Below are positions 1-64,000 of a stretch of DNA of 64,000 nucleotides, piece after piece; within the stretch, counting starts at the first letter, position 1, and every line of letters starts with the position of its first letter. Below the pieces are notes generated by a model. The model was not told the origin of the DNA. It did no database searches and worked only from the letters and a program-made list of their open reading frames with translations. This stretch comes from Serratia proteamaculans (lineage in GTDB: Bacteria; Pseudomonadota; Gammaproteobacteria; Enterobacterales; Enterobacteriaceae), in contig NZ_SWDE01000004.1 of assembly GCF_013337185.1 (NCBI RefSeq), positions 62,001-126,000 on the forward strand, read 5' to 3'. The translations under genes were made by a program, and so were the position numbers.

Positions 1-484
1 AGCCTGGCTGTCGGGCCTGAGCCCGAAAGAGAACCGCGAAGTGCCACCGCTGGACTATCCGCGCGTCTATCAGCTAAAACGTGATTTCCCAGAACTGACC
101 CTTGCCATCAATGGCGGGGTGAAAACTCTGGAAGAGGCTAAGCAGCATCTGCAGCATCTGGACGGCGTAATGATGGGGCGTGAAGCCTATCAGAACCCGG
201 GCATTCTGGCGCGGGTCGACAGTGAACTGTTTGGCCGCCAGACCGAGGTGATGGACAGCGTGGCGATTATTGAGTCGTTGTATCCTTACATCGAACGCGA
301 GCTGTCGAACGGTACCTATTTGGGCCATATCACCCGCCATATTCTGGGCCTGTTCCAGGGGGTGCCAGGTGCGCGCCAGTGGCGCCGCCACCTGAGCGAA
401 AATGCCCATAAGCCAGGAGCCGATGCGCGCGTGGTTGAACAAGCACTGGATTTGGTGCGCTTACCCCGTACCGAGATGGCGTAA
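1..484 (+). CDS. dusA: tRNA-dihydrouridine synthase A, 3' part
   Basis: DusA is an FMN enzyme that reduces uridine 20/20a in the D-loop of tRNA, using NADPH. Only the last 160 codons are in the window; the frame is open from base 2. Visible family marks are the NGGV turn and the [12 protein letters not shown] flavin-phosphate segment, followed by the helical tRNA-binding domain with [10 protein letters not shown] and [15 protein letters not shown]. All of these match E. coli DusA as I remember it, and the C-terminus ends at the usual place. pspG follows after a hairpin terminator, as in E. coli. The missing N-terminal half lies upstream of the window, so the start cannot be judged. Confidence 0.96.
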
Positions 485-523
485 TCGAAATAAATATCTG
501 ACTAAAAGTTAGCGTTTTTGACC

Positions 524-557
524 AGGCATGTCGCATTATGTGATGTGCCTTTTTTTT
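524..557 (+). terminator. Rho-independent terminator after dusA
   Basis: A 10-bp stem with a few G-U pairs (AGGCATGTCG against TGATGTGCCT) and a 7-base loop is followed directly by a run of eight T. It separates dusA from the pspG promoter. Confidence 0.85.
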
Positions 558-587
558 AATTTCAATCACTTAGTCTCTACGCCGTTC

Positions 588-603
588 TGGCACGCTTCTT
601 GTA
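588..603 (+). promoter_or_regulatory. Sigma54 promoter of pspG
   Basis: TGGCACG, four bases, then TTGTA is a close match to the -24/-12 sigma54 consensus (TGGCACG-N4-TTGCW), 40 bases before the pspG start codon. pspG is known in E. coli to be driven by sigma54 with the activator PspF under envelope stress. The promoter is seen directly; the PspF dependence is inferred from the family. Confidence 0.88.
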
Positions 604-643
604 ATAGCTCAGCAGATACTTTGTTTTGCGAAGGAGCAAAATC

Positions 644-862
644 ATGTTGGAACTCTTCTTTCTGGTCGGTTTTGTTGTGATGCTGATGGTGACCGGGATT
701 TCACTGCTGGGCGTGTTTGCCGCGTTACTGGTGGCGGCGGCGTTTATGTTACTCGGTGGGCTGTTTGCGATGGTGATTAAGCTGTTGCCATGGTTAATTC
801 TGGCAGTGGTAGGTGTCTGGATCTATCGTTCGATGCAGAAACCACAAATACGCCGCTACTGA
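644..862 (+). CDS. pspG: Phage shock protein G
   Basis: Small inner-membrane protein of the phage shock response, 72 residues. Nearly the whole chain is hydrophobic and forms two membrane segments (about residues 4-30 and 32-62), followed by a short basic tail (SMQKPQIRRY). The chosen ATG lies eight bases after a good AAGGAG ribosome site at 631-636; an upstream in-frame extension would begin inside that site and is not credible. It stands alone between dusA and an LprI-like gene, with a sigma54 promoter in front and a terminator behind. That fits its known status as a PspF regulon member separate from pspABCDE. Its exact role in sustaining the proton-motive force under stress is not settled. 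Confidence 0.95.
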   Translation: MLELFFLVGFVVMLMVTGISLLGVFAALLVAAAFMLLGGLFAMVIKLLPWLILAVVGVWIYRSMQKPQIRRY

Positions 863-950
863 TTTTTTGTTGAATAATCAGTCGGTCACACTGAAATCTA
901 CGCAACAGACTTGTTCTGAATGCGGCCGCGATCACAGCTTGGTGCTTTAA

Positions 951-981
951 ATGCTAATGCGGCGCATTAGCCATGTTTTTT
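951..981 (+). terminator. Rho-independent terminator after pspG
   Basis: A perfect 8-bp stem GCTAATGC / GCATTAGC with a GGC loop is followed by CAT and then a run of six T. It lies about 90 bases after the pspG stop. Confidence 0.8.
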
Positions 982-1121
982 GCGTTTCTGGGCTGTTAGG
1001 ATATTTGTCGATGCAGCGATGCGACCGATTTCATCACCGCAAGAGACATTGACCTAATACGAGTGTTGCTCAAGCAACCCGCTGTCTCGGGCGGACTCTG
1101 CTCTACCCCTACAAACGCAGT

Positions 1122-1155
1122 AATAGAAAAGGCTCCGCAAGGAGCCTTTTCTATT
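1122..1155. terminator. Bidirectional hairpin terminator
   Basis: A perfect 15-bp stem (AATAGAAAAGGCTCC and its complement) closes on a GCAA tetraloop. The A/T-rich stem base gives a U-rich tail on both strands. It ends the minus-strand LprI-like gene and would also stop any plus-strand transcript coming from the pspG side. Confidence 0.85.
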
Positions 1156-1173
1156 GGGCATAATCCAGCATTA

Positions 1174-1608
1174 TCAGGATCTTGGCCAGGTATCGCTTTC
1201 GAGTTGCTGAGTACGTTCTATGGTCATAATCAGGTTGCATGATGCCGCATCTGTTGCGTCGCCAGAGCCATGGGGGCCAGCAATCAGTGCATTACACTGA
1301 CTGTCTTTAAACTTCAGCCAATCTCGTTGCGCCTGGCGCCAGGCTTTCGGTTCTGGGGCGGTAAGCTTGAGAGATTCTTTATAGGCTTTGTTCAGCCGTG
1401 CATCCCAAAACTTGAATTCCGCTGCGATGCAGGCCTCAGCACCGCCAGTGCTACCGCCTTGTTTGTCCATGCACTGCAGGTAGGTGGCAGAGTAAGGGTA
1501 TTTCACCCCTGCACCTTTCTCTGCGTTCTGGGTAGCGGCCTGCGCTGCGGTGACGAATGCAGGGGCTGCGGCGAAAACCAGTGCTGCGGTCAGCATTTTT
1601 ATTTTCAT
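1174..1608 (-). CDS. Secreted LprI-like protein (DUF1311)
   Basis: 144-residue exported protein. The first 24 residues are a standard signal peptide ending AAQA. The mature part carries the LprI-type domain: YLQCMDKQ, EACIAAEF, LNKAYK, WRQAQRDWLKFKDSQC and ASCNLIMTIERTQQL, with four cysteines that could form two disulfides. Members of this family include the lysozyme inhibitor LprI of mycobacteria, but most enterobacterial members have no tested function, so I do not claim lysozyme inhibition. It is monocistronic, sits between pspG and qorA, where E. coli has no gene, and ends at a strong hairpin. An AAGGA ribosome site lies about 11 bases before the ATG, which is somewhat far. Confidence 0.85.
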   Translation of the reverse strand: MKIKMLTAALVFAAAPAFVTAAQAATQNAEKGAGVKYPYSATYLQCMDKQGGSTGGAEACIAAEFKFWDARLNKAYKESLKLTAPEPKAWRQAQRDWLKFKDSQCNALIAGPHGSGDATDAASCNLIMTIERTQQLESDTWPRS

Positions 1609-1726
1609 TTCAGCGTAATTTCCTTATTGAACAACATTAATTGCCAGTGGATCATATTTCATCTCCACTGGTTTTTCGATGCTGCGCAGCACTTTATACT
1701 ACCTGTTAATTGTAAGGGTATTTGTC

Positions 1727-2716
1727 TCAGCGACCGGGGATCAACAAGCTTGAACCGCTAGTGTTACGGCTTTCCAGCACCTGATGCGCGCGCTGAGCAT
1801 CGGCCAACGCAAACTTTTGCTCTTCCTTCACATCGACTTTAATAGCCCCGCTGCCGATCAATGAAAACAGCTCATTGCTGGCATACTGCAGTTCAGCACG
1901 GTTGGTAATGTAGCCGTTAAGCGAAGGGCGGGTGACGTACAGCGAGCCTTTTTGGTTCAGCAACGCCAGATCAACCCCGGTGACCGGGCCAGAGGCATTG
2001 CCGAAGCTCACCATCAGCCCACGGCGTTTCAGGCTGTTAAGCGAGGCCTGCCAGGTACTTTGACCTACCGAGTCGTAAACGACGCCGACTTTCTCGCCCT
2101 GGGTCAGTTCAGACACGCGCTGGGCGATATCTTCTTTATGGTAATTGATGGTTGCCCAGGCGCCGGCGTGCTTCGCCAGCTCGGCCTTTTCGTCGGAGCC
2201 AACGCTGCCGATCAGTTTTGCCCCAAGCGCTTTAGCCCACTGGCAGGCAATCAGCCCGACACCGCCCGCGGCGGCATGGAACAGGAACACTTCACCCGGT
2301 TGCACCTCATGGGTTTGGCGCAGTAAATAATGCACCGTCAACCCTTTCAGGAAAGAGGCCGCGCCTTGCTCAAAGCTCAGGTTATGCGGCAGCAATGCCA
2401 CCTTATCCTGCGAAACGTTGTGCACTTCGCTGTAGGCTCCCAGCGTCGACTGGGCATACACCACCCGGTCACCCGGTTTTAGCACGCTGACACCGGCACC
2501 GACCCTGGTAACTACCCCGGCTGCCTCGGTGCCCAACCCGCTCGGTAGCCTGGCGGGCGGGTACAGACCGCTACGTACGTAGGTGTCGATATAGTTGATG
2601 CCGATCGCCTTGTTCTCGATCTGCACCTCACCGGCTGCCGGGTCTACGGGGGTAAAATCAACGTATTGCAAGACTTCCGGGCCGCCGGTGGCGGAGAATT
2701 GAATGCGCTTTGCCAT
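1727..2716 (-). CDS. qorA: NADPH-dependent quinone oxidoreductase QorA
   Basis: Cytosolic zinc-free medium-chain dehydrogenase/reductase that reduces quinones with NADPH, 329 residues. The N-terminal catalytic fold has GINYIDTYVRSGLYPP and the GLGTEAAGVV segment. The Rossmann fold shows HAAAGGVGLIACQWAKALGAKLIG and YDSVGQSTW. None of the cysteine ligands of zinc alcohol dehydrogenases is present. Close in sequence and length to E. coli QorA. The ATG has a GAGG ribosome site eight bases upstream. It is divergent from dnaB, as in E. coli, with about 180 bases of shared promoter region. Confidence 0.95.
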   Translation of the reverse strand: MAKRIQFSATGGPEVLQYVDFTPVDPAAGEVQIENKAIGINYIDTYVRSGLYPPARLPSGLGTEAAGVVTRVGAGVSVLKPGDRVVYAQSTLGAYSEVHNVSQDKVALLPHNLSFEQGAASFLKGLTVHYLLRQTHEVQPGEVFLFHAAAGGVGLIACQWAKALGAKLIGSVGSDEKAELAKHAGAWATINYHKEDIAQRVSELTQGEKVGVVYDSVGQSTWQASLNSLKRRGLMVSFGNASGPVTGVDLALLNQKGSLYVTRPSLNGYITNRAELQYASNELFSLIGSGAIKVDVKEEQKFALADAQRAHQVLESRNTSGSSLLIPGR

Positions 2717-2893
2717 TTCATTACCTCGAGTGGGGGTCTGATTTCACCCTACGCGTTTTAGCATCGGCGATCCAGTTTGCCCTGGGGTGGCTTGATACTT
2801 TTTGCATCTGTTATGCGCAGGAATCACAGCTAAAAATCACGTATACTCTCGCGTCAGGATCCTCCATTCGCCACCGGATAAAGAATACGTTTC

Positions 2894-4318
2894 ATGGCAG
2901 GAAAAAAACCAACCAACAGAACAAACGCAGACGAAGCCAAAGAGCGCCCAAGAGACCGCCAGATGGAAGGGCTGAAGATGCCGCCACATTCGCTGGAGGC
3001 GGAACAGTCCGTGTTGGGCGGTTTGATGCTGGATAACGAACGTTGGGACAACGTGTCCGAACGCGTAGTCTCCAACGATTTCTTCAGCCGCCCGCATCGC
3101 CTGATCTTTACCGAGATGCAGCGCCTGCTGGAAATGAGCCGACCGATCGACCTGATCACCCTGTCCGAATCGCTGGAACAGCGCGGTGAACTCGATTCCG
3201 TCGGTGGCTTCGCCTACCTGGCCGAATTATCGAAAAACACCCCAAGTGCTGCCAACATCGGAGCTTATGCGGATATCGTGCGTGAACGTGCGGTAGTGCG
3301 TGAGATGATCTCGGTGGCCAATGAAATCGCCGACGCCGGTTACGATCCACAGGGTCGCAGCAGTGAAGACTTGCTCGATCTGGCCGAATCCCGGGTGTTC
3401 CAAATCGCGGAAAACCGTGCCAGCAAAGATGAAGGCCCGAAAGGCATTGAGCGTATCCTGGAAGACACCGTTGCGCGCATAGAACAGCTGTATCAGCAGC
3501 CGCACGATGGCGTTACCGGGGTAGATACCGGCTATCAGGATCTCAATAAGAAAACCGCCGGTTTGCAGAAATCGGATCTGATCATCGTCGCCGCCCGTCC
3601 TTCGATGGGTAAAACCACCTTCGCCATGAACCTGTGCGAACACGCCGCGATGACGCAAGAAAAACCGGTACTGATCTTCAGCCTTGAGATGCCAGGCAAC
3701 CAGATCATGATGCGTATGCTGGCGTCGCTTTCGCGTGTAGACCAAACGCGCATTCGTACCGGTCAGCTCGATGACGAGGACTGGGCACGAATCTCCAGCA
3801 CCATGGGTATCCTGCTTGAGAAGCGCAATATGTACATTGATGACTCCTCCGGCCTGACGCCAACTGAAGTCCGCTCCCGCGCACGCCGTATTTTCCGTGA
3901 ACATGACGGCCTGAGCCTGATCATGATCGACTACCTGCAGCTGATGCGCGTGCCGTCCTTGTCTGACAACCGTACGCTGGAGATCGCTGAAATTTCCCGC
4001 TCGCTCAAGGCGTTGGCGAAAGAACTGCAGGTGCCGGTGGTGGCGCTGTCGCAGTTGAACCGAAGCCTGGAGCAGCGTGCCGACAAGCGCCCGGTCAACT
4101 CCGACCTGCGTGAGTCCGGTTCCATCGAGCAGGATGCCGACCTGATTATGTTCATCTACCGTGATGAGGTTTATCACGAGAACAGCGATCTGAAAGGGAT
4201 TGCCGAAATTATTTTAGGTAAGCAACGTAACGGCCCAATCGGTTCCGTACGCCTGACCTTTAACGGCCAGTGGTCGCGTTTCGATAACTACGCGGGACCA
4301 CAATATGATGACGAATAA
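2894..4318 (+). CDS. dnaB: Replicative DNA helicase DnaB
   Basis: Hexameric 5'-3' helicase that unwinds DNA at the replication fork and recruits primase, 474 residues, full length. The N-terminal domain (about 30-130) contains PPHSLEAEQSVLGGLMLDNERWD. A linker leads to the RecA-like motor domain with Walker A PSMGKTT at 236-242, Walker B LIMIDYLQLM near 345, and the SGSIEQDADLIMF and RNGPIG segments near the end. It finishes with the conserved GPQYDDE tail and contains no intein. alr begins 17 bases after its stop, so the two are probably co-transcribed, as in E. coli. It reads away from qorA. Confidence 0.98.
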   Translation: MAGKKPTNRTNADEAKERPRDRQMEGLKMPPHSLEAEQSVLGGLMLDNERWDNVSERVVSNDFFSRPHRLIFTEMQRLLEMSRPIDLITLSESLEQRGELDSVGGFAYLAELSKNTPSAANIGAYADIVRERAVVREMISVANEIADAGYDPQGRSSEDLLDLAESRVFQIAENRASKDEGPKGIERILEDTVARIEQLYQQPHDGVTGVDTGYQDLNKKTAGLQKSDLIIVAARPSMGKTTFAMNLCEHAAMTQEKPVLIFSLEMPGNQIMMRMLASLSRVDQTRIRTGQLDDEDWARISSTMGILLEKRNMYIDDSSGLTPTEVRSRARRIFREHDGLSLIMIDYLQLMRVPSLSDNRTLEIAEISRSLKALAKELQVPVVALSQLNRSLEQRADKRPVNSDLRESGSIEQDADLIMFIYRDEVYHENSDLKGIAEIILGKQRNGPIGSVRLTFNGQWSRFDNYAGPQYDDE

Positions 4319-4335
4319 TCAGCTAAGGAACTGAA

Positions 4336-5415
4336 ATGAAAGCGGCAACCGCTGTAATCGACCGCCGCGCTCTGCGACATAATCTGCAACAGGTGCGCCG
4401 TCAGGCGCCGCAAAGTCGCCTGATTGCCGTTGTGAAAGCAAACGCTTATGGACATGGCCTGCTGGAAACAGCGCATACTCTGCAAGACGCCGACTGTTAC
4501 GGCGTGGCGCGTATTGGCGAGGCGCTGATGCTGCGCTCCGGCGGTATCGTCAAACCGATCCTGATGCTGGAAGGCTTCTTCTGTGCCGAAGACCTGCCGG
4601 TGTTGGTGGCCAATAACATCGAAACCGCCGTACACAGCATCGAACAGCTTGAAGCGCTGGAGCAGGCCACGTTGGCGCGTCCGGTACCGGTATGGATGAA
4701 GCTCGATACCGGTATGCATCGTCTGGGTGTGCGCCCGGAGCAGGCAGAGGCGTTCTATCAGCGTCTGAGTGCCTGCCGTAACGTGGTGCAGCCGGTCAAT
4801 ATCATGAGCCATTTCAGCCGCGCCGATGAGCCTGAGTCGGACACTACGCTCAAGCAAATTCAGTGTTTTGAAAGCTTTGCCGCCGGTAAACCGGGGCAGC
4901 GTTCGATCGCCGCCTCCGGGGGCACTCTGCTGTGGCCGGATGCGCACAACGAGTGGGTTCGCCCAGGCATTATCCTGTACGGTGTTTCACCGATGGAAGG
5001 CTCTCAGGGCTGTCAGTATGACCTGCAACCGGCCATGACGCTTAAATCCAACCTGATCGCGGTGCGTGAACACAAAGCCGGTGAATCGGTGGGCTACGGC
5101 GGCACCTGGGTTAGCGCAGCGGATACCCGTTTGGGCGTGGTGGCAATGGGTTATGGCGACGGCTACCCGCGCAGTGCACCTACCGGGACACCGGTGTGGC
5201 TTAACGGCCGTGAAGTGCCGATAGTGGGCCGGGTGTCGATGGACATGATGTCGGTCGATCTGGGGCCGGAGGCTACCGATAAGGTTGGCGATGAAGTGGT
5301 GCTGTGGGGCCAGGCTTTACCGGTCGAACGCATTGCCGACTGTACCGGCATCAGCGCTTATGAACTGATTACCAAACTGACGCAGCGCGTGTCGATGGAA
5401 TACATCGGCGAATAG
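4336..5415 (+). CDS. alr: Alanine racemase (biosynthetic type)
   Basis: PLP enzyme that converts L- to D-alanine for peptidoglycan, 359 residues. Lys34 in [10 protein letters not shown] is the expected PLP lysine, and Tyr254 in SVGYGGTW is the expected second catalytic base from the partner subunit. [10 protein letters not shown] and [12 protein letters not shown] are further family segments. The ATG is preceded by AAGGAA. It follows dnaB by 17 bases, and the gene order dnaB-alr-tyrB indicates the constitutive Alr rather than the catabolic DadX. In E. coli tyrB follows directly; here two other genes intervene. A G/C-rich hairpin without a T-run lies just after the stop (GGGGCC 5423-5428 / GGCCCC 5439-5444). 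Confidence 0.96.
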
Positions 5416-5457
5416 CCTGTGAGGGGCCAGCGCCTGCCGGCCCCAATCAATAACGCG

Positions 5458-6225
5458 TTATTTCTTTACCGCCAGCCACCGATCGATAATGCTCTGATAC
5501 TCACCGGTCGCTTTGGACAGGTGCAGCCACTGATCTACATACAATTTCCAGCTTAAATCATCACGCGGCAGCATGTAGGCCTTCTCGCCGTACTGCATCG
5601 GTTTTTTAGGGTTCACCGCGCACAGTTTCGGAAAACGTTTTTGCTGATACAGCGCCTCGGAGGCGTCGGTGATCATGACATCGGCTTTCTTGTCGACCAA
5701 CTGCTGGAAAATGCCCACGTTATCATGGGTCAGCGTCAGCTTGGCCTTGGGCAGATAGGCATGCACGAAGGCTTCGTTGGTGCCGCCCGCCGGCTCCAGC
5801 AGACGCACCGACGGTTTATTGATCTGATTGATGGTGCGATATTTCTTCACGTCAGTGCAGCGTACCAATGGGATCTTGCCGTCGGTATCCAGCATGTCGG
5901 CGAAAAATACCTGCCTTTGCCGCTGCAGCGTGACGGAGATACCGCCCATGGCGATGTCGCATTTACCGGCGACGAAGTCCGGCGTCAGGGTTTTCCAACT
6001 GGTTTTGACCCATTTCACTTTGGCGCCCAGGCTTTTGGCCAGCGATTCCGCCATGTCGATATCAATGCCTTCATAGCTCCCGTCTTCTTTCAGGAAGGTA
6101 TAGGGCTTGTAATCGCCGGTGGTACACACTTCCAGTGTGCCCTGCTGGATCACCTTATCCAGGTGCGATTGGGCGCTGGCGCTCCCGGCGGCGACCAGCA
6201 GTGCGAAAGGTAATAACTTTTTCAT
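5458..6225 (-). CDS. pheC: Periplasmic cyclohexadienyl dehydratase-like solute-binding-fold protein
   Basis: 255 residues with a signal peptide (MKKLLPFALLVAAGSASA) and the fold of ABC solute-binding proteins of family 3. The match to Pseudomonas PheC, from memory, is close: TTGDYKPYTF, a tryptophan in KTSWKTL, MGGISVTLQRQRQVFF, the DGK lysine, PAGGTNEAF, FQQLVDKKADVMITDASEA and EKAYMLPRDD. The positions reported as catalytic in PheC, including the glutamate in TDASEA, appear to be kept. That supports prephenate/arogenate dehydratase activity in the periplasm rather than transport, and no permease or ATPase gene is adjacent. It is convergent with alr and divergent from an AsnC-type regulator followed by tyrB. 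The enzyme assignment is inference; an amino-acid-binding protein is the alternative. Confidence 0.78.
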   Translation of the reverse strand: MKKLLPFALLVAAGSASAQSHLDKVIQQGTLEVCTTGDYKPYTFLKEDGSYEGIDIDMAESLAKSLGAKVKWVKTSWKTLTPDFVAGKCDIAMGGISVTLQRQRQVFFADMLDTDGKIPLVRCTDVKKYRTINQINKPSVRLLEPAGGTNEAFVHAYLPKAKLTLTHDNVGIFQQLVDKKADVMITDASEALYQQKRFPKLCAVNPKKPMQYGEKAYMLPRDDLSWKLYVDQWLHLSKATGEYQSIIDRWLAVKK

Positions 6226-6439
6226 CGGCGTCCTTTTTATACATTCGTGGTTTTATGCGCTCTTTAGCCGTTAATTGTTGCTGACTTGCGCGAGTTACCC
6301 ATTTTTTATGCCATTAGCAAGGGGAAACGTTCGGCATTGCTGCTGCGCGCTTCACAACCTCGGTGGGGGAAGGGTATCCACAGTCAAAAAACTGATAGGC
6401 TGTAACGTCAACATTTATTAACACAGTTTACAGGTGGCT

Positions 6440-6907
6440 ATGTACAACATTGACGATTTTGATATGAAAATCCTGACGCTGCTACAGGCCAATGGCCGTC
6501 TGACCAATCAGGAACTGAGCGATCTGGTGGGGTTGTCTGCTTCCCAGTGTTCCCGGCGGCGCATCAGTCTGGAGCAGGCACAGCTGATCCGCGGCTACCA
6601 TGCACGGCTGGCACCGGAGGCCGTCGGGCTGGGGCTGGTGGGGCTGATAGAAGTGAGCCTGACACACCATGCTCAGGAGCAGATCGACAGTTTCCACCAG
6701 ATGCTGGAAGAAGTGGACGCCATTCTTGACGCCTATAAAACTACCGGCGATGCTGATTATCTGCTGAAAGTGGCGGTGGCGGACCTGCCGGCGCTGGACG
6801 ACTTTATCAGTCAGACGCTGTCGCGGCATAAAAGCGTGGCGCATATCAAAACGGCGGTGGTGCTCAACCGAATCAAGGAAAACGGTTTGTTGCCGGTTGC
6901 GCGATAA
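6440..6907 (+). CDS. Lrp/AsnC-family transcriptional regulator
   Basis: 155 residues. The N-terminal winged helix-turn-helix (about residues 5-60: [36 protein letters not shown]) is followed by an AsnC_trans_reg/RAM domain ([18 protein letters not shown]) that binds amino acids and drives oligomerisation. The ATG at 6440 fits the family start; a GTG two codons upstream is also possible, and the AGGTGG sequence between them makes the ribosome site unclear. It sits between a divergent PheC-like gene and tyrB, so phenylalanine or tyrosine metabolism is the obvious candidate target. The effector cannot be read from the sequence. tyrB starts 82 bases after its stop. Confidence 0.9.
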
Positions 6908-6989
6908 AGCTAAAACCGAACGCCGTTTTCCGTCTATATTAGAGCCTGATGCTGTGCCCCCGAACCCTAATAATCCAGGAGAACAACCC

Positions 6990-8183
6990 GTGTTTCAGAA
7001 CGTTGATGCCTATGCAGGTGACCCGATCCTGTCGCTGATGGAAAAATTCAAAAAAGATCCCCGTTCGCACAAGGTTAACCTGAGTATCGGCCTTTACTAT
7101 GACGAGCAGGGCATTATCCCGCAGATGAAGGCGGTTGCCGCCGCAGAAGCGCAACTGAGCAGCGTGGATCATGGCGCGTCAGTGTACCTGCCGATGGAAG
7201 GCCTGCTGCCTTACCGTACTGCCATTCAGCACCTGCTGTTCGGCGCTGAGCACCCGATGTTGCAACAGGAGCGTATCGCCACCATTCAGACCGTGGGCGG
7301 TTCCGGCGCGCTGAAGGTTGGGGCCGACTTCCTGAAAAGCTATTTCCCGGATTCGCAGGTGTGGGTCAGCGATCCGACCTGGGAAAACCACATCGCCATC
7401 TTTGGCGGTGCCGGCTTCAAGGTTAATACCTACCCCTACTTCGACAGTGAAAGCCTGGGCGTGAAGTTTGACGCCATGCTGAGCGCATTGAAACAGCTGC
7501 CGAAGCACAGCATCGCGTTGCTGCACCCGTGCTGTCATAACCCGACCGGTTCTGACCTGACCCATGCTCAGTGGGATGAAGTGGTCAAAGTGATTGCCGA
7601 ACGTGAACTGATCCCGTTCCTGGATATTGCCTATCAGGGCTTTGGCGGCGGGATTGCCGATGACGCCTATGCCATCCGCACCATTGCTGCGGCCGGTCTG
7701 CCATGCCTGGTGAGCAATTCGTTCTCGAAAATCTTCTCGCTGTACGGCGAACGCGTCGGCGGCCTGTCGGTAGTGTGCGAAAGCGAAGAGGCGGCCGGGC
7801 GCGTATTGGGTCAGTTGAAGGCTACGGTTCGCCGCAACTATTCCAGCCCGCCGAACTTCGGTGCGCAGGTGGTGGCGAAGGTGCTGAACGATACCCAACT
7901 GAAAGCCCAGTGGCTGGCAGAAGTCGAAACCATGCGCACCCGCATCCTTGAGATGCGCAAAACGCTGGTGGAAGCGCTGAAAGTTGCTCTGCCGCAGCGT
8001 AACTTCGATTACCTGCTGGAACAGCGCGGTATGTTCAGCTACACCGGTTTCAGCGCAGCCCAGGTCGATCGCCTGCGTGAAGAGTTCGGTGTGTACCTGA
8101 TCCACAGTGGCCGTGTCTGCATGGCCGGCCTGAACCATAACAACGTGCATCAGGTGGCCGAGGCGTTTGCCGCAGTGCAATAA
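6990..8183 (+). CDS. tyrB: Aromatic amino acid aminotransferase
   Basis: PLP-dependent class I aminotransferase that makes the last step of tyrosine and phenylalanine synthesis (and can make leucine and aspartate), 397 residues, the same length as E. coli TyrB. Hallmarks are [30 protein letters not shown], the CCHNPTG loop, and [18 protein letters not shown] with the PLP lysine. The start is GTG at 6990 ([15 protein letters not shown] follows), with CCAGGAGA eight bases before it; a longer in-frame extension overlapping the regulator gene lacks family similarity. A strong terminator follows. I looked for a clear TyrR box upstream and did not find one. Confidence 0.96.
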
Positions 8184-8206
8184 TGTTGTTAGGGTTTGAA
8201 GTTCGC

Positions 8207-8237
8207 AAGGGAGCGATAGCGATATCGCTCCCTTTTT
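8207..8237 (+). terminator. Rho-independent terminator after tyrB
   Basis: A 9-bp stem GGGAGCGAT / ATCGCTCCC extended by two A-T pairs, with a six-base loop and a run of five T, starts 24 bases after the tyrB stop. Confidence 0.9.
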
Positions 8238-8305
8238 GTTGTCGGTTTGCCGCCGGAGTTGCTGCAAACTGGATAGAGAATATACTGATTGAGGGGCGCT
8301 CACTC

Positions 8306-8722
8306 ATGTGGCATCAGCAAACGCTAATCCTCAGCGCAAAAGCGCGTGGTTTTCATCTGGTTACCGAAGAGATTACCGACCAGCTAACCCACTTACACCG
8401 CCTGCAAACTGGCCTGTTGCATCTGTTGTTGCAACATACCTCAGCCTCGCTGACGCTGAACGAGAATTGCGATCCTACGGTACGAGCCGATATGGAACAG
8501 CATTTCCTGCGTCAGGTGCCAGAGAACGCACCCTATCAGCACGACTACGAAGGGCCGGACGACATGCCGGCACACATCAAATCCTCTCTGCTGGGCACGT
8601 CTCTGACGTTGCCTGTCGGTCACGGGCGGCTGATGCTGGGCACATGGCAGGGAATTTGGCTGGGGGAGCACCGCATCCACGGCGGTTCACGCCGGGTTGT
8701 GGCCACTTTACAGGGGGAATAA
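8306..8722 (+). CDS. yjbQ: UPF0047 family protein YjbQ
   Basis: 138 residues, the full length of the UPF0047/YjbQ family. Recognisable parts are [25 protein letters not shown], where the histidine and acidic residues are the likely metal or active-site positions, and [22 protein letters not shown]. Family members are small beta proteins, and a weak thiamin-phosphate synthase activity has been reported for the E. coli protein; the physiological role is unknown. The ATG matches the family start, with GAGGGG 10 bases upstream. yjbR follows after four bases, so the two are one transcription unit, as in E. coli. Confidence 0.93.
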
Positions 8723-8726
8723 CCCA

Positions 8727-9080
8727 ATGAATAACACAGCACTGCTGGAGTACTGCATGGCGAAGCCGGGCGCGGAACAGAGCGACCAGAACCAGTGGCA
8801 GGCCAGTCAGATCAAGGTTGGCGACGTGATGTTCGCCATGGTGTGCGAGGTGCAGGGGCGGCCGGCGCTGGCGGTAAAATCCAGCCCGGAACTGGCGGAG
8901 AGCCTGCGGGAACACCATCCCGAGATCGTCGCCTGTGAGCGGCTGAACAAAGCGCACTGGAATACGGTGTTTCTTGACGGCAACCTGCCGAACTCGCAGT
9001 TTTATACCCTGATCGACAGTTCTTATCAGTTGGTGCTGGAAGGGTTACCTGAACACGTGCGTCAGGAATTGCGCGCTTAA
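8727..9080 (+). CDS. yjbR: MmcQ/YjbR-family DNA-binding-like protein
   Basis: 117-residue cytosolic protein of the MmcQ/YjbR (DUF419) family with the double-wing CyaY-like fold. Typical features are LLEYCMAKPGAEQSDQ near the start, KVGDVMFAM, LAVKSSPELAESLREHHPEIV, and NKAHWNTVFLDG followed by SSYQLVLEGLP. The start at 8727 lies in the sequence between the yjbQ stop and MNNTALLEYC; a start inside yjbQ adds residues not seen in the family. The CyaY-like fold suggests nucleic acid binding, but the function is not established. A hairpin terminator follows immediately. Confidence 0.93.
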   Translation: MNNTALLEYCMAKPGAEQSDQNQWQASQIKVGDVMFAMVCEVQGRPALAVKSSPELAESLREHHPEIVACERLNKAHWNTVFLDGNLPNSQFYTLIDSSYQLVLEGLPEHVRQELRA

Positions 9081-9088
9081 GCGTTGAG

Positions 9089-9112
9089 GGCAGGCACACT
9101 GCCTGCCTTTTT
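9089..9112 (+). terminator. Rho-independent terminator after yjbR
   Basis: GGCAGGC / GCCTGCC, seven perfect pairs around an ACACT loop, followed by five T. Confidence 0.9.
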
Positions 9113-9243
9113 GAGCATCCATCTCCCCATTTCCCTGTCATATTGTGATCGCCATTTGATGCTGGGAACGTTCCCGTTTCATTATTCCACGGGAACGACT
9201 AGGCTTTTGAACCATAAACTGCCAGACCAAAGGATGCCGTGAG

Positions 9244-9801
9244 ATGGCCATGAGTGAACAGAAACGCAAGATGATTGCCGGCGAGTTGTATGATGCCGGC
9301 GACGAGCTACTGCGCAGCGAGCGTAAGCATGCACGTCAGTTGGTACACCATTACAACCATTCTTCCCCGGATGAGACTGACCTGCGTAAACAGTGGCTGG
9401 CAGAGCTGTTGGGTCAGTATCAGGGCGGAACCATCGAGCCGACGTTTCGCTGCGATTACGGTTACAACATCTACCTGGGTAAAAACTTTTACGCCAATTT
9501 TGACTGCGTGATCCTCGACGTGTGTGAAGTGCATATCGGTGATAACTGCATGCTGGCGCCAGGGGTGCATATCTACACCGCCACTCATCCGCTGGATGCG
9601 GAAACCCGCGTCGGCGGCGCGGAGTTCGGCAAGCCGGTGCGCATTGGCGATAACGTGTGGATTGGCGGTCGGGCGGTGATTAATCCAGGCGTGACTCTGG
9701 GGGATAACGTGGTGGTGGCATCCGGGGCGGTGGTCACTAAAGACGTACCGGCCAACTGCGTGGTCGGCGGCAACCCGGCACGGGTGATTAAACAACTGTG
9801 A
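9244..9801 (+). CDS. maa: Maltose O-acetyltransferase
   Basis: Acetyl-CoA-dependent sugar O-acetyltransferase of the hexapeptide (left-handed beta-helix) class, 185 residues. The N-terminal mac domain ([29 protein letters not shown]) precedes the helix repeats [38 protein letters not shown] and [17 protein letters not shown], ending [13 protein letters not shown]. The histidine in YTATHPLD is the catalytic base in the family. Of two nearby ATGs (9244 and 9250) the first sits nine bases after AAAGGA and is preferred; the second matches the E. coli N-terminus. In E. coli maa lies elsewhere, so its place next to yjbR and an alcohol dehydrogenase is lineage specific. Confidence 0.92.
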
Positions 9802-9802
9802 G

Positions 9803-9831
9803 AAAAAATCGGGCGCCACAGTGGGCGCCCG
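9803..9831 (-). terminator. Rho-independent terminator of the alcohol dehydrogenase gene
   Basis: CGGGCGCC / GGCGCCCG, eight perfect pairs around a six-base loop, followed on the minus strand by ATTTTTT. It lies between the convergent maa and adh genes. Confidence 0.9.
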
Positions 9832-9837
9832 AAGTGC

Positions 9838-10890
9838 TTAAGCTCGCAGTGAGTTGATATCCACCACGAAGCGGTATTTCACGTCGCTTTTCAGCATCCG
9901 TTCATAGGCCTGGTTGATTTGCTGCATCGGGATCAGCTCGATATCCGAGGTAATACCGTGCTGACCACAGAAATCCAGCATCTCCTGAGTTTCTGCAATA
10001 CCGCCGATCAGCGAACCGGCGAGGCGGCGGCGTTTCATGATCAGATTAAACACCTGCGGTGACGGGTGATCGTGTTCCGGGGCACCGACCAGCGTCAGAG
10101 TGCCGTCGCGGCGCAGCAGATTGAGGAACGGGTTCAGATCGTGCTGTGCTGCGACGGTGTTAAGAATAAAGTCGAAGCTGTTGGTGTGCTGCGCCATCTG
10201 TTCTGGGTCGCGGGAAATCACTACTTCGTGGGCACCGAGGCGTTTGGCGTCCTCGACTTTGGACTCGGAGGTCGTGAACAGCACCACATGCGCGCCCATT
10301 GCCCGGGCCAATTTGACGCCCATATGTCCTAATCCGCCCAGCCCAACAATACCGACCTTTTTACCGGGGCCGGCACCCCATTGGCGCAACGGGGAATAGG
10401 TGGTGATACCGGCGCACAGCAGTGGCGCTACACCGGCCGGATCGAGGTTCTCCGGTACCCGCAGCACAAAGTCCTGGTCCACGGTCATCGCGGTTGAGTA
10501 GCCGCCGTAGGTGATGGCACCGGTTTGCCGATCCTGTCCGTTATAGGTGCCGGTAAAGCCGTTTTCACAGTATTGCTCCAGCCCTTCATCACAGCTCGGA
10601 CAGCTACGGCAAGAGTCCACCATACACCCCACGCCGACCAAATCGCCGACCTGATAGCGTGAAACATGGCTGCCGACGGCGCTCACGCGGCCAACAATCT
10701 CGTGGCCGGGCACCACCGGAAAAATCGTGTTGCTCCATTCGTTGCGGGCCTGGTGCAGATCAGAATGGCAGACGCCACAGAACAGAACGTTGATTTGCAC
10801 ATCGTGGTCGCGCAGGGCGCGCGGCGTGTAATCAAAAGGAACAAGCGCTGACTTGGCGTCGTGCGCGGCATAGGCGTGCGTAATGTTCAT
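9838..10890 (-). CDS. Zinc-dependent NAD(P) alcohol dehydrogenase, YahK/CAD type
   Basis: 350-residue medium-chain dehydrogenase that interconverts primary alcohols and aldehydes. The catalytic zinc ligands are in CGVCHSDLH and PGHEIVG. The structural zinc cysteines are in CRSCPSCDEGLEQYC, and VGIVGLGGLGHMGVKLARAMG is the nucleotide-binding glycine motif. The overall pattern resembles cinnamyl-alcohol-dehydrogenase-like aldehyde reductases such as E. coli YahK, which prefer NADPH. The ATG at 10890 has GGAG seven bases upstream; a longer in-frame extension of about 55 residues looks non-coding. Natural substrate unknown. The gene is alone, with its own terminator. Confidence 0.9.
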   Translation of the reverse strand: MNITHAYAAHDAKSALVPFDYTPRALRDHDVQINVLFCGVCHSDLHQARNEWSNTIFPVVPGHEIVGRVSAVGSHVSRYQVGDLVGVGCMVDSCRSCPSCDEGLEQYCENGFTGTYNGQDRQTGAITYGGYSTAMTVDQDFVLRVPENLDPAGVAPLLCAGITTYSPLRQWGAGPGKKVGIVGLGGLGHMGVKLARAMGAHVVLFTTSESKVEDAKRLGAHEVVISRDPEQMAQHTNSFDFILNTVAAQHDLNPFLNLLRRDGTLTLVGAPEHDHPSPQVFNLIMKRRRLAGSLIGGIAETQEMLDFCGQHGITSDIELIPMQQINQAYERMLKSDVKYRFVVDINSLRA

Positions 10891-11079
10891 GGTCACTCCA
10901 GTCATCAAAGGGTGGGGAACTACTTCCGGCAGCAGGATGCCGGTGAGGCGCGGCCTGGATACAGCGGGTGGCCACAGAGGGAACATTGATGATAAAAGCT
11001 GCGAGCGGGGAGGGAAATGCCTGAAAATGTCTAAATCTTGCCTGTTTCTGTTCAATTTGAGCGAAACAGGTAATAGCGC

Positions 11080-11100
11080 GGGCCGTCACCGGGACGGCCC
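11080..11100 (-). terminator. Hairpin after uvrA
   Basis: GGGCCGTC / GACGGCCC, eight perfect pairs around a five-base loop, starts just after the uvrA stop. There is no T-run on the minus strand, so this may be a weak or Rho-assisted terminator or a 3'-end protecting structure. Confidence 0.55.
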
Positions 11101-11112
11101 GCCGGGCAGGGA

Positions 11113-13944
11113 TTACTTCTTCTTCAGTAACGGCTTAAGGAAGCGCGCGGTATGCGAAGCCTCGCAGTTGGCCACGGTTTCCGGCGTACCGGCAACCAGG
11201 ATCTCACCGCCGCCGCTGCCGCCTTCCGGCCCCAGGTCGACGATCCAGTCCGCGGTTTTAATCACGTCCAGGTTGTGCTCAATTACCACGATGGTATTGC
11301 CCTGGTCGCGCAGCTGATGCAGTACCGCCAACAGTTGCTGGATATCGGCGAAGTGCAGACCGGTGGTCGGCTCATCCAGGATATACAGCGTTTGGCCGGT
11401 GCCGCGTTTCGACAGTTCACGCGCCAGCTTGACGCGTTGCGCCTCGCCGCCGGACAGCGTGGTGGCCGACTGGCCGAGACGGATGTACGACAGGCCCACT
11501 TCCATCAGGGTTTGCAGCTTGCGTGCCAATGCAGGCACCGCGTCGAAGAATTCGCGTGCCTCTTCGATGGTCATTTCCAGCACTTCGTGAATGCTTTTGC
11601 CTTTGTACTTCACTTCCAGCGTTTCGCGGTTATAGCGTTTGCCTTTGCACTGGTCGCACGGTACGTAGATATCCGGCAGGAAGTGCATTTCAACCTTGAT
11701 CACGCCGTCGCCCTGACAGGCTTCGCAGCGGCCCCCCTTGACGTTAAAGCTGAAGCGGCCTGGGTTGTAGCCACGGCTACGTGACTCAGGCACGCCGGCG
11801 AACAGTTCACGCACCGGGGTGAAGATACCGGTGTAAGTCGCCGGGTTGGAGCGTGGAGTACGACCGATCGGGCTTTGATCGATGTCGATTACCTTGTCAA
11901 AATGCTCCAGGCCAGTCACTTCGCGGAACGGTGCCGGTTCAGCCAGGGTAGCGCCGTTGAGCTGGCGCTGGGCGATTGGGAACAGCGTGTCGTTGATCAG
12001 CGTTGACTTGCCCGAGCCGGAAACCCCGGTAATGCAGGTAAACAGCCCCACCGGCAGCGTCAGCGTCACGTCTTTCAGGTTGTTGCCGCGTGCGCCGCTC
12101 AGTTTCAGCACCTTGGTCGGATCGGCCGGTACACGCTGCTCAGGGATGGCAATCTCACGTTTGCCGCTGAGGAACTGGCCGGTCAGTGATTCCGGCTTAG
12201 CCATAATGTCTTCGACGGTACCTTCTGCCACCACCTGACCGCCGTGCACCCCGGCACCGGGGCCGATGTCGATCACGTGATCGGCGGCGCGGATGGCATC
12301 TTCGTCATGCTCAACCACGATCACCGTGTTACCGAGGTTGCGCAGGTGGATCAGCGTTTCCAGCAGGCGTTCGTTGTCACGCTGATGCAGGCCGATTGAC
12401 GGCTCGTCCAGTACGTACATCACGCCCACCAAACCGGCGCCGATCTGGCTGGCCAGACGGATACGCTGTGCTTCACCGCCGGACAGGGTTTCCGCCGAGC
12501 GCGACAGCGACAGGTAGTTCAGGCCGACGTTCACCAGGAATTTCAGGCGATCGCCAATTTCTTTCAGCACTTTCTCGGCAATCTGGGCGCGCTGGCCGCT
12601 GAGCTTCATATTCTGGAAGAAGGTCATGGCGTGGCCGATGCTCAGATCGGAGATTTCCGGCAGCGTGGTGTCTTCAACAAACACGTTGCGCGCTTCTTCG
12701 CGCAGGCGGGTGCCGTGGCACGAAGCGCAAGGACGATTGCTGATAAACTTGGCCAGCTCCTCGCGTACCGCGCTCGATTCGGTCTCTTTATAGCGGCGCT
12801 CCATATTGTGCAGCACGCCTTCGAACGGATGGCGGCGCACGGTGGTATCACCGCGATCATTGATGTATTTGAATTCTATGGTCTCTTTGCCGGAACCGCT
12901 GAGCACCGCTTTCTGCACGTTGGCATCCAGGCTGTTGAACGGCGCTTCGACGTCGAACGCGTAATGCTCCGACAACGAACGCAGCATCTGGAAGTAATAG
13001 AAGTTACGGCGATCCCAGCCGCGGATCGCACCGCCGGCCAGCGAAAGCTCAGGATTTTGTACCACACGTTCCGGATCGAAGAACTGCTGCACGCCCAGGC
13101 CGTCGCAGGTCGGGCAGGCACCGGCCGGGTTATTGAACGAGAACAGCCGCGGTTCCAGCTCGCGCATGCTGTAGCCGCAGATGGGGCAGGCGAAGTTGGC
13201 GGAGAACAGCAACTCATCGGCTTTCGCGTCGTCCATGTCGGCGACGACGGCCGTGCCGCCGGACAGCTCCAGCGCGGTCTCGAACGATTCCGCCAGACGC
13301 TGCGACATATCGTCACGCACCTTGAAGCGATCGACCACCACTTCGATGGTGTGTTTTTTCTGCAGCTCCAACTTTGGCGGATCGGAAAGATCGCAGACCT
13401 CACCGTCGATACGCGCACGGATATAGCCCTGGGTGGCCAGGTTTTCCAGCGTTTTGGTATGCTCGCCCTTGCGGTCTTTTACCACCGGTGCCAGCAGCAT
13501 CAGGCGTTTGCCTTCCGGCTGGTTGAGTACGTTGTCCACCATCTGGCTGACGGTTTGCGCCGCCAACGGGACATGGTGCTCCGGGCAGCGCGGTTCGCCG
13601 ACGCGGGCAAACAACAGGCGCAGGTAATCGTGGATCTCGGTGATGGTGCCGACCGTAGATCGCGGGTTATGTGAGGTCGATTTCTGCTCGATGGAGATCG
13701 CCGGTGACAGACCTTCAATGTGGTCGACGTCCGGTTTTTCCATCAGCGAGAGGAACTGGCGTGCATAGGCGGAGAGCGATTCAACGTAGCGACGCTGCCC
13801 TTCGGCATACAGAGTATCAAAGGCCAGCGAGGACTTGCCTGAACCGGACAAACCGGTGACGACGATCAGCTTGTCACGCGGGATAATCAGGTTGATGTTT
13901 TTGAGATTATGGGTTCGAGCACCACGAACTTCGATATTGTCCAT
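11113..13944 (-). CDS. uvrA: Excinuclease ABC subunit A
   Basis: DNA-damage recognition ATPase of nucleotide excision repair, 943 residues, acting with UvrB and UvrC. Two ABC modules are intact: Walker [10 protein letters not shown] at 31-39 and GVSGSGKST near 645, each with an LSGGEAQR signature and a DEP Walker B ([12 protein letters not shown] and [12 protein letters not shown]). Zinc-finger cysteines appear in [16 protein letters not shown] and [18 protein letters not shown]. Divergent from ssb across an intergenic region containing a LexA box, as in E. coli, so SOS induction is expected. Confidence 0.98.
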
Positions 13945-14066
13945 TTACACTTCCCGTCTTGATGATACACCGCGCCTGTCTGGGTGATTTACGGACGATT
14001 TTGTGATCGAACGCGCAAAAAACCGGCACAGCCAGTACGAAACGCATAATTATGACACAAAAAAAC

Positions 14067-14082
14067 CTGAATGAATATCCAG
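14067..14082. promoter_or_regulatory. LexA (SOS) box between uvrA and ssb
   Basis: CTGAATGAATATCCAG is a CTG-N10-CAG site, and its reverse complement, with flanks TA and GT, closely resembles the E. coli uvrA SOS box. It lies 123 bases before the uvrA start and 140 bases before ssb, so it can control uvrA and one ssb promoter. Confidence 0.88.
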
Positions 14083-14221
14083 TATACGAATGCAACAAGG
14101 TCGATCGAAACGACAATTCTGGAATACAATACGCAGTTATCAACACGGGTGTCGTTTCGGGCTGAGCGTGTTAAACTTACTCGTTTATACTGTGTAAAAA
14201 TCAATCTTCAGGAGAGTTCTC

Positions 14222-14767
14222 ATGGCCAGCAGAGGCGTAAACAAAGTAATTCTGGTCGGGAATCTGGGCCAAGACCCAGAAGTCCGTTACATGCCGAATG
14301 GCGGCGCAGTGGCCAACATTACCCTGGCGACCTCCGAAAGCTGGCGTGACAAGGCGACTGGCGAGCAGAAAGAAAAGACCGAGTGGCACCGCGTTGTGCT
14401 GTTCGGCAAGCTGGCTGAAGTGGCGGGCGAATATCTGCGTAAAGGTTCCCAGGTGTATATCGAGGGCGCTCTGCAAACCCGTAAATGGACCGATCAGGCT
14501 GGCGTAGAAAAATACACCACTGAGATCGTTGTGAACGTGGGCGGCACCATGCAGATGCTGGGCGGCCGTCAAGGCGGTGGCGCACCTGCAGGCGGTGGCC
14601 AGGCTTCCGGTGGTCAGGGCGGCCAGGGCGGTTGGGGTCAGCCTCAACAGCCGCAAGGCGGCAACCAGTTCAGCGGTGGCCAGCAGGCTCGTCCAGCGCA
14701 AAACAATGCGCCGGCAGCCAGCAGCAACGAACCGCCAATGGATTTCGACGACGATATTCCTTTCTAG
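14222..14767 (+). CDS. ssb: Single-stranded DNA-binding protein
   Basis: Tetrameric SSB that coats single-stranded DNA in replication, recombination and repair, 181 residues. The N-terminal OB fold (about 1-112) has [39 protein letters not shown] and [15 protein letters not shown]. It is followed by a flexible glycine/glutamine-rich linker ([14 protein letters not shown] and similar) and the acidic tip DFDDDIPF that binds partner proteins. The ribosome site CAGGAGAG precedes the ATG. A terminator follows. Divergent uvrA and the shared LexA box are the standard arrangement. Confidence 0.98.
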
Positions 14768-14804
14768 GATTTACCTAAGAACATTTAGTAATGAATTATC
14801 TATC

Positions 14805-14832
14805 AAGCCTCTGTTAATACAGGGGCTTTTTT
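14805..14832 (+). terminator. Rho-independent terminator after ssb
   Basis: AAGCC-CTG / CAG-GGCTT stem with one mismatch and a TTAATA loop, followed by TTTTTT. Confidence 0.88.
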
Positions 14833-14863
14833 GTTTCTGAAAGAGGCTACCTTCACGCCAAAC

Positions 14864-16414
14864 TCACTGCCCGGCTGGCGCTTCTTGCGGCTTCTCTGCT
14901 GCTGGCGCACTTTTGGATTGGTCCATCGCCTGTTGCTTGCGAGTCCGCTGCTCCATGATCAACCGATAAGCGACGTAATATTTGTAGATGTTGCTGACAT
15001 AGGTCACCGTCTCGGCACCAATCCGTTCGGCGGCCAGGTATTCCACATTGCCAAACCAGATATTGGGGTTAAAGCCACGCTTCTCGGTTTCGGCTCGCAA
15101 ACGAGCGATGCGTGCTGGGCCTGCGTTGTAAGAGGCGAATGAGAACAGCACTTTGTCGAGGGGCGTCATTGGCTCGTCAGCGTAATAGCGATCTATCATC
15201 CAGCGCATGTATTTCACCCCGGCATTGATATTGGGATCCAGTTTGCGGATGTCGCCGACTTTCAGCTCTTTGCCGGTGCCCGGCATCACCTGCATAATAC
15301 CGATAGCCCCCACCGGGCTGCGGACAGACTGGTTGAGGCGCGACTCCTGATAGCCCTGAGCCACCATCAGTAGCCAGTCCACGTTATAGCGATCGCCATA
15401 TTTCCTGAACACGTCCACCATCGCCAGAAATTTGGCGCGCTCCTTCTCCGAGGCCGCATTTTTGACATATTTGGCATTTTTCAGGTAGCGCAACAAAATG
15501 GTGTTCCCCAGCTTGCTGCCCTGGCGATTCTTCTCTACGAAGCCGTTGAGCAAAGCGAGTAACTGCGGATTATTCTTGCGCACCGCCCAGGCGATATCGG
15601 CATCGTCACGCAGCACCACATTTTCGTGCAGCTGAATTTTAGGGAAAACCTGTTTCCAGAATAGCGCTTTATGGCGGTCAACCACGATAAGTGGAATCAG
15701 GCCGGCACTCAGCATCTCGATCAAATCCTCATCCTCGAGCGCTTCGGGCGCGGTCTCCAGGATAACGGGAGGACGTGATTCCTGGGCAAAGCGTTTATTC
15801 AGGGCTTCAAGGCTTTCGTAATAGCTCGATGAGCGGCGCACGAAGACCGTTTTACCGGAAAGTTGTTCCAGGTTTTCCACCTTGGGCGAGGAGGGGCCAG
15901 AAATCAGCAGTTCCTTAACTTTCGGATAAAGGGGCGTAGTGAACGTCACTTGCTCCTGACGTGCAGGAGTCACGGTGAGGTTGGAGGCAGCAATGTCTCC
16001 CCGGCCTTCATTGAGGGCATTGAGTAACTGGTCACGAGCTACCGGCACGAAGATGACGCGTACTTTGAGGTGGCGCTGTTTGAGCTTTTTATCCTTCATC
16101 AACTTGAGATTAAGGTCGCGCTCGAACTCGATAAATATGTCATGGGTGGCTCCACGCTGGGTGCCATTGGTGATAAAGAAAAAGGTCTTGCTGTAAGTCG
16201 TCAATACCCGAATCACCCGTCGGTCGAGCATGCCTGGCAAATCCCCCTGCCAGGGGCGCATGATGTCGTCCATATTGACCTGGAGCGTCTCGGGTTCCTC
16301 CTGATCCAGCGTTTTATCCTTTACCGGAGCAGCATAAACTGAACCGGCAAACAGCAGGGCTGTGAGACTCATCAGGCAGGCGATGAGCAATCGTTGGGAA
16401 GAGGTGGCGTTCAT
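14864..16414 (-). CDS. MltF-like lytic transglycosylase with solute-binding domain
   Basis: 516-residue exported protein. After a signal peptide (LLIACLMSLTALLFAGSVYA) comes a family-3 solute-binding domain (about 60-300, starting VIRVLTTYSKTFFFITNG), then a transglycosylase SLT domain (about 330-480). Its marks are the catalytic glutamate in YQESRLNQ (about residue 355), SPVGAIGIMQVMPGT and SFASYNAGPARIARLR. This is the MltF architecture, in which a sensor-like domain controls cleavage of the peptidoglycan glycan chain. E. coli mltF lies elsewhere on the chromosome, so this may be a paralogue; I give no symbol. The ATG at 16414 has GGAG eight bases upstream. The C-terminal tail is low-complexity Ala/Glu/Pro. 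Confidence 0.88.
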   Translation of the reverse strand: MNATSSQRLLIACLMSLTALLFAGSVYAAPVKDKTLDQEEPETLQVNMDDIMRPWQGDLPGMLDRRVIRVLTTYSKTFFFITNGTQRGATHDIFIEFERDLNLKLMKDKKLKQRHLKVRVIFVPVARDQLLNALNEGRGDIAASNLTVTPARQEQVTFTTPLYPKVKELLISGPSSPKVENLEQLSGKTVFVRRSSSYYESLEALNKRFAQESRPPVILETAPEALEDEDLIEMLSAGLIPLIVVDRHKALFWKQVFPKIQLHENVVLRDDADIAWAVRKNNPQLLALLNGFVEKNRQGSKLGNTILLRYLKNAKYVKNAASEKERAKFLAMVDVFRKYGDRYNVDWLLMVAQGYQESRLNQSVRSPVGAIGIMQVMPGTGKELKVGDIRKLDPNINAGVKYMRWMIDRYYADEPMTPLDKVLFSFASYNAGPARIARLRAETEKRGFNPNIWFGNVEYLAAERIGAETVTYVSNIYKYYVAYRLIMEQRTRKQQAMDQSKSAPAAEKPQEAPAGQ

Positions 16415-16538
16415 GGAAGACACTCCGAATGGTGCGTCTTTTCATTGTAGTCAAACCAGGATTATCTGGCGTAAATAGACGGTCGGTTGGATTATCGGGA
16501 ACGTTAGCGAATCATCTAACGCTTTTAACGAATTTTTA

Positions 16539-17654
16539 TTAATTATTATAAAGGTAGCGATTAAACTGATTACTGTCATGCGACATCAGTGTTGTCAGCT
16601 TAGGGTGTACAAAAAGCTTTTCTTTCCCAGCCTGTATTTCCTGTAATACACCGATATCACAGAGCTTTTTTAGGTAATCAGATGCGGTTTGTCGCTTGGC
16701 TATACCGCTGTCGACCAAGTTTGTTATTCGGCAGTAGGGTTGCTCAAATATGATATGCACTAGCTCGTGACTGTAGATTTTCGGTAAGCAGTGTTTAATG
16801 TATTCATTGGTATGTTCAATAAGAGATCTGACAGCAGCAATTTTCCCAGTAGTCCATTTAGCTGTTTGTTCTACTGCGGTCAGCATGTAAATAATCCAAT
16901 CTTTCCAATTTCCAGCAATGGTGACCTGCATCAGTGAACGGTAATACTCGCTCTTATGTTGAACGATATAACGGCTTAAATAGAGAATAGGTAGAGTGAG
17001 GAGTTCCTGTTCTATCAAATACAGGATGTTAAGGATGCGTCCGGTTCGTCCATTGCCGTCGATGAAAGGGTGTATAGCCTCAAACTGATAGTGCGCAACC
17101 GCCATTTTTATCAGGGGGTCAAATCCATCTTCAGCATGAAGGAATTGTTCCCAATTACTTAATAAATCGCGGATTTTCTTCTCACCTACTGGAGGAGTAT
17201 AGATTACATCTCCGGTACTTTGATTGCTCAATGTAGTCCCAGGTATTTTACGTATATCCATTTTGATGGCTTTTAATCGACTGCAGATTTCAATTGCCGT
17301 GTTGGTACATAGTGGCTTATGGGCTAAATGTACAAATCCCTCATAGAGCGCGCTGCGGTAACGTAAGGCCTCTTTAGTTGCAGGATCGGCCATGCTGTCT
17401 TCCTGGGAGTATTGAAACAGCCTGTCTGATGTCGTGACTATATTCTCTATCTCTGAGCTATCTTTTGCTTCCAATAGAGGTAATAAATTGATTAGTAAAC
17501 TTTGGTTTGGCAATAACTCACCTGCCTGTTTAAGCTCAGCTAGCGCGGCTCTGGCGGGAATGCACGCCTTAAAAATCACAATGGATTCAATCAGTTCTAC
17601 TGATGGGGGGAGTAAAGGTATTGTGTTGAACGGTTGTTCTGGTTGCCATGTCAT
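16539..17654 (-). CDS. Fic-domain AMP transferase-like protein, class II, with C-terminal winged helix
   Basis: 371 residues. The Fic core motif is complete: HPFIDGNGRTGR at 195-206 with catalytic His195. Upstream, S66-x3-E70-N71 in the helix DSSEIENIVTT fits the (S/T)xxxE(G/N) inhibitory motif of class II Fic proteins, whose glutamate blocks productive ATP binding. The target-dock flap is around TGDVIYTPPVGEKKI, and the C-terminus holds a helix-turn-helix (SGIAKRQTASDYLKKLCDIGVL). Length and layout resemble the Shewanella SoFic protein. The likely activity is transfer of AMP to a target protein, or possibly its removal; the target is unknown. The gene is visibly AT-richer than its neighbours and is preceded by a repeat array, suggesting horizontal transfer and self-regulation. 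The ATG is preceded by GAGAA. Confidence 0.92.
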   Translation of the reverse strand: MTWQPEQPFNTIPLLPPSVELIESIVIFKACIPARAALAELKQAGELLPNQSLLINLLPLLEAKDSSEIENIVTTSDRLFQYSQEDSMADPATKEALRYRSALYEGFVHLAHKPLCTNTAIEICSRLKAIKMDIRKIPGTTLSNQSTGDVIYTPPVGEKKIRDLLSNWEQFLHAEDGFDPLIKMAVAHYQFEAIHPFIDGNGRTGRILNILYLIEQELLTLPILYLSRYIVQHKSEYYRSLMQVTIAGNWKDWIIYMLTAVEQTAKWTTGKIAAVRSLIEHTNEYIKHCLPKIYSHELVHIIFEQPYCRITNLVDSGIAKRQTASDYLKKLCDIGVLQEIQAGKEKLFVHPKLTTLMSHDSNQFNRYLYNN

Positions 17655-17672
17655 GTTTGTTTTTCTCAATTT

Positions 17673-17770
17673 TGTCGACATGAATTTAGTATATGTCGAC
17701 ACTTTAAACACGTAAATAGAACGTGTCGATAAAATAAAAAAAAATCGACACGTGTTAATAACGTGTCGAT
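17673..17770. promoter_or_regulatory. Array of five GTCGA-type operator-like sites upstream of fic
   Basis: Two copies of the self-complementary TGTCGACA (17673-17680 and 17694-17701) are followed by ACGTGTCGAT (17721-17730), its exact reverse complement ATCGACACGT (17744-17753), and a second ACGTGTCGAT (17761-17770). The first pair is 21 bases apart, two helical turns, and brackets the probable -10 of the fic promoter. Between the third and fourth sites lies an A-rich spacer. The arrangement looks like cooperative operators, perhaps for the helix-turn-helix of the Fic protein itself. Confidence 0.6.
17688..17716 (-). promoter_or_regulatory. Probable sigma70 promoter of fic
   Basis: On the minus strand TTTACG (17716-17711) and TATACT (17693-17688) are separated by exactly 17 bases. 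One TGTCGACA site fills the end of the spacer and another lies just downstream, so a protein bound there would block RNA polymerase. Confidence 0.55.
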
Positions 17771-17792
17771 AGCTTAAACATGATCGTTGAAA

Positions 17793-18542
17793 TTAAGCCG
17801 AGAAGCCGCCGTCGATACTCAGGCTGGCACCGGTGATATAACCCGCCTCAGGGCCAACCAGATAGGCGACGAAGCTGGCGATCTCCTCATCCTTGCCGTA
17901 ACGACTGATCGCCATCATCCCTTTCAACTGTTCGGCGAAATCGCTGTCGGCCGGGTTCATATCGGTATCTACCGGGCCGGGCTGCACGTTGTTAACGGTA
18001 ATGCCGCGTGGGCCGAGATCGCGAGCCATACCTTTGGTCAGGCCGACCAGAGCAGATTTACTCATCGCATAGACTGCACCGCCGGCAAATGGCATACGTT
18101 CGGCGTTGGTGCTGCCAATATTGATGATGCGACCGCCGTCATTCATATGACGGGCGGCCTCCTGGCTGGCGACAAACACGCTGCGAACGTTCACCGCCAG
18201 CGTGCGGTCCAGGTCTTCCAGCGGCAGTTCTTCGGTGCTGCCCATCGCCAGCACGCCGGCGTTGTTCACCAAAATATCCAGATTGCCCAGGCTATTTACT
18301 GCCTGGCGCACCGCCTGCTGCAGAGCCGCAGCATCGGCACTGTCGGCCTTGATAGCCAGCGCCTTGCCGCCGGCAGCGGTGATTTCACCGACCAGTGCAT
18401 CGGCTTTACCGGCGGAAGAGACGTAAGTGAAAGCCACGGCGGCACCTTCGCGCGCCAGGCGTTTGGCGATGGCGGCACCGATGCCGCGTGAACCGCCCTG
18501 AATGAATGCGACTTTGCCTTGCAGAGAGAGAGTTGCGGACAT
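17793..18542 (-). CDS. Short-chain dehydrogenase/reductase
   Basis: 249-residue classical SDR, NAD(P)-dependent. The cofactor motif is GGSRGIGAAIAKRL, NNAG is at LVNNAGVLAMG, the catalytic Ser is in IINIGSTNAERM, and the YxxxK pair is YAMSK. The C-terminal end YITGASLSIDGGFSA is typical of 3-oxoacyl-reductase-like members. The substrate cannot be inferred. It is divergent from a LysR-type regulator across 130 bases, the usual layout in which the regulator controls the enzyme gene. Its stop lies only 22 bases from the operator array of fic, but the two genes are separate transcription units on the same strand. Confidence 0.9.
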   Translation of the reverse strand: MSATLSLQGKVAFIQGGSRGIGAAIAKRLAREGAAVAFTYVSSAGKADALVGEITAAGGKALAIKADSADAAALQQAVRQAVNSLGNLDILVNNAGVLAMGSTEELPLEDLDRTLAVNVRSVFVASQEAARHMNDGGRIINIGSTNAERMPFAGGAVYAMSKSALVGLTKGMARDLGPRGITVNNVQPGPVDTDMNPADSDFAEQLKGMMAISRYGKDEEIASFVAYLVGPEAGYITGASLSIDGGFSA

Positions 18543-18672
18543 GATGTTTCTCCAGAGTGGGATTAGGTTAATAAAGCTACCGGTTCAGTATCGGAGAAAC
18601 GCGGAACGGTAACTAGCCACAAAGAGCTATAATCAGCTTAAACCACTGGTTTGAAATCATCGGAGAAAAATC

Positions 18673-19590
18673 ATGCTCGGCCATCTGGAATGTTTTGTCA
18701 GCAGCGCAGAGAGCGGCAGTTTTTCCGCCGCCGGTCGCAAATTGGGGATCAGCTCTGCGGCGGTGGGAAAGAACGTCACCAAACTGGAGACGCTGGTGGG
18801 CGTACGGCTATTCCAGCGCAATACTCGCAAATTAACGCTGACCGAAGAGGGCGAACGTTTTTTACAGGAGGTCAGCGGCGGTTTGCTGTCGATCCAGTGC
18901 GCATTGAAAAGTTTGAGTAGCAGTGGTGGGGTTGCTGCGGGAACCTTAAAAGTCAGTATGGGTACCGCTTTTGGCCTGCATTTTGTCTTGCCGATGTTGC
19001 CGGACTTTCTGGCGCGTTATCCGGCGATTATTCCAGACTGGCATTTTGATAACCGTCAGGTAGATCTGATTGGTGAGCATTTTGATGCGGCAATGGGAGG
19101 CGGTATCGAGCTGGCGCAGGGGATGATCGCCCGCGAACTGGCACCGGCACACGGCGTGCTGGTGGCTTCGCCGCAGTATTTGCAACAGCACCCGTCGCTC
19201 CAGCAGCCGGAACAGTTGGTGAGTCATGCGGGCATTTTTATTCGCTCACCGCAAACCGGGCGAGTCCGCAACCTGCCGCTGCGCAATGCGGATAACGAGC
19301 AACGGGCGCCGAGCATGCAGATAAAAATGACGGTAAACGAGCCGGAAGCGGCGGCACGGGCAGCAGAAATGGGATTAGGCATTGCGCTGATCAGCATGCC
19401 GAACGCATTACCTTATCTGGAGAGCGGTCGTTTGGTACGGGTATTGCCAGGCTGGTATGTCGATCGCGGTAGCGTGCATCTCTATTTCCCTACCACCAAG
19501 TTCCTTCCCACCAAAACCCGGGTATTTGTCGATTTTATTACCGAACAATTCCGCCTGCAGAAGCTGGCTGCTCGCTTTGATGCACGCTAG
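18673..19590 (+). CDS. LysR-family transcriptional regulator
   Basis: 305 residues. The N-terminal winged helix-turn-helix (about 3-60: HLECFVSSAESGSFSAAGRKLGISSAAVGKNVTKLETLVGVRLFQRNTRKLTLTEEG) is followed by the substrate-binding domain, with RARELAP-like and GLGIALISMPN segments and a C-terminal DFITEQFR. It resembles the CrgA/DsdC-like branch that often regulates an adjacent oxidoreductase. The ATG has CGGAG seven bases upstream. Divergent transcription from the SDR gene implies a shared operator in 18543-18672 and control of that gene; the effector is unknown. Confidence 0.9.
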   Translation: MLGHLECFVSSAESGSFSAAGRKLGISSAAVGKNVTKLETLVGVRLFQRNTRKLTLTEEGERFLQEVSGGLLSIQCALKSLSSSGGVAAGTLKVSMGTAFGLHFVLPMLPDFLARYPAIIPDWHFDNRQVDLIGEHFDAAMGGGIELAQGMIARELAPAHGVLVASPQYLQQHPSLQQPEQLVSHAGIFIRSPQTGRVRNLPLRNADNEQRAPSMQIKMTVNEPEAAARAAEMGLGIALISMPNALPYLESGRLVRVLPGWYVDRGSVHLYFPTTKFLPTKTRVFVDFITEQFRLQKLAARFDAR

Positions 19591-19591
19591 A

Positions 19592-19617
19592 AACAAGAAA
19601 AGCCCCTTGCGGGGCTT
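19592..19617. terminator. Bidirectional terminator between lysR and the DUF1471 gene
   Basis: AAGCCCC / GGGGCTT, seven perfect pairs with a TTGC loop. On the minus strand it is followed by TTCTTGTTT, on the plus strand by CATTTCTT. Confidence 0.82.
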
Positions 19618-19646
19618 CATTTCTTCCGTCAGTGACTGTCTGACGA

Positions 19647-19907
19647 TCAGTTGAAGATTTCTGCGGTGCCGTACAGTTTGTTCTGGCCACCGGCGGAGAT
19701 GATACGGTAAGAGCTGGCGCCTGATGCTGCGGCTTTGTTGGCCAGTTCAGTTTCCAGTGCACTCAGGTTAGAGGCGCCGCTAACGGACACCACACCGATT
19801 TTCTGCGCGTCGGCAGCAGGTTGGCTGGTTGGCTGGTCGGCAGCAACGCTGGCGAAAGAGGCGGTAGTCAGCAGCAGTGCAGTAGCAAAAATTTTGATGT
19901 TTTTCAT
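19647..19907 (-). CDS. DUF1471 (YhcN/BhsA-type) periplasmic stress peptide
   Basis: 86-residue exported protein. A 23-residue signal peptide (MKNIKIFATALLLTTASFASVAA) is followed by a single YhcN-like domain: QKIGVVSVSGASNLSALETELANKAAASGASSYRIISAGGQNKLYGTAEIF. That is the full domain with the conserved ending G(T/S)AEI(F/Y). Enterobacteria carry many paralogues of this family, linked to biofilm, acid, copper and peroxide stress, so the particular role cannot be told. The ribosome site is GAGGATT before the ATG. Single gene with a shared terminator. Confidence 0.92.
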   Translation of the reverse strand: MKNIKIFATALLLTTASFASVAADQPTSQPAADAQKIGVVSVSGASNLSALETELANKAAASGASSYRIISAGGQNKLYGTAEIFN

Positions 19908-20118
19908 GATTCAATCCTCAGGGTATTTTTTAGGTGAGAGGTTGTTGCCTCTCGATGTGGTAGATAATAGGCTGACGCGACTGAATAGAAAATCGGAGAG
20001 TTTTGATAATCTCTATCAAATAAACTGACTTATTTTTGAACCCTACGGTTGACGCTGGCGTGCTGGAAAAATCGCCACTACCCTTTGAGTACGCAGCAAC
20101 CTTAGAGGAGTAAATGGC

Positions 20119-20562
20119 ATGTCAGTCAACGCGTTTATAGGTAGCTGGTCATTGGTGTCTTCTGTCTTCAAAGGGGAAGACGGCAAGGTCAATCACCCGC
20201 TGGGCGAGCAGGTGCTGGGTCGCATTAACTACGAACCCAATGGCACCATGGCGGCGCAGCTCTACAGCGCCACCCGGCCACGCTTTGCCGCCGACGATCT
20301 GGCGCAGGGCACCGGCCAGGAAACCCACGCCGCCTTTATCAATATGATTTGTTATTTTGGTCGCTATCAGGTGGATGAAAGCGACCAGCGGATAGTGCAT
20401 CAGGTTGAAGGCAGCTCGTTCCCCAATTGGATCGGTAGCCGGCAGGTGCGCTTTTATCATTTCACCGGCGATCGTCTCCAGCTTCGTACGGTACCGCTGC
20501 AGCTAGGCAACGGCGTGCAGGTCGGTGAACTGGTGTGGCAACGGATAGGAGCGCCCTCATGA
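20119..20562 (+). CDS. Lipocalin-like domain protein
   Basis: 147-residue cytosolic protein with no signal peptide. The opening FIGSWSLVSSVFKGEDGKVNHPLGEQVLGRINYEPNGTMAAQL, and the later YFGRYQVDESDQRIVHQVEGSSFPNWIG with RFYHFTGDRLQLRT, are typical of the lipocalin-like (Lipocalin_5) beta-barrel family of unknown function. The ATG is preceded by GAGGAG. Its stop overlaps the start of the next gene (glutathione S-transferase) in an ATGA, so the two are translationally coupled and probably act in a common detoxification task. The bound ligand is unknown. Confidence 0.85.
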   Translation: MSVNAFIGSWSLVSSVFKGEDGKVNHPLGEQVLGRINYEPNGTMAAQLYSATRPRFAADDLAQGTGQETHAAFINMICYFGRYQVDESDQRIVHQVEGSSFPNWIGSRQVRFYHFTGDRLQLRTVPLQLGNGVQVGELVWQRIGAPS

Positions 20563-21227
20563 TCATTGTTCACCATCTGAATAACTCGCGTTCGCAGCGC
20601 ATTCTGTGGTTTTTGGAAGAGTTGGATGTGCCCTATCAGGTGCAGCGCTATCAGCGCGATCCGCAAACCATGCTGGCGCCGCCGGAGTTAAAGAAAATCC
20701 ATCCGCTGGGCAAGTCGCCGGTGATTGTCGACGGCGATCTGACGCTGGCGGAGTCTGGCGCCATTATTGAATACCTGCAGGAAGCCTACGACGCGCAGGG
20801 GCAGTTTATGCCCACCGACTACCACGCCCGTCAGCAGTTCCGATATTGGCTGCATTATGCTGAAGGTTCGCTAATGCCGCTGTTGGTGATGAAGCTGGTA
20901 TTTAGCCGGTTGGGACAACCGCCGATCCCCTGGTTGTTGCGGCCGGTGGCGGGGGCAATTGGCAAAGGCGTGCAGCGTGAATATCTGGACAAACAGATCG
21001 CGCCGCACTGTGATTATCTGGAACAGCACCTGAGCAAAAGTACCTGGTTTGTCGGTAATGAATTCAGCGCGGCGGATATCCAGATGAGCTTCCCGCTGGA
21101 GGCGATGGCGGCACGTGGCGCACTGGACGGTTGCCCCAAGCTGCGCGGTTATCTGCAGCGCATTCATACGCGTCCGGCCTACCAGCGGGCGCTGGAGCAG
21201 GGCGGGCCATATGACCTGCTGAGCTGA
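20559..21227 (+). CDS. Glutathione S-transferase family protein
   Basis: 222 residues. The N-terminal thioredoxin-like domain shows HHLNNSRSQRILWFLEELDVPYQVQRY, with a Ser as the likely activating residue, then HPLGKSPVI and ESGAIIEYL for glutathione binding. The C-terminal helical domain includes NEFSAADIQMSFPLEA. The overall type is closest to the yeast Gtt1/bacterial Gtt1-like branch. The ATG overlaps the stop of the lipocalin-like gene by four bases. A VOC-family gene follows 47 bases later on the same strand, so a three-gene detoxification operon is plausible. Substrate unknown. Confidence 0.9.
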   Translation: MIIVHHLNNSRSQRILWFLEELDVPYQVQRYQRDPQTMLAPPELKKIHPLGKSPVIVDGDLTLAESGAIIEYLQEAYDAQGQFMPTDYHARQQFRYWLHYAEGSLMPLLVMKLVFSRLGQPPIPWLLRPVAGAIGKGVQREYLDKQIAPHCDYLEQHLSKSTWFVGNEFSAADIQMSFPLEAMAARGALDGCPKLRGYLQRIHTRPAYQRALEQGGPYDLLS

Positions 21228-21274
21228 GGCGATGGGCTATACTCGATGAGGTCACCCTTCATCGGAGGTAGCCC

Positions 21275-21682
21275 ATGGCTACGCAAATCTTTGTTAACCT
21301 GCCGGTGGGCAATCTGCCCGCCTCCATGACATTTTTCACCGAACTGGGGTTCAGCTTTAATCCCCGGTTTACCGACGATACCGCCGCCTGCATGGTGGTT
21401 AGCGACAGTATTTATGTGATGTTGCTGACCCACGACAAATTCAAAATGTTCACCCCGAATCCGATTGTCGACGCCAAAAAATCGACCGAGGTTTTGCTGT
21501 GTCTGTCGCAGCCCGACCGGGCGGCGGTGGATGCGCTGGTCCGCAAGGCGATCGCTGCCGGTGGCAATACCTATAATCAGCCGCAGGATTACGGCTTTAT
21601 GTACGGTCACGGCTTCCAGGATTTGGACGGCCATATCTGGGAACTGATGTACATGGACGAAAAGGCCGCACAGCCCCAGTGA
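21275..21682 (+). CDS. VOC (glyoxalase/extradiol dioxygenase-fold) family protein
   Basis: 135-residue protein with the vicinal oxygen chelate fold: a first beta-alpha-beta module (FVNLPVGNLPASMTFFTELGFSFNPRF) and a second ending GFMYGHGFQDLDGHIWELMYMDE. The YGHGFQDLDGHIWE pattern is shared by many uncharacterised lactoylglutathione-lyase-like proteins; a histidine and the final glutamate could bind metal. The ribosome site is CGGAGG seven bases before the ATG. It lies downstream of a glutathione S-transferase gene, which is consistent with a thiol-related role. No exact activity can be assigned. A weak hairpin follows (21691-21708). Confidence 0.88.
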   Translation: MATQIFVNLPVGNLPASMTFFTELGFSFNPRFTDDTAACMVVSDSIYVMLLTHDKFKMFTPNPIVDAKKSTEVLLCLSQPDRAAVDALVRKAIAAGGNTYNQPQDYGFMYGHGFQDLDGHIWELMYMDEKAAQPQ

Positions 21683-22018
21683 CCCTGTTTGCCCTCCGAA
21701 CGGGGGGCTTTCCCATCAGATTTCCCTATGTGACAAATTTCATATTTTCGATAATGATGGGCCCCAATACTTTTCTGCATAAATTGCCGCGATCTTTGGT
21801 TGATCAGAGGGCACAGAAGGCTGGATAATCGTTTGCCTTGAATAAACCACCATAAATCACCCGCCTCATGCCTTGAGAGTTAATCGTTTGCCTTAATAAG
21901 CGCCGCCAATGGGCGACGTGAGTGAAAGACCGAAAAGCAAACGATACCCTAGCAAACAGGTGTGGGCGGAATAACAAGCCTTGCAACGGGCTGGCAATGA
22001 AACACAGGGGACAGCAAG
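21683..22018. other. Upstream region of ghxP
   Basis: 336 bases with no supported gene. A weak G/C hairpin after the VOC gene is at 21691-21708. From 21826 to 21957 there are three copies of a GCAAACGAT core and one GCAAAC fragment (separate entry). The AGGGGA ribosome region lies immediately before the ghxP ATG. Confidence 0.6.
21826..21957 (+). repeat. Repeated GCAAACGAT elements before ghxP
   Basis: TAATCGTTTGCCTT occurs identically at 21826-21839 and 21881-21894 (55 bases apart). The same core inverted, GCAAACGAT, is at 21937-21945, and GCAAAC occurs again at 21952-21957. Each core matches one half of the PurR operator (GCAAACG-TTTGC). E. coli ghxP has been reported as PurR controlled, so these are candidate purine-responsive operator halves. 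Confidence 0.55.
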
Positions 22019-23380
22019 ATGTCGAATTCTCAAGCGAACAACGCCGTTAAACCAAAAGGCGGGCTTGATGGTTATTTTAATATTTCTGCGCGTGGCAGCA
22101 GCGTGCGGCAGGAAGTGGTGGCGGGGTTAACTACCTTCCTGGCGATGGTTTACTCGGTGATTGTGGTGCCGAGCATGCTGGGCAAGGCGGGTTTCCCGCC
22201 AACGGCGGTGTTTGTCGCCACCTGTCTGGTTGCCGGTCTGGGCTCGTTGCTGATGGGGCTGTGGGCTAATTTGCCTATGGCTATCGGCTGTGCGATCTCA
22301 CTGACCGCTTTTACCGCCTTCAGCCTGGTGCTGGGTCAGCACATCAGTATTCCGGTGGCGCTGGGTGCGGTATTCCTGATGGGCGTGCTGTTTACCATTA
22401 TCTCGGTCACCGGTATCCGCGCCTGGATCCTGCGCAATCTGCCGATGGGCGTGGCGCACGGCACCGGTATCGGCATTGGCCTGTTCCTGTTGCTGATCGC
22501 CGCTAACGGTGTGGGCCTGGTAGTGAAGAACCCGCTGGACGGCTTGCCGGTAGCATTGGGCGCCTTCACCTCATTCCCGGTGGTGATGACACTGCTTGGG
22601 CTGGCGGTGATTTTCGGTTTGGAAAAGCTGCGCGTACCTGGCGGTATCCTGCTGGTTATTATTGCTATTTCGGTGATTGGGCTGGTGTTTGACCCGGCGG
22701 TGAAGTATCAGGGGCTGTTCGCCATGCCAAGCCTGGCGGACGCCAACGGCCATTCGCTGATTTTCAGTCTGGATATCATGGGCGCCTTGCAGCCGGTCGT
22801 ATTGCCGAGCGTATTGGCGTTGGTGATGACGGCGGTGTTTGACGCCACCGGCACCATTCGTGCGGTAGCCGGCCAGGCTAACCTGTTGGATAAAGACGGG
22901 CAGATCATCAACGGTGGCAAAGCGCTGACCTCGGACTCCCTGAGCAGCATTTTCTCCGGCCTGGTGGGCGCGGCTCCGGCAGCGGTGTATATCGAGTCGG
23001 CTGCGGGTACTGCGGCGGGCGGTAAAACCGGCCTGACCGCGACCGTGGTCGGTCTGTTGTTCCTGATGATCCTGTTCCTGTCGCCGTTATCTTATCTGGT
23101 ACCGATTTACGCCACCGCACCGGCGCTGATGTACGTCGGCCTGCTGATGCTGAGCAATGTCACCAAGCTGGACTTCGACGACTTTGTTGATGCCATGTCC
23201 GGCCTGCTGTGTGCGGTATTTATCGTGCTGACCTGTAACATCGTTACCGGCATTATGCTGGGCTTTAGCGCACTGGTGATTGGTCGTATCTTCTCCGGTG
23301 AATGGCGCCGGTTGAATATCGGTACCGTGCTGATTGCCGTGGCGCTGGTGGCATTCTATGCCGGCGGTTGGGCAATCTAA
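22019..23380 (+). CDS. ghxP: Guanine/hypoxanthine permease (NCS2 family, AzgA-like)
   Basis: Inner-membrane proton symporter for guanine and hypoxanthine, 453 residues with about 12-14 membrane segments. Marks of the AzgA-like branch are [32 protein letters not shown] at the N-terminus, [53 protein letters not shown], and [29 protein letters not shown]. It is close throughout to E. coli GhxP (YjcD). The ATG is placed by the family N-terminus. As in E. coli it is followed by yjcE; the soxRS genes usually nearby in E. coli are absent here. Confidence 0.94.
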
Positions 23381-23393
23381 TCATGTTGATGTT

Positions 23394-23423
23394 TCCCCCG
23401 TCGCTTTGGCGGGGGATGTTTTA
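23394..23423 (+). terminator. Terminator after ghxP
   Basis: CCCCCG (23395-23400) pairs with CGGGGG (23410-23415) around a nine-base loop, followed by ATGTTTTAT. The T-run is interrupted but the position, 14 bases after the stop, is right. Confidence 0.75.
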
Positions 23424-23564
23424 TCCCCATTTCTGCTTCAGATAAGTCTCCTTCTGCCGATACTGCATTTTGAATGGCACAACAAGCTTTAACCGCTGTA
23501 AAAAAAGTGATCTACTATCGGGCATATTCAGAGATATTTCTGAACCCTGGAGTCTAAGGAAAGC

Positions 23565-25214
23565 ATGGAAATCTTTTTTACAATCCTCATTTTAATTTTG
23601 GTGGTCTCCCTGTCCGGGGTGGTGACGCGCATGTTGCCGTTCCAGGTGCCATTGCCGTTAATGCAAATCGCTATCGGGGCCTTGTTGGCCTGGCCGCATT
23701 TTGGGCTGCACGTCGACTTTGACCCTGAATTGTTCCTGGTCCTGTTTATTCCGCCATTGCTGTTTGCCGATGGCTGGAAAACCCCGACGCGTGAGTTTTT
23801 GCATCACGGCCGTGAAATCCTTGGCCTGGCATTGGTGCTGGTGCTGATTACCGTTGTCGGTGTTGGCTACCTGATTTACGCCATGGTGCCAGGGATCCCG
23901 CTGGTGGCGGCGTTTGCCCTGGCGGCGGTACTGTCGCCAACCGATGCCGTGGCGCTGTCCGGCATCGTGGGTAAAGGGCGTATTCCCAAGTCGATCATGG
24001 GGGTGCTGGAGGGCGAGGCGCTGATGAACGACGCGTCCGGTCTGGTCTCACTCAAATTCGCCATCGCAGTGGCAATGGGCACCATGGTGTTTACCGTGGG
24101 CGGGGCGACGCTGGAGTTCCTCAAGGTGGCGATCGGCGGCCTGCTGGCCGGTGTGGCGATCACCTGGCTTTACAGTAAATCGTTGCGCGTAATGAGCCGC
24201 TGGAGCGGCGACGACCCGGCGACGCAAATTGTATTCCTGCTGCTGTTGCCGTTTGCCTCTTATCTGATTGCCGAACATATTGGCGTCTCAGGCATCCTGG
24301 CCGCGGTGGCTGCGGGGATGACCATCAGCCAGTCCGGCGTGATCCGCAATGCCCCGCTGGCGATGCGTCTGCGTGCCAACAGCGTCTGGGCGATGCTGGA
24401 GTTTGTGTTCAATGGCATGGTGTTCATCATGTTGGGGCTGCAGCTGCCGGGCATCCTGGAAACCTCCATTTTGCAGGCAGAGCTGGATCCGACCATTCAG
24501 ACCTGGTACCTGTTTGCCGATGTTGCCATTATCTACGCCGCGTTGCTGGTGCTGCGCTTCACCTGGCTGTGGCTGATGAAAAACGCCAGCCGTCGCTTTA
24601 TGAAAAAACGGCCATTGCAGTTTGGCGATTTCACCACGCGTGAACTGTGGGTGGCGTCGTTCGCCGGGGTGCGTGGGGCGATTACGCTGGCGGGTGTGCT
24701 GTCTATCCCGCTGTTGCTCAGTGACGGTTCCGCCTTCCCGGCGCGCTATCAACTGGTGTTTATCGCCGCCGGGGTGATCCTGCTTTCGTTGCTTGTCGGT
24801 GTCATGGCGTTGCCGCTGTTGCTGCGCGGCGTACAGGTGGCAGACAAGAGCGTCAGCAAGAGCGAGGAACGGATGGCGATTGCCATGGCTGCCGAGGTGG
24901 CGATCGAAAGCATCAACAAAATGGAAGAACGCCTGGCGGTGGATACCGAGGAAAATATCGATCCGCAGGTGTTGAAAGAGATCAGTTCGCGGGTGGTCGG
25001 CACGCTGCGGCGGCGCATCACCACCAAAGACGATATCGAAAATGCGCTGATGCTGGAAAACCTCGAGCGGCGTTTTCGCCTGACGGCGCTGCGTGCCGAG
25101 CGCGGTGAGTTATATCATCTGCGCGCCACGCAGAAAATCAGCAACGAGACGCTGCAAAAACTGTTGCACGATCTCGACCTGCTGGAAGCGCTGTTGATTG
25201 AGCGCGAGGGGTAA
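23565..25214 (+). CDS. yjcE: Na+/H+ antiporter YjcE (CPA1/NhaP type)
   Basis: 549-residue inner-membrane cation/proton antiporter. About 12 membrane segments occupy residues 1-420, with FDPELFLVLFIPPLLFADGWKTPTREF, the ion-binding-type stretch ALAAVLSPTDAVALSGIVGKGRIP, EGEALMNDASGLVSLKFA and FAGVRGAITLAGVLSIPLLL, all diagnostic of the CPA1 family. A cytoplasmic C-terminal tail of about 130 residues (ISSRVVGTLRRRITTKDDI, LYHLRATQKISNETLQKLLHDLDLLEALL) follows. Very similar to E. coli YjcE along the whole length. The ion preference and regulation are not known. It is convergent with a LysR gene. Confidence 0.93.
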   Translation: MEIFFTILILILVVSLSGVVTRMLPFQVPLPLMQIAIGALLAWPHFGLHVDFDPELFLVLFIPPLLFADGWKTPTREFLHHGREILGLALVLVLITVVGVGYLIYAMVPGIPLVAAFALAAVLSPTDAVALSGIVGKGRIPKSIMGVLEGEALMNDASGLVSLKFAIAVAMGTMVFTVGGATLEFLKVAIGGLLAGVAITWLYSKSLRVMSRWSGDDPATQIVFLLLLPFASYLIAEHIGVSGILAAVAAGMTISQSGVIRNAPLAMRLRANSVWAMLEFVFNGMVFIMLGLQLPGILETSILQAELDPTIQTWYLFADVAIIYAALLVLRFTWLWLMKNASRRFMKKRPLQFGDFTTRELWVASFAGVRGAITLAGVLSIPLLLSDGSAFPARYQLVFIAAGVILLSLLVGVMALPLLLRGVQVADKSVSKSEERMAIAMAAEVAIESINKMEERLAVDTEENIDPQVLKEISSRVVGTLRRRITTKDDIENALMLENLERRFRLTALRAERGELYHLRATQKISNETLQKLLHDLDLLEALLIEREG

Positions 25215-25222
25215 TGCCAACG

Positions 25223-25240
25223 GGGCCGCAGACGCGGCCC
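25223..25240. terminator. Hairpin between yjcE and the lysR gene
   Basis: GGGCCGC / GCGGCCC, seven perfect pairs with an AGAC loop, nine bases after the yjcE stop and just beyond the lysR stop. It probably serves both convergent genes although T-runs are weak. Confidence 0.7.
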
Positions 25241-25243
25241 TGA

Positions 25244-26131
25244 TTATTTGACGGGTGGCCAGAAGTCACGACAGCAGGCGATCCAGGCCTGGGCGCTGTG
25301 CGACAGATAACTGCCCTGACGCCAAATTAACCCCACCTTCCATTCCATGCGTGGCTCCAGCGGCAGCCAAATCAGGTTTTCCTTATCCAGCCATTGGCAA
25401 ACCGGCTCCGGCAGGGTGGCGATGCCAACCCCGGCCTGCACCATCGACGCCAGAAAATCCCACTGCCCGCTGCGAACCGCAATCTGGGGTTCAAAACCGG
25501 CCTGGCGGAATGCCGTCATCAGCATCTTGTAGAGCGCGAAGTCCTCGTTATAAAGCAGGATCGGCCAATTGGCCAACTCGGAGATATGGATACTGGTGCG
25601 GTTCAGCCAGTGCGGCGTTCGTGGTGCGACCACGCACATGGGGTGGCCGAGCAAGGGCAGAAAGGTCAGTGGCTGAGCGGAGTCGACCGGCAGAATGGTC
25701 ATCGCCAGATCCAATTCACCGGACATCACCGCCTGTTCGACCGATAACCCGCCCAACTCTGAGATTTTCAGTTCGATACCAGGGTAGGTGTGGCGAAACT
25801 GTCGGATCAAATCGGCAATCTGCCGGCCGACCATCGGCGGGATACCGAGCCGCAGCACGCCTTTTTTTACCGAACTGATGTCTTCCAGCTCGGCCTCCAA
25901 CTGGCGGAATTCATCGATGATGGCCAGACCGCGCTGATACACCGCCTGACCGCTGTCGGTCAGGTGCAGCCTGCGGCCTTCGCGGATCAGCAAGGTGCAT
26001 TCAAGCTCCTCTTCCAAATGGCGCAGCATTTTGCTGATGGTTGGCTGGGTGACGAACAATTTTTCCGCCGCGCGGGTAAAGCTTTGCTGACGTACCACTT
26101 CCACAAAATAGCGTAGGGTGCGGACATCCAC
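25244..26131 (-). CDS. LysR-family regulator, CidR-like by position
   Basis: 295 residues. DNA-binding domain 1-60 (VDVRTLRYFVEVVRQQSFTRAAEKLFVTQPTISKMLRHLEEELECTLLIREGRRLHLT), then the effector domain (GVLRLGIPPMVG, ISELGGLSVEQAVMSGELDLAMTILP, GVGIATLPEPVCQWL). The start is GTG at 26131: AGGAG lies eight bases upstream and the family N-terminus begins at this codon. An in-frame ATG 17 codons upstream has no such support. It is divergent from the cidA-lrgB pair across 137 bases. In Gram-positives a LysR protein, CidR, activates cidABC, so the same role is proposed by analogy. Confidence 0.9.
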   Translation of the reverse strand: MDVRTLRYFVEVVRQQSFTRAAEKLFVTQPTISKMLRHLEEELECTLLIREGRRLHLTDSGQAVYQRGLAIIDEFRQLEAELEDISSVKKGVLRLGIPPMVGRQIADLIRQFRHTYPGIELKISELGGLSVEQAVMSGELDLAMTILPVDSAQPLTFLPLLGHPMCVVAPRTPHWLNRTSIHISELANWPILLYNEDFALYKMLMTAFRQAGFEPQIAVRSGQWDFLASMVQAGVGIATLPEPVCQWLDKENLIWLPLEPRMEWKVGLIWRQGSYLSHSAQAWIACCRDFWPPVK

Positions 26132-26268
26132 GTTGGGTTCTCCTGAGGACATTACCGGCAGGAAATTATTCCCTGATGGCATGATATGGATGATTTTAAT
26201 TCATTTCATGGGAGGTTTCCTGGCTGCGTATACTGTAAAACGCGAATTTTTGTTTAAGGTCATTTTCC

Positions 26269-26691
26269 ATGTTACTGGCGTTACGCCACGCTGCTCCCAG
26301 TTTGCTGGCTCGCTTGCAGGTGCCGATTCAGGTTGTGTTGTACGCGGTGTTGTTTTTGATTGCCGACCGGTTGGTGCAACAGTTCCATTTGCCGCTGCCC
26401 GCCAATATTATCGGCATGTTGATGCTGCTGGCGCTGATCTTGCTGCGCATTCTGCCGTTGAGCTGGGTCCGGGCCGGTTCACGCTGGCTGCTGGCCGAGA
26501 TGCTGCTGTTCTTCGTTCCGGCGGTAGTGGCGGTGGTTAACTATGCCCAGTTGCTGATGGTGGAAGGCTGGAAGATTTTCCTGGTGATTGCGATTAGCAC
26601 CACGCTGACGCTGGGCGCGACGGGCCTGGTGGTCGATCGGGTCTATCGACTGGAAGTCTGGTTACAACGGCGAAAACAGCGCGATGAATGA
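26269..26691 (+). CDS. CidA/LrgA holin-like membrane protein
   Basis: 140 residues with four predicted membrane segments (about 18-36, 43-62, 72-92, 100-122) and a basic C-terminus (VWLQRRKQRDE). It carries the CidA/LrgA signature: LPLPANIIGMLMLLALI and LAEMLLFFVPAVVAVVNY. Members are holin-like proteins tied to murein hydrolase export, programmed lysis in staphylococci, and in other bacteria to export of pyruvate or other overflow metabolites. The next gene, lrgB-type, overlaps its end by eight bases, so the pair is translationally coupled. The upstream divergent LysR gene points to inducible expression. Confidence 0.92.
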   Translation: MLLALRHAAPSLLARLQVPIQVVLYAVLFLIADRLVQQFHLPLPANIIGMLMLLALILLRILPLSWVRAGSRWLLAEMLLFFVPAVVAVVNYAQLLMVEGWKIFLVIAISTTLTLGATGLVVDRVYRLEVWLQRRKQRDE

Positions 26692-27373
26692 TTTTATCCT
26701 GAGCATTGCCTGCTTTGTGGCGACGTTGGCGCTGTATTTCGCCAATAAAAAACTCTACCGCCGCCGCCGTACCTTGTTGTTAATGCCCTTGGTACTGACG
26801 CCCATGATCCTGGTGCTGTTGCTGGTGGTGACCCATATTTCGTACCAGGACTACATTGGCGAAACGCACTGGTTACTTTGGTTGCTGGGGCCGGCCACCA
26901 TCGCCTTCGCGGTACCGGTATACGAGAACCTGCATATTATCCGCCGCCACTGGCTGTCGCTCAGCGCCGGAGTGCTGACGGCCGTGCTGGTGGCGGTTTA
27001 CAGCTCGGTGTGGCTGGCGCGCCTGCTGACGCTGCCGGAAGAGGTGCAGCGCAGTCTGGCAGTGCGCTCCATCACCACGCCGTTTGCGCTGGAAGCGGCC
27101 AAACAGATGGGCGGGCAGGCAGATCTGGTGGCGCTGTTTGTGGTAATCACCGGGGTATTCGGCATGGCGGTGGGGGATATGCTGTTCCTGCGGCTGGCGG
27201 TGCGCAGCAGTCTGGCGAAAGGAGCCGGGCTAGGGGCTTCGTCACACGGTGCCGGTACCGCGAAAGCTTATGAGATGGGGCAGGAAGAAGGCGTGGTTTC
27301 CAGCCTGGTGATGATGTTGGCGGGGATTATCACGGTAATTGCCGCACCGCTGATAGGGCAACTGATGTGGTAA
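26684..27373 (+). CDS. LrgB/CidB-family membrane protein
   Basis: 229-residue inner-membrane protein, six to seven hydrophobic segments. Family marks are GPATIAFAVPVYENLHIIRRHW, LPEEVQRSLAVRSITTPFALEAAKQMGG, and GASSHGAGTAKAYEMGQEEGVVSSLVMMLAGI near the end, the last being highly conserved in LrgB/CidB proteins. It starts inside the last codons of the CidA-like gene. It acts with that protein, either in lysis control or as a two-component permease for pyruvate/glycolate-like metabolites (as for PflB/YohJK-type partners). E. coli has the homologous pair yohJK at another locus. A strong hairpin follows. Confidence 0.93.
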   Translation: MNDFILSIACFVATLALYFANKKLYRRRRTLLLMPLVLTPMILVLLLVVTHISYQDYIGETHWLLWLLGPATIAFAVPVYENLHIIRRHWLSLSAGVLTAVLVAVYSSVWLARLLTLPEEVQRSLAVRSITTPFALEAAKQMGGQADLVALFVVITGVFGMAVGDMLFLRLAVRSSLAKGAGLGASSHGAGTAKAYEMGQEEGVVSSLVMMLAGIITVIAAPLIGQLMW

Positions 27374-27379
27374 GTTTCT

Positions 27380-27414
27380 GATAATAGGGCCATGTCGGCA
27401 TGGCCCTCATTATC
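27380..27414. terminator. Bidirectional terminator between lrgB and the amidotransferase gene
   Basis: GATAAT-GGGCCATG pairs with CATGGCCC-ATTATC around TCGG, giving a long stem with a small internal mismatch. The ATTATC/GATAAT arms supply the U-rich side on each strand. Confidence 0.85.
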
Positions 27415-27422
27415 CGCAACTG

Positions 27423-28118
27423 TCAGATATTTGCGGCGGTCTTGATCAGTTCCACCACCAACGGGGAAAGCTCGTTACGTAATGCCGCCCGTTCAGACTG
27501 GAACAGCGTAGCGGCGTAAAAACGGTGCCCCGGCAACTCGATTGACCGCACGTCACCTTCGCTGTCGCGGCCGCTGATCATCAGCGGATGCTGCTGTAGA
27601 TCGGCGACAAATTCCGGGTTAACGCCGAAGTTGCAGTGGTAACCTTCGTGCGTTTCCAGCTTGCCATAGACACGGGCAGCCAGCGTATTGGGTTGGAAAA
27701 TAATGGCACCGCTTTTTTCGACCAGCGAACAGCTCAGTGGGGCAATCACCAGCCTGCCGCCATTGTCGGTTTCTGCATGTCCGGCGTCATGCCAACCCAT
27801 AACGTTGCGCGCGTATTCCACAATCGCATACTGGAAGCCACCGCAGGAGCCGAGAAAAGGGACGTTCTGCTCACGGGCATGGCGGATCGCCATAAAGGCA
27901 CCGTCGTCATGATTATACGGGCTGCCGGGTACCACCCAGATCGCATCATAGTCTTGCAGTACTGAGGGGGCGGTAATGGTTTCTGTGGGCAGCCAGTGGG
28001 ATTGGATATCGACGTTAAGATGTGAGGCGGTAAGCTTGAGAGCAATGGGGATAGCCTGGTGAGAAACGGCCTCGGGTTTGTAGTCACCGACCAGAGCAAT
28101 GCGAACTTGAGCTTTCAT
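27423..28118 (-). CDS. Class I glutamine amidotransferase-like protein (CTP synthase C-terminal related)
   Basis: 231 residues, a stand-alone protein with the fold of the glutaminase domain of CTP synthase. The opening VRIALVGDYKPEAVSHQAIPIAL and the segments DAIWVVPGSPYNHDDGAFMAIRHAREQNVPFLGSCGGFQYAIVEYARNV contain the GxCxGFQ nucleophile cysteine. THEGYHCNFGVNP and HRFYAATLFQSE match the family end. It lacks the synthase half, so its amide donor or acceptor is unknown and it may hydrolyse other substrates. Of two adjacent ATGs the second (28118) is better spaced from AAAGGA. Single gene, ending at a shared terminator. Confidence 0.82.
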   Translation of the reverse strand: MKAQVRIALVGDYKPEAVSHQAIPIALKLTASHLNVDIQSHWLPTETITAPSVLQDYDAIWVVPGSPYNHDDGAFMAIRHAREQNVPFLGSCGGFQYAIVEYARNVMGWHDAGHAETDNGGRLVIAPLSCSLVEKSGAIIFQPNTLAARVYGKLETHEGYHCNFGVNPEFVADLQQHPLMISGRDSEGDVRSIELPGHRFYAATLFQSERAALRNELSPLVVELIKTAANI

Positions 28119-28200
28119 CATTTCCTTTTCCTGTGCGGGTAAAAAAGGAGATTACAGTAAAGCCGATCGCCAATCCGCAGTTTTTTTAAACGCGGCGCAC

Positions 28201-28225
28201 AAAAAAGCCCTGTGTTGGCCGGGCT
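28201..28225 (-). terminator. Rho-independent terminator of lpxP
   Basis: AGCCC / GGGCT on either side of a ten-base loop, with a run of six T on the minus strand, 20 bases after the lpxP stop. Confidence 0.8.
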
Positions 28226-28244
28226 CGGAAAATCAGGTTTTGGC

Positions 28245-29165
28245 TTAGTACAGCGACGGCGCGCCGGCCGGGCGGGTTTTGAAGCGACGATGCAGCCACA
28301 TATACTGCTCTGGTGCGCGCATGATCTCTTTTTCCACCACTTTATTCATGTAAGCCGCGGCGGCGATTTCGTCGCCGATAGGGTAATTTTCCAGTGCCGG
28401 TTGGATCAGCAGATCATAACCCCGGCCTTTTTCACGACGGATCAGCACCACAGGCACCAGCGCCGGTTTGGCCATGCGTGCCAGCATATAGGTACCGCTG
28501 GTGGTGGCGGCCTGATCGACGGCGAACAACGGAGCGAACACGCTGCCACGTGGGCCGTAGTCTTGATCCGGAGCGAACCAGACGGCTTCGCCACGCTTAA
28601 GGGCCTGAACCATACCGCGCAGGTCCTTGCGATCGAGCATCGCCTTGTTGGAACGCATACGGCCTTTGGTTTGCGCCCATTCCATCGCTTTATTGTTGTG
28701 CGGGCGGTACATCGCCATCATCGGCTGGCACAGCCCCATGGCACGACCACCCAGCTCCAGCGACATAAAATGCACGCCAATCACCAGCACGCCGCGTTGG
28801 TTTTGCTGTGCCGCTTTCAGGTGATTGATGCCGGAAACGTTGAACCAGCGCTTAACGCGTTTATCTGACCAGAACCAGGCCATGCCGGTTTCCAGCAGGC
28901 CCATGCCGAGGGATTCGAAGTTGCCAATCACTTTGCGCTCGCGCTGCGTCACATCCATGTCCGGGAAACACAGTTCCAGGTTACGGCGAGTAATGGAAAC
29001 CCGACGTTTCAGGAAACGCATCGAGGTGCGGCCCATCCATATACCGAGCTTGTGCAGCAGCGGGTAGGGGAGTTGAACCAGTAAGAACAGACAGCCCAGC
29101 CCGAACCAGGTAAACCAGTAGCGAGGATGTAGCAGGGCCATTTTGAATTTTTGCGGACGCTTCAT
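28245..29165 (-). CDS. lpxP: Lipid A palmitoleoyl/lauroyl acyltransferase, LpxP-like
   Basis: 306-residue inner-membrane enzyme that adds a secondary acyl chain to Kdo2-lipid IVA. An N-terminal hydrophobic anchor (about 16-36, FTWFGLGCLFLLVQLPYPLL) is followed by the acyltransferase domain. The HX4E catalytic pair is His132/Glu137 in VHFMSLELGG. FAPDQDYGPRGSVFAPLFAVDQAATTSGTY and APEQYMWLHRRFKTRP complete the pattern. Segments such as GLCQPMMAMYRPHNN and AAAAYMNKVVEKEIMRAPEQY are nearer to E. coli LpxP, the cold-shock palmitoleoyl enzyme, than to LpxL, so I choose lpxP; a lauroyl enzyme is not excluded. It reads away from the fis end. Confidence 0.88.
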   Translation of the reverse strand: MKRPQKFKMALLHPRYWFTWFGLGCLFLLVQLPYPLLHKLGIWMGRTSMRFLKRRVSITRRNLELCFPDMDVTQRERKVIGNFESLGMGLLETGMAWFWSDKRVKRWFNVSGINHLKAAQQNQRGVLVIGVHFMSLELGGRAMGLCQPMMAMYRPHNNKAMEWAQTKGRMRSNKAMLDRKDLRGMVQALKRGEAVWFAPDQDYGPRGSVFAPLFAVDQAATTSGTYMLARMAKPALVPVVLIRREKGRGYDLLIQPALENYPIGDEIAAAAYMNKVVEKEIMRAPEQYMWLHRRFKTRPAGAPSLY

Positions 29166-29413
29166 ATGAACTCATTTATGCATTAAAAGGGGCAGCAATC
29201 TGTAACGCACAAAGATCCACTCAATTGCGATACGACCACTCAGACACCCAGACATCACTATCGTTTGGCCAGATTCCATAATTGACCAAATCTTTACACT
29301 CGAAGGGCGGTTCGCGTTGCTATCAGGCTTCGGAGGGATGGCTGCAGGCCCGCGAAGGCGGCTCCAGGAATGTATATTGTAACACACAATACGGCCCGAC
29401 GAGGAGGAGTGGC

Positions 29414-29435
29414 ATGCGAATATTCTCATTCGCAT
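29414..29435. promoter_or_regulatory. Inverted repeat with Fur-box resemblance
   Basis: ATGCGAAT and ATTCGCAT are a perfect 8-bp inverted repeat around six bases. The minus strand reads GCGAATGAGAATATTCGC, which shares the AATGAGAAT centre with Fur boxes but matches only about half of the 19-bp consensus. Its distance (about 250 bases) from lpxP argues against direct control. Confidence 0.3.
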
Positions 29436-29460
29436 TGACCCGATTTTGAGAAAACCCCAG

Positions 29461-29500
29461 AAAAGAAAAAGGCGCCGCCCCTTGCGAGGTTGCGCCTTTT
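29461..29500 (-). terminator. Rho-independent terminator of the dusB-fis operon
   Basis: AAAAGGCGC / GCGCCTTTT arms enclose a 16-base inner part that can pair further; on the minus strand it is followed by TTTTTCTTTT. It lies 21 bases after the fis stop. Confidence 0.88.
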
Positions 29501-29521
29501 CAACATGCCAACTGACTAGTA

Positions 29522-29818
29522 TCAGTTCATGCCGTATTTTTTCAATTTCTTACGCAGCGTACCGCGGTTGATGCCCATCATCAGGGCTGCACGGGTCTGG
29601 TTGCCACGGGTGTATTGCATCACCATGTCCAACAGTGGCTGTTCAACTTCAGCCAATACCAGCTCATACAGATCGTTAACGTCTTGACCATTCAGTTGAG
29701 CAAAATAGTTCTTCAGTGCTTGTTTCACCGAGTCACGCAGAGGCTTTTGAGTCACTTGGTCCTGTGAGTTCACGGTAGAAACGGTCAGTACGTCAGAATT
29801 TACGCGTTGTTCGAACAT
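29522..29818 (-). CDS. fis: DNA-binding protein Fis
   Basis: Small nucleoid protein and global regulator, 98 residues, active as a dimer. It bends DNA, stimulates rRNA promoters and assists site-specific inversion. The sequence is the same as E. coli Fis as I remember it: N-terminal flexible beta-hairpin (residues 11-26), core helices ([45 protein letters not shown]) and the helix-turn-helix [27 protein letters not shown]. It is the last gene of the dusB-fis operon, 21 bases after dusB, with the operon promoter before dusB. Confidence 0.99.
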
Positions 29819-29839
29819 AGTTCTGTCAGCTCTTTTTTG

Positions 29840-30805
29840 TTACGCAAGATTTTCGAAATATGCCTCCAACGCCTCCAGCTGTTCGCTGGCATCCTCTATG
29901 GCGTTGAATGTGCGCCGAAACTGGTCATTCGGGGCGTGCTCCTGGAGATACCAGGATACGTGCTTACGAGCAATCCGGAATCCCTTGCCTTGGCCGTAAA
30001 AGCCGTGCAATTCCCGAATATGCCCTATCAACAAACGCTTAACCTCGCCAAGCGGCGGAGGGGGCAGCAGTTCCCCAGTGTCCAGATAATGCTGGATTTC
30101 CCGGAAGATCCAGGGTCTCCCCTGAGCAGCGCGGCCTATCATCAGGGCATCAGCCCCAGTGTAGTCGAGCACTGCTCTGGCTTTATGCGGGTCAGTAATG
30201 TCGCCATTCGCGATAATCGGAATGGAAACACTCTGCTTAACTGCCCGAATGCTGTCGTACTCCGCGTCGCCGTTGAACAGGCAGGCACGGGTTCGGCCAT
30301 GAATAGTCAGGGCCTGTATACCACAGTCTTCGGCCAGTTGGGCAATCTCTACACAGTTACGGTGTTCGGGTTCCCAGCCGGTACGGATCTTAAGTGTTAC
30401 CGGCACATCCACAGCGTTAACTACCGCGTGGAGGATCTGTTTAACCAGATCCGGGTACTGCAGCAATGCAGACCCTGCAAGCTTCCGGTTCACTTTCTTG
30501 GCCGGGCACCCCATATTGATGTCGATGATCTGTGCGCCACTGGCCACGTTAATCCGTGCCGCGGCGGCCATATCATCCGGATCGCATCCGGCAATCTGCA
30601 CGGAACGGATCCCTGGTTCATCGCTATGGACCATACGCAGACGCGACTTATCCGTCCGCCACACCTCCGGATTGGAGGAGAGCATTTCGGATACAGCCAT
30701 CCCAGCACCCATTGCATGACATAGGGCTCTAAACGGGCGATCTGTAATGCCGGCCATCGGGGCCGCAATCAAGCAATTTGTAAGCTGGTGGTGTCCAATG
30801 CGCAT
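29840..30805 (-). CDS. dusB: tRNA-dihydrouridine synthase B
   Basis: FMN enzyme that makes dihydrouridine at tRNA position 17, 321 residues. [25 protein letters not shown] begins the TIM barrel. The catalytic cysteine is in [16 protein letters not shown], and [11 protein letters not shown] and [18 protein letters not shown] bind the flavin phosphate. The ATG at 30805 is the family start; the longer open frame upstream covers the promoter. First gene of the dusB-fis operon. In E. coli prmA is directly upstream and close; here a carbonic anhydrase gene lies between prmA and dusB. Confidence 0.97.
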
Positions 30806-30843
30806 AGACAAAGAGTAACCATACTGTGTCCGCAAGGGCGCGT

Positions 30844-30872
30844 ATATTACGCATTTTTGCGTTGAGATGAAA
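30844..30872 (-). promoter_or_regulatory. Promoter of the dusB-fis operon
   Basis: On the minus strand TTTCAT (30872-30867), a 17-base spacer and TAATAT (30849-30844), followed by the G/C-rich discriminator ACGCGCC, 39 bases before dusB. This resembles the E. coli fis promoter, which is growth-rate and stringent controlled. The G/C discriminator supports ppGpp control here too. Confidence 0.75.
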
Positions 30873-30889
30873 GGCCAAACTTTGACCAA

Positions 30890-31191
30890 TCAGGCGCTAT
30901 TCGGCAATAAAAATGCACCTCGTCAGGATCTATAAAAATATTATATATATTTAACAATGAGTTGACGAAAAATGGTCAATTAGTGCTCGATAAAATATTC
31001 CCCATACAACAGAATTTTATCTGTAATGAGTCTCGATTCAGCTGGATATCGTCAGCGATATAGGCCATTTGTCAGGGTATTGCGTTGAGAAGGGGCTCAA
31101 TTACGCTGAAATCGCGTGACGAGGGTTGTAGCTAAAGAGGGGGATTTTCACCACCAGCTATCAAGCCAGCGGTGAAGTTATTCCGACAGCC
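30890..31191. other. AT-rich region upstream of the dusB-fis promoter
   Basis: About 300 bases without a gene. The segment 30930-31030 is strongly AT-rich, with TATAAAAATATTATATATATTT, alternating A and T tracts and several loose Fis-like motifs. It fits the upstream Fis/IHF region that controls the fis promoter in E. coli. The remainder up to the carbonic anhydrase stop contains an imperfect hairpin at about 31147-31176 that could end that gene. Confidence 0.5.
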
Positions 31192-31926
31192 TTAATCGAT
31201 GATAACGCGGCCGTTGAGCGGCTGTAGCGGACGATTGTTCGCATGGTGAACTACGGCGCGGAATTGGGCGATCTGCTCGGCAGAGGCGCTGACAGGCTTA
31301 TCCAGCACCATCCAGCTTACTCCTTCGGAACAAGGGGGCGTGGTTAACGAGCCGCTGAACCGATAGAAGTTAAAGTTTGCGGGGAGCAGCGCCTTGATAT
31401 CCAGCGGCGTAGTTAGCACAGCGGTCTGATCGACGGTGGTCGGCATCTGCCGCCAGGCCTGCGCCAGTTGCGGGTTGGCTTCGCCTTGCTGGAACATCAA
31501 TGCCAAGACTGCCAGTGCACCCTCTTGGTCTTTATAGACAAAGTGCGCCTCAAGGGGGAATTGTTTGCCGTCAATTTCGTTTTCGCTGGGGGCGTGGAAG
31601 TGAAATTGTTGCAGCGTGAAAGTGTCGTTATCCAGCACTAACGTATTGCCGCCGCTGACGTTTACCTGCACGGTATGGCCGTTATTGACGATCTGCTGCT
31701 TGCCCGGTTGGAAAGCCAGTTTCAGTTTGTGGTGCTGGGTTTTCAGAGCACCCTTAACATTAACCGGTGACTGGTTCTTACCGGTTTCGCACAGCGAAAA
31801 GTCCGGAGAGAGTTTCCCCCAGTGCGCGGGATCTTCCTGGCCTTCATAACCCCAATGGGCCTGCTCGGTGGCGCTAATTGAAAAACTGGAGACCAGTAAA
31901 GCGGCGAGTAGTAATTTCCCTTTCAT
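31192..31926 (-). CDS. Periplasmic alpha-carbonic anhydrase
   Basis: Zinc enzyme that interconverts CO2 and bicarbonate in the periplasm, 244 residues. A signal peptide (KGKLLLAALLVSSFSISA) precedes HWGYEG. The three zinc histidines are His109 and His111 in QFHFHAPSE and His128 in EAHFV, and the TTPPCSEGVSWMVLDKP stretch is diagnostic of the alpha class. Cys46 can pair with the cysteine of PPCSEG. The ATG has AAGGA six bases upstream. It lies between prmA and dusB, breaking an association seen in E. coli. No regulator is adjacent. Confidence 0.95.
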   Translation of the reverse strand: MKGKLLLAALLVSSFSISATEQAHWGYEGQEDPAHWGKLSPDFSLCETGKNQSPVNVKGALKTQHHKLKLAFQPGKQQIVNNGHTVQVNVSGGNTLVLDNDTFTLQQFHFHAPSENEIDGKQFPLEAHFVYKDQEGALAVLALMFQQGEANPQLAQAWRQMPTTVDQTAVLTTPLDIKALLPANFNFYRFSGSLTTPPCSEGVSWMVLDKPVSASAEQIAQFRAVVHHANNRPLQPLNGRVIID

Positions 31927-32050
31927 TGCCAATCCTTATTGAAAAATAGTGAGTATCCTTTGGCGGGCAGCAGCTAAAAAAGCGGCTGTTAACGCGCCTG
32001 CAGCATACCTCTGCTTTTCGTCAGGATAAATCAGCGAAATCTCAGGCGGA

Positions 32051-32091
32051 AAAAAAAACCACCGTAACGGATTAGGTTATCGGTGGTTTTT
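32051..32091 (-). terminator. Rho-independent terminator after prmA
   Basis: AACCACCG-TAAC pairs with GTTA-CGGTGGTT with a one-base bulge; on the minus strand eight T follow. It separates prmA from the carbonic anhydrase gene. Confidence 0.88.
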
Positions 32092-32109
32092 ATCAAAGCA
32101 ACACTGTCA

Positions 32110-32991
32110 TTATTTGCGTTGGCCGGTGATGCGACACCATTCTTCGCGTTCGGCTACCGGGTCGAGCGTGAATTTATCTTCATAGGCTTGCGCCACGCTC
32201 GCTGCCTGGGTAGCCAGCACGCCGGACAGGCCCAGATAGCCACCGGATTTCGGCAGGCAGCCGATCAGCGGGGCCAGTTCACGCAATGGACCGGCCAGAA
32301 TATTGGCGACGACCACGTCAGCCAGCAGGTCAGCAGGTTGGTCTTTTGGCAGATACAGCTCCAGACGCTCTGAAACGCCGTTACGCTGCGCGTTGTCGCG
32401 ACTGGCCTGAATGGCCTGGGGATCGATATCGATGCCGATAGCGCGTGCGGCACCGAGCTTCAGGGCGGCAATCGCCAGGATGCCGGAACCACAACCGAAG
32501 TCGATAATGGTCTTACCGGCCAGATCCAGGCCATCGAGCCACTGCAGACACAGCGCCGTCGTCGGGTGGGTGCCGGTACCAAACGCCAGGCCCGGGTCGA
32601 GCATCACGTTAACCGCATCCGGGTCGGGCACGTCACGCCAGCTTGGGCAGATCCACAGACGCTCGCCGAAGCGCATTGGGTGGAAGTTGTCCATCCACTC
32701 ACGCTCCCAGTCTTTGTCTTCCAGCTGTTCAATCTTGTGGCGGAAACCGGCGCCCAGCAGTGGATGCTGTTCCAGCATTGCCACCACTTCGGCCATATCG
32801 GTTTCAGCGTCGTACAGCCCGATCACATCGGTATCGCCCCACAGCAGGGTTTCGCCCGGCAGCGGTTCGAACACCGGATTGTCGTGGGTGTCCTGAAAGG
32901 TCACCGATACTGCGCCGCTTTCAACCAGCGCGTCGCTCAGGTCTTCTGCCTGGCTGCCGGTGGTGTTCAGTTTGAGTTGGATCCAAGGCAT
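32110..32991 (-). CDS. prmA: Ribosomal protein L11 methyltransferase
   Basis: AdoMet-dependent enzyme that trimethylates ribosomal protein L11, 293 residues. An N-terminal L11-recognition domain ([33 protein letters not shown]) precedes the class I methyltransferase fold, with [24 protein letters not shown], the AdoMet motif [20 protein letters not shown], and [19 protein letters not shown], an NPPY-like motif IV. The sequence ends CRITGQRK, as in E. coli. It follows panF by 12 bases, so yhdT-panF-prmA form an operon that ends at the terminator above. Confidence 0.97.
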
Positions 32992-33003
32992 AACAATTCT
33001 CTT

Positions 33004-34449
33004 TTAAGAGGGTAATGATGACGCCGTCCGGCGTTTTTCGCCGACGAGGTTACCGATATAAAACGCCAGCAGGCTAAGCAGCAACGAAGGCACAATAGGG
33101 TGCAGCCCCGCCAGTTGCAGCTTGACGCTGGCCAATAGCGTATAGCATACCGCACCCGTCACCATTGAGCTAAGCGCTCCCTGCGCGTTGGCACGTTCCC
33201 AGTACAGGCCCAGTACCAGCGGCCACAGGAAGACCGCCTCCAGACCGCCGAACGCCAGCAGGTTCAGCCAGATGATCATTTCCGGTGGTCGCCATGCCGC
33301 CAGTAGCACCAAAAGCCCGAGGATTAACGTGGTCAGGCTGGAGAAGCGTTTAATCAGGCGTTCGTTCTGCATTTGCTGCGGGCGTACGCCAAGGTAGAGA
33401 TCTTTAATAATAGTGGCGGAAGATTGCAGCAGCTGGGCATTAATGGTCGACATGATGGCCGCCATCGGTGCGGCCAGGAAGATACCGGCGGCATAGGGTG
33501 GCAGCACGGTGATCATCAGCGTCGGGATCACCTGATCGGGGATCTTCAGATCCGGCAACACCGCGCGGCCCAGAGCACCGGCCAGGTGCATACCGAACAT
33601 CAGCACCGCGACTACCATGGTGCCGAGGATGATGCCGCGGTGTACTGCCTTACTGTCTTTGTAGGAAATACAGCGAACCGCAGTATGCGGCAGGCCAATC
33701 ACGCCAAAGCACACCAGGATCCAGAACGAGGCCATAAACGGCAGGCTGAGGATCTGCTCACCGCCCTGCGGCGACACCAGCGCCGGGTCAATTTGCTGGA
33801 GTTTGTCCACCGCGCTGTGCAGGCCGCCAGCGGCGTGGATCACTGCAACCAGCAACAGCACGGTGCCGATCAACATCACCAGGCCCTGCATGGCATCGTT
33901 CAGCACGCTGGCACGAAAGCCGCCAAAGGCGGTGTACAGCGCGATGCTGACGCCAAAGATCAGCAGGCCGGTGTCGTAAGGGATGCCGGCAGCAGTTTCC
34001 AGCAGGCGCGCGCCGCCGATAAACTGCACCGTCATCGCCCCCAGGAACGCCACCAACAAACTGAGACTGGCCAGCCAGACTAACAGACGGCTTTGATAGC
34101 GGCCGTACAGCATGTCGTTTAAGGTGATGGCGTTGTAGCGGCGCGCCAGAATGGCGAACTTCTTGCCCAGCACCCCGAGTGAAAGCCACACCGCCGGCAG
34201 TTGGATCATCGCCAGCAGCACCCAGCCAAGGCCATATTTATAGGCGGCGCCGGGGCCACCGATAAACGAACTGGCGCTGATATAGGTAGCGGTCAGCGTC
34301 ATGGCCAGCACGAAGCCGCCCATCGATCGGCTGCCCAGGAAGTACTCGCTAAGAAAGTTGCCGGTCTGACGTCGGCTGTAAGCGTAGACCGACAGCCCAA
34401 ACACCAGCAGCAGATAGCCGACCAGCGGCAGAACGACTTCAGTTTGCAT
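33004..34449 (-). CDS. panF: Sodium/pantothenate symporter
   Basis: Inner-membrane Na+-coupled importer of pantothenate, of the solute:sodium symporter family, 481 residues with about 12-13 membrane segments. NFLSEYFLGSRSMGGFVLAMTLTATYISASSFIGGPGAAYKYGLGWVLLAM is the sodium-binding/signature stretch. FGGFRASVLNDAMQGLVML, AAPMAAIMSTINAQLLQSSATIIKDLY and FLWPLVLGLYWERANAQG also match PanF. The ATG at 34449 corresponds to the E. coli start. It overlaps the end of yhdT by 11 bases, which indicates translational coupling. Confidence 0.97.
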   Translation of the reverse strand: MQTEVVLPLVGYLLLVFGLSVYAYSRRQTGNFLSEYFLGSRSMGGFVLAMTLTATYISASSFIGGPGAAYKYGLGWVLLAMIQLPAVWLSLGVLGKKFAILARRYNAITLNDMLYGRYQSRLLVWLASLSLLVAFLGAMTVQFIGGARLLETAAGIPYDTGLLIFGVSIALYTAFGGFRASVLNDAMQGLVMLIGTVLLLVAVIHAAGGLHSAVDKLQQIDPALVSPQGGEQILSLPFMASFWILVCFGVIGLPHTAVRCISYKDSKAVHRGIILGTMVVAVLMFGMHLAGALGRAVLPDLKIPDQVIPTLMITVLPPYAAGIFLAAPMAAIMSTINAQLLQSSATIIKDLYLGVRPQQMQNERLIKRFSSLTTLILGLLVLLAAWRPPEMIIWLNLLAFGGLEAVFLWPLVLGLYWERANAQGALSSMVTGAVCYTLLASVKLQLAGLHPIVPSLLLSLLAFYIGNLVGEKRRTASSLPS

Positions 34450-34681
34450 CGCCGTCCTCCAGTGAAATATCACGGAATATGCCGCGTACCATCAGCCAGC
34501 ACAGGCCGATAAACAGCAGTGGCACCAATAAGCAGGCCATTTCGAACCAGTGTGGCAGGCCGGTAATCCCGGATGCGCTGTCTGGCAGATAGGCCGCCAA
34601 CGACCAGGCCAGCAGATAGAGCAGCGTCAGACCGAGCGCCCAGCGCGCCTCGCGGTGCGCTTGAATAAAGCGTGTGTCCAT
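34439..34681 (-). CDS. yhdT: YhdT family small membrane protein
   Basis: 80-residue inner-membrane protein (DUF997) with two hydrophobic segments (about 16-35 and 47-68). DTRFIQAHREARWALGLTLLYLLAW and LPHWFEMACLLVPLLFIGLCWLMV are nearly the same as in E. coli YhdT. Genes of this family nearly always sit directly before panF and are thought to support the symporter, though no function has been shown. The ATG at 34681 is the family start; the open frame upstream is not conserved. First gene of the yhdT-panF-prmA operon. Confidence 0.93.
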   Translation of the reverse strand: MDTRFIQAHREARWALGLTLLYLLAWSLAAYLPDSASGITGLPHWFEMACLLVPLLFIGLCWLMVRGIFRDISLEDGDAN

Positions 34682-34779
34682 CAGTGTTCCCCATAGGTTT
34701 ACGGTGATGGTTTTGCCAAAGGTAAGGAATTCTACGGCAAGGCCGGATTTTGCCAAGCCGTTACCGTGCCTGAGATGAA

Positions 34780-34810
34780 AAAGAAAAAGGCCGGTGATTA
34801 ACCGGCCTTC
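34780..34810 (-). terminator. Rho-independent terminator of the aroQ-accBC operon
   Basis: AAGGCCGGT / ACCGGCCTT, nine perfect pairs with a five-base loop, followed on the minus strand by TTTCTTTTTC, 26 bases after the accC stop. Confidence 0.92.
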
Positions 34811-34835
34811 TGTCAGGCGTTATGAATAGCCTGCC

Positions 34836-36185
34836 TTAGGTTTCCTGCAGACCGAGCTTCTTCTCCAGATAGTGGATGTTGGTGCCACCGTGCTGGAAGT
34901 TTTCGTCGCTCATGATCCGCTGCTGCAGTTCAACGTTGGTTTTGATGCCATCGATGATCAGCTCAGCCAGGGCGTTCTTCATGCGGGCAATCGCCACGTC
35001 ACGGTTTTCACCGTAAGTGATCAGTTTGCCGATCATGGAATCATAGTACGGCGGTACGGTATAACCGGCGTAAATATGAGATTCCCAACGCACGCCGAAA
35101 CCGCCTGGCGCATGGAAACGGGTGATCTTGCCTGGGCTTGGCAGGAAGGTGTTCGGGTCTTCGGCGTTGATACGGCATTCCACCGCGTGGCCGTGAACCT
35201 TCACTTCATCCTGTTTGATCGACAGCGGCTGACCGGCAGCGATGCGCAGCTGCTCTTTGATCAGATCCACACCGGTGATCATTTCGGTAACCGGGTGTTC
35301 AACCTGAATACGGGTGTTCATTTCGATGAAATAGAACTCGCCGTTTTCGTACAGGAACTCGAAAGTACCCGCGCCGCGGTAACCGATCTCAACACAGGCT
35401 TTCGAGCAGCGCTCGCCGATGTAACGGCGCATTTCGCTGGTGATGCCTGGTGCTGGAGCCTCTTCAACCACTTTCTGGTGACGGCGCTGCATGGAGCAGT
35501 CGCGCTCGGCCAGATAGATGGCGTTACCCTGACCGTCTGCCAAAATCTGAATTTCGATATGGCGTGGGTTTTCCAGGTATTTTTCCATATAAACCATGTC
35601 ATTGTTGAAAGCCGCTTTGGCTTCAGCTTTGGTCATGGAAATGGATTGTTCGAGGTCTTTGTCGCTGCGCACGACGCGCATGCCACGGCCGCCACCGCCG
35701 CCAGATGCCTTGATGATCACCGGGTAGCCGATGCGCTTGGCGAAGGCACGGTTTTTATCCATGTCGTCGGTCAGCGGGCCATCGGAGCCTGGTACGCAAG
35801 GCACGCCGGCTTTCTTCATGGCGTTGATGGCAGAAACCTTGTCGCCCATCAGGCGGATGGTTTCGGCTTTCGGGCCGATGAAGATAAAGCCGGAGCGTTC
35901 GATCTGCTCGGCGAAGTCGGCGTTCTCGGACAAGAAGCCGTAACCCGGGTGGATCGCCACTGCGCCGGTAATTTCCGCCGCAGAGATGATAGCCGGGATA
36001 TTCAGATAGCTTTTTACCGATGGCGCAGGACCGATACACACGGTCTCGTCAGCCAGCAGTACGTGTTTCAGATCGCGATCGGCTGTGGAATGCACGGCAA
36101 CGGTTTTGATGCCCAGCTCTTTACAGGCACGCAGGATACGAAGCGCGATCTCGCCACGGTTGGCGATAACAATTTTATCAAGCAT
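34836..36185 (-). CDS. accC: Biotin carboxylase subunit of acetyl-CoA carboxylase
   Basis: Carboxylates the biotin on AccB with ATP and bicarbonate, the first half-reaction of fatty acid synthesis, 449 residues. [32 protein letters not shown] begins the N-terminal domain. The ATP-grasp domain has [14 protein letters not shown] and [53 protein letters not shown] holds metal and catalytic residues, and the C-terminal domain has [13 protein letters not shown]. The start at 36185 ([10 protein letters not shown] next) is the family one. Ten bases separate it from accB, with which it is co-transcribed. Confidence 0.98.
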
Positions 36186-36195
36186 GTTCGCCTCG

Positions 36196-36660
36196 TTATT
36201 CGATGACGACCAGTGGCTCGTCAAATTCTACCGGTTGGCCGTTCTCTACCAGAATGGCTTTCACCACGCCGGATTTATCCGCTTCGATCTGGTTCATCAT
36301 TTTCATGGCTTCAACGATGCACAGCGTGTCGCCGGCATTCACTTTCTGGCCAATTTCGATGAAGGCTTTCGCATCCGGGCTCGGCGTGCGGTAGAAGGTG
36401 CCGACCATTGGAGAACGGACGATGTGGCCACTCATGGCCGCTGGTGCTGCAGGGGTTTCGGCTGGCGCGGCAGCAACGGCAGTAGCCAGTGCTGGCTGCG
36501 GCTGTGCCGGCATTGCGTATGCCTGCGGCATCATTGGGTAAGCCTGTGCCGGAGCGGCACGGCTGATGCGAACCGACTCTTCGCCTTCAGAGATTTCCAG
36601 TTCAGAAATACCTGATTCTTCAACCAGTTCGATCAGTTTCTTGATTTTACGAATATCCAT
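36196..36660 (-). CDS. accB: Biotin carboxyl carrier protein
   Basis: Carrier subunit of acetyl-CoA carboxylase, 154 residues. An N-terminal dimerisation part ([31 protein letters not shown]) is joined by an alanine/proline-rich linker (about 36-76) to the biotinyl domain. That domain has [20 protein letters not shown], the AccB-specific thumb, and the biotin site EAMKM with Lys120. It lies between aroQ and accC with short gaps. In E. coli AccB represses its own operon; the 32-base gap to aroQ here implies that transcription comes at least partly from before aroQ. Confidence 0.98.
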
Positions 36661-36692
36661 GAGTGTGATTCCGTACTCTTTTTGCGTAGCAA

Positions 36693-37145
36693 TTAGTGGG
36701 TTTTCGACAGACGGTTAACCGCTGCCTGTAAAGCAAATGTGTAGCCATCTGCGCCGAGGCCGCAAATCACACCCACCGCAATATCGGAAAGGTAGGAGTG
36801 ATGACGGAAAGGCTCTCGGGCATGCACGTTGGAGAGGTGGATCTCGATAAACGGGATCTGCACCGCCAGCAATGCATCGCGCAGCGCCACGCTGGTATGC
36901 GTGAACGCGGCAGGGTTGATCAGAATAAAATCTGTGTTGCCGCGTGCCTGATGTATGCAGTCGATAAGCGCATGTTCAGCGTTAGACTGCAGATGGCTCA
37001 GGGTAATATCCAGTGCGGATGCCTGGTTTTCCAATCCGTTAACAATCTCTGTTAGCGTCGTGCTGCCGTACTTCTCCGGCTCACGCGTCCCCAGCAGATT
37101 CAGATTGGGGCCGTTCAGAAGCAAAATGTGAAACTTATCCGCCAT
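36693..37145 (-). CDS. aroQ: Type II 3-dehydroquinate dehydratase
   Basis: Third enzyme of the shikimate pathway, 150 residues, forming dodecamers. Hallmarks are [20 protein letters not shown] with the catalytic tyrosine loop, [36 protein letters not shown] with the catalytic histidine, and [37 protein letters not shown]. It is followed by accB after 32 bases. Upstream 240 bases contain its promoter. Type II enzymes are unrelated to the AroD type I form of E. coli K-12. Confidence 0.97.
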
Positions 37146-37386
37146 TGTGCTGGTATCTCCGGCAATAAAACCATCATCGTAGAAAATAACCCGATGTCAC
37201 CGATTTGTCACCTGTTAAGGGGAAAATTCACCCTGAGAACAGAAACAAGGTCGGGCATTATAACGATATCGTAGCAATTCGCAGCTAAATACTGGTCTTA
37301 TCAGCGAAGATATTCAACCCAAAACCTGCAAACAGACAGGGGTGTTATCGCATTATGAGGGGTAGAACACAGAAAAGTTCCGCCTT

Positions 37387-37986
37387 TTAACGCCACCAAT
37401 TGCGGAATTTCTTGTAGCGTAGCGCTAGCAGCACGACGGCCAGCAGGGCATAAATGAAGGGCTGTGGTGAAAAGGTTTTGACCGACCACAGGTAGTGAAT
37501 CGGTGCCAGGATGGCCACCAGATACACCAGATTATGTAACGTCTGCCATTTGGCCCCCAGTTTGCGCATGGCCCACAACGTCGAGGTTGCCGCCAACGCC
37601 AGCAGGATCAGCCAACTGATAATGCCGAGCGTCAGGTAAGGGCGGGTAACCAGTTCACGCCCCAGCAGGCCAATATTGCTCAGCCCCAATTCCAGCGTCG
37701 AATAGCTTATCAGATGCAGCGTGCCCCAGGCAAAGCACCACAACCCTACCAGACGGCGGCACCGGATCAACAGAGGCTGGCGGGTGTAGCGTGCCAGCGG
37801 GGCGATCATCAAGGTTGCCAGCAACAGTTTCAGCGTCATCCTGCCGGTAAAGTGCTGGATATCCTTGGCCGGATCGGCGCTGAACCAGCCCTGATCCACC
37901 GACAATACCAGCCAGAGAAAGGGCAAAAATGCCGCCAGATAAATGGCGACCTTGATCCCTTTGATATGGGTAGGAGTCAAACGCAC
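37387..37986 (-). CDS. msrQ: Heme-binding membrane subunit MsrQ
   Basis: Inner-membrane b-type cytochrome that passes quinol electrons to MsrP, 199 residues with about five to six membrane helices. [51 protein letters not shown] contains conserved histidines for heme; [24 protein letters not shown] is the second heme-binding region. The start is GTG at 37986, immediately after the msrP TAA with no gap, and the next residues RLTPTHIK match the family N-terminus. Translation is therefore tightly coupled to msrP. Confidence 0.95.
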
Positions 37987-38988
37987 TTAGAAGTTCTCCC
38001 GTAGATTCAGGCCGCGGTACAGCGATGCGACCTGTTCGGCATAGCCATTAAACAGCAGGGTGGGCTGGCGTTTAACGTCCAGAATGCCGCCTGAACCAAT
38101 AAAACGCTCGGTGGCCTGCGACCAGCGCGGGTGATCGACGTGCGGATTCACGTTGGCATAGAAGCCGTATTCATTAGGTGCCGACTCATTCCAGGTGGTG
38201 GGCGGTTGATCGCGCACCAGGCGGATATGGACGATCGACTTTATACCTTTAAAACCGTATTTCCATGGGGTGATCAAGCGCAGCGGCGCACCATTCTGCG
38301 GTGGCAATGTTTTGCCGTATACGCCGACGGTCAGCAGCGCCAGCGGGTTCATCGCCTCATCGAGACGCAGCCCTTCGACATAGGGATACTTCAACCCGCC
38401 GCCGATAAAGCGGTCTTTCTGGCCGGGCATCTGTTCCGGGTCGTACAACGTCTGGAAGGCGACGTAACGCGCGTTGCTGTTGGGTTCTGCCAGCTTGATC
38501 AATTTACCCAATTCAAAGCCAATCCACGGCACCACCATTGACCAGGCTTCAACGCAGCGCATGCGATAGATGCGCTGTTCCAGTGGGAAGCGTTTGATTA
38601 AATCATCGATGTCCAGCGTGATCGGTTTGGCGACTTCGCCGTCGATACGTACCTGCCAACCTTCGGTTTTCAACCCGCCGGCATTGGCTGCCGGATCGGC
38701 CTTGTCCAGACCGAATTCGTAGAAATTGTTGTAGCCGGTGACTTTATCTTCCGGCGTCAAAGCCAACTGGGCCTGCCAGGCGGCAGGTTTGCTGAACTCC
38801 AGTGGTTTACCGGGCGGAGCCTTGGGCCGATCGTGGCCTTTAAACCATGACAGCAAATCGGCCTGCGCATTAAGCGGCAGGGCCAGTGATGCGGCGGTAA
38901 TGCCTAACGCCTGCAACACTTTACGCCGCTGATAAAACACGCTCTCGGGCGTGACATCGGCCTCAGTTAATTTACGTTGTTTGCTCAT
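37987..38988 (-). CDS. msrP: Periplasmic protein-methionine-sulfoxide reductase MsrP
   Basis: Molybdopterin enzyme that repairs oxidised methionines in periplasmic proteins, 333 residues. It carries a twin-arginine signal ([24 protein letters not shown]), as required for export of the folded cofactor enzyme. The Mo-ligating cysteine is in [21 protein letters not shown], and [25 protein letters not shown] and [27 protein letters not shown] match the family. The ATG at 38988 has GGAG nine bases upstream; a GTG five codons before it is not needed. It forms an operon with msrQ. Confidence 0.96.
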
Positions 38989-39084
38989 ACTGTTTTTCTC
39001 CACGTATCTGGAGTAAGCATGGCGTGAAACCTGGTCTTATGCGAGAGGCGGCGGGAAAATATGAAATTTCGCAGACGGGATAGG

Positions 39085-39104
39085 GGCCCCCGTTGTTGGG
39101 GGCC
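39085..39104 (-). terminator. Hairpin after acuI
   Basis: GGCCCCC / GGGGGCC, seven pairs with a GTTGTT loop, eight bases after the acuI stop. No T-run follows, so termination may be partial, allowing some read-through to msrP. Confidence 0.5.
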
Positions 39105-39111
39105 GTCAGGC

Positions 39112-40089
39112 TTAGCGGATTTTCACCAGGGTGCGGCCGGTGACTTTGTTATCCAACAGTGCGGCAGCCGTGGCCGGTGCCTGTTCCAGCGTGATTTCCT
39201 GGGTGGCTTGTTGGTAGAAACTGTCCGACAGGATACCGGCCAGACGTTCCCAGGCGGTTTGACGGCGATGCAACGGAGTGTGCACCGAGTCGACCCCTTG
39301 CAGACGAACATTGCGCAAAATAAATGGCATCACCGTGGTCGGCAGGTGATAACCGCCGGCCAGGCCGCAGGCGGCGACCGTGCCGTTATAGTTCATTTGC
39401 GCCAATACCCGCGCCAGCATAGTGTCGCCGACGGTATCCACCGCACCGGCCCACAGTTGCTTTTCCAACGGGCGCGGAGCTTCGAGATAGCCGTCACGCG
39501 ACAGCACTTCTTTGGCACCGAGCGCTTTCAGGTAGTCAGTATTGCTTTCCCGGCCGCTGATGGCCGTGACGTGATAGCCCAGCGCCGCCAGAATGGCGAC
39601 CGCCGTGCTGCCCACGCCACCGCTGGCACCGGTGACCAGAATGTCGCCGTCATCCGGATGTACGCCGCCTTCTTCCAGCGCCATCACGCACAGCATGGCG
39701 GTAAAGCCGGCGGTACCGAGGATCATCGCTTTACGCTCATCGAGTCCGTTCGGCAACGGCACCAGCCATTCCCCGGAGACCCTCGCCTGCTCAGCCAGGC
39801 CACCCCAGTGGTTTTCACCCACGCCCCAGCCGGTGAGCACCACGCTCTGGCCTTCTTTAAAACGATCGTCGCGGCTTTGGCGCACGGTACCGGCGAAGTC
39901 GATGCCTGGCACCATCGGGAAGTTACGCACGATTTTGCCTTTACCGGTGATCGCCAACGCGTCTTTATAGTTAATGCTGGACCAATTAACGTCTACCGTG
40001 ACGTCGCCGTCGGGCAGTTGGTCACTGTTGATATCTTTGACGCGAGCCAGAGTTTGATCGTCTTGTTGTTCCAATAACAGTGCACGCAT
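39112..40089 (-). CDS. acuI: Acrylyl-CoA reductase AcuI
   Basis: NADPH-dependent medium-chain reductase that converts toxic acryloyl-CoA to propionyl-CoA, 325 residues. VDVNWSSINYKDALAITGKGKIVRNFPMVPGIDFAGTV, GWGVGENHWGGLAEQARV and the Rossmann motif VTGASGGVGSTAVAILAALGYHV match E. coli AcuI (YhdH), as do VAACGLAGGYHLPTTVMPFILRNVRLQGVDSV and the end GRTLVKI. No zinc ligands. The ATG at 40089 has AGGAAGAG upstream. Divergent from csrD, as in E. coli, across 294 bases that include an AT-rich stretch near 40130-40180. Confidence 0.95.
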   Translation of the reverse strand: MRALLLEQQDDQTLARVKDINSDQLPDGDVTVDVNWSSINYKDALAITGKGKIVRNFPMVPGIDFAGTVRQSRDDRFKEGQSVVLTGWGVGENHWGGLAEQARVSGEWLVPLPNGLDERKAMILGTAGFTAMLCVMALEEGGVHPDDGDILVTGASGGVGSTAVAILAALGYHVTAISGRESNTDYLKALGAKEVLSRDGYLEAPRPLEKQLWAGAVDTVGDTMLARVLAQMNYNGTVAACGLAGGYHLPTTVMPFILRNVRLQGVDSVHTPLHRRQTAWERLAGILSDSFYQQATQEITLEQAPATAAALLDNKVTGRTLVKIR

Positions 40090-40383
40090 GTCACTCTTCC
40101 TCTTGTTTGCAATTTTGTCATGGATGGCTGGATCCGATTTAATTGACTATATGCATATAAGAAATTTATGTCCTGATAAAAGGCAAAAAAGGGTGATTGA
40201 AGGTTTTCTTCGTTGATGATGCTTGGTAGTTTTAGCGGCATGAACTGCCGGCGGTGATCGTCAAGGATACGCCAGCGATTAATTAAAAATCAGGGTATTG
40301 TGTTGGATTCATTTGAGCGAATTCGGGGCCTTTATACGACCAAAGGTGAAAATCCACGTAACCATAACGGACAAGGCACAGGG

Positions 40384-42315
40384 ATGCGATTCACCACCAA
40401 GCTCTCTGCATTGATCACCCTGCTTGTTGCTCTGGCGATGTTTTTGATGCTGATGGGCTGCTCGTACAGTTACTTCTACGTCACTCAGGAGAGGCTGGAT
40501 CGCCGCTTCGATTCGCTGATGACTTCGCTCGATCAGGCGATGTTGCATGAATCACCAGAGGAACAGGAGCAATGGTTACCGCTGGTGATGCGCCCGCTCG
40601 GTATTGTGGCCGTCAGTGTAGATACCAGCCATAGCAATCTCCTTTCTTATCATCTGCCAACGGTAAAGCCGTCCTGGGAGTCGCTCAACGACTACCGGCA
40701 GGTTTCTCTGCCGCTGATGCAGCATCCCGGCGCTTCGCTACGCATTACCTATATTGACCCTTTCGCCAGCGACGTGCGTTCGTTGCAATCTACTGCGGCT
40801 GTCACTTTATCGATCGTCGTGATGGTGGTTATCTTGCTGTTCAGTCTGCGTTGGTTGCGCGATCAGGCAGACGGAGAGGACCGGCTGGAGCGCCGTGCGC
40901 GCCGTATTCTTAACGGTGAACGAGAGAGCGTGATGCAGGGGGATGTGCGCGAATGGCCGGCGAACGTCAGCGGTGCGCTCGATCGCCTGCTGGCGGATCT
41001 GGCGGAAGCGCGCGAGGAGCGCAGTCGGGTCGATACGCTGATCCGCGCTTTCGCCGCGCAGGACGCCAAAACCGGGCTGAACAACCGGTTATTCTTTGAT
41101 AACCAACTGACCACGCAGCTGGAAGAGGCAGGTTCGCACGGCATTGTCATGATGGTGCGATTGCCGGATTTCGACACGCTGCGGGAAACCCACGGCAACA
41201 GTGCGGTACAGGAACTGATGTATTCGCTGGTCAATCTGTTGTCGACTTTTGTGATGCGCTACCCGGCGGCGTTGTTGGCGCGCTATTTCCATAGCGATTT
41301 TACCGTCCTGTTGCCACATCGCACGCTGAAAGAGGCGGACGGCATTGCTTCACAGTTGGTTCATGCCATTGATGCGCTGCCTTCAACGGCGCTTATCGAT
41401 CGCGAGGCGTTTTTGCATATCGGTATCGTGGCCTACCGCAGCGGACAAAGCACCGAACAGGTGATTGATTATGCAGAGCAGGCTACACGGCATGCCACGC
41501 TGCAGGGAGAAAACGGCTGGTATGTTTACGACAGCCAGGTGCCGGAGAAAGGGCGCGGTAGCGTCAAATGGCGCACTCTGTTGGAACAGGTACTGGCACG
41601 GGGCGGTCCAAGGTTATACCAGAAACCGGCGGTGACGGTGGAGGGGGAAGTCCATCACCGGGAGATCATGAGCCGGATATACGATGGAACCCAGGAACTG
41701 CTGCCATCCGAGTATATGCCGCTGGTCCAGCAGTTGGGCCTGGCGGAAAGTTACGACCGCCAGCATCTGAGTCGTATTCTTCCCTTGCTGGCGCTGTGGC
41801 CGGAAGAAACGCTGGCATTTACGCTGTGCGTAGACTCATTATTGCAGCGAACTTTCCAGCGTTGGCTACGTGATAGCCTGCTACAGTGTGAAAAAAGTCA
41901 TCGTCGGCGAATTCTGATTGAACTTGCAGAGGCAGACGTGTGTCAACATATCGACCGTTTGCGCCCGGTGCTGAGATTGCTCTCAGGATTGGGGTGTCGT
42001 CTGGCCGTGTCCCAGGCGGGGTTAACCGTGGTTAGTACCTCCTATATCAAGTCCTTACCGGTGGAACTGGTCAAGCTCCATCCGGGGTTGGTGCGGAGTA
42101 TTGATAAGCGGGATGAGAATCAGCTGTTCGTTCAGAGCCTGACTGGCGCCTGTGAAGGCACCAGTACCCAGGTTTTTGCCGCCAGCGTGCGGACACGTAA
42201 TGAATGGCAGACGCTGAAAGATCGCGGGATCCTCGGCGGGCAGGGTGACTTTTTTGCATCGCCGGAACCAATAGATGTAGGGCGTAAAAAATATTCGCGT
42301 CGTTATCGCGTTTAA
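40384..42315 (+). CDS. csrD: Degenerate GGDEF/EAL protein CsrD
   Basis: Inner-membrane regulator that makes the small RNAs CsrB and CsrC susceptible to RNase E, and so controls CsrA activity, 643 residues. Two membrane segments (about 8-30 and 136-158) flank a periplasmic part. Then come a HAMP-like segment (ARRILNGERESV), a GGDEF domain in which the active motif is replaced by YFHSDF, and an EAL domain whose first motif is REIM in place of EAL. Both substitutions fit a non-catalytic protein, as in E. coli (HRSDF and ELM). The chosen ATG matches the E. coli start (RFTTKLSAL follows); the open frame 28 codons longer is not supported. Confidence 0.95.
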   Translation: MRFTTKLSALITLLVALAMFLMLMGCSYSYFYVTQERLDRRFDSLMTSLDQAMLHESPEEQEQWLPLVMRPLGIVAVSVDTSHSNLLSYHLPTVKPSWESLNDYRQVSLPLMQHPGASLRITYIDPFASDVRSLQSTAAVTLSIVVMVVILLFSLRWLRDQADGEDRLERRARRILNGERESVMQGDVREWPANVSGALDRLLADLAEAREERSRVDTLIRAFAAQDAKTGLNNRLFFDNQLTTQLEEAGSHGIVMMVRLPDFDTLRETHGNSAVQELMYSLVNLLSTFVMRYPAALLARYFHSDFTVLLPHRTLKEADGIASQLVHAIDALPSTALIDREAFLHIGIVAYRSGQSTEQVIDYAEQATRHATLQGENGWYVYDSQVPEKGRGSVKWRTLLEQVLARGGPRLYQKPAVTVEGEVHHREIMSRIYDGTQELLPSEYMPLVQQLGLAESYDRQHLSRILPLLALWPEETLAFTLCVDSLLQRTFQRWLRDSLLQCEKSHRRRILIELAEADVCQHIDRLRPVLRLLSGLGCRLAVSQAGLTVVSTSYIKSLPVELVKLHPGLVRSIDKRDENQLFVQSLTGACEGTSTQVFAASVRTRNEWQTLKDRGILGGQGDFFASPEPIDVGRKKYSRRYRV

Positions 42316-43771
<1,456 letters not shown>

Positions 43772-43800
43772 TCAGCCCCAGGAAGGAGGAATCGTATCGG

Positions 43801-43869
43801 ATGAATGCGCAAAGCGAAAATCAGGTACGGTTCCTCTTTCTGTTGTCGAGGAACACGCATAATTTATGA
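43801..43869 (+). CDS. Possible 22-residue leader peptide before mreC
   Basis: A short frame starts with ATG at 43801, 11 bases after a strong AAGGAGG site (43783-43789), and ends in TGA that overlaps the ATG of mreC (ATGA). The peptide begins MNAQSENQVR and ends SRNTHNL. It could couple mreC translation to mreB, since mreC has only a GAGGA site 13 bases from its own start. No similarity is claimed; it may be fortuitous. Confidence 0.35.
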   Translation: MNAQSENQVRFLFLLSRNTHNL

Positions 43870-44870
43870 AGCCGATTTTTAGCAGGGGGCCTTCCCTGCA
43901 ACTACGACTTTTTTTAGCAGTGATTGTGGCTATCTGCCTGATCGTTGCCGACAGCCGTCTCGGTACGTTCGTGAAAATACGTAACTACATGGACACGGCC
44001 GTTAGCCCTTTCTATTTTCTGGCCAATGGGCCGCGTAAGGTTTTGGACAGCGTTTCAGAAACGCTGGCTACCCGCCAACAGCTGGAGCTGGAAAACCGTG
44101 CTCTGCGGCAGGAACTGCTGCTGAAAAACAGCGATATTCTACTTCTTGGCCAATTCAAACAGGAAAACGCCCGTTTGCGTGAGCTGTTAGGCTCGCCGCT
44201 GCGCCAGGACGAACACAAAATGGTCACCCAGGTGATCTCGACCGGCTCCGATCCTTACAGCGATCAGGTGGTGATCGACAAAGGTTCGGACAACGGCGTT
44301 TATGAAGGCCAGCCGGTCATCAGTGATAAAGGCGTAGTCGGTCAGGTCGTCGCGGTGGCGAAAGTCACCAGCCGCGTGCTGCTGATCTGCGATGCCTCAC
44401 ACGCGCTGCCTATCCAGGTGCTGCGCAATGATATCCGGGTGATCGCTGCAGGTAGCGGCTGTGCCGATGATTTACAGCTCGAACATTTGCCGAACAATAC
44501 CGATATTCGCGTGGGCGATGTACTGGTCACTTCCGGCCTGGGCGGCCGCTTCCCGGAAGGTTATCCGGTGGCGGTGGTGTCCTCGGTTAAAGTGGACAAT
44601 CAACGTGCTTATACCGTGATCCAGGCACGCCCGACGGCGGGTCTGCAGCGTTTGCGCTATTTGTTGTTGCTGTGGGGCGCTGATCGCAATGGCGATATGC
44701 CGTTGCCGCCGGACGAAGTGCACCGTGTCGCCAATGAGCGTCTGATGCAGATGATGCCTCAGGTGCTGCCACCGGCCGATGCCATGGGGCCACAACAGCC
44801 TCTGCCGGCACCGGCGACCGGCATTGCTGTGCCACAAACCGCCGCACCGGCCGCGGGAGTCACCCAATGA
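43866..44870 (+). CDS. mreC: Rod-shape-determining protein MreC
   Basis: Inner-membrane scaffold of the elongasome, 334 residues, with most of the protein in the periplasm. A single N-terminal membrane segment (about 11-30) is followed by a coiled coil (about 65-115: [43 protein letters not shown]) and a beta-rich domain ([46 protein letters not shown]). The C-terminal 60 residues are rich in Pro, Ala and Gln and are variable. Its last codons overlap the mreD start in ATGA. Confidence 0.98.
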
Positions 44871-45355
44871 ATCGCTACCGCAGTAATGGGCGCTGGATAA
44901 TCTGGCTGTCATTCCTGGTGGCGCTGGTGCTGCAAATTATGCCGTGGCCGGAACAGATCTACATGTTCCGTCCCTCCTGGCTGGCTTTGATCCTGATCTA
45001 CTGGGTAATGGCACTGCCACACCGGGTTAACGTCGGCACCGGCTTTGTGCTGGGGCTGATTATGGATCTGATCCTCGGCTCTACGCTGGGCGTGCGTGCG
45101 CTGGCGCTGGGGATCATTGCCTATCTGGTCGCGTTCAAATTCCAACTGTTCCGCAATATGGCCCTCTGGCAACAGGCGCTGATCGTAGTGCTATTGTCAC
45201 TGGCGATGGATGTTGTGGTGTTCTGGGCCGAGTTTTTGGTGATCAACGTTTCTTTCCGCCCAGAGGTGTTCTGGAGTAGTGTGGTAAACGGCATTCTGTG
45301 GCCGTGGTTATTCCTGCTGATGCGCAAAATCCGCCGTCAGTTCGCCGTACAGTAA
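44867..45355 (+). CDS. mreD: Rod-shape-determining protein MreD
   Basis: 162-residue inner-membrane partner of MreC, with five or six membrane helices. [87 protein letters not shown] is the conserved core of the family. The C-terminus is basic ([10 protein letters not shown]). It starts inside the mreC stop (four-base overlap) and is followed by maf after ten bases, so it belongs to the same operon. Confidence 0.97.
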
Positions 45356-45365
45356 GGGTATATCA

Positions 45366-45950
45366 ATGACTTCGCTTTATCTGGCCTCCGGTTCTCCCCG
45401 TCGACGTGAATTACTGACCCTGTTGGGTGTGCCGTTTGAAATTATCCTGACGGATACCGAAGAACAGCGGCAGGAAGGGGAAGCAGCAGAGGTCTATGTG
45501 CGCCGTTTGGCGCAGGATAAGGCCAGGGCAGGCGTGGCGCTGGCCCAGCAGGACTGGCCGGTGCTGGGCGCGGATACCATTGTCGTGCTCAATGGCCGGG
45601 TGCTGGAAAAACCCCAAAGCGAAACGCATGCGGCACAAATGCTGGCGGCGCTGTCGGGTAAACAGCATCAGGTGATGACCGCGGTGGCGATCGCCGATCG
45701 CCATGACGTTCTGTGCCAGCTAGTGGTGACAGACGTGACATTCCGCAACCTGTCACAACAGGATATCTGCGACTATATTGCAACGGGCGAACCGATGGAT
45801 AAAGCGGGCGCCTATGGAATTCAAGGAAAGGGTGGTTGTTTCGTCAGGACGATAACCGGGAGTTATCACGCGGTGATGGGCTTGCCGTTGGTCGAAACAC
45901 ATGAGCTGCTCAGTAATTTTGTCGCATTACGTGATGTAAGAACCGGTTGA
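45366..45950 (+). CDS. yhdE: Maf-family nucleotide pyrophosphatase (YhdE type)
   Basis: Cytosolic house-cleaning enzyme of the Maf family, 194 residues. It hydrolyses dTTP/UTP and modified pyrimidine nucleotides to monophosphates. The start [23 protein letters not shown] contains the SxSPRRxELL motif. [28 protein letters not shown] and [16 protein letters not shown] complete the active site. The place after mreD identifies it with YhdE rather than YceF. The ATG follows ten bases after the mreD stop, with AAGGGTAT upstream. Confidence 0.96.
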
Positions 45951-45988
45951 TGGGCGCTGCCATTATCGACCGGCTCTGAGGAGAAGGC

Positions 45989-47458
45989 ATGACAGCTGAG
46001 CTACTGGTTAATATCACACCGTCTGAAACGCGGGTTGCCTATATTGATGGCGGCATCCTGCAAGAGATCCATATTGAGCGCGAATCCAAGCGCGGTATCG
46101 TCGGCAATATTTATAAAGGACGCGTAAGTCGCGTGTTGCCGGGTATGCAGGCGGCATTCGTCGATATCGGCCTGGACAAAGCGGCCTTCCTGCACGCCTC
46201 CGATATCATGCCGCACACCGAATGTGTTGCCGGCGATGAGCAGAAAAATTTCCACGTGCGCGATATTGCCGAGCTGGTACGCCAGGGGCAGGATCTGATG
46301 GTGCAGGTGGTGAAAGATCCGCTAGGCACCAAAGGCGCACGCCTGACCACCGACATCACTCTGCCTTCGCGTTACCTGGTGTTCATGCCGGGGGCGGCGC
46401 ACGTTGGCGTTTCGCAGCGTATTGAAAGTGAAGCCGAGCGCGATCGTCTGAAAAAAGCCGTTGCCGGTTACTGTGATGAACTGGGTGGTTTTATCATCCG
46501 CACCGCGGCTGAAGGCATTGGTGAAGAAGAGCTGTCGCAAGATGCCGCCTTCCTCAAACGACTGTGGACCAAGGTGATGGAGCGTAAAAAACGCAACCAG
46601 ACCAAATACAAGCTGTACGGCGAGCTGGCGCTGGCGCAGCGTATTTTGCGCGACTTCGCCGGTGCGGCACTGGACAGGATCCGCGTGGACTCCCGTTTGA
46701 CCCACGATCTATTGGTGGAGTTTACCGGTGAGTACATCCCGGATATTACCGCCAAGCTGGAGCTGTATACCGGCAGCCAGCCGATCTTCGACCTGTACGA
46801 CGTCGAAAACGAGATCCAGCGTGCGCTGGAGCGCAAGGTTGAGCTGAAGTCCGGCGGGTACCTGATCATCGACCAGACCGAAGCGATGACCACCGTGGAT
46901 ATCAATACCGGCGCCTTTGTCGGCCATCGCAATCTCGACGAAACCATCTTCAATACCAATATCGAAGCGACCCAGGCCATTGCCCGCCAACTGCGGCTGC
47001 GCAATCTGGGCGGCATTATCATCATCGACTTTATTGATATGAATAATGACGAACATCGCCGTCGGGTGCTGCATTCGCTGGAGCTGGCGCTGAGTAAAGA
47101 TCGGGTAAAAACCACGATCAACGGCTTCTCTCAGCTAGGCTTAGTGGAAATGACGCGTAAACGTACGCGCGAAAGCATTGAACATGTGCTGTGTCATGAT
47201 TGTCCTACTTGTCATGGACGCGGCACTTTGAAAACTGTGGAAACCGTGTGCTACGAAATTTTGCGTGAAATTGTGCGCGTGCACCATGCTTATGATTCAG
47301 ATCGTTTCCTGGTTTACGCCTCTGCGGCGGTGGGTGAGGCGCTGAAAAGCGAAGAGTCCCATGCGTTGGCCGAAGTGGAAATCTTTGTTGGCAAACAGGT
47401 CAAGGTGCAGATCGAACCCTTGTACAGCCAGGAACAGTTTGACGTTGTCATGATGTAG
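45989..47458 (+). CDS. rng: Ribonuclease G
   Basis: Endonuclease of the RNase E/G family that matures the 5' end of 16S rRNA and turns over some mRNAs, 489 residues. Order of domains: S1 (about 35-130, GIVGNIYKGRVSRVLPGMQAAFVDIGLDKAAFLHASD), 5' sensor, and a catalytic DNase I-like part with the metal aspartates in TTVDINTGAF and IIIIDFIDMNN. The zinc-link cysteines are in CHDCPTCHGRG. It lacks the long C-terminal scaffold of RNase E. The ATG has GAGGAGAAGG upstream. Part of the mre-maf-rng operon. Confidence 0.98.
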   Translation: MTAELLVNITPSETRVAYIDGGILQEIHIERESKRGIVGNIYKGRVSRVLPGMQAAFVDIGLDKAAFLHASDIMPHTECVAGDEQKNFHVRDIAELVRQGQDLMVQVVKDPLGTKGARLTTDITLPSRYLVFMPGAAHVGVSQRIESEAERDRLKKAVAGYCDELGGFIIRTAAEGIGEEELSQDAAFLKRLWTKVMERKKRNQTKYKLYGELALAQRILRDFAGAALDRIRVDSRLTHDLLVEFTGEYIPDITAKLELYTGSQPIFDLYDVENEIQRALERKVELKSGGYLIIDQTEAMTTVDINTGAFVGHRNLDETIFNTNIEATQAIARQLRLRNLGGIIIIDFIDMNNDEHRRRVLHSLELALSKDRVKTTINGFSQLGLVEMTRKRTRESIEHVLCHDCPTCHGRGTLKTVETVCYEILREIVRVHHAYDSDRFLVYASAAVGEALKSEESHALAEVEIFVGKQVKVQIEPLYSQEQFDVVMM

Positions 47459-47490
47459 TCCGCCTGTTGCGGCCAAAGTCCGATATTGGT

Positions 47491-47512
47491 GGGGCCCAGC
47501 ATGCTGGGCCCC
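47491..47512. repeat. Perfect 22-base palindrome between rng and yhdP
   Basis: Starting GGGGCCCAGC and followed directly by its exact reverse complement, this can fold as a hairpin of about nine pairs. No T-run follows, and it lies 49 bases before yhdP. It might pause transcription or protect the rng 3' end from exonucleases. Confidence 0.6.
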
Positions 47513-47560
47513 CCATGCATAGATATCCCGTTGCCAGGCAGCGGAAGCAAGGAGAACTGC

Positions 47561-50500
47561 GTGAGGCGACTGCCTGGGATTTTGTTAGCTACAGGCGCCA
47601 GTCTGATTGTCATCGTGGCGTTGCTTGTCAGCGGGCTGCGTTTGGCGCTGCCTGAACTGAATAACTACCGCCCGCAACTGTTGGCCAAGGTCGAAAGCCT
47701 CTCCGGCGTGCCGGTGCAGATCGACTTTATGCAGGGACGTTGGGAAACCTTCGGCCCGCAGTTGGAAATGCGTAACGTGCGCGCCACGCTACCCAAAAGT
47801 AACCTGCATATAGAACGCGTTACGCTGGCGCTGGACGTATGGCAGTCGCTGTTGCACTGGCGCTGGCAGTTCCGCGATCTCACCTTCTACCAACTCCAGT
47901 TCGATCTCAACACCACTTTGGGTGGCGAAGAGCATAAGGGCAGCACCATCGAACCGGGTAAAATCAGCGATTTGCTGTTGCATCAGGTCGATCACTTCAA
48001 CCTGCGTGACAGCCGCCTTTCCTTCCTTACGCCTGCCGGTGCGCGCGCCGAATTCGAGGTTCCACAGCTAACCTGGCTTAACGGCCGCGATCGTCACCGT
48101 GCCGAGGGGCAGATCAGTCTGTCGACGCTGAACGGCCAGCATGGTGTGGTTCAACTGCGGATGGATCTGCGTGATAACCAGGGGTTATTGAATGTGGGCA
48201 CGGTCTATATGCAGGCCGATAATATCGACATGAAGCCCTGGTTCACCCGTTGGTTACGAGCCAATACCGGCCTGGAAAGCGCCGACTTCAGTCTGGCTGC
48301 CTGGTTGCAAATACAGAACGGTGAAATTGCCGGCGGCAGCGCGTTGCTAAAGCAGGGTGCGGCCAACTGGAACGTGGGCAAACAACAGCACCGCCTGGAC
48401 GTGGACAATCTGGCACTGACGCTCAGCCGCCAGGGGACCGGCTGGCAAGTCGAGGTGCCGCAGCTCAACCTGGCCACCGACGGTCAGGCCTGGCCGCAGG
48501 GTAAGCTGTCCGGGCTGTGGCTACCGGAAAACACCGAGTTTATGGGGCCGGGACAAACCGAAGAACTGCGCGTGCGAGCGACCAACATTCAGCTTGAACG
48601 CTTGTCTGCATTGTTACCGACCTTCTCGTTCCTCAGCCCGGACGTGCTGGAGCGCTGGAACGATCTGCAACCGCAGGGCAAGGTCAATGCATTGGCGTTG
48701 GATATTCCGCTGAAACAGCCGGAAAAAACCCGCTTCCAGGCCCGCTGGCAGGACGTCAGCTGGCAGCCGTGGAAGCTGTTGCCGGGGATAAATCATTTCT
48801 CTGGCGCGCTGAGTGGCGGCGTAGAAAATGGCCGCCTGCAGCTTGATCTCAACGATAGCACCCTGCCGTACGGCGACATGTTCCGCGCCCCGCTGGAAGT
48901 CAGCAGCGCGCGCGGGGCGTTAACCTGGCTGAATAACCCACAGGGCTGGGAGCTGGCGAGTAAAAATCTGGACGTGAAGGCCAAATCGCTGTGGGTTAAC
49001 GGTGATTTCCGCTACCAGCAGCCGGCCAAGGGTGACCCGTGGCTGAACATTCTGGCCGGTATCCGCCTGTATGATGCCGCAGATGCCTGGCGTTACTTCC
49101 CTGAACCCTTGATGGGCAAGCACCTGGTGGACTACCTCAATGGTGCCATTCAGGGCGGGCAGGTGGATAACGCCACGCTGATTTACAACGGTGACCCGCA
49201 GCATTTCCCTTACCGTAAACACGAAGGCCAGTTTGAAGTATTTGTCCCGCTGCGCCATTCGACCTTCCAGTTCCAACCGGACTGGCCGGCATTGACCGAT
49301 CTGGCCATCGATCTCGATTTTGCCAATGAAGGGCTGTGGATGAATGCTCCGCAGACCAAGCTGGGTAAAGTCGATGGCAAAAATGTTACCGCCATCATTC
49401 CGGACTACCTGAAAGAGCGCCTGTTGGTTGACGCTGACGTGGCGGGTCAGGGCGCGGAGATTCATGACTATTTCGAGCAGACACCGCTGCATGATTCGTT
49501 GGGCGCTGCACTGAATGAGCTGCAGATTGGCGGTAATGTCAGTGGGCGCTTACATCTCGATATCCCCTTGAACGGCGAGCTGGTGCGCGCTACGGGTGAG
49601 GTGGCGCTGAACAACAATTCATTGCTGGTTAAGCCGATCGAAAGTGAGCTGAAAAAGGTCAGCGGCAAGTTCCGCTTCGATAACGGCAACCTGACCAGCG
49701 ATACGTTGTCGGCCAACTGGTTCGGGCAGCCGGTTGCGGTGAATTTCAATACGCTGGAAGGTAAAAGCGACTACAAGGTCAATGTGGGTCTGAAAGCTGA
49801 CTGGCAGCCGGGTAAATTCCCCGGTATTCCGCAGGAAGTCGCCGATGCCCTGAGTGGCGGCGCGCCCTGGCAGGGCCAGGTAGCCATTACCTTGCCGCAT
49901 AAGGGCAACGCCAGCTATGACATCGGCATTGATGCGGACCTCAAGAAAGTAAGCAGTCACTTACCCTCTCCGCTGGATAAACCCGCGGGTGAGCCACTGC
50001 CATTGAGCGTAAAAGTGAAAGGTGGACTGAATGGCTTCATGCTGACCGGCAGCGCCGGCAAGCAAAACCATTTCAATAGCGAATGGACCTTTGCCAAACA
50101 GCAAGTGACGCTGGCACGAGCGGCATGGCAAACCGAAGGCGGTGGAACGCCGCCCTTACCGGCCGGTAAATCCTTGACGCTCAACCTGCCGCCACTGGAC
50201 GGTGAAAAGTGGCTGGGGCTGATGGCTCCGGCGCTAAAACAAGGTGGCAGTTCGGGCCAGGTGGGCGGCTTCAACTTCCCAACCACCGTAGCGCTGAAAA
50301 CACCGCAGCTGCTGCTGGGCGGCCAGGCCTGGCACAAGCTGACGCTATCGGCCGAAAAACAGCTTGGCGGCACCCTGGTCAGCGCCAAGGGAGAGGAAGT
50401 CGATGGCAGTCTGCGGGTAACGGATCGTGGGCCATGGCGTGCCGATATCAATTATCTTTATTACAATCCGCAGTTTAGCGACAGCAAGGGCACCCCGACC

Positions 50501-51376
50501 GCGGCAACCAACCCGCTGACGGTGGCAGATAAGGTTTCTTTCCGTGACTGGCCGTCGTTGATGCTGCGCTGCAAGTCGTGCTGGGTGATGGGGCAAAACC
50601 TCGGCAAGGTGGAGGCAGATTTGGCCAATCAGGGCGATACCCTGACTCTGGAGCATGGCTTGGTCGATACCGGCAAAGGGCGCATGACTGCCAGCGGCCT
50701 GTGGAAGCAGAATGCCCAGGAAGAACGCAGCTCGCTGAAAGGCAAACTGCTGGGTGGCAAAATTGATGAAACCGCCGCTTTCTTCGGCATCACCACGCCG
50801 CTGAAAGGCGCGCCTTATGACATTGATTTTGATCTGTACTGGCGTGGCACGCCGTGGAAACCGCAGATGAGTACCCTCAGCGGTGCACTGAAGGTCAATA
50901 TGGGCAAAGGTGAGATCGACAGTATGGGCGGCGGGCGTGCCGGTCAGTTGTTGCGTTTGGTCAGCGTCGACTCCCTGCTACGTAAGTTGCAGTTCGATTT
51001 CAGTGATACCTTCGGCAAAGGTTTCTACTTTGACTCCATCCGCAGCACCGCATGGCTGAAAGATGGCATAATGCATACCGATAACCTGTTGGTTGACGGA
51101 CTGGCGGCGGATATTGCCATGAACGGTCAGGTCGATTTGGCGCGCAGAAGGATTGATATGGAAGCGGTGGTTGCACCGGCCATTTCGACCACTGTCGGCG
51201 TAGCCACGGCGTTCGTGATTAACCCTATCGTCGGCGCGGCGGTGTTTGCTGCCTCGCAGGTATTGGGGCCGCTATGGAATAAGATCTCGCTGATTCGCTA
51301 CCATATCAGCGGCGATTTGGACCAGCCGAAGGTCAACGAGGTCCTGCGTAAGCCAAAGGAGGATAAGGCGTCATGA
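47561..51376 (+). CDS. yhdP: AsmA-like phospholipid transport protein YhdP
   Basis: 1271-residue inner-membrane-anchored protein that spans the periplasm and moves phospholipids to the outer membrane, with TamB and YdbH. One N-terminal membrane segment (about 7-28) is followed by a very long beta-rich chain with the DUF3971 and AsmA-like C-terminal regions. RVTLALDVWQSLLHWRWQFRDLTF, SRLSFLTPAGAR, FYFDSIRSTAWLKDGIMHTDNLLVDGLAADIAMNGQVDLARR and VNPIVGAAVFAASQVLGPLW match the E. coli protein (about 1266 residues). The start is GTG at 47561 with AAGGAG seven bases upstream. The next gene overlaps it by four bases. Confidence 0.95.
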   Translation: MRRLPGILLATGASLIVIVALLVSGLRLALPELNNYRPQLLAKVESLSGVPVQIDFMQGRWETFGPQLEMRNVRATLPKSNLHIERVTLALDVWQSLLHWRWQFRDLTFYQLQFDLNTTLGGEEHKGSTIEPGKISDLLLHQVDHFNLRDSRLSFLTPAGARAEFEVPQLTWLNGRDRHRAEGQISLSTLNGQHGVVQLRMDLRDNQGLLNVGTVYMQADNIDMKPWFTRWLRANTGLESADFSLAAWLQIQNGEIAGGSALLKQGAANWNVGKQQHRLDVDNLALTLSRQGTGWQVEVPQLNLATDGQAWPQGKLSGLWLPENTEFMGPGQTEELRVRATNIQLERLSALLPTFSFLSPDVLERWNDLQPQGKVNALALDIPLKQPEKTRFQARWQDVSWQPWKLLPGINHFSGALSGGVENGRLQLDLNDSTLPYGDMFRAPLEVSSARGALTWLNNPQGWELASKNLDVKAKSLWVNGDFRYQQPAKGDPWLNILAGIRLYDAADAWRYFPEPLMGKHLVDYLNGAIQGGQVDNATLIYNGDPQHFPYRKHEGQFEVFVPLRHSTFQFQPDWPALTDLAIDLDFANEGLWMNAPQTKLGKVDGKNVTAIIPDYLKERLLVDADVAGQGAEIHDYFEQTPLHDSLGAALNELQIGGNVSGRLHLDIPLNGELVRATGEVALNNNSLLVKPIESELKKVSGKFRFDNGNLTSDTLSANWFGQPVAVNFNTLEGKSDYKVNVGLKADWQPGKFPGIPQEVADALSGGAPWQGQVAITLPHKGNASYDIGIDADLKKVSSHLPSPLDKPAGEPLPLSVKVKGGLNGFMLTGSAGKQNHFNSEWTFAKQQVTLARAAWQTEGGGTPPLPAGKSLTLNLPPLDGEKWLGLMAPALKQGGSSGQVGGFNFPTTVALKTPQLLLGGQAWHKLTLSAEKQLGGTLVSAKGEEVDGSLRVTDRGPWRADINYLYYNPQFSDSKGTPTAATNPLTVADKVSFRDWPSLMLRCKSCWVMGQNLGKVEADLANQGDTLTLEHGLVDTGKGRMTASGLWKQNAQEERSSLKGKLLGGKIDETAAFFGITTPLKGAPYDIDFDLYWRGTPWKPQMSTLSGALKVNMGKGEIDSMGGGRAGQLLRLVSVDSLLRKLQFDFSDTFGKGFYFDSIRSTAWLKDGIMHTDNLLVDGLAADIAMNGQVDLARRRIDMEAVVAPAISTTVGVATAFVINPIVGAAVFAASQVLGPLWNKISLIRYHISGDLDQPKVNEVLRKPKEDKAS

Positions 51377-52233
51377 AAAGTGCTAACGTTGCGTTGTTAC
51401 AGTTGTGCAGTGGCGATCGGGTGCGTGACAACCTGGCCCAGATTGAACAGCAGATTAAGCAGCTCAATACCGGGGTAAAACTGGTTATGACGCCGGAGAA
51501 CGCGCTGTTGTTTGCCAATTCTGCGGCTTATCGTGAACATGCGGAACACCAGGGCGACGGTCCGCTGCAAAATGCGGTGCGTGAGATGGCACGGCGTTAT
51601 GGCGTCTGGCTGCTGGTGGGGTCGATGCCACTGGTCAGCCGTGAAAACCCTGCGCTGATCACCACCAGTAGCCTGCTGTTTGACGACCAGGGCGAGATCC
51701 GCGCGCGTTACGACAAACTGCACATGTTCGACGTGGACATTAACGACTCCCACGGCCATTATCGGGAGTCGGACACCTATCAGCATGGCCAGCAGCTCCA
51801 GGTGGTCGATACCCCGGTCGGGCGGCTTGGCATGACCATCTGCTACGATCTGCGCTTCCCGGCGCTGTTCCAGGCGTTACGGGCACAGGGCGCTGAGCTG
51901 ATTTCCGTACCGGCGGCCTTTACTCGTGTGACTGGTGAGGCGCACTGGGAAATTCTGCTGCGTGCCAGGGCGATTGAAAACCAGTGTGTGATCCTGGCAC
52001 CGGCACAGGTTGGCAGCCATGGCCCGACTCGTCGCACCTGGGGCCATTCGCTGGCGGTGGATGCCTGGGGCAAAGTATTGGCTGAAAACCCGGATGCGGT
52101 ATCGGCGTTGAAAGTGCGGGTCGATATTACCGGCCTCAAAACCATTCGCGAGCAAATGCCGGTATTGCAACACAACCGATTCCAGACGTCGCTGACGGCG
52201 CCGTTTGAAAACAAATCCTCCATTAAAGAGTGA
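51373..52233 (+). CDS. Carbon-nitrogen hydrolase (Nit1/Nit2-like amidase)
   Basis: 286-residue nitrilase-superfamily amidase. The catalytic triad is recognisable: Glu in [11 protein letters not shown], Lys in [15 protein letters not shown] and Cys in [14 protein letters not shown], with a second conserved glutamate in [17 protein letters not shown]. The pattern KLHLFDV...[11 protein letters not shown] is typical of the NIT1 branch, which includes deaminated-glutathione and omega-amidases that act in metabolite repair. It starts inside the yhdP stop (ATGA), and tldD begins seven bases after it, so the three are co-transcribed. Exact substrate not established. Confidence 0.93.
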
Positions 52234-52240
52234 AAAAATT

Positions 52241-53686
52241 ATGAGCCTGACGTTTGTCAGTGAGCAGTTACTTGCTGCCAATAAGCTGAGCCACCAGGAT
52301 CTGTTTTCCGTCCTGGGGCAACTGGCCGAACGCCGCCTCGATTATGCCGATCTCTATTTCCAGTCGAGCTACCACGAAGCCTGGGTGATTGAAGACGGTA
52401 TCATCAAGGATGGCTCTTACAATATCGATCAAGGGGTCGGGGTTCGCGCCGTGAGCGGCGAGAAAACCGGCTTCGCCTATGCCGATCAAATCACCCTGAA
52501 TGCCTTGCAGCAAAGTGCCCATGCCGCGCGCAGCATAGTCCGTGACAGCGGTAACGGTCAGGTGCATACCCTGGGTGAAATCAGCCATAAGGCGTTGTAT
52601 CCCCTGCTTGATCCGCTGCAAAGCCTGCCGCGTGAAGAGAAAATCGCTCTGTTGCACCGCGTTGACAAGGTGGCCCGCGCGGCCGATAAACGGGTGCAAG
52701 AGGTCAGCGCCAGCATCACCGGCGTGTATGAACAAATCCTGGTAGCCGCCACCGACGGCACCCTGGCGGCGGACGTTCGCCCGTTGGTGCGTTTATCCGT
52801 CAGCGTGTTGGTGGAGCAAGACGGCAAGCGTGAACGCGGCTCCAGCGGCGGCGGTGGCCGTTTCGGCTATGACTATTTCCTGGAAATCGCCGATGGCGAA
52901 GTCCGTGCCGATGCTTACGCCAAAGAAGCGGTGCGCATGGCATTGATTAACCTTTCTGCGGTGGCGGCCCCGGCAGGCAATATGCCGGTGGTGCTGGGAG
53001 CAGGCTGGCCCGGCGTGCTGCTGCATGAGGCAGTGGGCCACGGGCTGGAAGGCGACTTCAACCGTCGTGGCACTTCGGTCTTTAGCGGTCAGATGGGCCA
53101 GTTGGTGGCTTCCGAGCTGTGCACCGTGGTGGACGACGGCACTTTGCAGGGGTTACGCGGTTCGTTGGCGATCGATGACGAAGGCGTACCCGGCCAGTAC
53201 AACATGTTGATTGAGAACGGTATCCTGAAAGGTTATATGCAGGACAAACTCAATGCGCGTCTGATGGGCGTTGCGCCAACCGGTAACGGCCGCCGCGAGT
53301 CCTACGCGCACCTGCCGATGCCGCGCATGACCAACACTTACATGCTAGCGGGCAAGTCAACGCCGGAAGAGATCATCTCCAGCGTCGAATACGGCCTGTA
53401 TGCGCCGAACTTTGGCGGTGGCCAGGTGGATATCACCTCCGGCAAGTTTGTGTTCTCCACCACCGAAGCCTACCTGATCGAAAAAGGCCGCATCACCAAG
53501 CCGGTGAAAGGCGCAACGCTGATTGGCTCAGGTATTGAGGCAATGCAGCAAATTTCGATGGTGGGCAACGATCTGGCGCTGGATAAAGGCGTCGGTGTCT
53601 GCGGTAAAGAGGGGCAAAGCCTGCCGGTGGGGGTTGGTCAACCGACCCTGAAGCTGGACACCCTGACCGTCGGCGGTACCGCGTAA
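52241..53686 (+). CDS. tldD: Metalloprotease subunit TldD
   Basis: Zinc metalloprotease that works as a heterodimer with TldE (PmbA) to mature peptides such as microcin B17 and to remove unfolded short peptides, 481 residues, the same length as in E. coli. The zinc motif is HEAVGH at 262-267 in [58 protein letters not shown] and [19 protein letters not shown] are also diagnostic. The ATG at 52241 has the right family N-terminus ([10 protein letters not shown]); an earlier in-frame ATG lies inside the previous gene. Last gene of the conserved block. Confidence 0.97.
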
Positions 53687-53698
53687 GTCATACCTTCC

Positions 53699-53719
53699 AG
53701 GGGCCGGTTCACGGCCCCT
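53699..53719 (+). terminator. Hairpin after tldD
   Basis: AGGGGCCG / CGGCCCCT, eight perfect pairs with a GTTCA loop, starts 12 bases after the tldD stop. T-richness appears only about ten bases later, so this is a probable but not canonical terminator. Confidence 0.7.
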
Positions 53720-53863
53720 GTTAGCCTTCGTTTTTGAGGCTCTCATCGCACTAACGACAATTTTCTTCCGTCCGGCCAAAATTAAGAGTGATTCACTGTT
53801 TATTTCTGTCAGCGCAAATCAATAAGCTAATTTCACCATTTTCAGGTGACTTTCCGCTGCCTG

Positions 53864-53887
53864 CTTTAGGAATGTTCCTTCCTAAAG
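53864..53887. repeat. Inverted repeat upstream of the TpsB gene
   Basis: CTTTAGGAA and TTCCTAAAG are a perfect 9-bp inverted repeat around TGTTCC, about 95 bases before the TpsB start. It could be an operator or a leader hairpin. Confidence 0.4.
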
Positions 53888-53980
53888 GGTCCAATCAGGG
53901 CCGTGGCTAATGGTTCGCATCTTGTTACATTTGCCGTTCTGTCGTTAAAATGCCGAAAAAACACACGGATGATCTTCTGA

Positions 53981-55654
53981 ATGGATTCAGTCACTCAACG
54001 GCTCTCGGCAGCTTTGCTGTGCATTTTATTTTCCTCCGCCACCGGCGCTAACCTGCTTAGCCCGGCGGATCGCGACACCATTCAACAACAGCAGCGTGAC
54101 TTGCTGGAGCAAAACCAGCAGCAGCGGCAGGAACTGCAACGCAGCCTGACGCCGACCCTGCCCGCAACCCCGGCACCCAGCGCCAACACGGGTGGCCCTT
54201 GCTTCACCATCAACCGTATTCAACTGGAAGGCGCCGAGCATCTGCCTGCCAGTGCGCAGCGTAAACTCACCCAGAGTTACCTGCAGCAATGCCTGAATCT
54301 GGGGCAAATCCAAACGCTGGTGCAGCAGGTTTCCGACTGGTACATCGGCCGTGGTTATATCACCAGTCGTGCATTCCTGACCGAGCAGGATCTGTCGCGC
54401 GGCGAACTGCGGTTACTGGTGCTGGAAGGGCGGCTTGAGAAAATCCTGCTGGAGCAGCACGACGACCGCATGCTGAAAATGGCTTTCCCAGGTCTGCAAG
54501 GCAAAATCCTCAACCTGCGCGATATCGAGCAGGGCATGGAGCAGATTAACCGTCTGCGCCAGCAACCGGTGCAGATAGAAATCCTGCCCGGCAGCCAACC
54601 GGGTTACTCGGTGGTCAATTTAAGCGCCAAACCCGAGTTTCCGCTGATGCTGGGGCTGGGGTTCGACAACAGCGGGCAAAAAAGTACCGGAACCGGGCAG
54701 CTCAACGGATCGCTGACCGGTAATAACCTGCTGGGGTTGGCGGATCAATGGTTTGTCGCCGGTGCCCGAAGCAGTGATTTCGCCAACGATCACAACGCGC
54801 GCAGTGTGCAGACCGGCGTCAGCCTGCCTTACGGTTACTGGACGCTGGATTACAACTATTCCTACAGCGACTACCTGACCACCATTAACAATCAGGGATT
54901 CGACTGGCGCTCCAGCGGTGACAGTCAGACCCATCGCCTGGGCGTTTCGCGGGTGCTGCTGCGTGACGGCGAAATGAAAACCGGCCTGTCGCTGGGGCTG
55001 ACGCACCGCATCAACCGCAATTATCTTAACGATACCCGGCTGGAAAGCAGCAGCCGCAAGCTGACCAGTGTGACGCTGGGAGTCAGCCATAGCCAGAAAC
55101 TGCTGGGCGGTTTCGCCACCCTGAACCCGGCCTACAGCCGTGGTGTCCCCTGGTTGGGCGCAGAAAATGACAGCGGAAAAATCAAGGAAGCACCCCGGGC
55201 CGAGTTTCACAAGCTTTCGCTTTCCGGCAGCTACTACCTGCCGCTGGCGCAAGATTGGACCTATCTCACCAGTCTTTACAGCCAGTGGAGTAACCACCGT
55301 TTGTACGGCAGCGAACGCCTGACGATAGGGGGGGAAAGCTCTGTACGTGGTTTCAAGGAGCAATACCTTTCCGGGGACAAGGGCGGTTACTGGCGTAACG
55401 AGGTCAACCGCACGCTGGTGACATTGCCGTACCTCGGCAGTATCAACGCCCTGGCGGCGCTCGACGGTGGCTATTTGCAGCGCGACAAGCTGGATGCCAA
55501 CGCCTCCGGCACGCTGTGGGGCGGCGCTGTGGGGCTGGGTAGCCGAGGCCGCTATTTCAGCAGCCAACTGACCGTCGGCTGGCCGCTGGCTTATCCCGAC
55601 TGGCTCAAACCGGATCGGGTCTCGGTTTATTACCGGGTGAATATCGTACTTTAA
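53981..55654 (+). CDS. TpsB outer-membrane transporter of a two-partner secretion system (ShlB/FhaC/CdiB family)
   Basis: 557 residues. A signal peptide ([16 protein letters not shown]) is followed by a glutamine-rich N-terminal helix/linker ([23 protein letters not shown]). Then come two POTRA domains (about 70-215, starting [17 protein letters not shown], with [31 protein letters not shown]) and a 16-strand beta-barrel. The VRGF motif of loop L6 is at 455-458 ([15 protein letters not shown]), and the last strand ends in RVNIVL. Length and pattern match ShlB, HecB and CdiB. It translocates the TpsA protein encoded 26 bases downstream. The ribosome site is weak (GGA, 11 bases from the ATG). 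E. coli has other genes at this position after tldD, so the locus is an insertion. Confidence 0.95.
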
Positions 55655-55680
55655 CGCTAATGCACAGGAAGGTTTCAAGG

Positions 55681-58600
55681 ATGAAGCGCACTAAAAATCA
55701 ACCGCTTAATACATCTCAGCGTCTGTTGAGCTACACCCTGTGCATCTTGTTGGCCGGGCAGCCGCTGCTGCCTGCACTGGCCCAAGGCGTTAACGTGGCC
55801 GAGGGCAATACCCGTGTCGATCAGGCCGCCAACGGCGTGCCGGTGGTCAACATTGCCACACCGAATCAGGCTGGCATTTCTCATAATCAATACAACGATT
55901 TCAACGTTGGCAAAGAGGGGATGATCCTCAATAACGCCACCGGCCAACTCAACCAGACCCAGCTCGGCGGCCTGATCCAGAACAACCCCAATCTGCAGGC
56001 CGGCAAGGAAGCGCAAGGCATCATCAACGAAGTGGTGGCCCCGAACCCTTCACAGCTGCAGGGCTACCTGGAGGTGGCGGGCAAGCAGGCCAGCGTCATG
56101 GTTGCCAACCCCTATGGCATCACCTGCGACGGTTGCGGCTTTATCAACACCCCTAACGCGACGCTGACCACCGGCAAGCCGGTGCTGGGTGCCGACGGCA
56201 AGCTGCAGGCGCTGGAAGTGACCCAGGGGACCATCACTATTCAGGGCAAGGGGCTCAATGCCGACAGCAGCGACAAATTCGCCCTGATTGCCCGCGCGAC
56301 CGAGATCAACGCGCAACTACACGCCAAAGACCTCAACATCACTGTTGGTGCCAACCGGGTGGACGCCACCGGCAAGGCCACGGCGATCACCGGTCAGGGC
56401 GAAGTTCCCAAAGTCGCCATCGATACCGGTGCGCTGGGCGGCATGTACGCCAACCTTATTCATTTGGTGTCCAGTGACAAAGGGGTGGGCGTCAACCTCG
56501 GTAACCTCACCGCGCGTGAAGGCGATATTCAACTGGAGGCCAATGGCCAACTGCGGCTGAACAAAACCCTGGCACAGGGCAACCTGAATGCCACGGCGGC
56601 GGGCATCACGCTGAGCGGCAAGCATAAGGCGGAACAGGCGCTTACCCTGAACAGCCGTGGCGACATTGTGATGGAACAGGCCACGCTGAGCGCCAAAGGG
56701 GATATGCAGCTGACCGCCGCAGGCAAACTGCAGGCGGGTAAAGCCGATACGGACGGTCGCCTGCAAGTGGATGCCGCCAGCCTGAGCAGCGATAAAAACA
56801 GCAGCCTGACGGCCGAAGGGGATATCAACCTGACGCTCAGCGGCGACGGCAACTGGCAGGGCACCCTGACCGCCGGACGCGATCTGCAGTTGCAGGCCAA
56901 TCATCTGACCAACGCCGGCCAGTTGGCTGCCAATCGCGACAGCCGTGTTAACACACAAAACCTGACCAACAGCGGCCTGATCCAGGCTCAGGGCACGCAG
57001 AAACTGACCAGTACCCAACTCGACAATTCGGGGCAGTTGAAAGCGGGCACTGCGCACACCATTACCGCCAACGGTGTCGACAATCAGGGGACAATCACCT
57101 CCCTGCAACAACTCGATCTGCGTATTCGCGACCGTCTTAAGGTCGGTGGCTCACTGTCTGCCGATGGCCTGTTAACGGTACAGGCAGGCGAGTTTTTGCT
57201 GGCCGGAAGCGCCAGCGGCAAGCAGGGTGTCACCCTTGATCACACCGGCCGGATGAAAACCGAGCTGGGCTCATCGCTGCTGAGCGACGGCAACATCAGC
57301 CTCAACGCCGATGATATGCAGCTCGGCGGGCTGCTTTCCAGTGAGCAAGGCCTGACGCTGGAAACGCCAAACCTGCTGTCTACCGCCGGCGCCCGCATCC
57401 AGTCCAAACAGGACATGACGATCAAGGTTGCGCAAGACGCGCAGCTGGCCGGCGTATTCAACACGCTGGGGGATTTGAATTTCTCTGCCGCCACGGCGGA
57501 TAACCGCGGTGACATTGGCGCCCGCTCGCTGGATCTGACGTTCACCAAAACCTTCAATAACGCCGGTAAGTTTGAGGCGGAAAATACAATAACCCTCACC
57601 ACGCCATCGTTGATCAATTCGGGGGTTATGGTCGCCAAAGGCATCGAGCTTAATGCCGACAGCCTGGACAACAGCGGACGACTGCAGGCGTGGGAAAACG
57701 CGAATATCACCAGTAAAGATCTGCAAAACCGCCTGGTGGGCCAGTTGCTGGCCGGTGGCACACTGACGCTGCAGGGCACCGGGCTGAATAATGCCGGCAA
57801 GCTGCAGGGCAAGACTGTGGATATTGACGTGCAGCGTTGGGACAACAGCGGCAGTGCGCTGGGCGATGACGGCTTAACCGCCGTGGTTGAGCAGGCGCTG
57901 GAAAACAGCGGGCAACTGCTGAGCGAAGGGCCGATGAAACTGACGGCCGCCACGCTGAACAACCCTGGCAAAATACTGAGTGAGGGCGCGTTACAGCTTA
58001 CTGCCGACAGCGTCAGCAATCAGGGGGAGGCGCAAGGTGCAACCACCACTGTCACCGCCAATTCGCTGAACAACAGCGGCAACCTGATAGGCATACAAAA
58101 GCTGGTGTTGCAGCTGGAAAAGGATCTGATCAACGCCACTGGCGGCAAGCTGCTGAGTGACGGTGAACTCACGGCCAGCGCAGCGACGGTTAATAACAGC
58201 GGATTATGGCAGGGCGATCTTATTACGCTGACGGCCCAGCAACTGGATCATAAGGGTACGCTAGAGGCGGGGAAAGGGATCTCGCTGGGTCTGAGCGGCG
58301 ATCTTAATGCTGATGCAGGTAGCAAGATCCTCTCCAATGGTGAAGCGGCAATCAAGGCACTGGCACTGAATAACCAGGGAAGTTGGCAGGCGGGGGCGTT
58401 ACGTCTGACAGGTGACAGTCTGAGTAATAGTGGAACACTGATTGGTGTTAACTGGCTGGATGCCGAAATAGCAAAAACGACTACGCAGCAAGCTACAGGA
58501 CAGATGCTAAGTAACGGTGTGCTGAAGCTGAATGCTAATAACATCAGTAATCAGGGGCTGATGCAGGCGGGTGAATTGTTGTTGAAAGCCACCGACCTGA

Positions 58601-61600
58601 CCAACAGCGGGAGGCTACAGGGGCAAACCCACTTCGAGGCCAAGCTGAGCGGCGTATTCAACAACCTGGCAGGCGGCAATGTGCGCAGTTTGGCCGGGCT
58701 GCGGATAGAGGCGGACGAACTGAATAACGCCGGAGAACTGCAGGGAGATGGCGGCAGCGTGCTGCAGTTGGATCGTCAGTTGATCAACTCAGGCAACCTG
58801 AAGGTTGGCGGTGCCTTGAGTCTGCAAGCGCCAACGCTGAACAACAGCGGTTGGCTACAGGCTAATAGCCTGACGTTTAACGGCACCGAATTGGATAACA
58901 GCGGCACATTAAGCACCACCGGTGATAACCAGCTCACGCTCGATAGTCTGAAGAATACGGGGACGTTGCAGGGCGGTAATTTAATCCTGAAGGCGGACAG
59001 CCTGGATAACGCCGGCACGCTGCTGGCCACCAGCCAGATGAACCTCAAAGCGCGGCAGATTGATAACCAGAACAGCGGCAAACTGCTCAGCGGTGGCGAT
59101 ACCACACTGGGGGCCAGCCTGCTGAATCAATACGGCCAACTGGTAACGCTGGGCAATATGACTTTGAGTCTGAAAGACGCCTTTACCCAGAGCGGCACCC
59201 TGGCGGTGGGCAAAGCGCTGGTCCTGACCAGTGACGGCGATATTCTGCTAAAGGGAACCACTCAAGGCCAGAGTCTGGATCTGCGCAGCGGTGGCCAGTT
59301 GACCAACGCAGGCACCTTGCGCGGCGGCAGCGGTGACATGCGCCTGGAAGCGGCCGGGATCACACAAAACGCTACCGCCAGCCTGCAATCGGGCGGGTTG
59401 GTGCAATTGCTGAGCCGGGGCGACATCAGCAATGACGGCTTTATCGGTACCGCGGGCGATCTGCTGCTGAGTGCCGCCAACCAGTTGATCAACAGCGGTA
59501 TGCTGTACGCCGGTGGTGATATGAGGTTGCTGGCGGACCGTATCACCAACCAGCGTGGTGATATTCTAGCGGGCAAAAACCTGTGGATGCAGAAAGACGC
59601 CGACGGCAAGGCCAACAGCCAGATCGTCAATACCTCCGGCACTATCGAAACCGAAACCGGCGATATTCATATCAACACCGCGCATCTGCTTAATCAGCGC
59701 GATGGGCTGAAAACCTCGGTTACGCAGGAAGATCTGACCAAAAAATACGATTGGCTGAACGGGGCCACGGCCAGTATTCCGCTGAGCTTCTTTAACGATG
59801 ATGAGTACGGCTACTACACCGTAGATACCATGCGTCAAATGGCGGGGGATGCTGCGCGTGAGGTATACAAGCGGTATACCTACGCCTCACCGTATGCCAC
59901 CACCAAAGAGTTGGCGTTATCGACCAGCAAGGTGACGGTCAGCAGCACGGGCGGTGCGGCGCGTATTGCCGCCGGTCGTAACATGACGCTGAATGCCACA
60001 ACGCTGGATAATCTGGCCAGCGATATTCTGGCTGAGGGGGATATTGCGCTCACCGGCAGCACGCTGAACAACCAGTCATGGGCTGCGGGTACAGAAACGC
60101 GTTATCAAACCTATACCTATCAAAAACCGCCGTTGCCGGGATCGGATAATAAGCCGAAGGTATCTGCCGTTTCGGCAATCAATGACTACGCCAAAAGCAA
60201 AATTGAAGATAAGAATATCCACTATAAAGCCAGCGGAGACGTGCGCACTGAACGCACCGACGACGGTGTCTATCGTTCGGTGATCCAGGCTGGTGGCGCG
60301 GTGAACGCCAACTTTAGCGACGATATCGGCAACACCACGCTGACCCCGAACGCCGGCAGCCTCAGCCACACTCTGGCGCGGCCAACGCTGGACAGCCTGC
60401 AGCAGCCGGAAGACGTCAAGGGTGTGGAACAACAAGCCCTGGCGAAGGAGCAAAGCGTCGTTTTCGGTACTCCGGAGTGGAAAGACAACCTGCAGGAGGC
60501 ACTCGGCACGCTCGGCAATAACGCCGTAGACTTGTCAGATTACCCACTGCCAAGCGGTGGCAATGGCCGCTTTGTCGTCACTGAAGATCCGGGCAGCCCC
60601 TATCTGATCACCACCAACCCCAAGCTGGACGGTCTGGGGCAGTTGGACGGCAGCCTGTTCAACGATCTCTACGCCATGTTGGGCCAGCAGCCGGGCACTG
60701 CCCCGCGTGAAAGCGACAGCCGTTTCACCGATGAAAAGCAGTTTATCGGTTCGGCCTATTTCCTCGACCGCCTGAAATTAAACCCGGATTACGACTACCG
60801 CTTCCTCGGGGACGCGGCGTTCGATACCCGTTACATCAGCAACGCGATGCTCAATCAAACCGGCCAGCGCTATCTTAATGGCGTCGGATCCGATCTGGCG
60901 CAGATGCAGCAGTTGATCGACAACGCGGCGCGGGCGCAGAGCGGCCTGAACCTGCAGTTCGGCATCAGCCTGACACCGGCACAGGTTTCACAGCTGGAGC
61001 ACAGCATCGTTTGGTGGGAGAAGGTAACGGTCAATGGTCAGACGGTGCTGGCACCCAAACTCTATTTGGCCAAAGGTGACGTCGCCCCACTGAGCGGCAG
61101 CGTGATTGCCGGCAACAAGGTTAACCTGAACGGTGGCAGCATCCGCAACGACGCCAGCACGCTGCAGGGCGGTGAGCGGCTGAACGTCAACAGCCAGGCA
61201 GGCATCAGCAATCTTAATCAGGGGATGATCAACGCTAACGATGGGCTGAGTTTGAGCGCTATTGGTGATATCAGCAATATCGGCTCGACCATCAGTGGGC
61301 AGCGGGTGCAGCTTGAAAGCCAGGACGGCAGTATTATCAATAAAACTCAGGCCCGCCAGTGGGATGCCACCGGAACCCAGGGGGGCCAGACGTTGACGCG
61401 TTCGCGCACGGAAGTCGGTGATACCGCCGTGATCCGCGCCGGGGATACATTGAATATGCAGGCCGGTAACAATATTGATGTTACCGGGGCGCAGGTTACC
61501 TCTGGCGGTGCAATGGATCTGCGGGCGGGCGGTGACGTCAACCTGCTTGCCAATAATACGTCTCGCGTCGACAAGTCTGACGGCGGCCGTTGGGGCGGTG

Positions 61601-64000
61601 GGCTAAAAGAAAGTGAAACCCATGGCAGCCTGGCCACTGAAATCAGCGCTGGTGGGCCACTAAACGTCAGTGCCGGGCAGGATCTGAACCTGACCGCCAG
61701 TCAAATCGGCAGCAAGGGCGATGCGGCATTAACAGCCGGACGTGACATCAATCTGCAAACCGCCGAACAGGGGAGTCGTCAGAAAACCAACAATAGCGAG
61801 CACATCAGCAGTGGCGCGACGCGTAGCACCCTCACCAGCGGCGGTGATCTGCAGTTGCAGGCCGGACGTGACCTGAATTCACAGGCCGCGGCGCTGGTGG
61901 CAGACAACGATGTCGGCCTGCGGGCCGGGCGTGACGTTAACCTCAATACCCAACAAAGCCGGGAATATCAGGAAAGCCACGGCGGTCGCCAACAGCGAGT
62001 GAACGAGTCCATACGCCAGCAGGGCACTGAGATTGCCAGCGGCGGCGACACGCGCATTCAGGCCGGACGGGACGCGACCCTCAACGCCACCCAGGCCCAG
62101 GCCAGCGGTGACGTGGCGGTGAGCGCCGGGCGTGATATCGCGCTCAATAGCGCCACCGAAAGCGACTACAGCTTCTTCGAAGAGACCAAGGTCAAAAAAG
62201 GCCTGATGTCCAAAACCACCACCCATACGGTGGAAGAGGACTACGCCACCCACGAGAAAGGCGGCTTGCTGAGCGGGAACAACGTCTCGCTCAATGCCGG
62301 TAACGATCTCAAGGTGCAAGGCTCGACGGTGGTCGGCGACGGCAAGGTAAACCTGCAGGCGGGCAATAACGTCGATATTGTCGCCGCCACCGAGGAGCAA
62401 TCACGCTACCGGCTGAACGAGAAAAAAACCAGTGGCGTTTTCAGCGGCGGCGGCATCGGCGTGACCTTCGGCAGCAAATCTTCCCGCCATCAGTTGAACG
62501 AAGACGGCACCACTCAAAGCCAGAGCGTCAGCACCATCGGCTCTACCGGCGGCGACGTGAATATCGTGGCCGGCGGCAAGGCGCATATCGGCGGCGCGGA
62601 TGTTATTGCGGATAAGAACCTTAACGTGGTGGCGGGTGAGATCAGTGTCGATCCGGGCAATGATCTGCTGCGGCGTAAAGAGCGTTACGAGCAGAAGCAA
62701 AGCGGATTGACGCTGTCGGTCTCCAGTCCTATCACCGATACGTTGCTGGCGATTAATGATTCGCTCAAGCGTGCGGACGATACCGGCGATGGCAGATTGA
62801 AAGCGTTGTATGCGGTGCAGGCTGCCCGTGCAGGATGGGTTAACTCGGAAGCCAGTGCCGATCAGGCGCAGGGGCTGGCGAAAGGTGAGCTTTCCAACAG
62901 TGTGAAGGTGCAACTGAGTGTTGGAGCAAGCAAGAGCACCTCCGAGTCTGAGCAGGCACAAAATCAGGTACGTGGCAGCAACCTGACGGCAGGCGGCGAC
63001 GCAACTCTGGTCGCGACTGGGTCGAAAGGCACCAGCGGCGACCTGCATGTCAGCGGTAGCGGTATCACTGGTAACAAGGTGACGCTGGCGGCGAAAAACG
63101 ATCTGTTGCTGGAGGCGGCTGGCAACAACCGAGAACAGACCAGCAAAAACAACAGCAGCGGCTGGAATGCCGGGGTGCATATTTCACTGGGGCAGGAAAC
63201 AGGGATTGGCGCCTCGGCCAGTGGTTATCAATCGAAAGGTGCGACAGACGGCAAAAGTACCGATTATGTTAACTCTCGGGTGAATGCAAGGGACGAACTG
63301 AGCCTGAGCAGTGGACGTGATACGACGCTTTCCGGTGCGCAGGCGTTGGGTGACAAGATCAAGGTGGATGCCGGACGCGATCTGTCTATCAGCAGCCTGC
63401 AGGATACCGATGATTACCACAGTTGGCAGAAGGACGTGAGCGGTGGCGCGAGCTTTACCTTCGGATCGATGAGCGGCTCTGCTTCGGTAAGCATGAACCA
63501 GACTAAAATCGACAGTGAATACGCCAGCGTGGGTGACCAAAGCGGTTTATTTGCCGGGGATAAAGGCTTTGATATCAACGTCGGCAACCATACGCAACTG
63601 AATGGTGGGGTGATTGCTTCGACGGCGGACAGCATCAAAAACCAGCTCTCTACCGGTACCTTGGGTTGGGATGCCATTGATAACAAAGCGGAGTATAACG
63701 CCAGCAGCAGTGGATTCGGTATTTCGACCAGTGGACCAACTGGCGGCGGGCTTGCCAAAGAGAAAGGCAAGGCTTCCGGCACCACGCAGTCGGCCGTCGC
63801 CGAAGGCAATATTGATATTCGCAATACGGCGGATCAAACTCAGGATATCGCCGGGTTAAGCCGCGATACGGACAATGCCAATGGCCGCATCGATAAAATC
63901 TTCGATGAGGCGAAGGTGAAAGACAATCTGGCGTTTGCGCAGGGTGTGGCTCAGCTCAGTACCCAGTTGGTCAGCGACTACGGTAATCAGCAAATGCTGC
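55681..64000 (+). CDS. TpsA filamentous haemagglutinin/CdiA-like exoprotein, 5' part
   Basis: Open for 2773 codons and cut by the window end. An export signal (residues about 1-35, ending LPALAQG) precedes the TPS secretion domain (about 36-290), with NPNL at 102-105, NPYGI at 143-147 and the cysteine pair CDGC at 149-152. A first haemagglutinin repeat region follows (about 290-1300; ~20-residue L(D/N)N(S/A)G units). Then comes a non-repetitive region (about 1300-1790) with [39 protein letters not shown] and VWWEKV, resembling the receptor-binding part of CdiA. A second repeat region (about 1800-2680) has many AGRD-L/I units. The part just before 64000 is where a pretoxin and variable toxin usually follow. 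The ATG has AGGAAGG eight bases upstream. Haemagglutinin/adhesin is the alternative role. Confidence 0.93.

Follow-up and report, generated by a model that had tools for sequence, protein, structure and literature searches.

A predicted cdiBAI locus of Serratia proteamaculans with a probable Deam_C deaminase toxin and a DUF6911 gene as putative cdiI

Organization of the locus

The window, that is, the whole stretch of 64,000 nucleotides of Serratia proteamaculans DNA analysed here, ends within a two-partner secretion locus that follows tldD. The features recognized in it are listed below, all on the forward strand:

52241..53686, +, tldD, the left chromosomal flank of the island (open reading frame; start from the translation; name taken from an earlier note on this DNA)
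53981..55654, +, cdiB (TpsB, 557 aa), outer-membrane transporter of CdiA (Pfam: ShlB PF03865, E 6.9e-97; POTRA_2; POTRA_3)
55660..64000, +, in-window part of cdiA (whole residues 1–2780 of 3269; open reading frame that reaches 65469)
55804..56556, +, TPS secretion domain of CdiA (residues 49–299; PF05860, E 1.9e-49)
60460..60879, +, the most Tyr/Pro-rich stretch of CdiA (residues 1601–1740), a candidate receptor-binding region on composition only
62920..63432, +, FHA-2 type haemagglutinin repeats (residues 2421–2591, the best Fil_haemagg_2 stretch; PF13332, E 7.4e-58)

The TpsB gene precedes the TpsA gene, as the earlier note had read from the letters alone: cdiB, which codes for a transporter of the ShlB/FhaC type, lies directly upstream of cdiA on the same strand, with a spacing of 5 nt. 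The note had also placed the toxin end outside the window, and the cdiA frame indeed continues unbroken for 1469 bases past the window end, to 65469, to give a protein of 3269 aa. Beyond the window end lie the coding regions for the pretoxin, an entry domain and a Deam_C toxin, followed by cdiI, a cdiA remnant, a gene for a HEAT-repeat protein and the right flank. The island of the present genome sits between tldD and aaeR. A tldD relative was found in 29 of 30 genomes of the genus and cdiB relatives with at least 86% identity in nine of the 30, the present one included; the cdiB relative of S. grimesii (G004) is partial and carries stops. The GC content drops from 0.53–0.63 along cdiA to 0.38–0.43 in its C-terminal end and cdiI. 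A phage origin of the island was considered and set aside: with the cdiI and HEAT proteins as the sole two queries, no tie to phages emerged, the former having no match at E <= 1e-5 in phage records and the latter no relative in a viral-contig scan.

Architecture of CdiA

The layered build that the note had ascribed to TpsA was recovered with Pfam: a TPS domain, with the CDGC motif starting at residue 156, and haemagglutinin repeats, which comprise six stretches of Fil_haemagg_2 and 11 of TIGR01731. The FHA-2 repeat type varies among the CdiA proteins encoded at the same site. The 100-residue windows richest in Tyr and Pro start at residues 1601–1641, and this middle portion is consistent with a receptor-binding region. 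The pretoxin, expected at about residues 2721–2773, instead lies further on: the PT-VENN domain spans residues 2918–2968 (Pfam, E 5.6e-17), with VENN at residue 2962 (64543 in the extended coordinates of the window), about 180 residues past residue 2780. The variable toxin region begins after VENN, and the resulting C-terminal region (CdiA-CT) has 308 residues in two parts, an entry domain followed by the Deam_C toxin domain. Thus, the pretoxin motif and the short variable C-terminal domain predicted downstream of position 64000 are both present, as is a small gene right after the stop. A plain haemagglutinin end of CdiA was rejected because VENN, a toxin domain and an immunity gene are all there.

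The entry domain (CT residues 2–169) matches PDB 6vek, the CdiA-CT of E. coli 3006, with E 3e-64. The features described for the EC3006 entry domain are Cys55, Cys65 and an aromatic residue at position 5 (PMC9424206), and the Serratia domain keeps both cysteines and has Tyr5 at the same positions. It is probably of the PtsG-dependent type, with PtsG as the probable inner-membrane receptor of the toxin. The two proteins part ways after this domain: the EC3006 toxin is a tRNase (PMC9424206), whereas the Serratia one is a predicted deaminase.

The Deam_C toxin domain

Deam_C (PF24241) was detected at CdiA residues 3133–3265 with E 1.5e-47 and 161.4 bits against a family cut-off of 27. We aligned 16 domains from 20 loci, omitting L003, L010 and L017 (broken or partial) and L055. 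The zinc-deaminase signature HAE...CxxC (H64-A65-E66, C94 and C97) is invariant in all 16, each of which matches Deam_C and also, at E <= 1, MafB19-deam (best E 3.4e-7; own domain 5.6e-4) and dCMP_cyt_deam_1 (best E 7.5e-5; own domain 0.037). The own domain misses the cut-off of MafB19-deam (PF14437), with 20.3 bits against 27. Eleven families were matched by the 16 members at E <= 1, and PF14428 (DddA-like) and PF14432 (DYW) are absent from them. In comparisons with the structure model of the toxin, no deaminase was among the 50 matches listed in each; the model has six sequences behind it and a pLDDT of 71.5. From its conserved residues and profile matches, the Deam_C domain is in all likelihood a zinc-dependent deaminase.

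The DUF6911 gene

Right after cdiA, where the note had predicted a small immunity gene, lies a gene for a 131-aa DUF6911 protein, whose start overlaps the cdiA stop by ATGA. DUF6911 and Deam_C co-occur side by side in the same seven of 30 Serratia genomes, with a chance probability of 4.9e-7 if the genomes are taken as independent. All 17 distinct loci retrieved via the toxin have a DUF6911-like frame adjoining it, the match in A. baumannii L021 being weak (17.5 bits; cut-off 24). This count excludes L054–L056, which came in via the immunity gene, and the repeats of loci already counted (L001, L011, L014–L016 and L022–L028). In the plasmid search, which covered the best 30 of 269 records, five matched the toxin part, and four of these were taken, a second N. 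gonorrhoeae record (H11) being left out; the remaining records among these best 30 match the pretoxin or entry part only. The toxin and DUF6911 identity matrices correlate with r = 0.90 over 18 loci, a value reached by none of 5000 permutations; L010, whose toxin is in two pieces, and L055, which duplicates the L054 pair, were omitted. Because it occurs in the same genomes as Deam_C, adjoins it and co-diverges with it, we assign the DUF6911 gene as cdiI, coding for the predicted immunity protein of the Deam_C toxin. The relative from N. gonorrhoeae has a structure in the PDB (6anz), where it is labelled uncharacterized, and the open-licence literature searched yielded no mention of DUF6911. 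The structure model of the immunity protein has seven sequences behind it and a pLDDT of 58.9.

Exchange of the toxin–immunity module

At this chromosomal position, unrelated CTs occur in other Serratia. A CT could be read in seven further loci at the site (L040 ends before it): on the main CdiA, six show no match to the CT described here, and one has the same CT (E <= 1e-5). The cdiA gene is split between frames in the same-site relatives G006 and G018, and in S. grimesii both cdiB and cdiA are degraded, with a stop in the deaminase module. We infer that the CT and its immunity gene are exchangeable together as one module and that the cdiA remnant is a leftover of earlier exchanges at the site.

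Relationship to known systems

In sequence, the locus has a CdiB with POTRA domains, a CdiA with TPS, FHA and PT-VENN regions, a variable CT and a small gene after cdiA, and is predicted to be a complete E. coli-type cdiBAI system of contact-dependent inhibition (CDI). Together with the following mechanism, we regard this as a well-supported, probable explanation. CdiA would reach the cell surface through export by CdiB; the CdiA-CT would, upon contact with a target cell, be cut after VENN in the periplasm of that cell; the entry domain would cross the inner membrane using PtsG; the Deam_C domain, acting as a zinc-dependent deaminase, would then deaminate a base in a target nucleic acid; and the DUF6911 protein would bind the toxin and protect the producer.

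By its sequence, the system is of a kind already known, with an entry–toxin pair already present in E. coli. A single frame of E. coli M8 (L054) joins the same two CT domains, with 73% identity in the entry domain and 93.5% in the toxin domain, and a DUF6911 gene comes next; this cdiI is 81% identical in DNA and is found at full length in 10 of 5426 E. coli genomes. L054 is presumably the uncharacterised type 17 of the E. coli CDI toxins, which is listed in table 2 of PMC11630599 as a MafB19 deaminase with PtsG or SecY entry domains; the Serratia locus differs from this pair in sitting between tldD and aaeR. The note's suggestion that the toxin end was the likely place for a new activity thus stands in part: the deaminase family is already on that list, but among the matches listed in the open-licence literature there was no test of Deam_C or of a CDI deaminase toxin, which is not proof of absence. 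The Neisseria Maf systems are a further relative, with Maf delivery in place of CDI: in N. gonorrhoeae L018, a MafB end is fused to a Deam_C domain 43% identical to the Serratia toxin and followed by the protein solved as 6anz, and PMC4287609, on the Maf toxin–immunity modules, notes a MafB of the gonococcus that carries a domain of the deaminase superfamily. DddA, which reaches its targets through type VI secretion (PMC7901873), and SsdA have the zinc deaminase signature and, presumably, an interbacterial role in common with Deam_C; both belong to other deaminase families.

Alternative readings

As for the substrate, cytosine in DNA is the likeliest single candidate, at about even chances, in line with deaminase toxins from three other families, which, when tested, gave C-to-T changes in DNA (PMC7901873). 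A somewhat less probable reading is that the toxin deaminates something else, namely RNA (e.g., tRNA), adenine or free nucleotides, with growth arrested through a translation block or the depletion of a pool. Ten of the 21 toxin types tabulated for E. coli CDI are listed as RNA-acting, one with a query mark (PMC11630599), and MafB19-deam and dCMP_cyt_deam_1 stand closer to the Deam_C profile than the DddA and SsdA families do. A deposited P. aeruginosa homologue also bears a tRNA-editing GO label, although this label is automatic.

A role in adhesion is also known for proteins of the CdiA type, and the decayed same-site relatives described above would fit an adhesin or a decaying CDI locus whose C-terminal module is unused. 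We consider this improbable given that each of the locus's own genes, cdiB, cdiA and cdiI, is open over its full length and that the catalytic residues of the aligned domains are invariant. The HEAT-repeat gene, for its part, might be a second, orphan immunity gene of the system that has lost its toxin half: its place after a cdiA remnant resembles that of orphan cdiI genes, which are found behind cdiA fragments (PMC3150448), and it stands behind the module in both the present and the S. grimesii DNA (97.4% identity over 2910 bp). We consider this less likely than not, as the remnant stops short of a VENN motif, the gene occurs in only two of 30 genomes of the genus and five of 295 of the order (own included), and its relatives L049 and L050 (43–44% identity) adjoin HNH nuclease-like genes and, in L049, an RNA ligase-like gene, rather than toxins. 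As a defence gene it had a PADLOC match only at E 0.07. Perhaps the HEAT gene, too, is a leftover of an earlier exchange.

Implications

The Deam_C domains of Serratia, E. coli, Photorhabdus, Rahnella, Pseudomonas, Acinetobacter and Neisseria point to a predicted deaminase branch, and the preferred reading names PtsG as the probable inner-membrane receptor of the Serratia toxin. DUF6911, a family without an assigned role, gains a testable role in immunity, as does the solved but unexplained structure 6anz. We tentatively propose, as a joint claim falling short of even chances, that the Deam_C toxins form a distinct DNA-editing branch of the CDI and Maf systems, that survivors of contact would carry C-to-T changes and that DUF6911 is a dedicated inhibitor family. 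If true, CDI would provide a contact-dependent way of mutagenizing other cells. Toxins of the Deam_C branch could introduce mutations into adjacent bacteria upon contact, and they might find use as base-editing enzymes.

Architecture of the cdi locus

The window occupies C14:62001-126000 on a contig of 487,719 bases, its last kilobase matching the genome at C14:125001-126000. Everything past 64000 was read from the fetched locus L002 (C14:115661-135660), whose positions become window coordinates when 53660 is added. The cdiA frame that leaves the window at its right-hand end stays open without a break to 65469. An earlier note, made from the sequence alone, had described a cdiB–cdiA pair, and both genes were found where it had placed them; its expectation of a toxin and an immunity gene beyond 64000 came true, although it had put the pretoxin slightly too early, VENN being at residue 2962.

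Features of the locus and its right flank (positions above 64000 continue the window coordinates past its end; residues are those of CdiA unless stated)
53981-55654, cdiB, 557 aa, with POTRA_2, POTRA_3 and ShlB domains
55660-65469, + strand, cdiA, 3269 aa, the portion from 64001 lying outside the window
residues 49-299, TPS domain (profile match)
64411-64563, + strand, PT-VENN domain, residues 2918-2968, VENN from 64543
64555-65049, + strand, entry domain, CT residues 5-169
65056-65454, + strand, Deam_C toxin domain, residues 3133-3265 (PF24241, E 1.5e-47)
65236-65244, + strand, HAE of Deam_C
65326-65337, + strand, CNYC of Deam_C
65466-65861, + strand, cdiI (DUF6911), 131 aa (PF21852, E 9.2e-43)
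65951-66178, + strand, cdiA remnant, best conserved at 65975-66047
66189-67532 (12529-13872 of fetched locus L002), + strand, HEAT-repeat gene, 447 aa, ~30% GC
67669-68613, - strand, presumably a rih-like nucleoside hydrolase gene

Besides its TPS, PT-VENN and Deam_C domains, CdiA contains repeats, and its CDGC begins at residue 156. The 100-residue windows richest in Tyr and Pro start at residues 1601–1641, and on this composition the stretch is a plausible candidate for the receptor-binding domain.

Entry and toxin domains of the CdiA-CT

The CdiA-CT, numbered from V1 of VENN, comprises 308 residues with four cysteines (55, 65, 262 and 265). Its residues 2–169 match (E 3.1e-64) the E. coli 3006 CdiA-CT, the crystal structure of which is PDB 6vek. 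According to PMC9424206, the EC3006 entry domain requires PtsG and has a Cys55–Cys65 disulfide, and changing Tyr5, the residue next after VENN, to Ala abolishes both the switch and import. Since all three residues are also present here, PtsG-dependent import is the natural prediction for this CdiA-CT.

The HAE triplet and both CxxC cysteines of the toxin domain show no variation across 16 of 16 aligned toxin domains. At E ≤ 1, all 16 also match MafB19-deam (best E 3.4e-7; 5.6e-4 for our protein) and dCMP_cyt_deam_1 (best E 7.5e-5; 0.037 for our protein). DddA-like and DYW are absent among the 11 families matched by them at this threshold. We classed the toxin as Deam_C because it scores 20.3 bits against MafB19-deam, below the cut-off of 27. 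Structure comparisons of the toxin model (pLDDT 71.5) placed no deaminase among the best 50 matches listed in each, and a PDB profile search with the domain gave no match below E 0.3; as neither lent support, the predicted membership in the deaminases rests on the profile matches in sequence and on the invariance of the zinc site. Among candidate substrates we place DNA cytosine first, with about even odds, because three other deaminase toxin families are described as mutating DNA (PMC7901873). The distribution of Deam_C is patchy, with 7 of 30 Serratia genomes and 2 of 369 genomes sampled from the class (own included) possessing it.

DUF6911 as the probable immunity family

The start codon of cdiI lies inside the cdiA stop (ATGA overlap). 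DUF6911 and Deam_C occur in the identical 7 of 30 Serratia genomes, with DUF6911 directly 3' of Deam_C in all seven by the given coordinates, and the 14 control genomes of each family search contained neither. Further, a DUF6911-like ORF adjoins the toxin in all 17 distinct loci fetched via the toxin, the Acinetobacter baumannii version falling under the family cut-off and escaping a single-sequence search. Toxin and immunity identities correlate across 18 loci with r = 0.90 (0/5000 permutations), a value inflated by shared ancestry. A Neisseria gonorrhoeae DUF6911 member lies directly 3' of a MafB end fused to Deam_C; the PDB entry 6anz, deposited as 'Uncharacterized protein', aligns with the N. 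gonorrhoeae member over 133 residues with 0 mismatches. From this co-occurrence, adjacency, correlation and MafB–Deam_C neighbour, DUF6911 is best read as an immunity protein family against Deam_C toxins, for which a PDB structure is thus already available in 6anz.

In Photorhabdus sp. CRCIA-P01, Deam_C is broken over two overlapping frames and its DUF6911 gene is open; apparently, the toxin was broken and the immunity retained. A Pseudomonas aeruginosa plasmid record (NZ_CP116719.1) carries within ~6 kb a DUF637 protein, a deaminase followed by a DUF6911 gene, and, separated from one another by small genes like these others, an EndoU-domain protein; this is probably an array of orphan toxin–immunity pairs.

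The chromosomal site and separate exchange of FHA-2 and CT

The cdiA remnant behind cdiI shares 82% identity over 73 bp, and 84% over 25 aa, with the FHA-2 of the Serratia genome G019, but only 45% across 29 residues with the CdiA of its own locus; it looks like a scar left by a displaced cdiA end. Within the same family, two further genomes encode relatives of the HEAT protein at 43–44% identity (loci L049 and L050), and we take the genes beside them to be an HNH endonuclease (both loci) and the RNA ligase RtcB (L049). Over 2910 bp that begin within the entry domain and take in cdiI, the remnant and the HEAT gene, the DNA is 97.4% identical to that of S. grimesii (G004). The nucleoside hydrolase gene follows the cdi locus in seven of the nine same-site loci, own included; in the other two (L039, L040) the contig ends before it.

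Across the genus, tldD is present in 29 of 30 genomes and a close relative of the LysR-type flanking gene, which we take to be aaeR, in 26; the two share a single contig in 24. In seven of these a CdiB relative that is ≥86% identical (partial and with stops in S. grimesii) lies between them, at a spacing of 8.2–16.1 kb; 14 have a spacing of 1.5–5.1 kb, and three one of 17–21 kb without a CdiB relative at this level. The sole interval read of these three, in G022 (C2:954500-974000), contains what looks like a chaperone-usher fimbrial operon; the site therefore takes different cargo in different Serratia. G005 and G016 also have such a CdiB relative, with the flanks on separate contigs.

A CT is visible in seven of the eight same-site loci other than our own. 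G006 has the identical type of deaminase CT and a DUF6911 gene, and the main CdiA of G019, G008, G018, G007, G005 and G004 bears other CTs, mutually different by eye. G004 has degraded copies of cdiB and cdiA, and its deaminase module, which contains a stop, is a downstream orphan. Orphan modules downstream of cdiBAI are well known (PMC3150448). The deaminase module is not bound to the tldD–aaeR site: of the seven Serratia genomes with the module, our own, G004 and G006 have it there. In G016 the distance to aaeR is ~2.4 kb; in G021 the module sits ~1.8 Mb away from tldD, and another TpsB lies within ~13 kb of it; in G015 and G020 the contigs that carry it lack these flanks.

In 100-residue windows, CdiA shows 78–99% identity to the G019 protein as far as about residue 2300, the exceptions being the windows from 601, 701 and 901 (37–44%); past about 2300 and up to the pretoxin the identity is 40–55%, one window being without a match. 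Against G018, identity is 85–95% from residue 2201 to the pretoxin, yet the CT is unrelated; against G006, the FHA-2 (from 2501) is at 39–54% and the CT at 92–97%. The FHA-2 type and the CT/immunity module thus move independently, as two exchange units.

A second CdiB/CdiA pair lies ~206 kb downstream in our own genome (C14:320500-338500). Its CdiA, a 3289-aa open frame, has VENN and a different CT, and after it come two more toxin-like ORFs, trailed by small ORFs of 87 and 89 aa, and an additional small ORF of 84 aa. The locus reads like an array of putative ionophore-type CDI modules.

Relation to known systems

This kind of system is already known, and the locus is an additional case. E. 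coli M8 has a single CdiA in which both CT domains recur, the entry domain at 73% and the toxin domain at 93.5% identity, followed by a DUF6911 gene, and cdiI is found at full length in 10 of 5426 E. coli genomes. PMC11630599 lists the type 17 toxins of E. coli under MafB19 deaminases, gives PtsG or SecY for their entry domains and terms them uncharacterised; deaminases are also listed for CDI in Pseudomonas and Acinetobacter (PMC4725963 and PMC6336857). A Yersinia CdiA-CT has a predicted deaminase of PF14424, a family other than Deam_C, and PMC9424206 examines its entry domain and not the toxin. No activity test of any CDI deaminase was found in the literature searched, as far as its accessible text goes.

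Of interest, then, are a deaminase branch of predicted activity, the likely role of DUF6911, 6anz included, as the immunity family of this Deam_C branch, and a clear example, at one chromosomal site, of FHA-2 and CT being exchanged separately.
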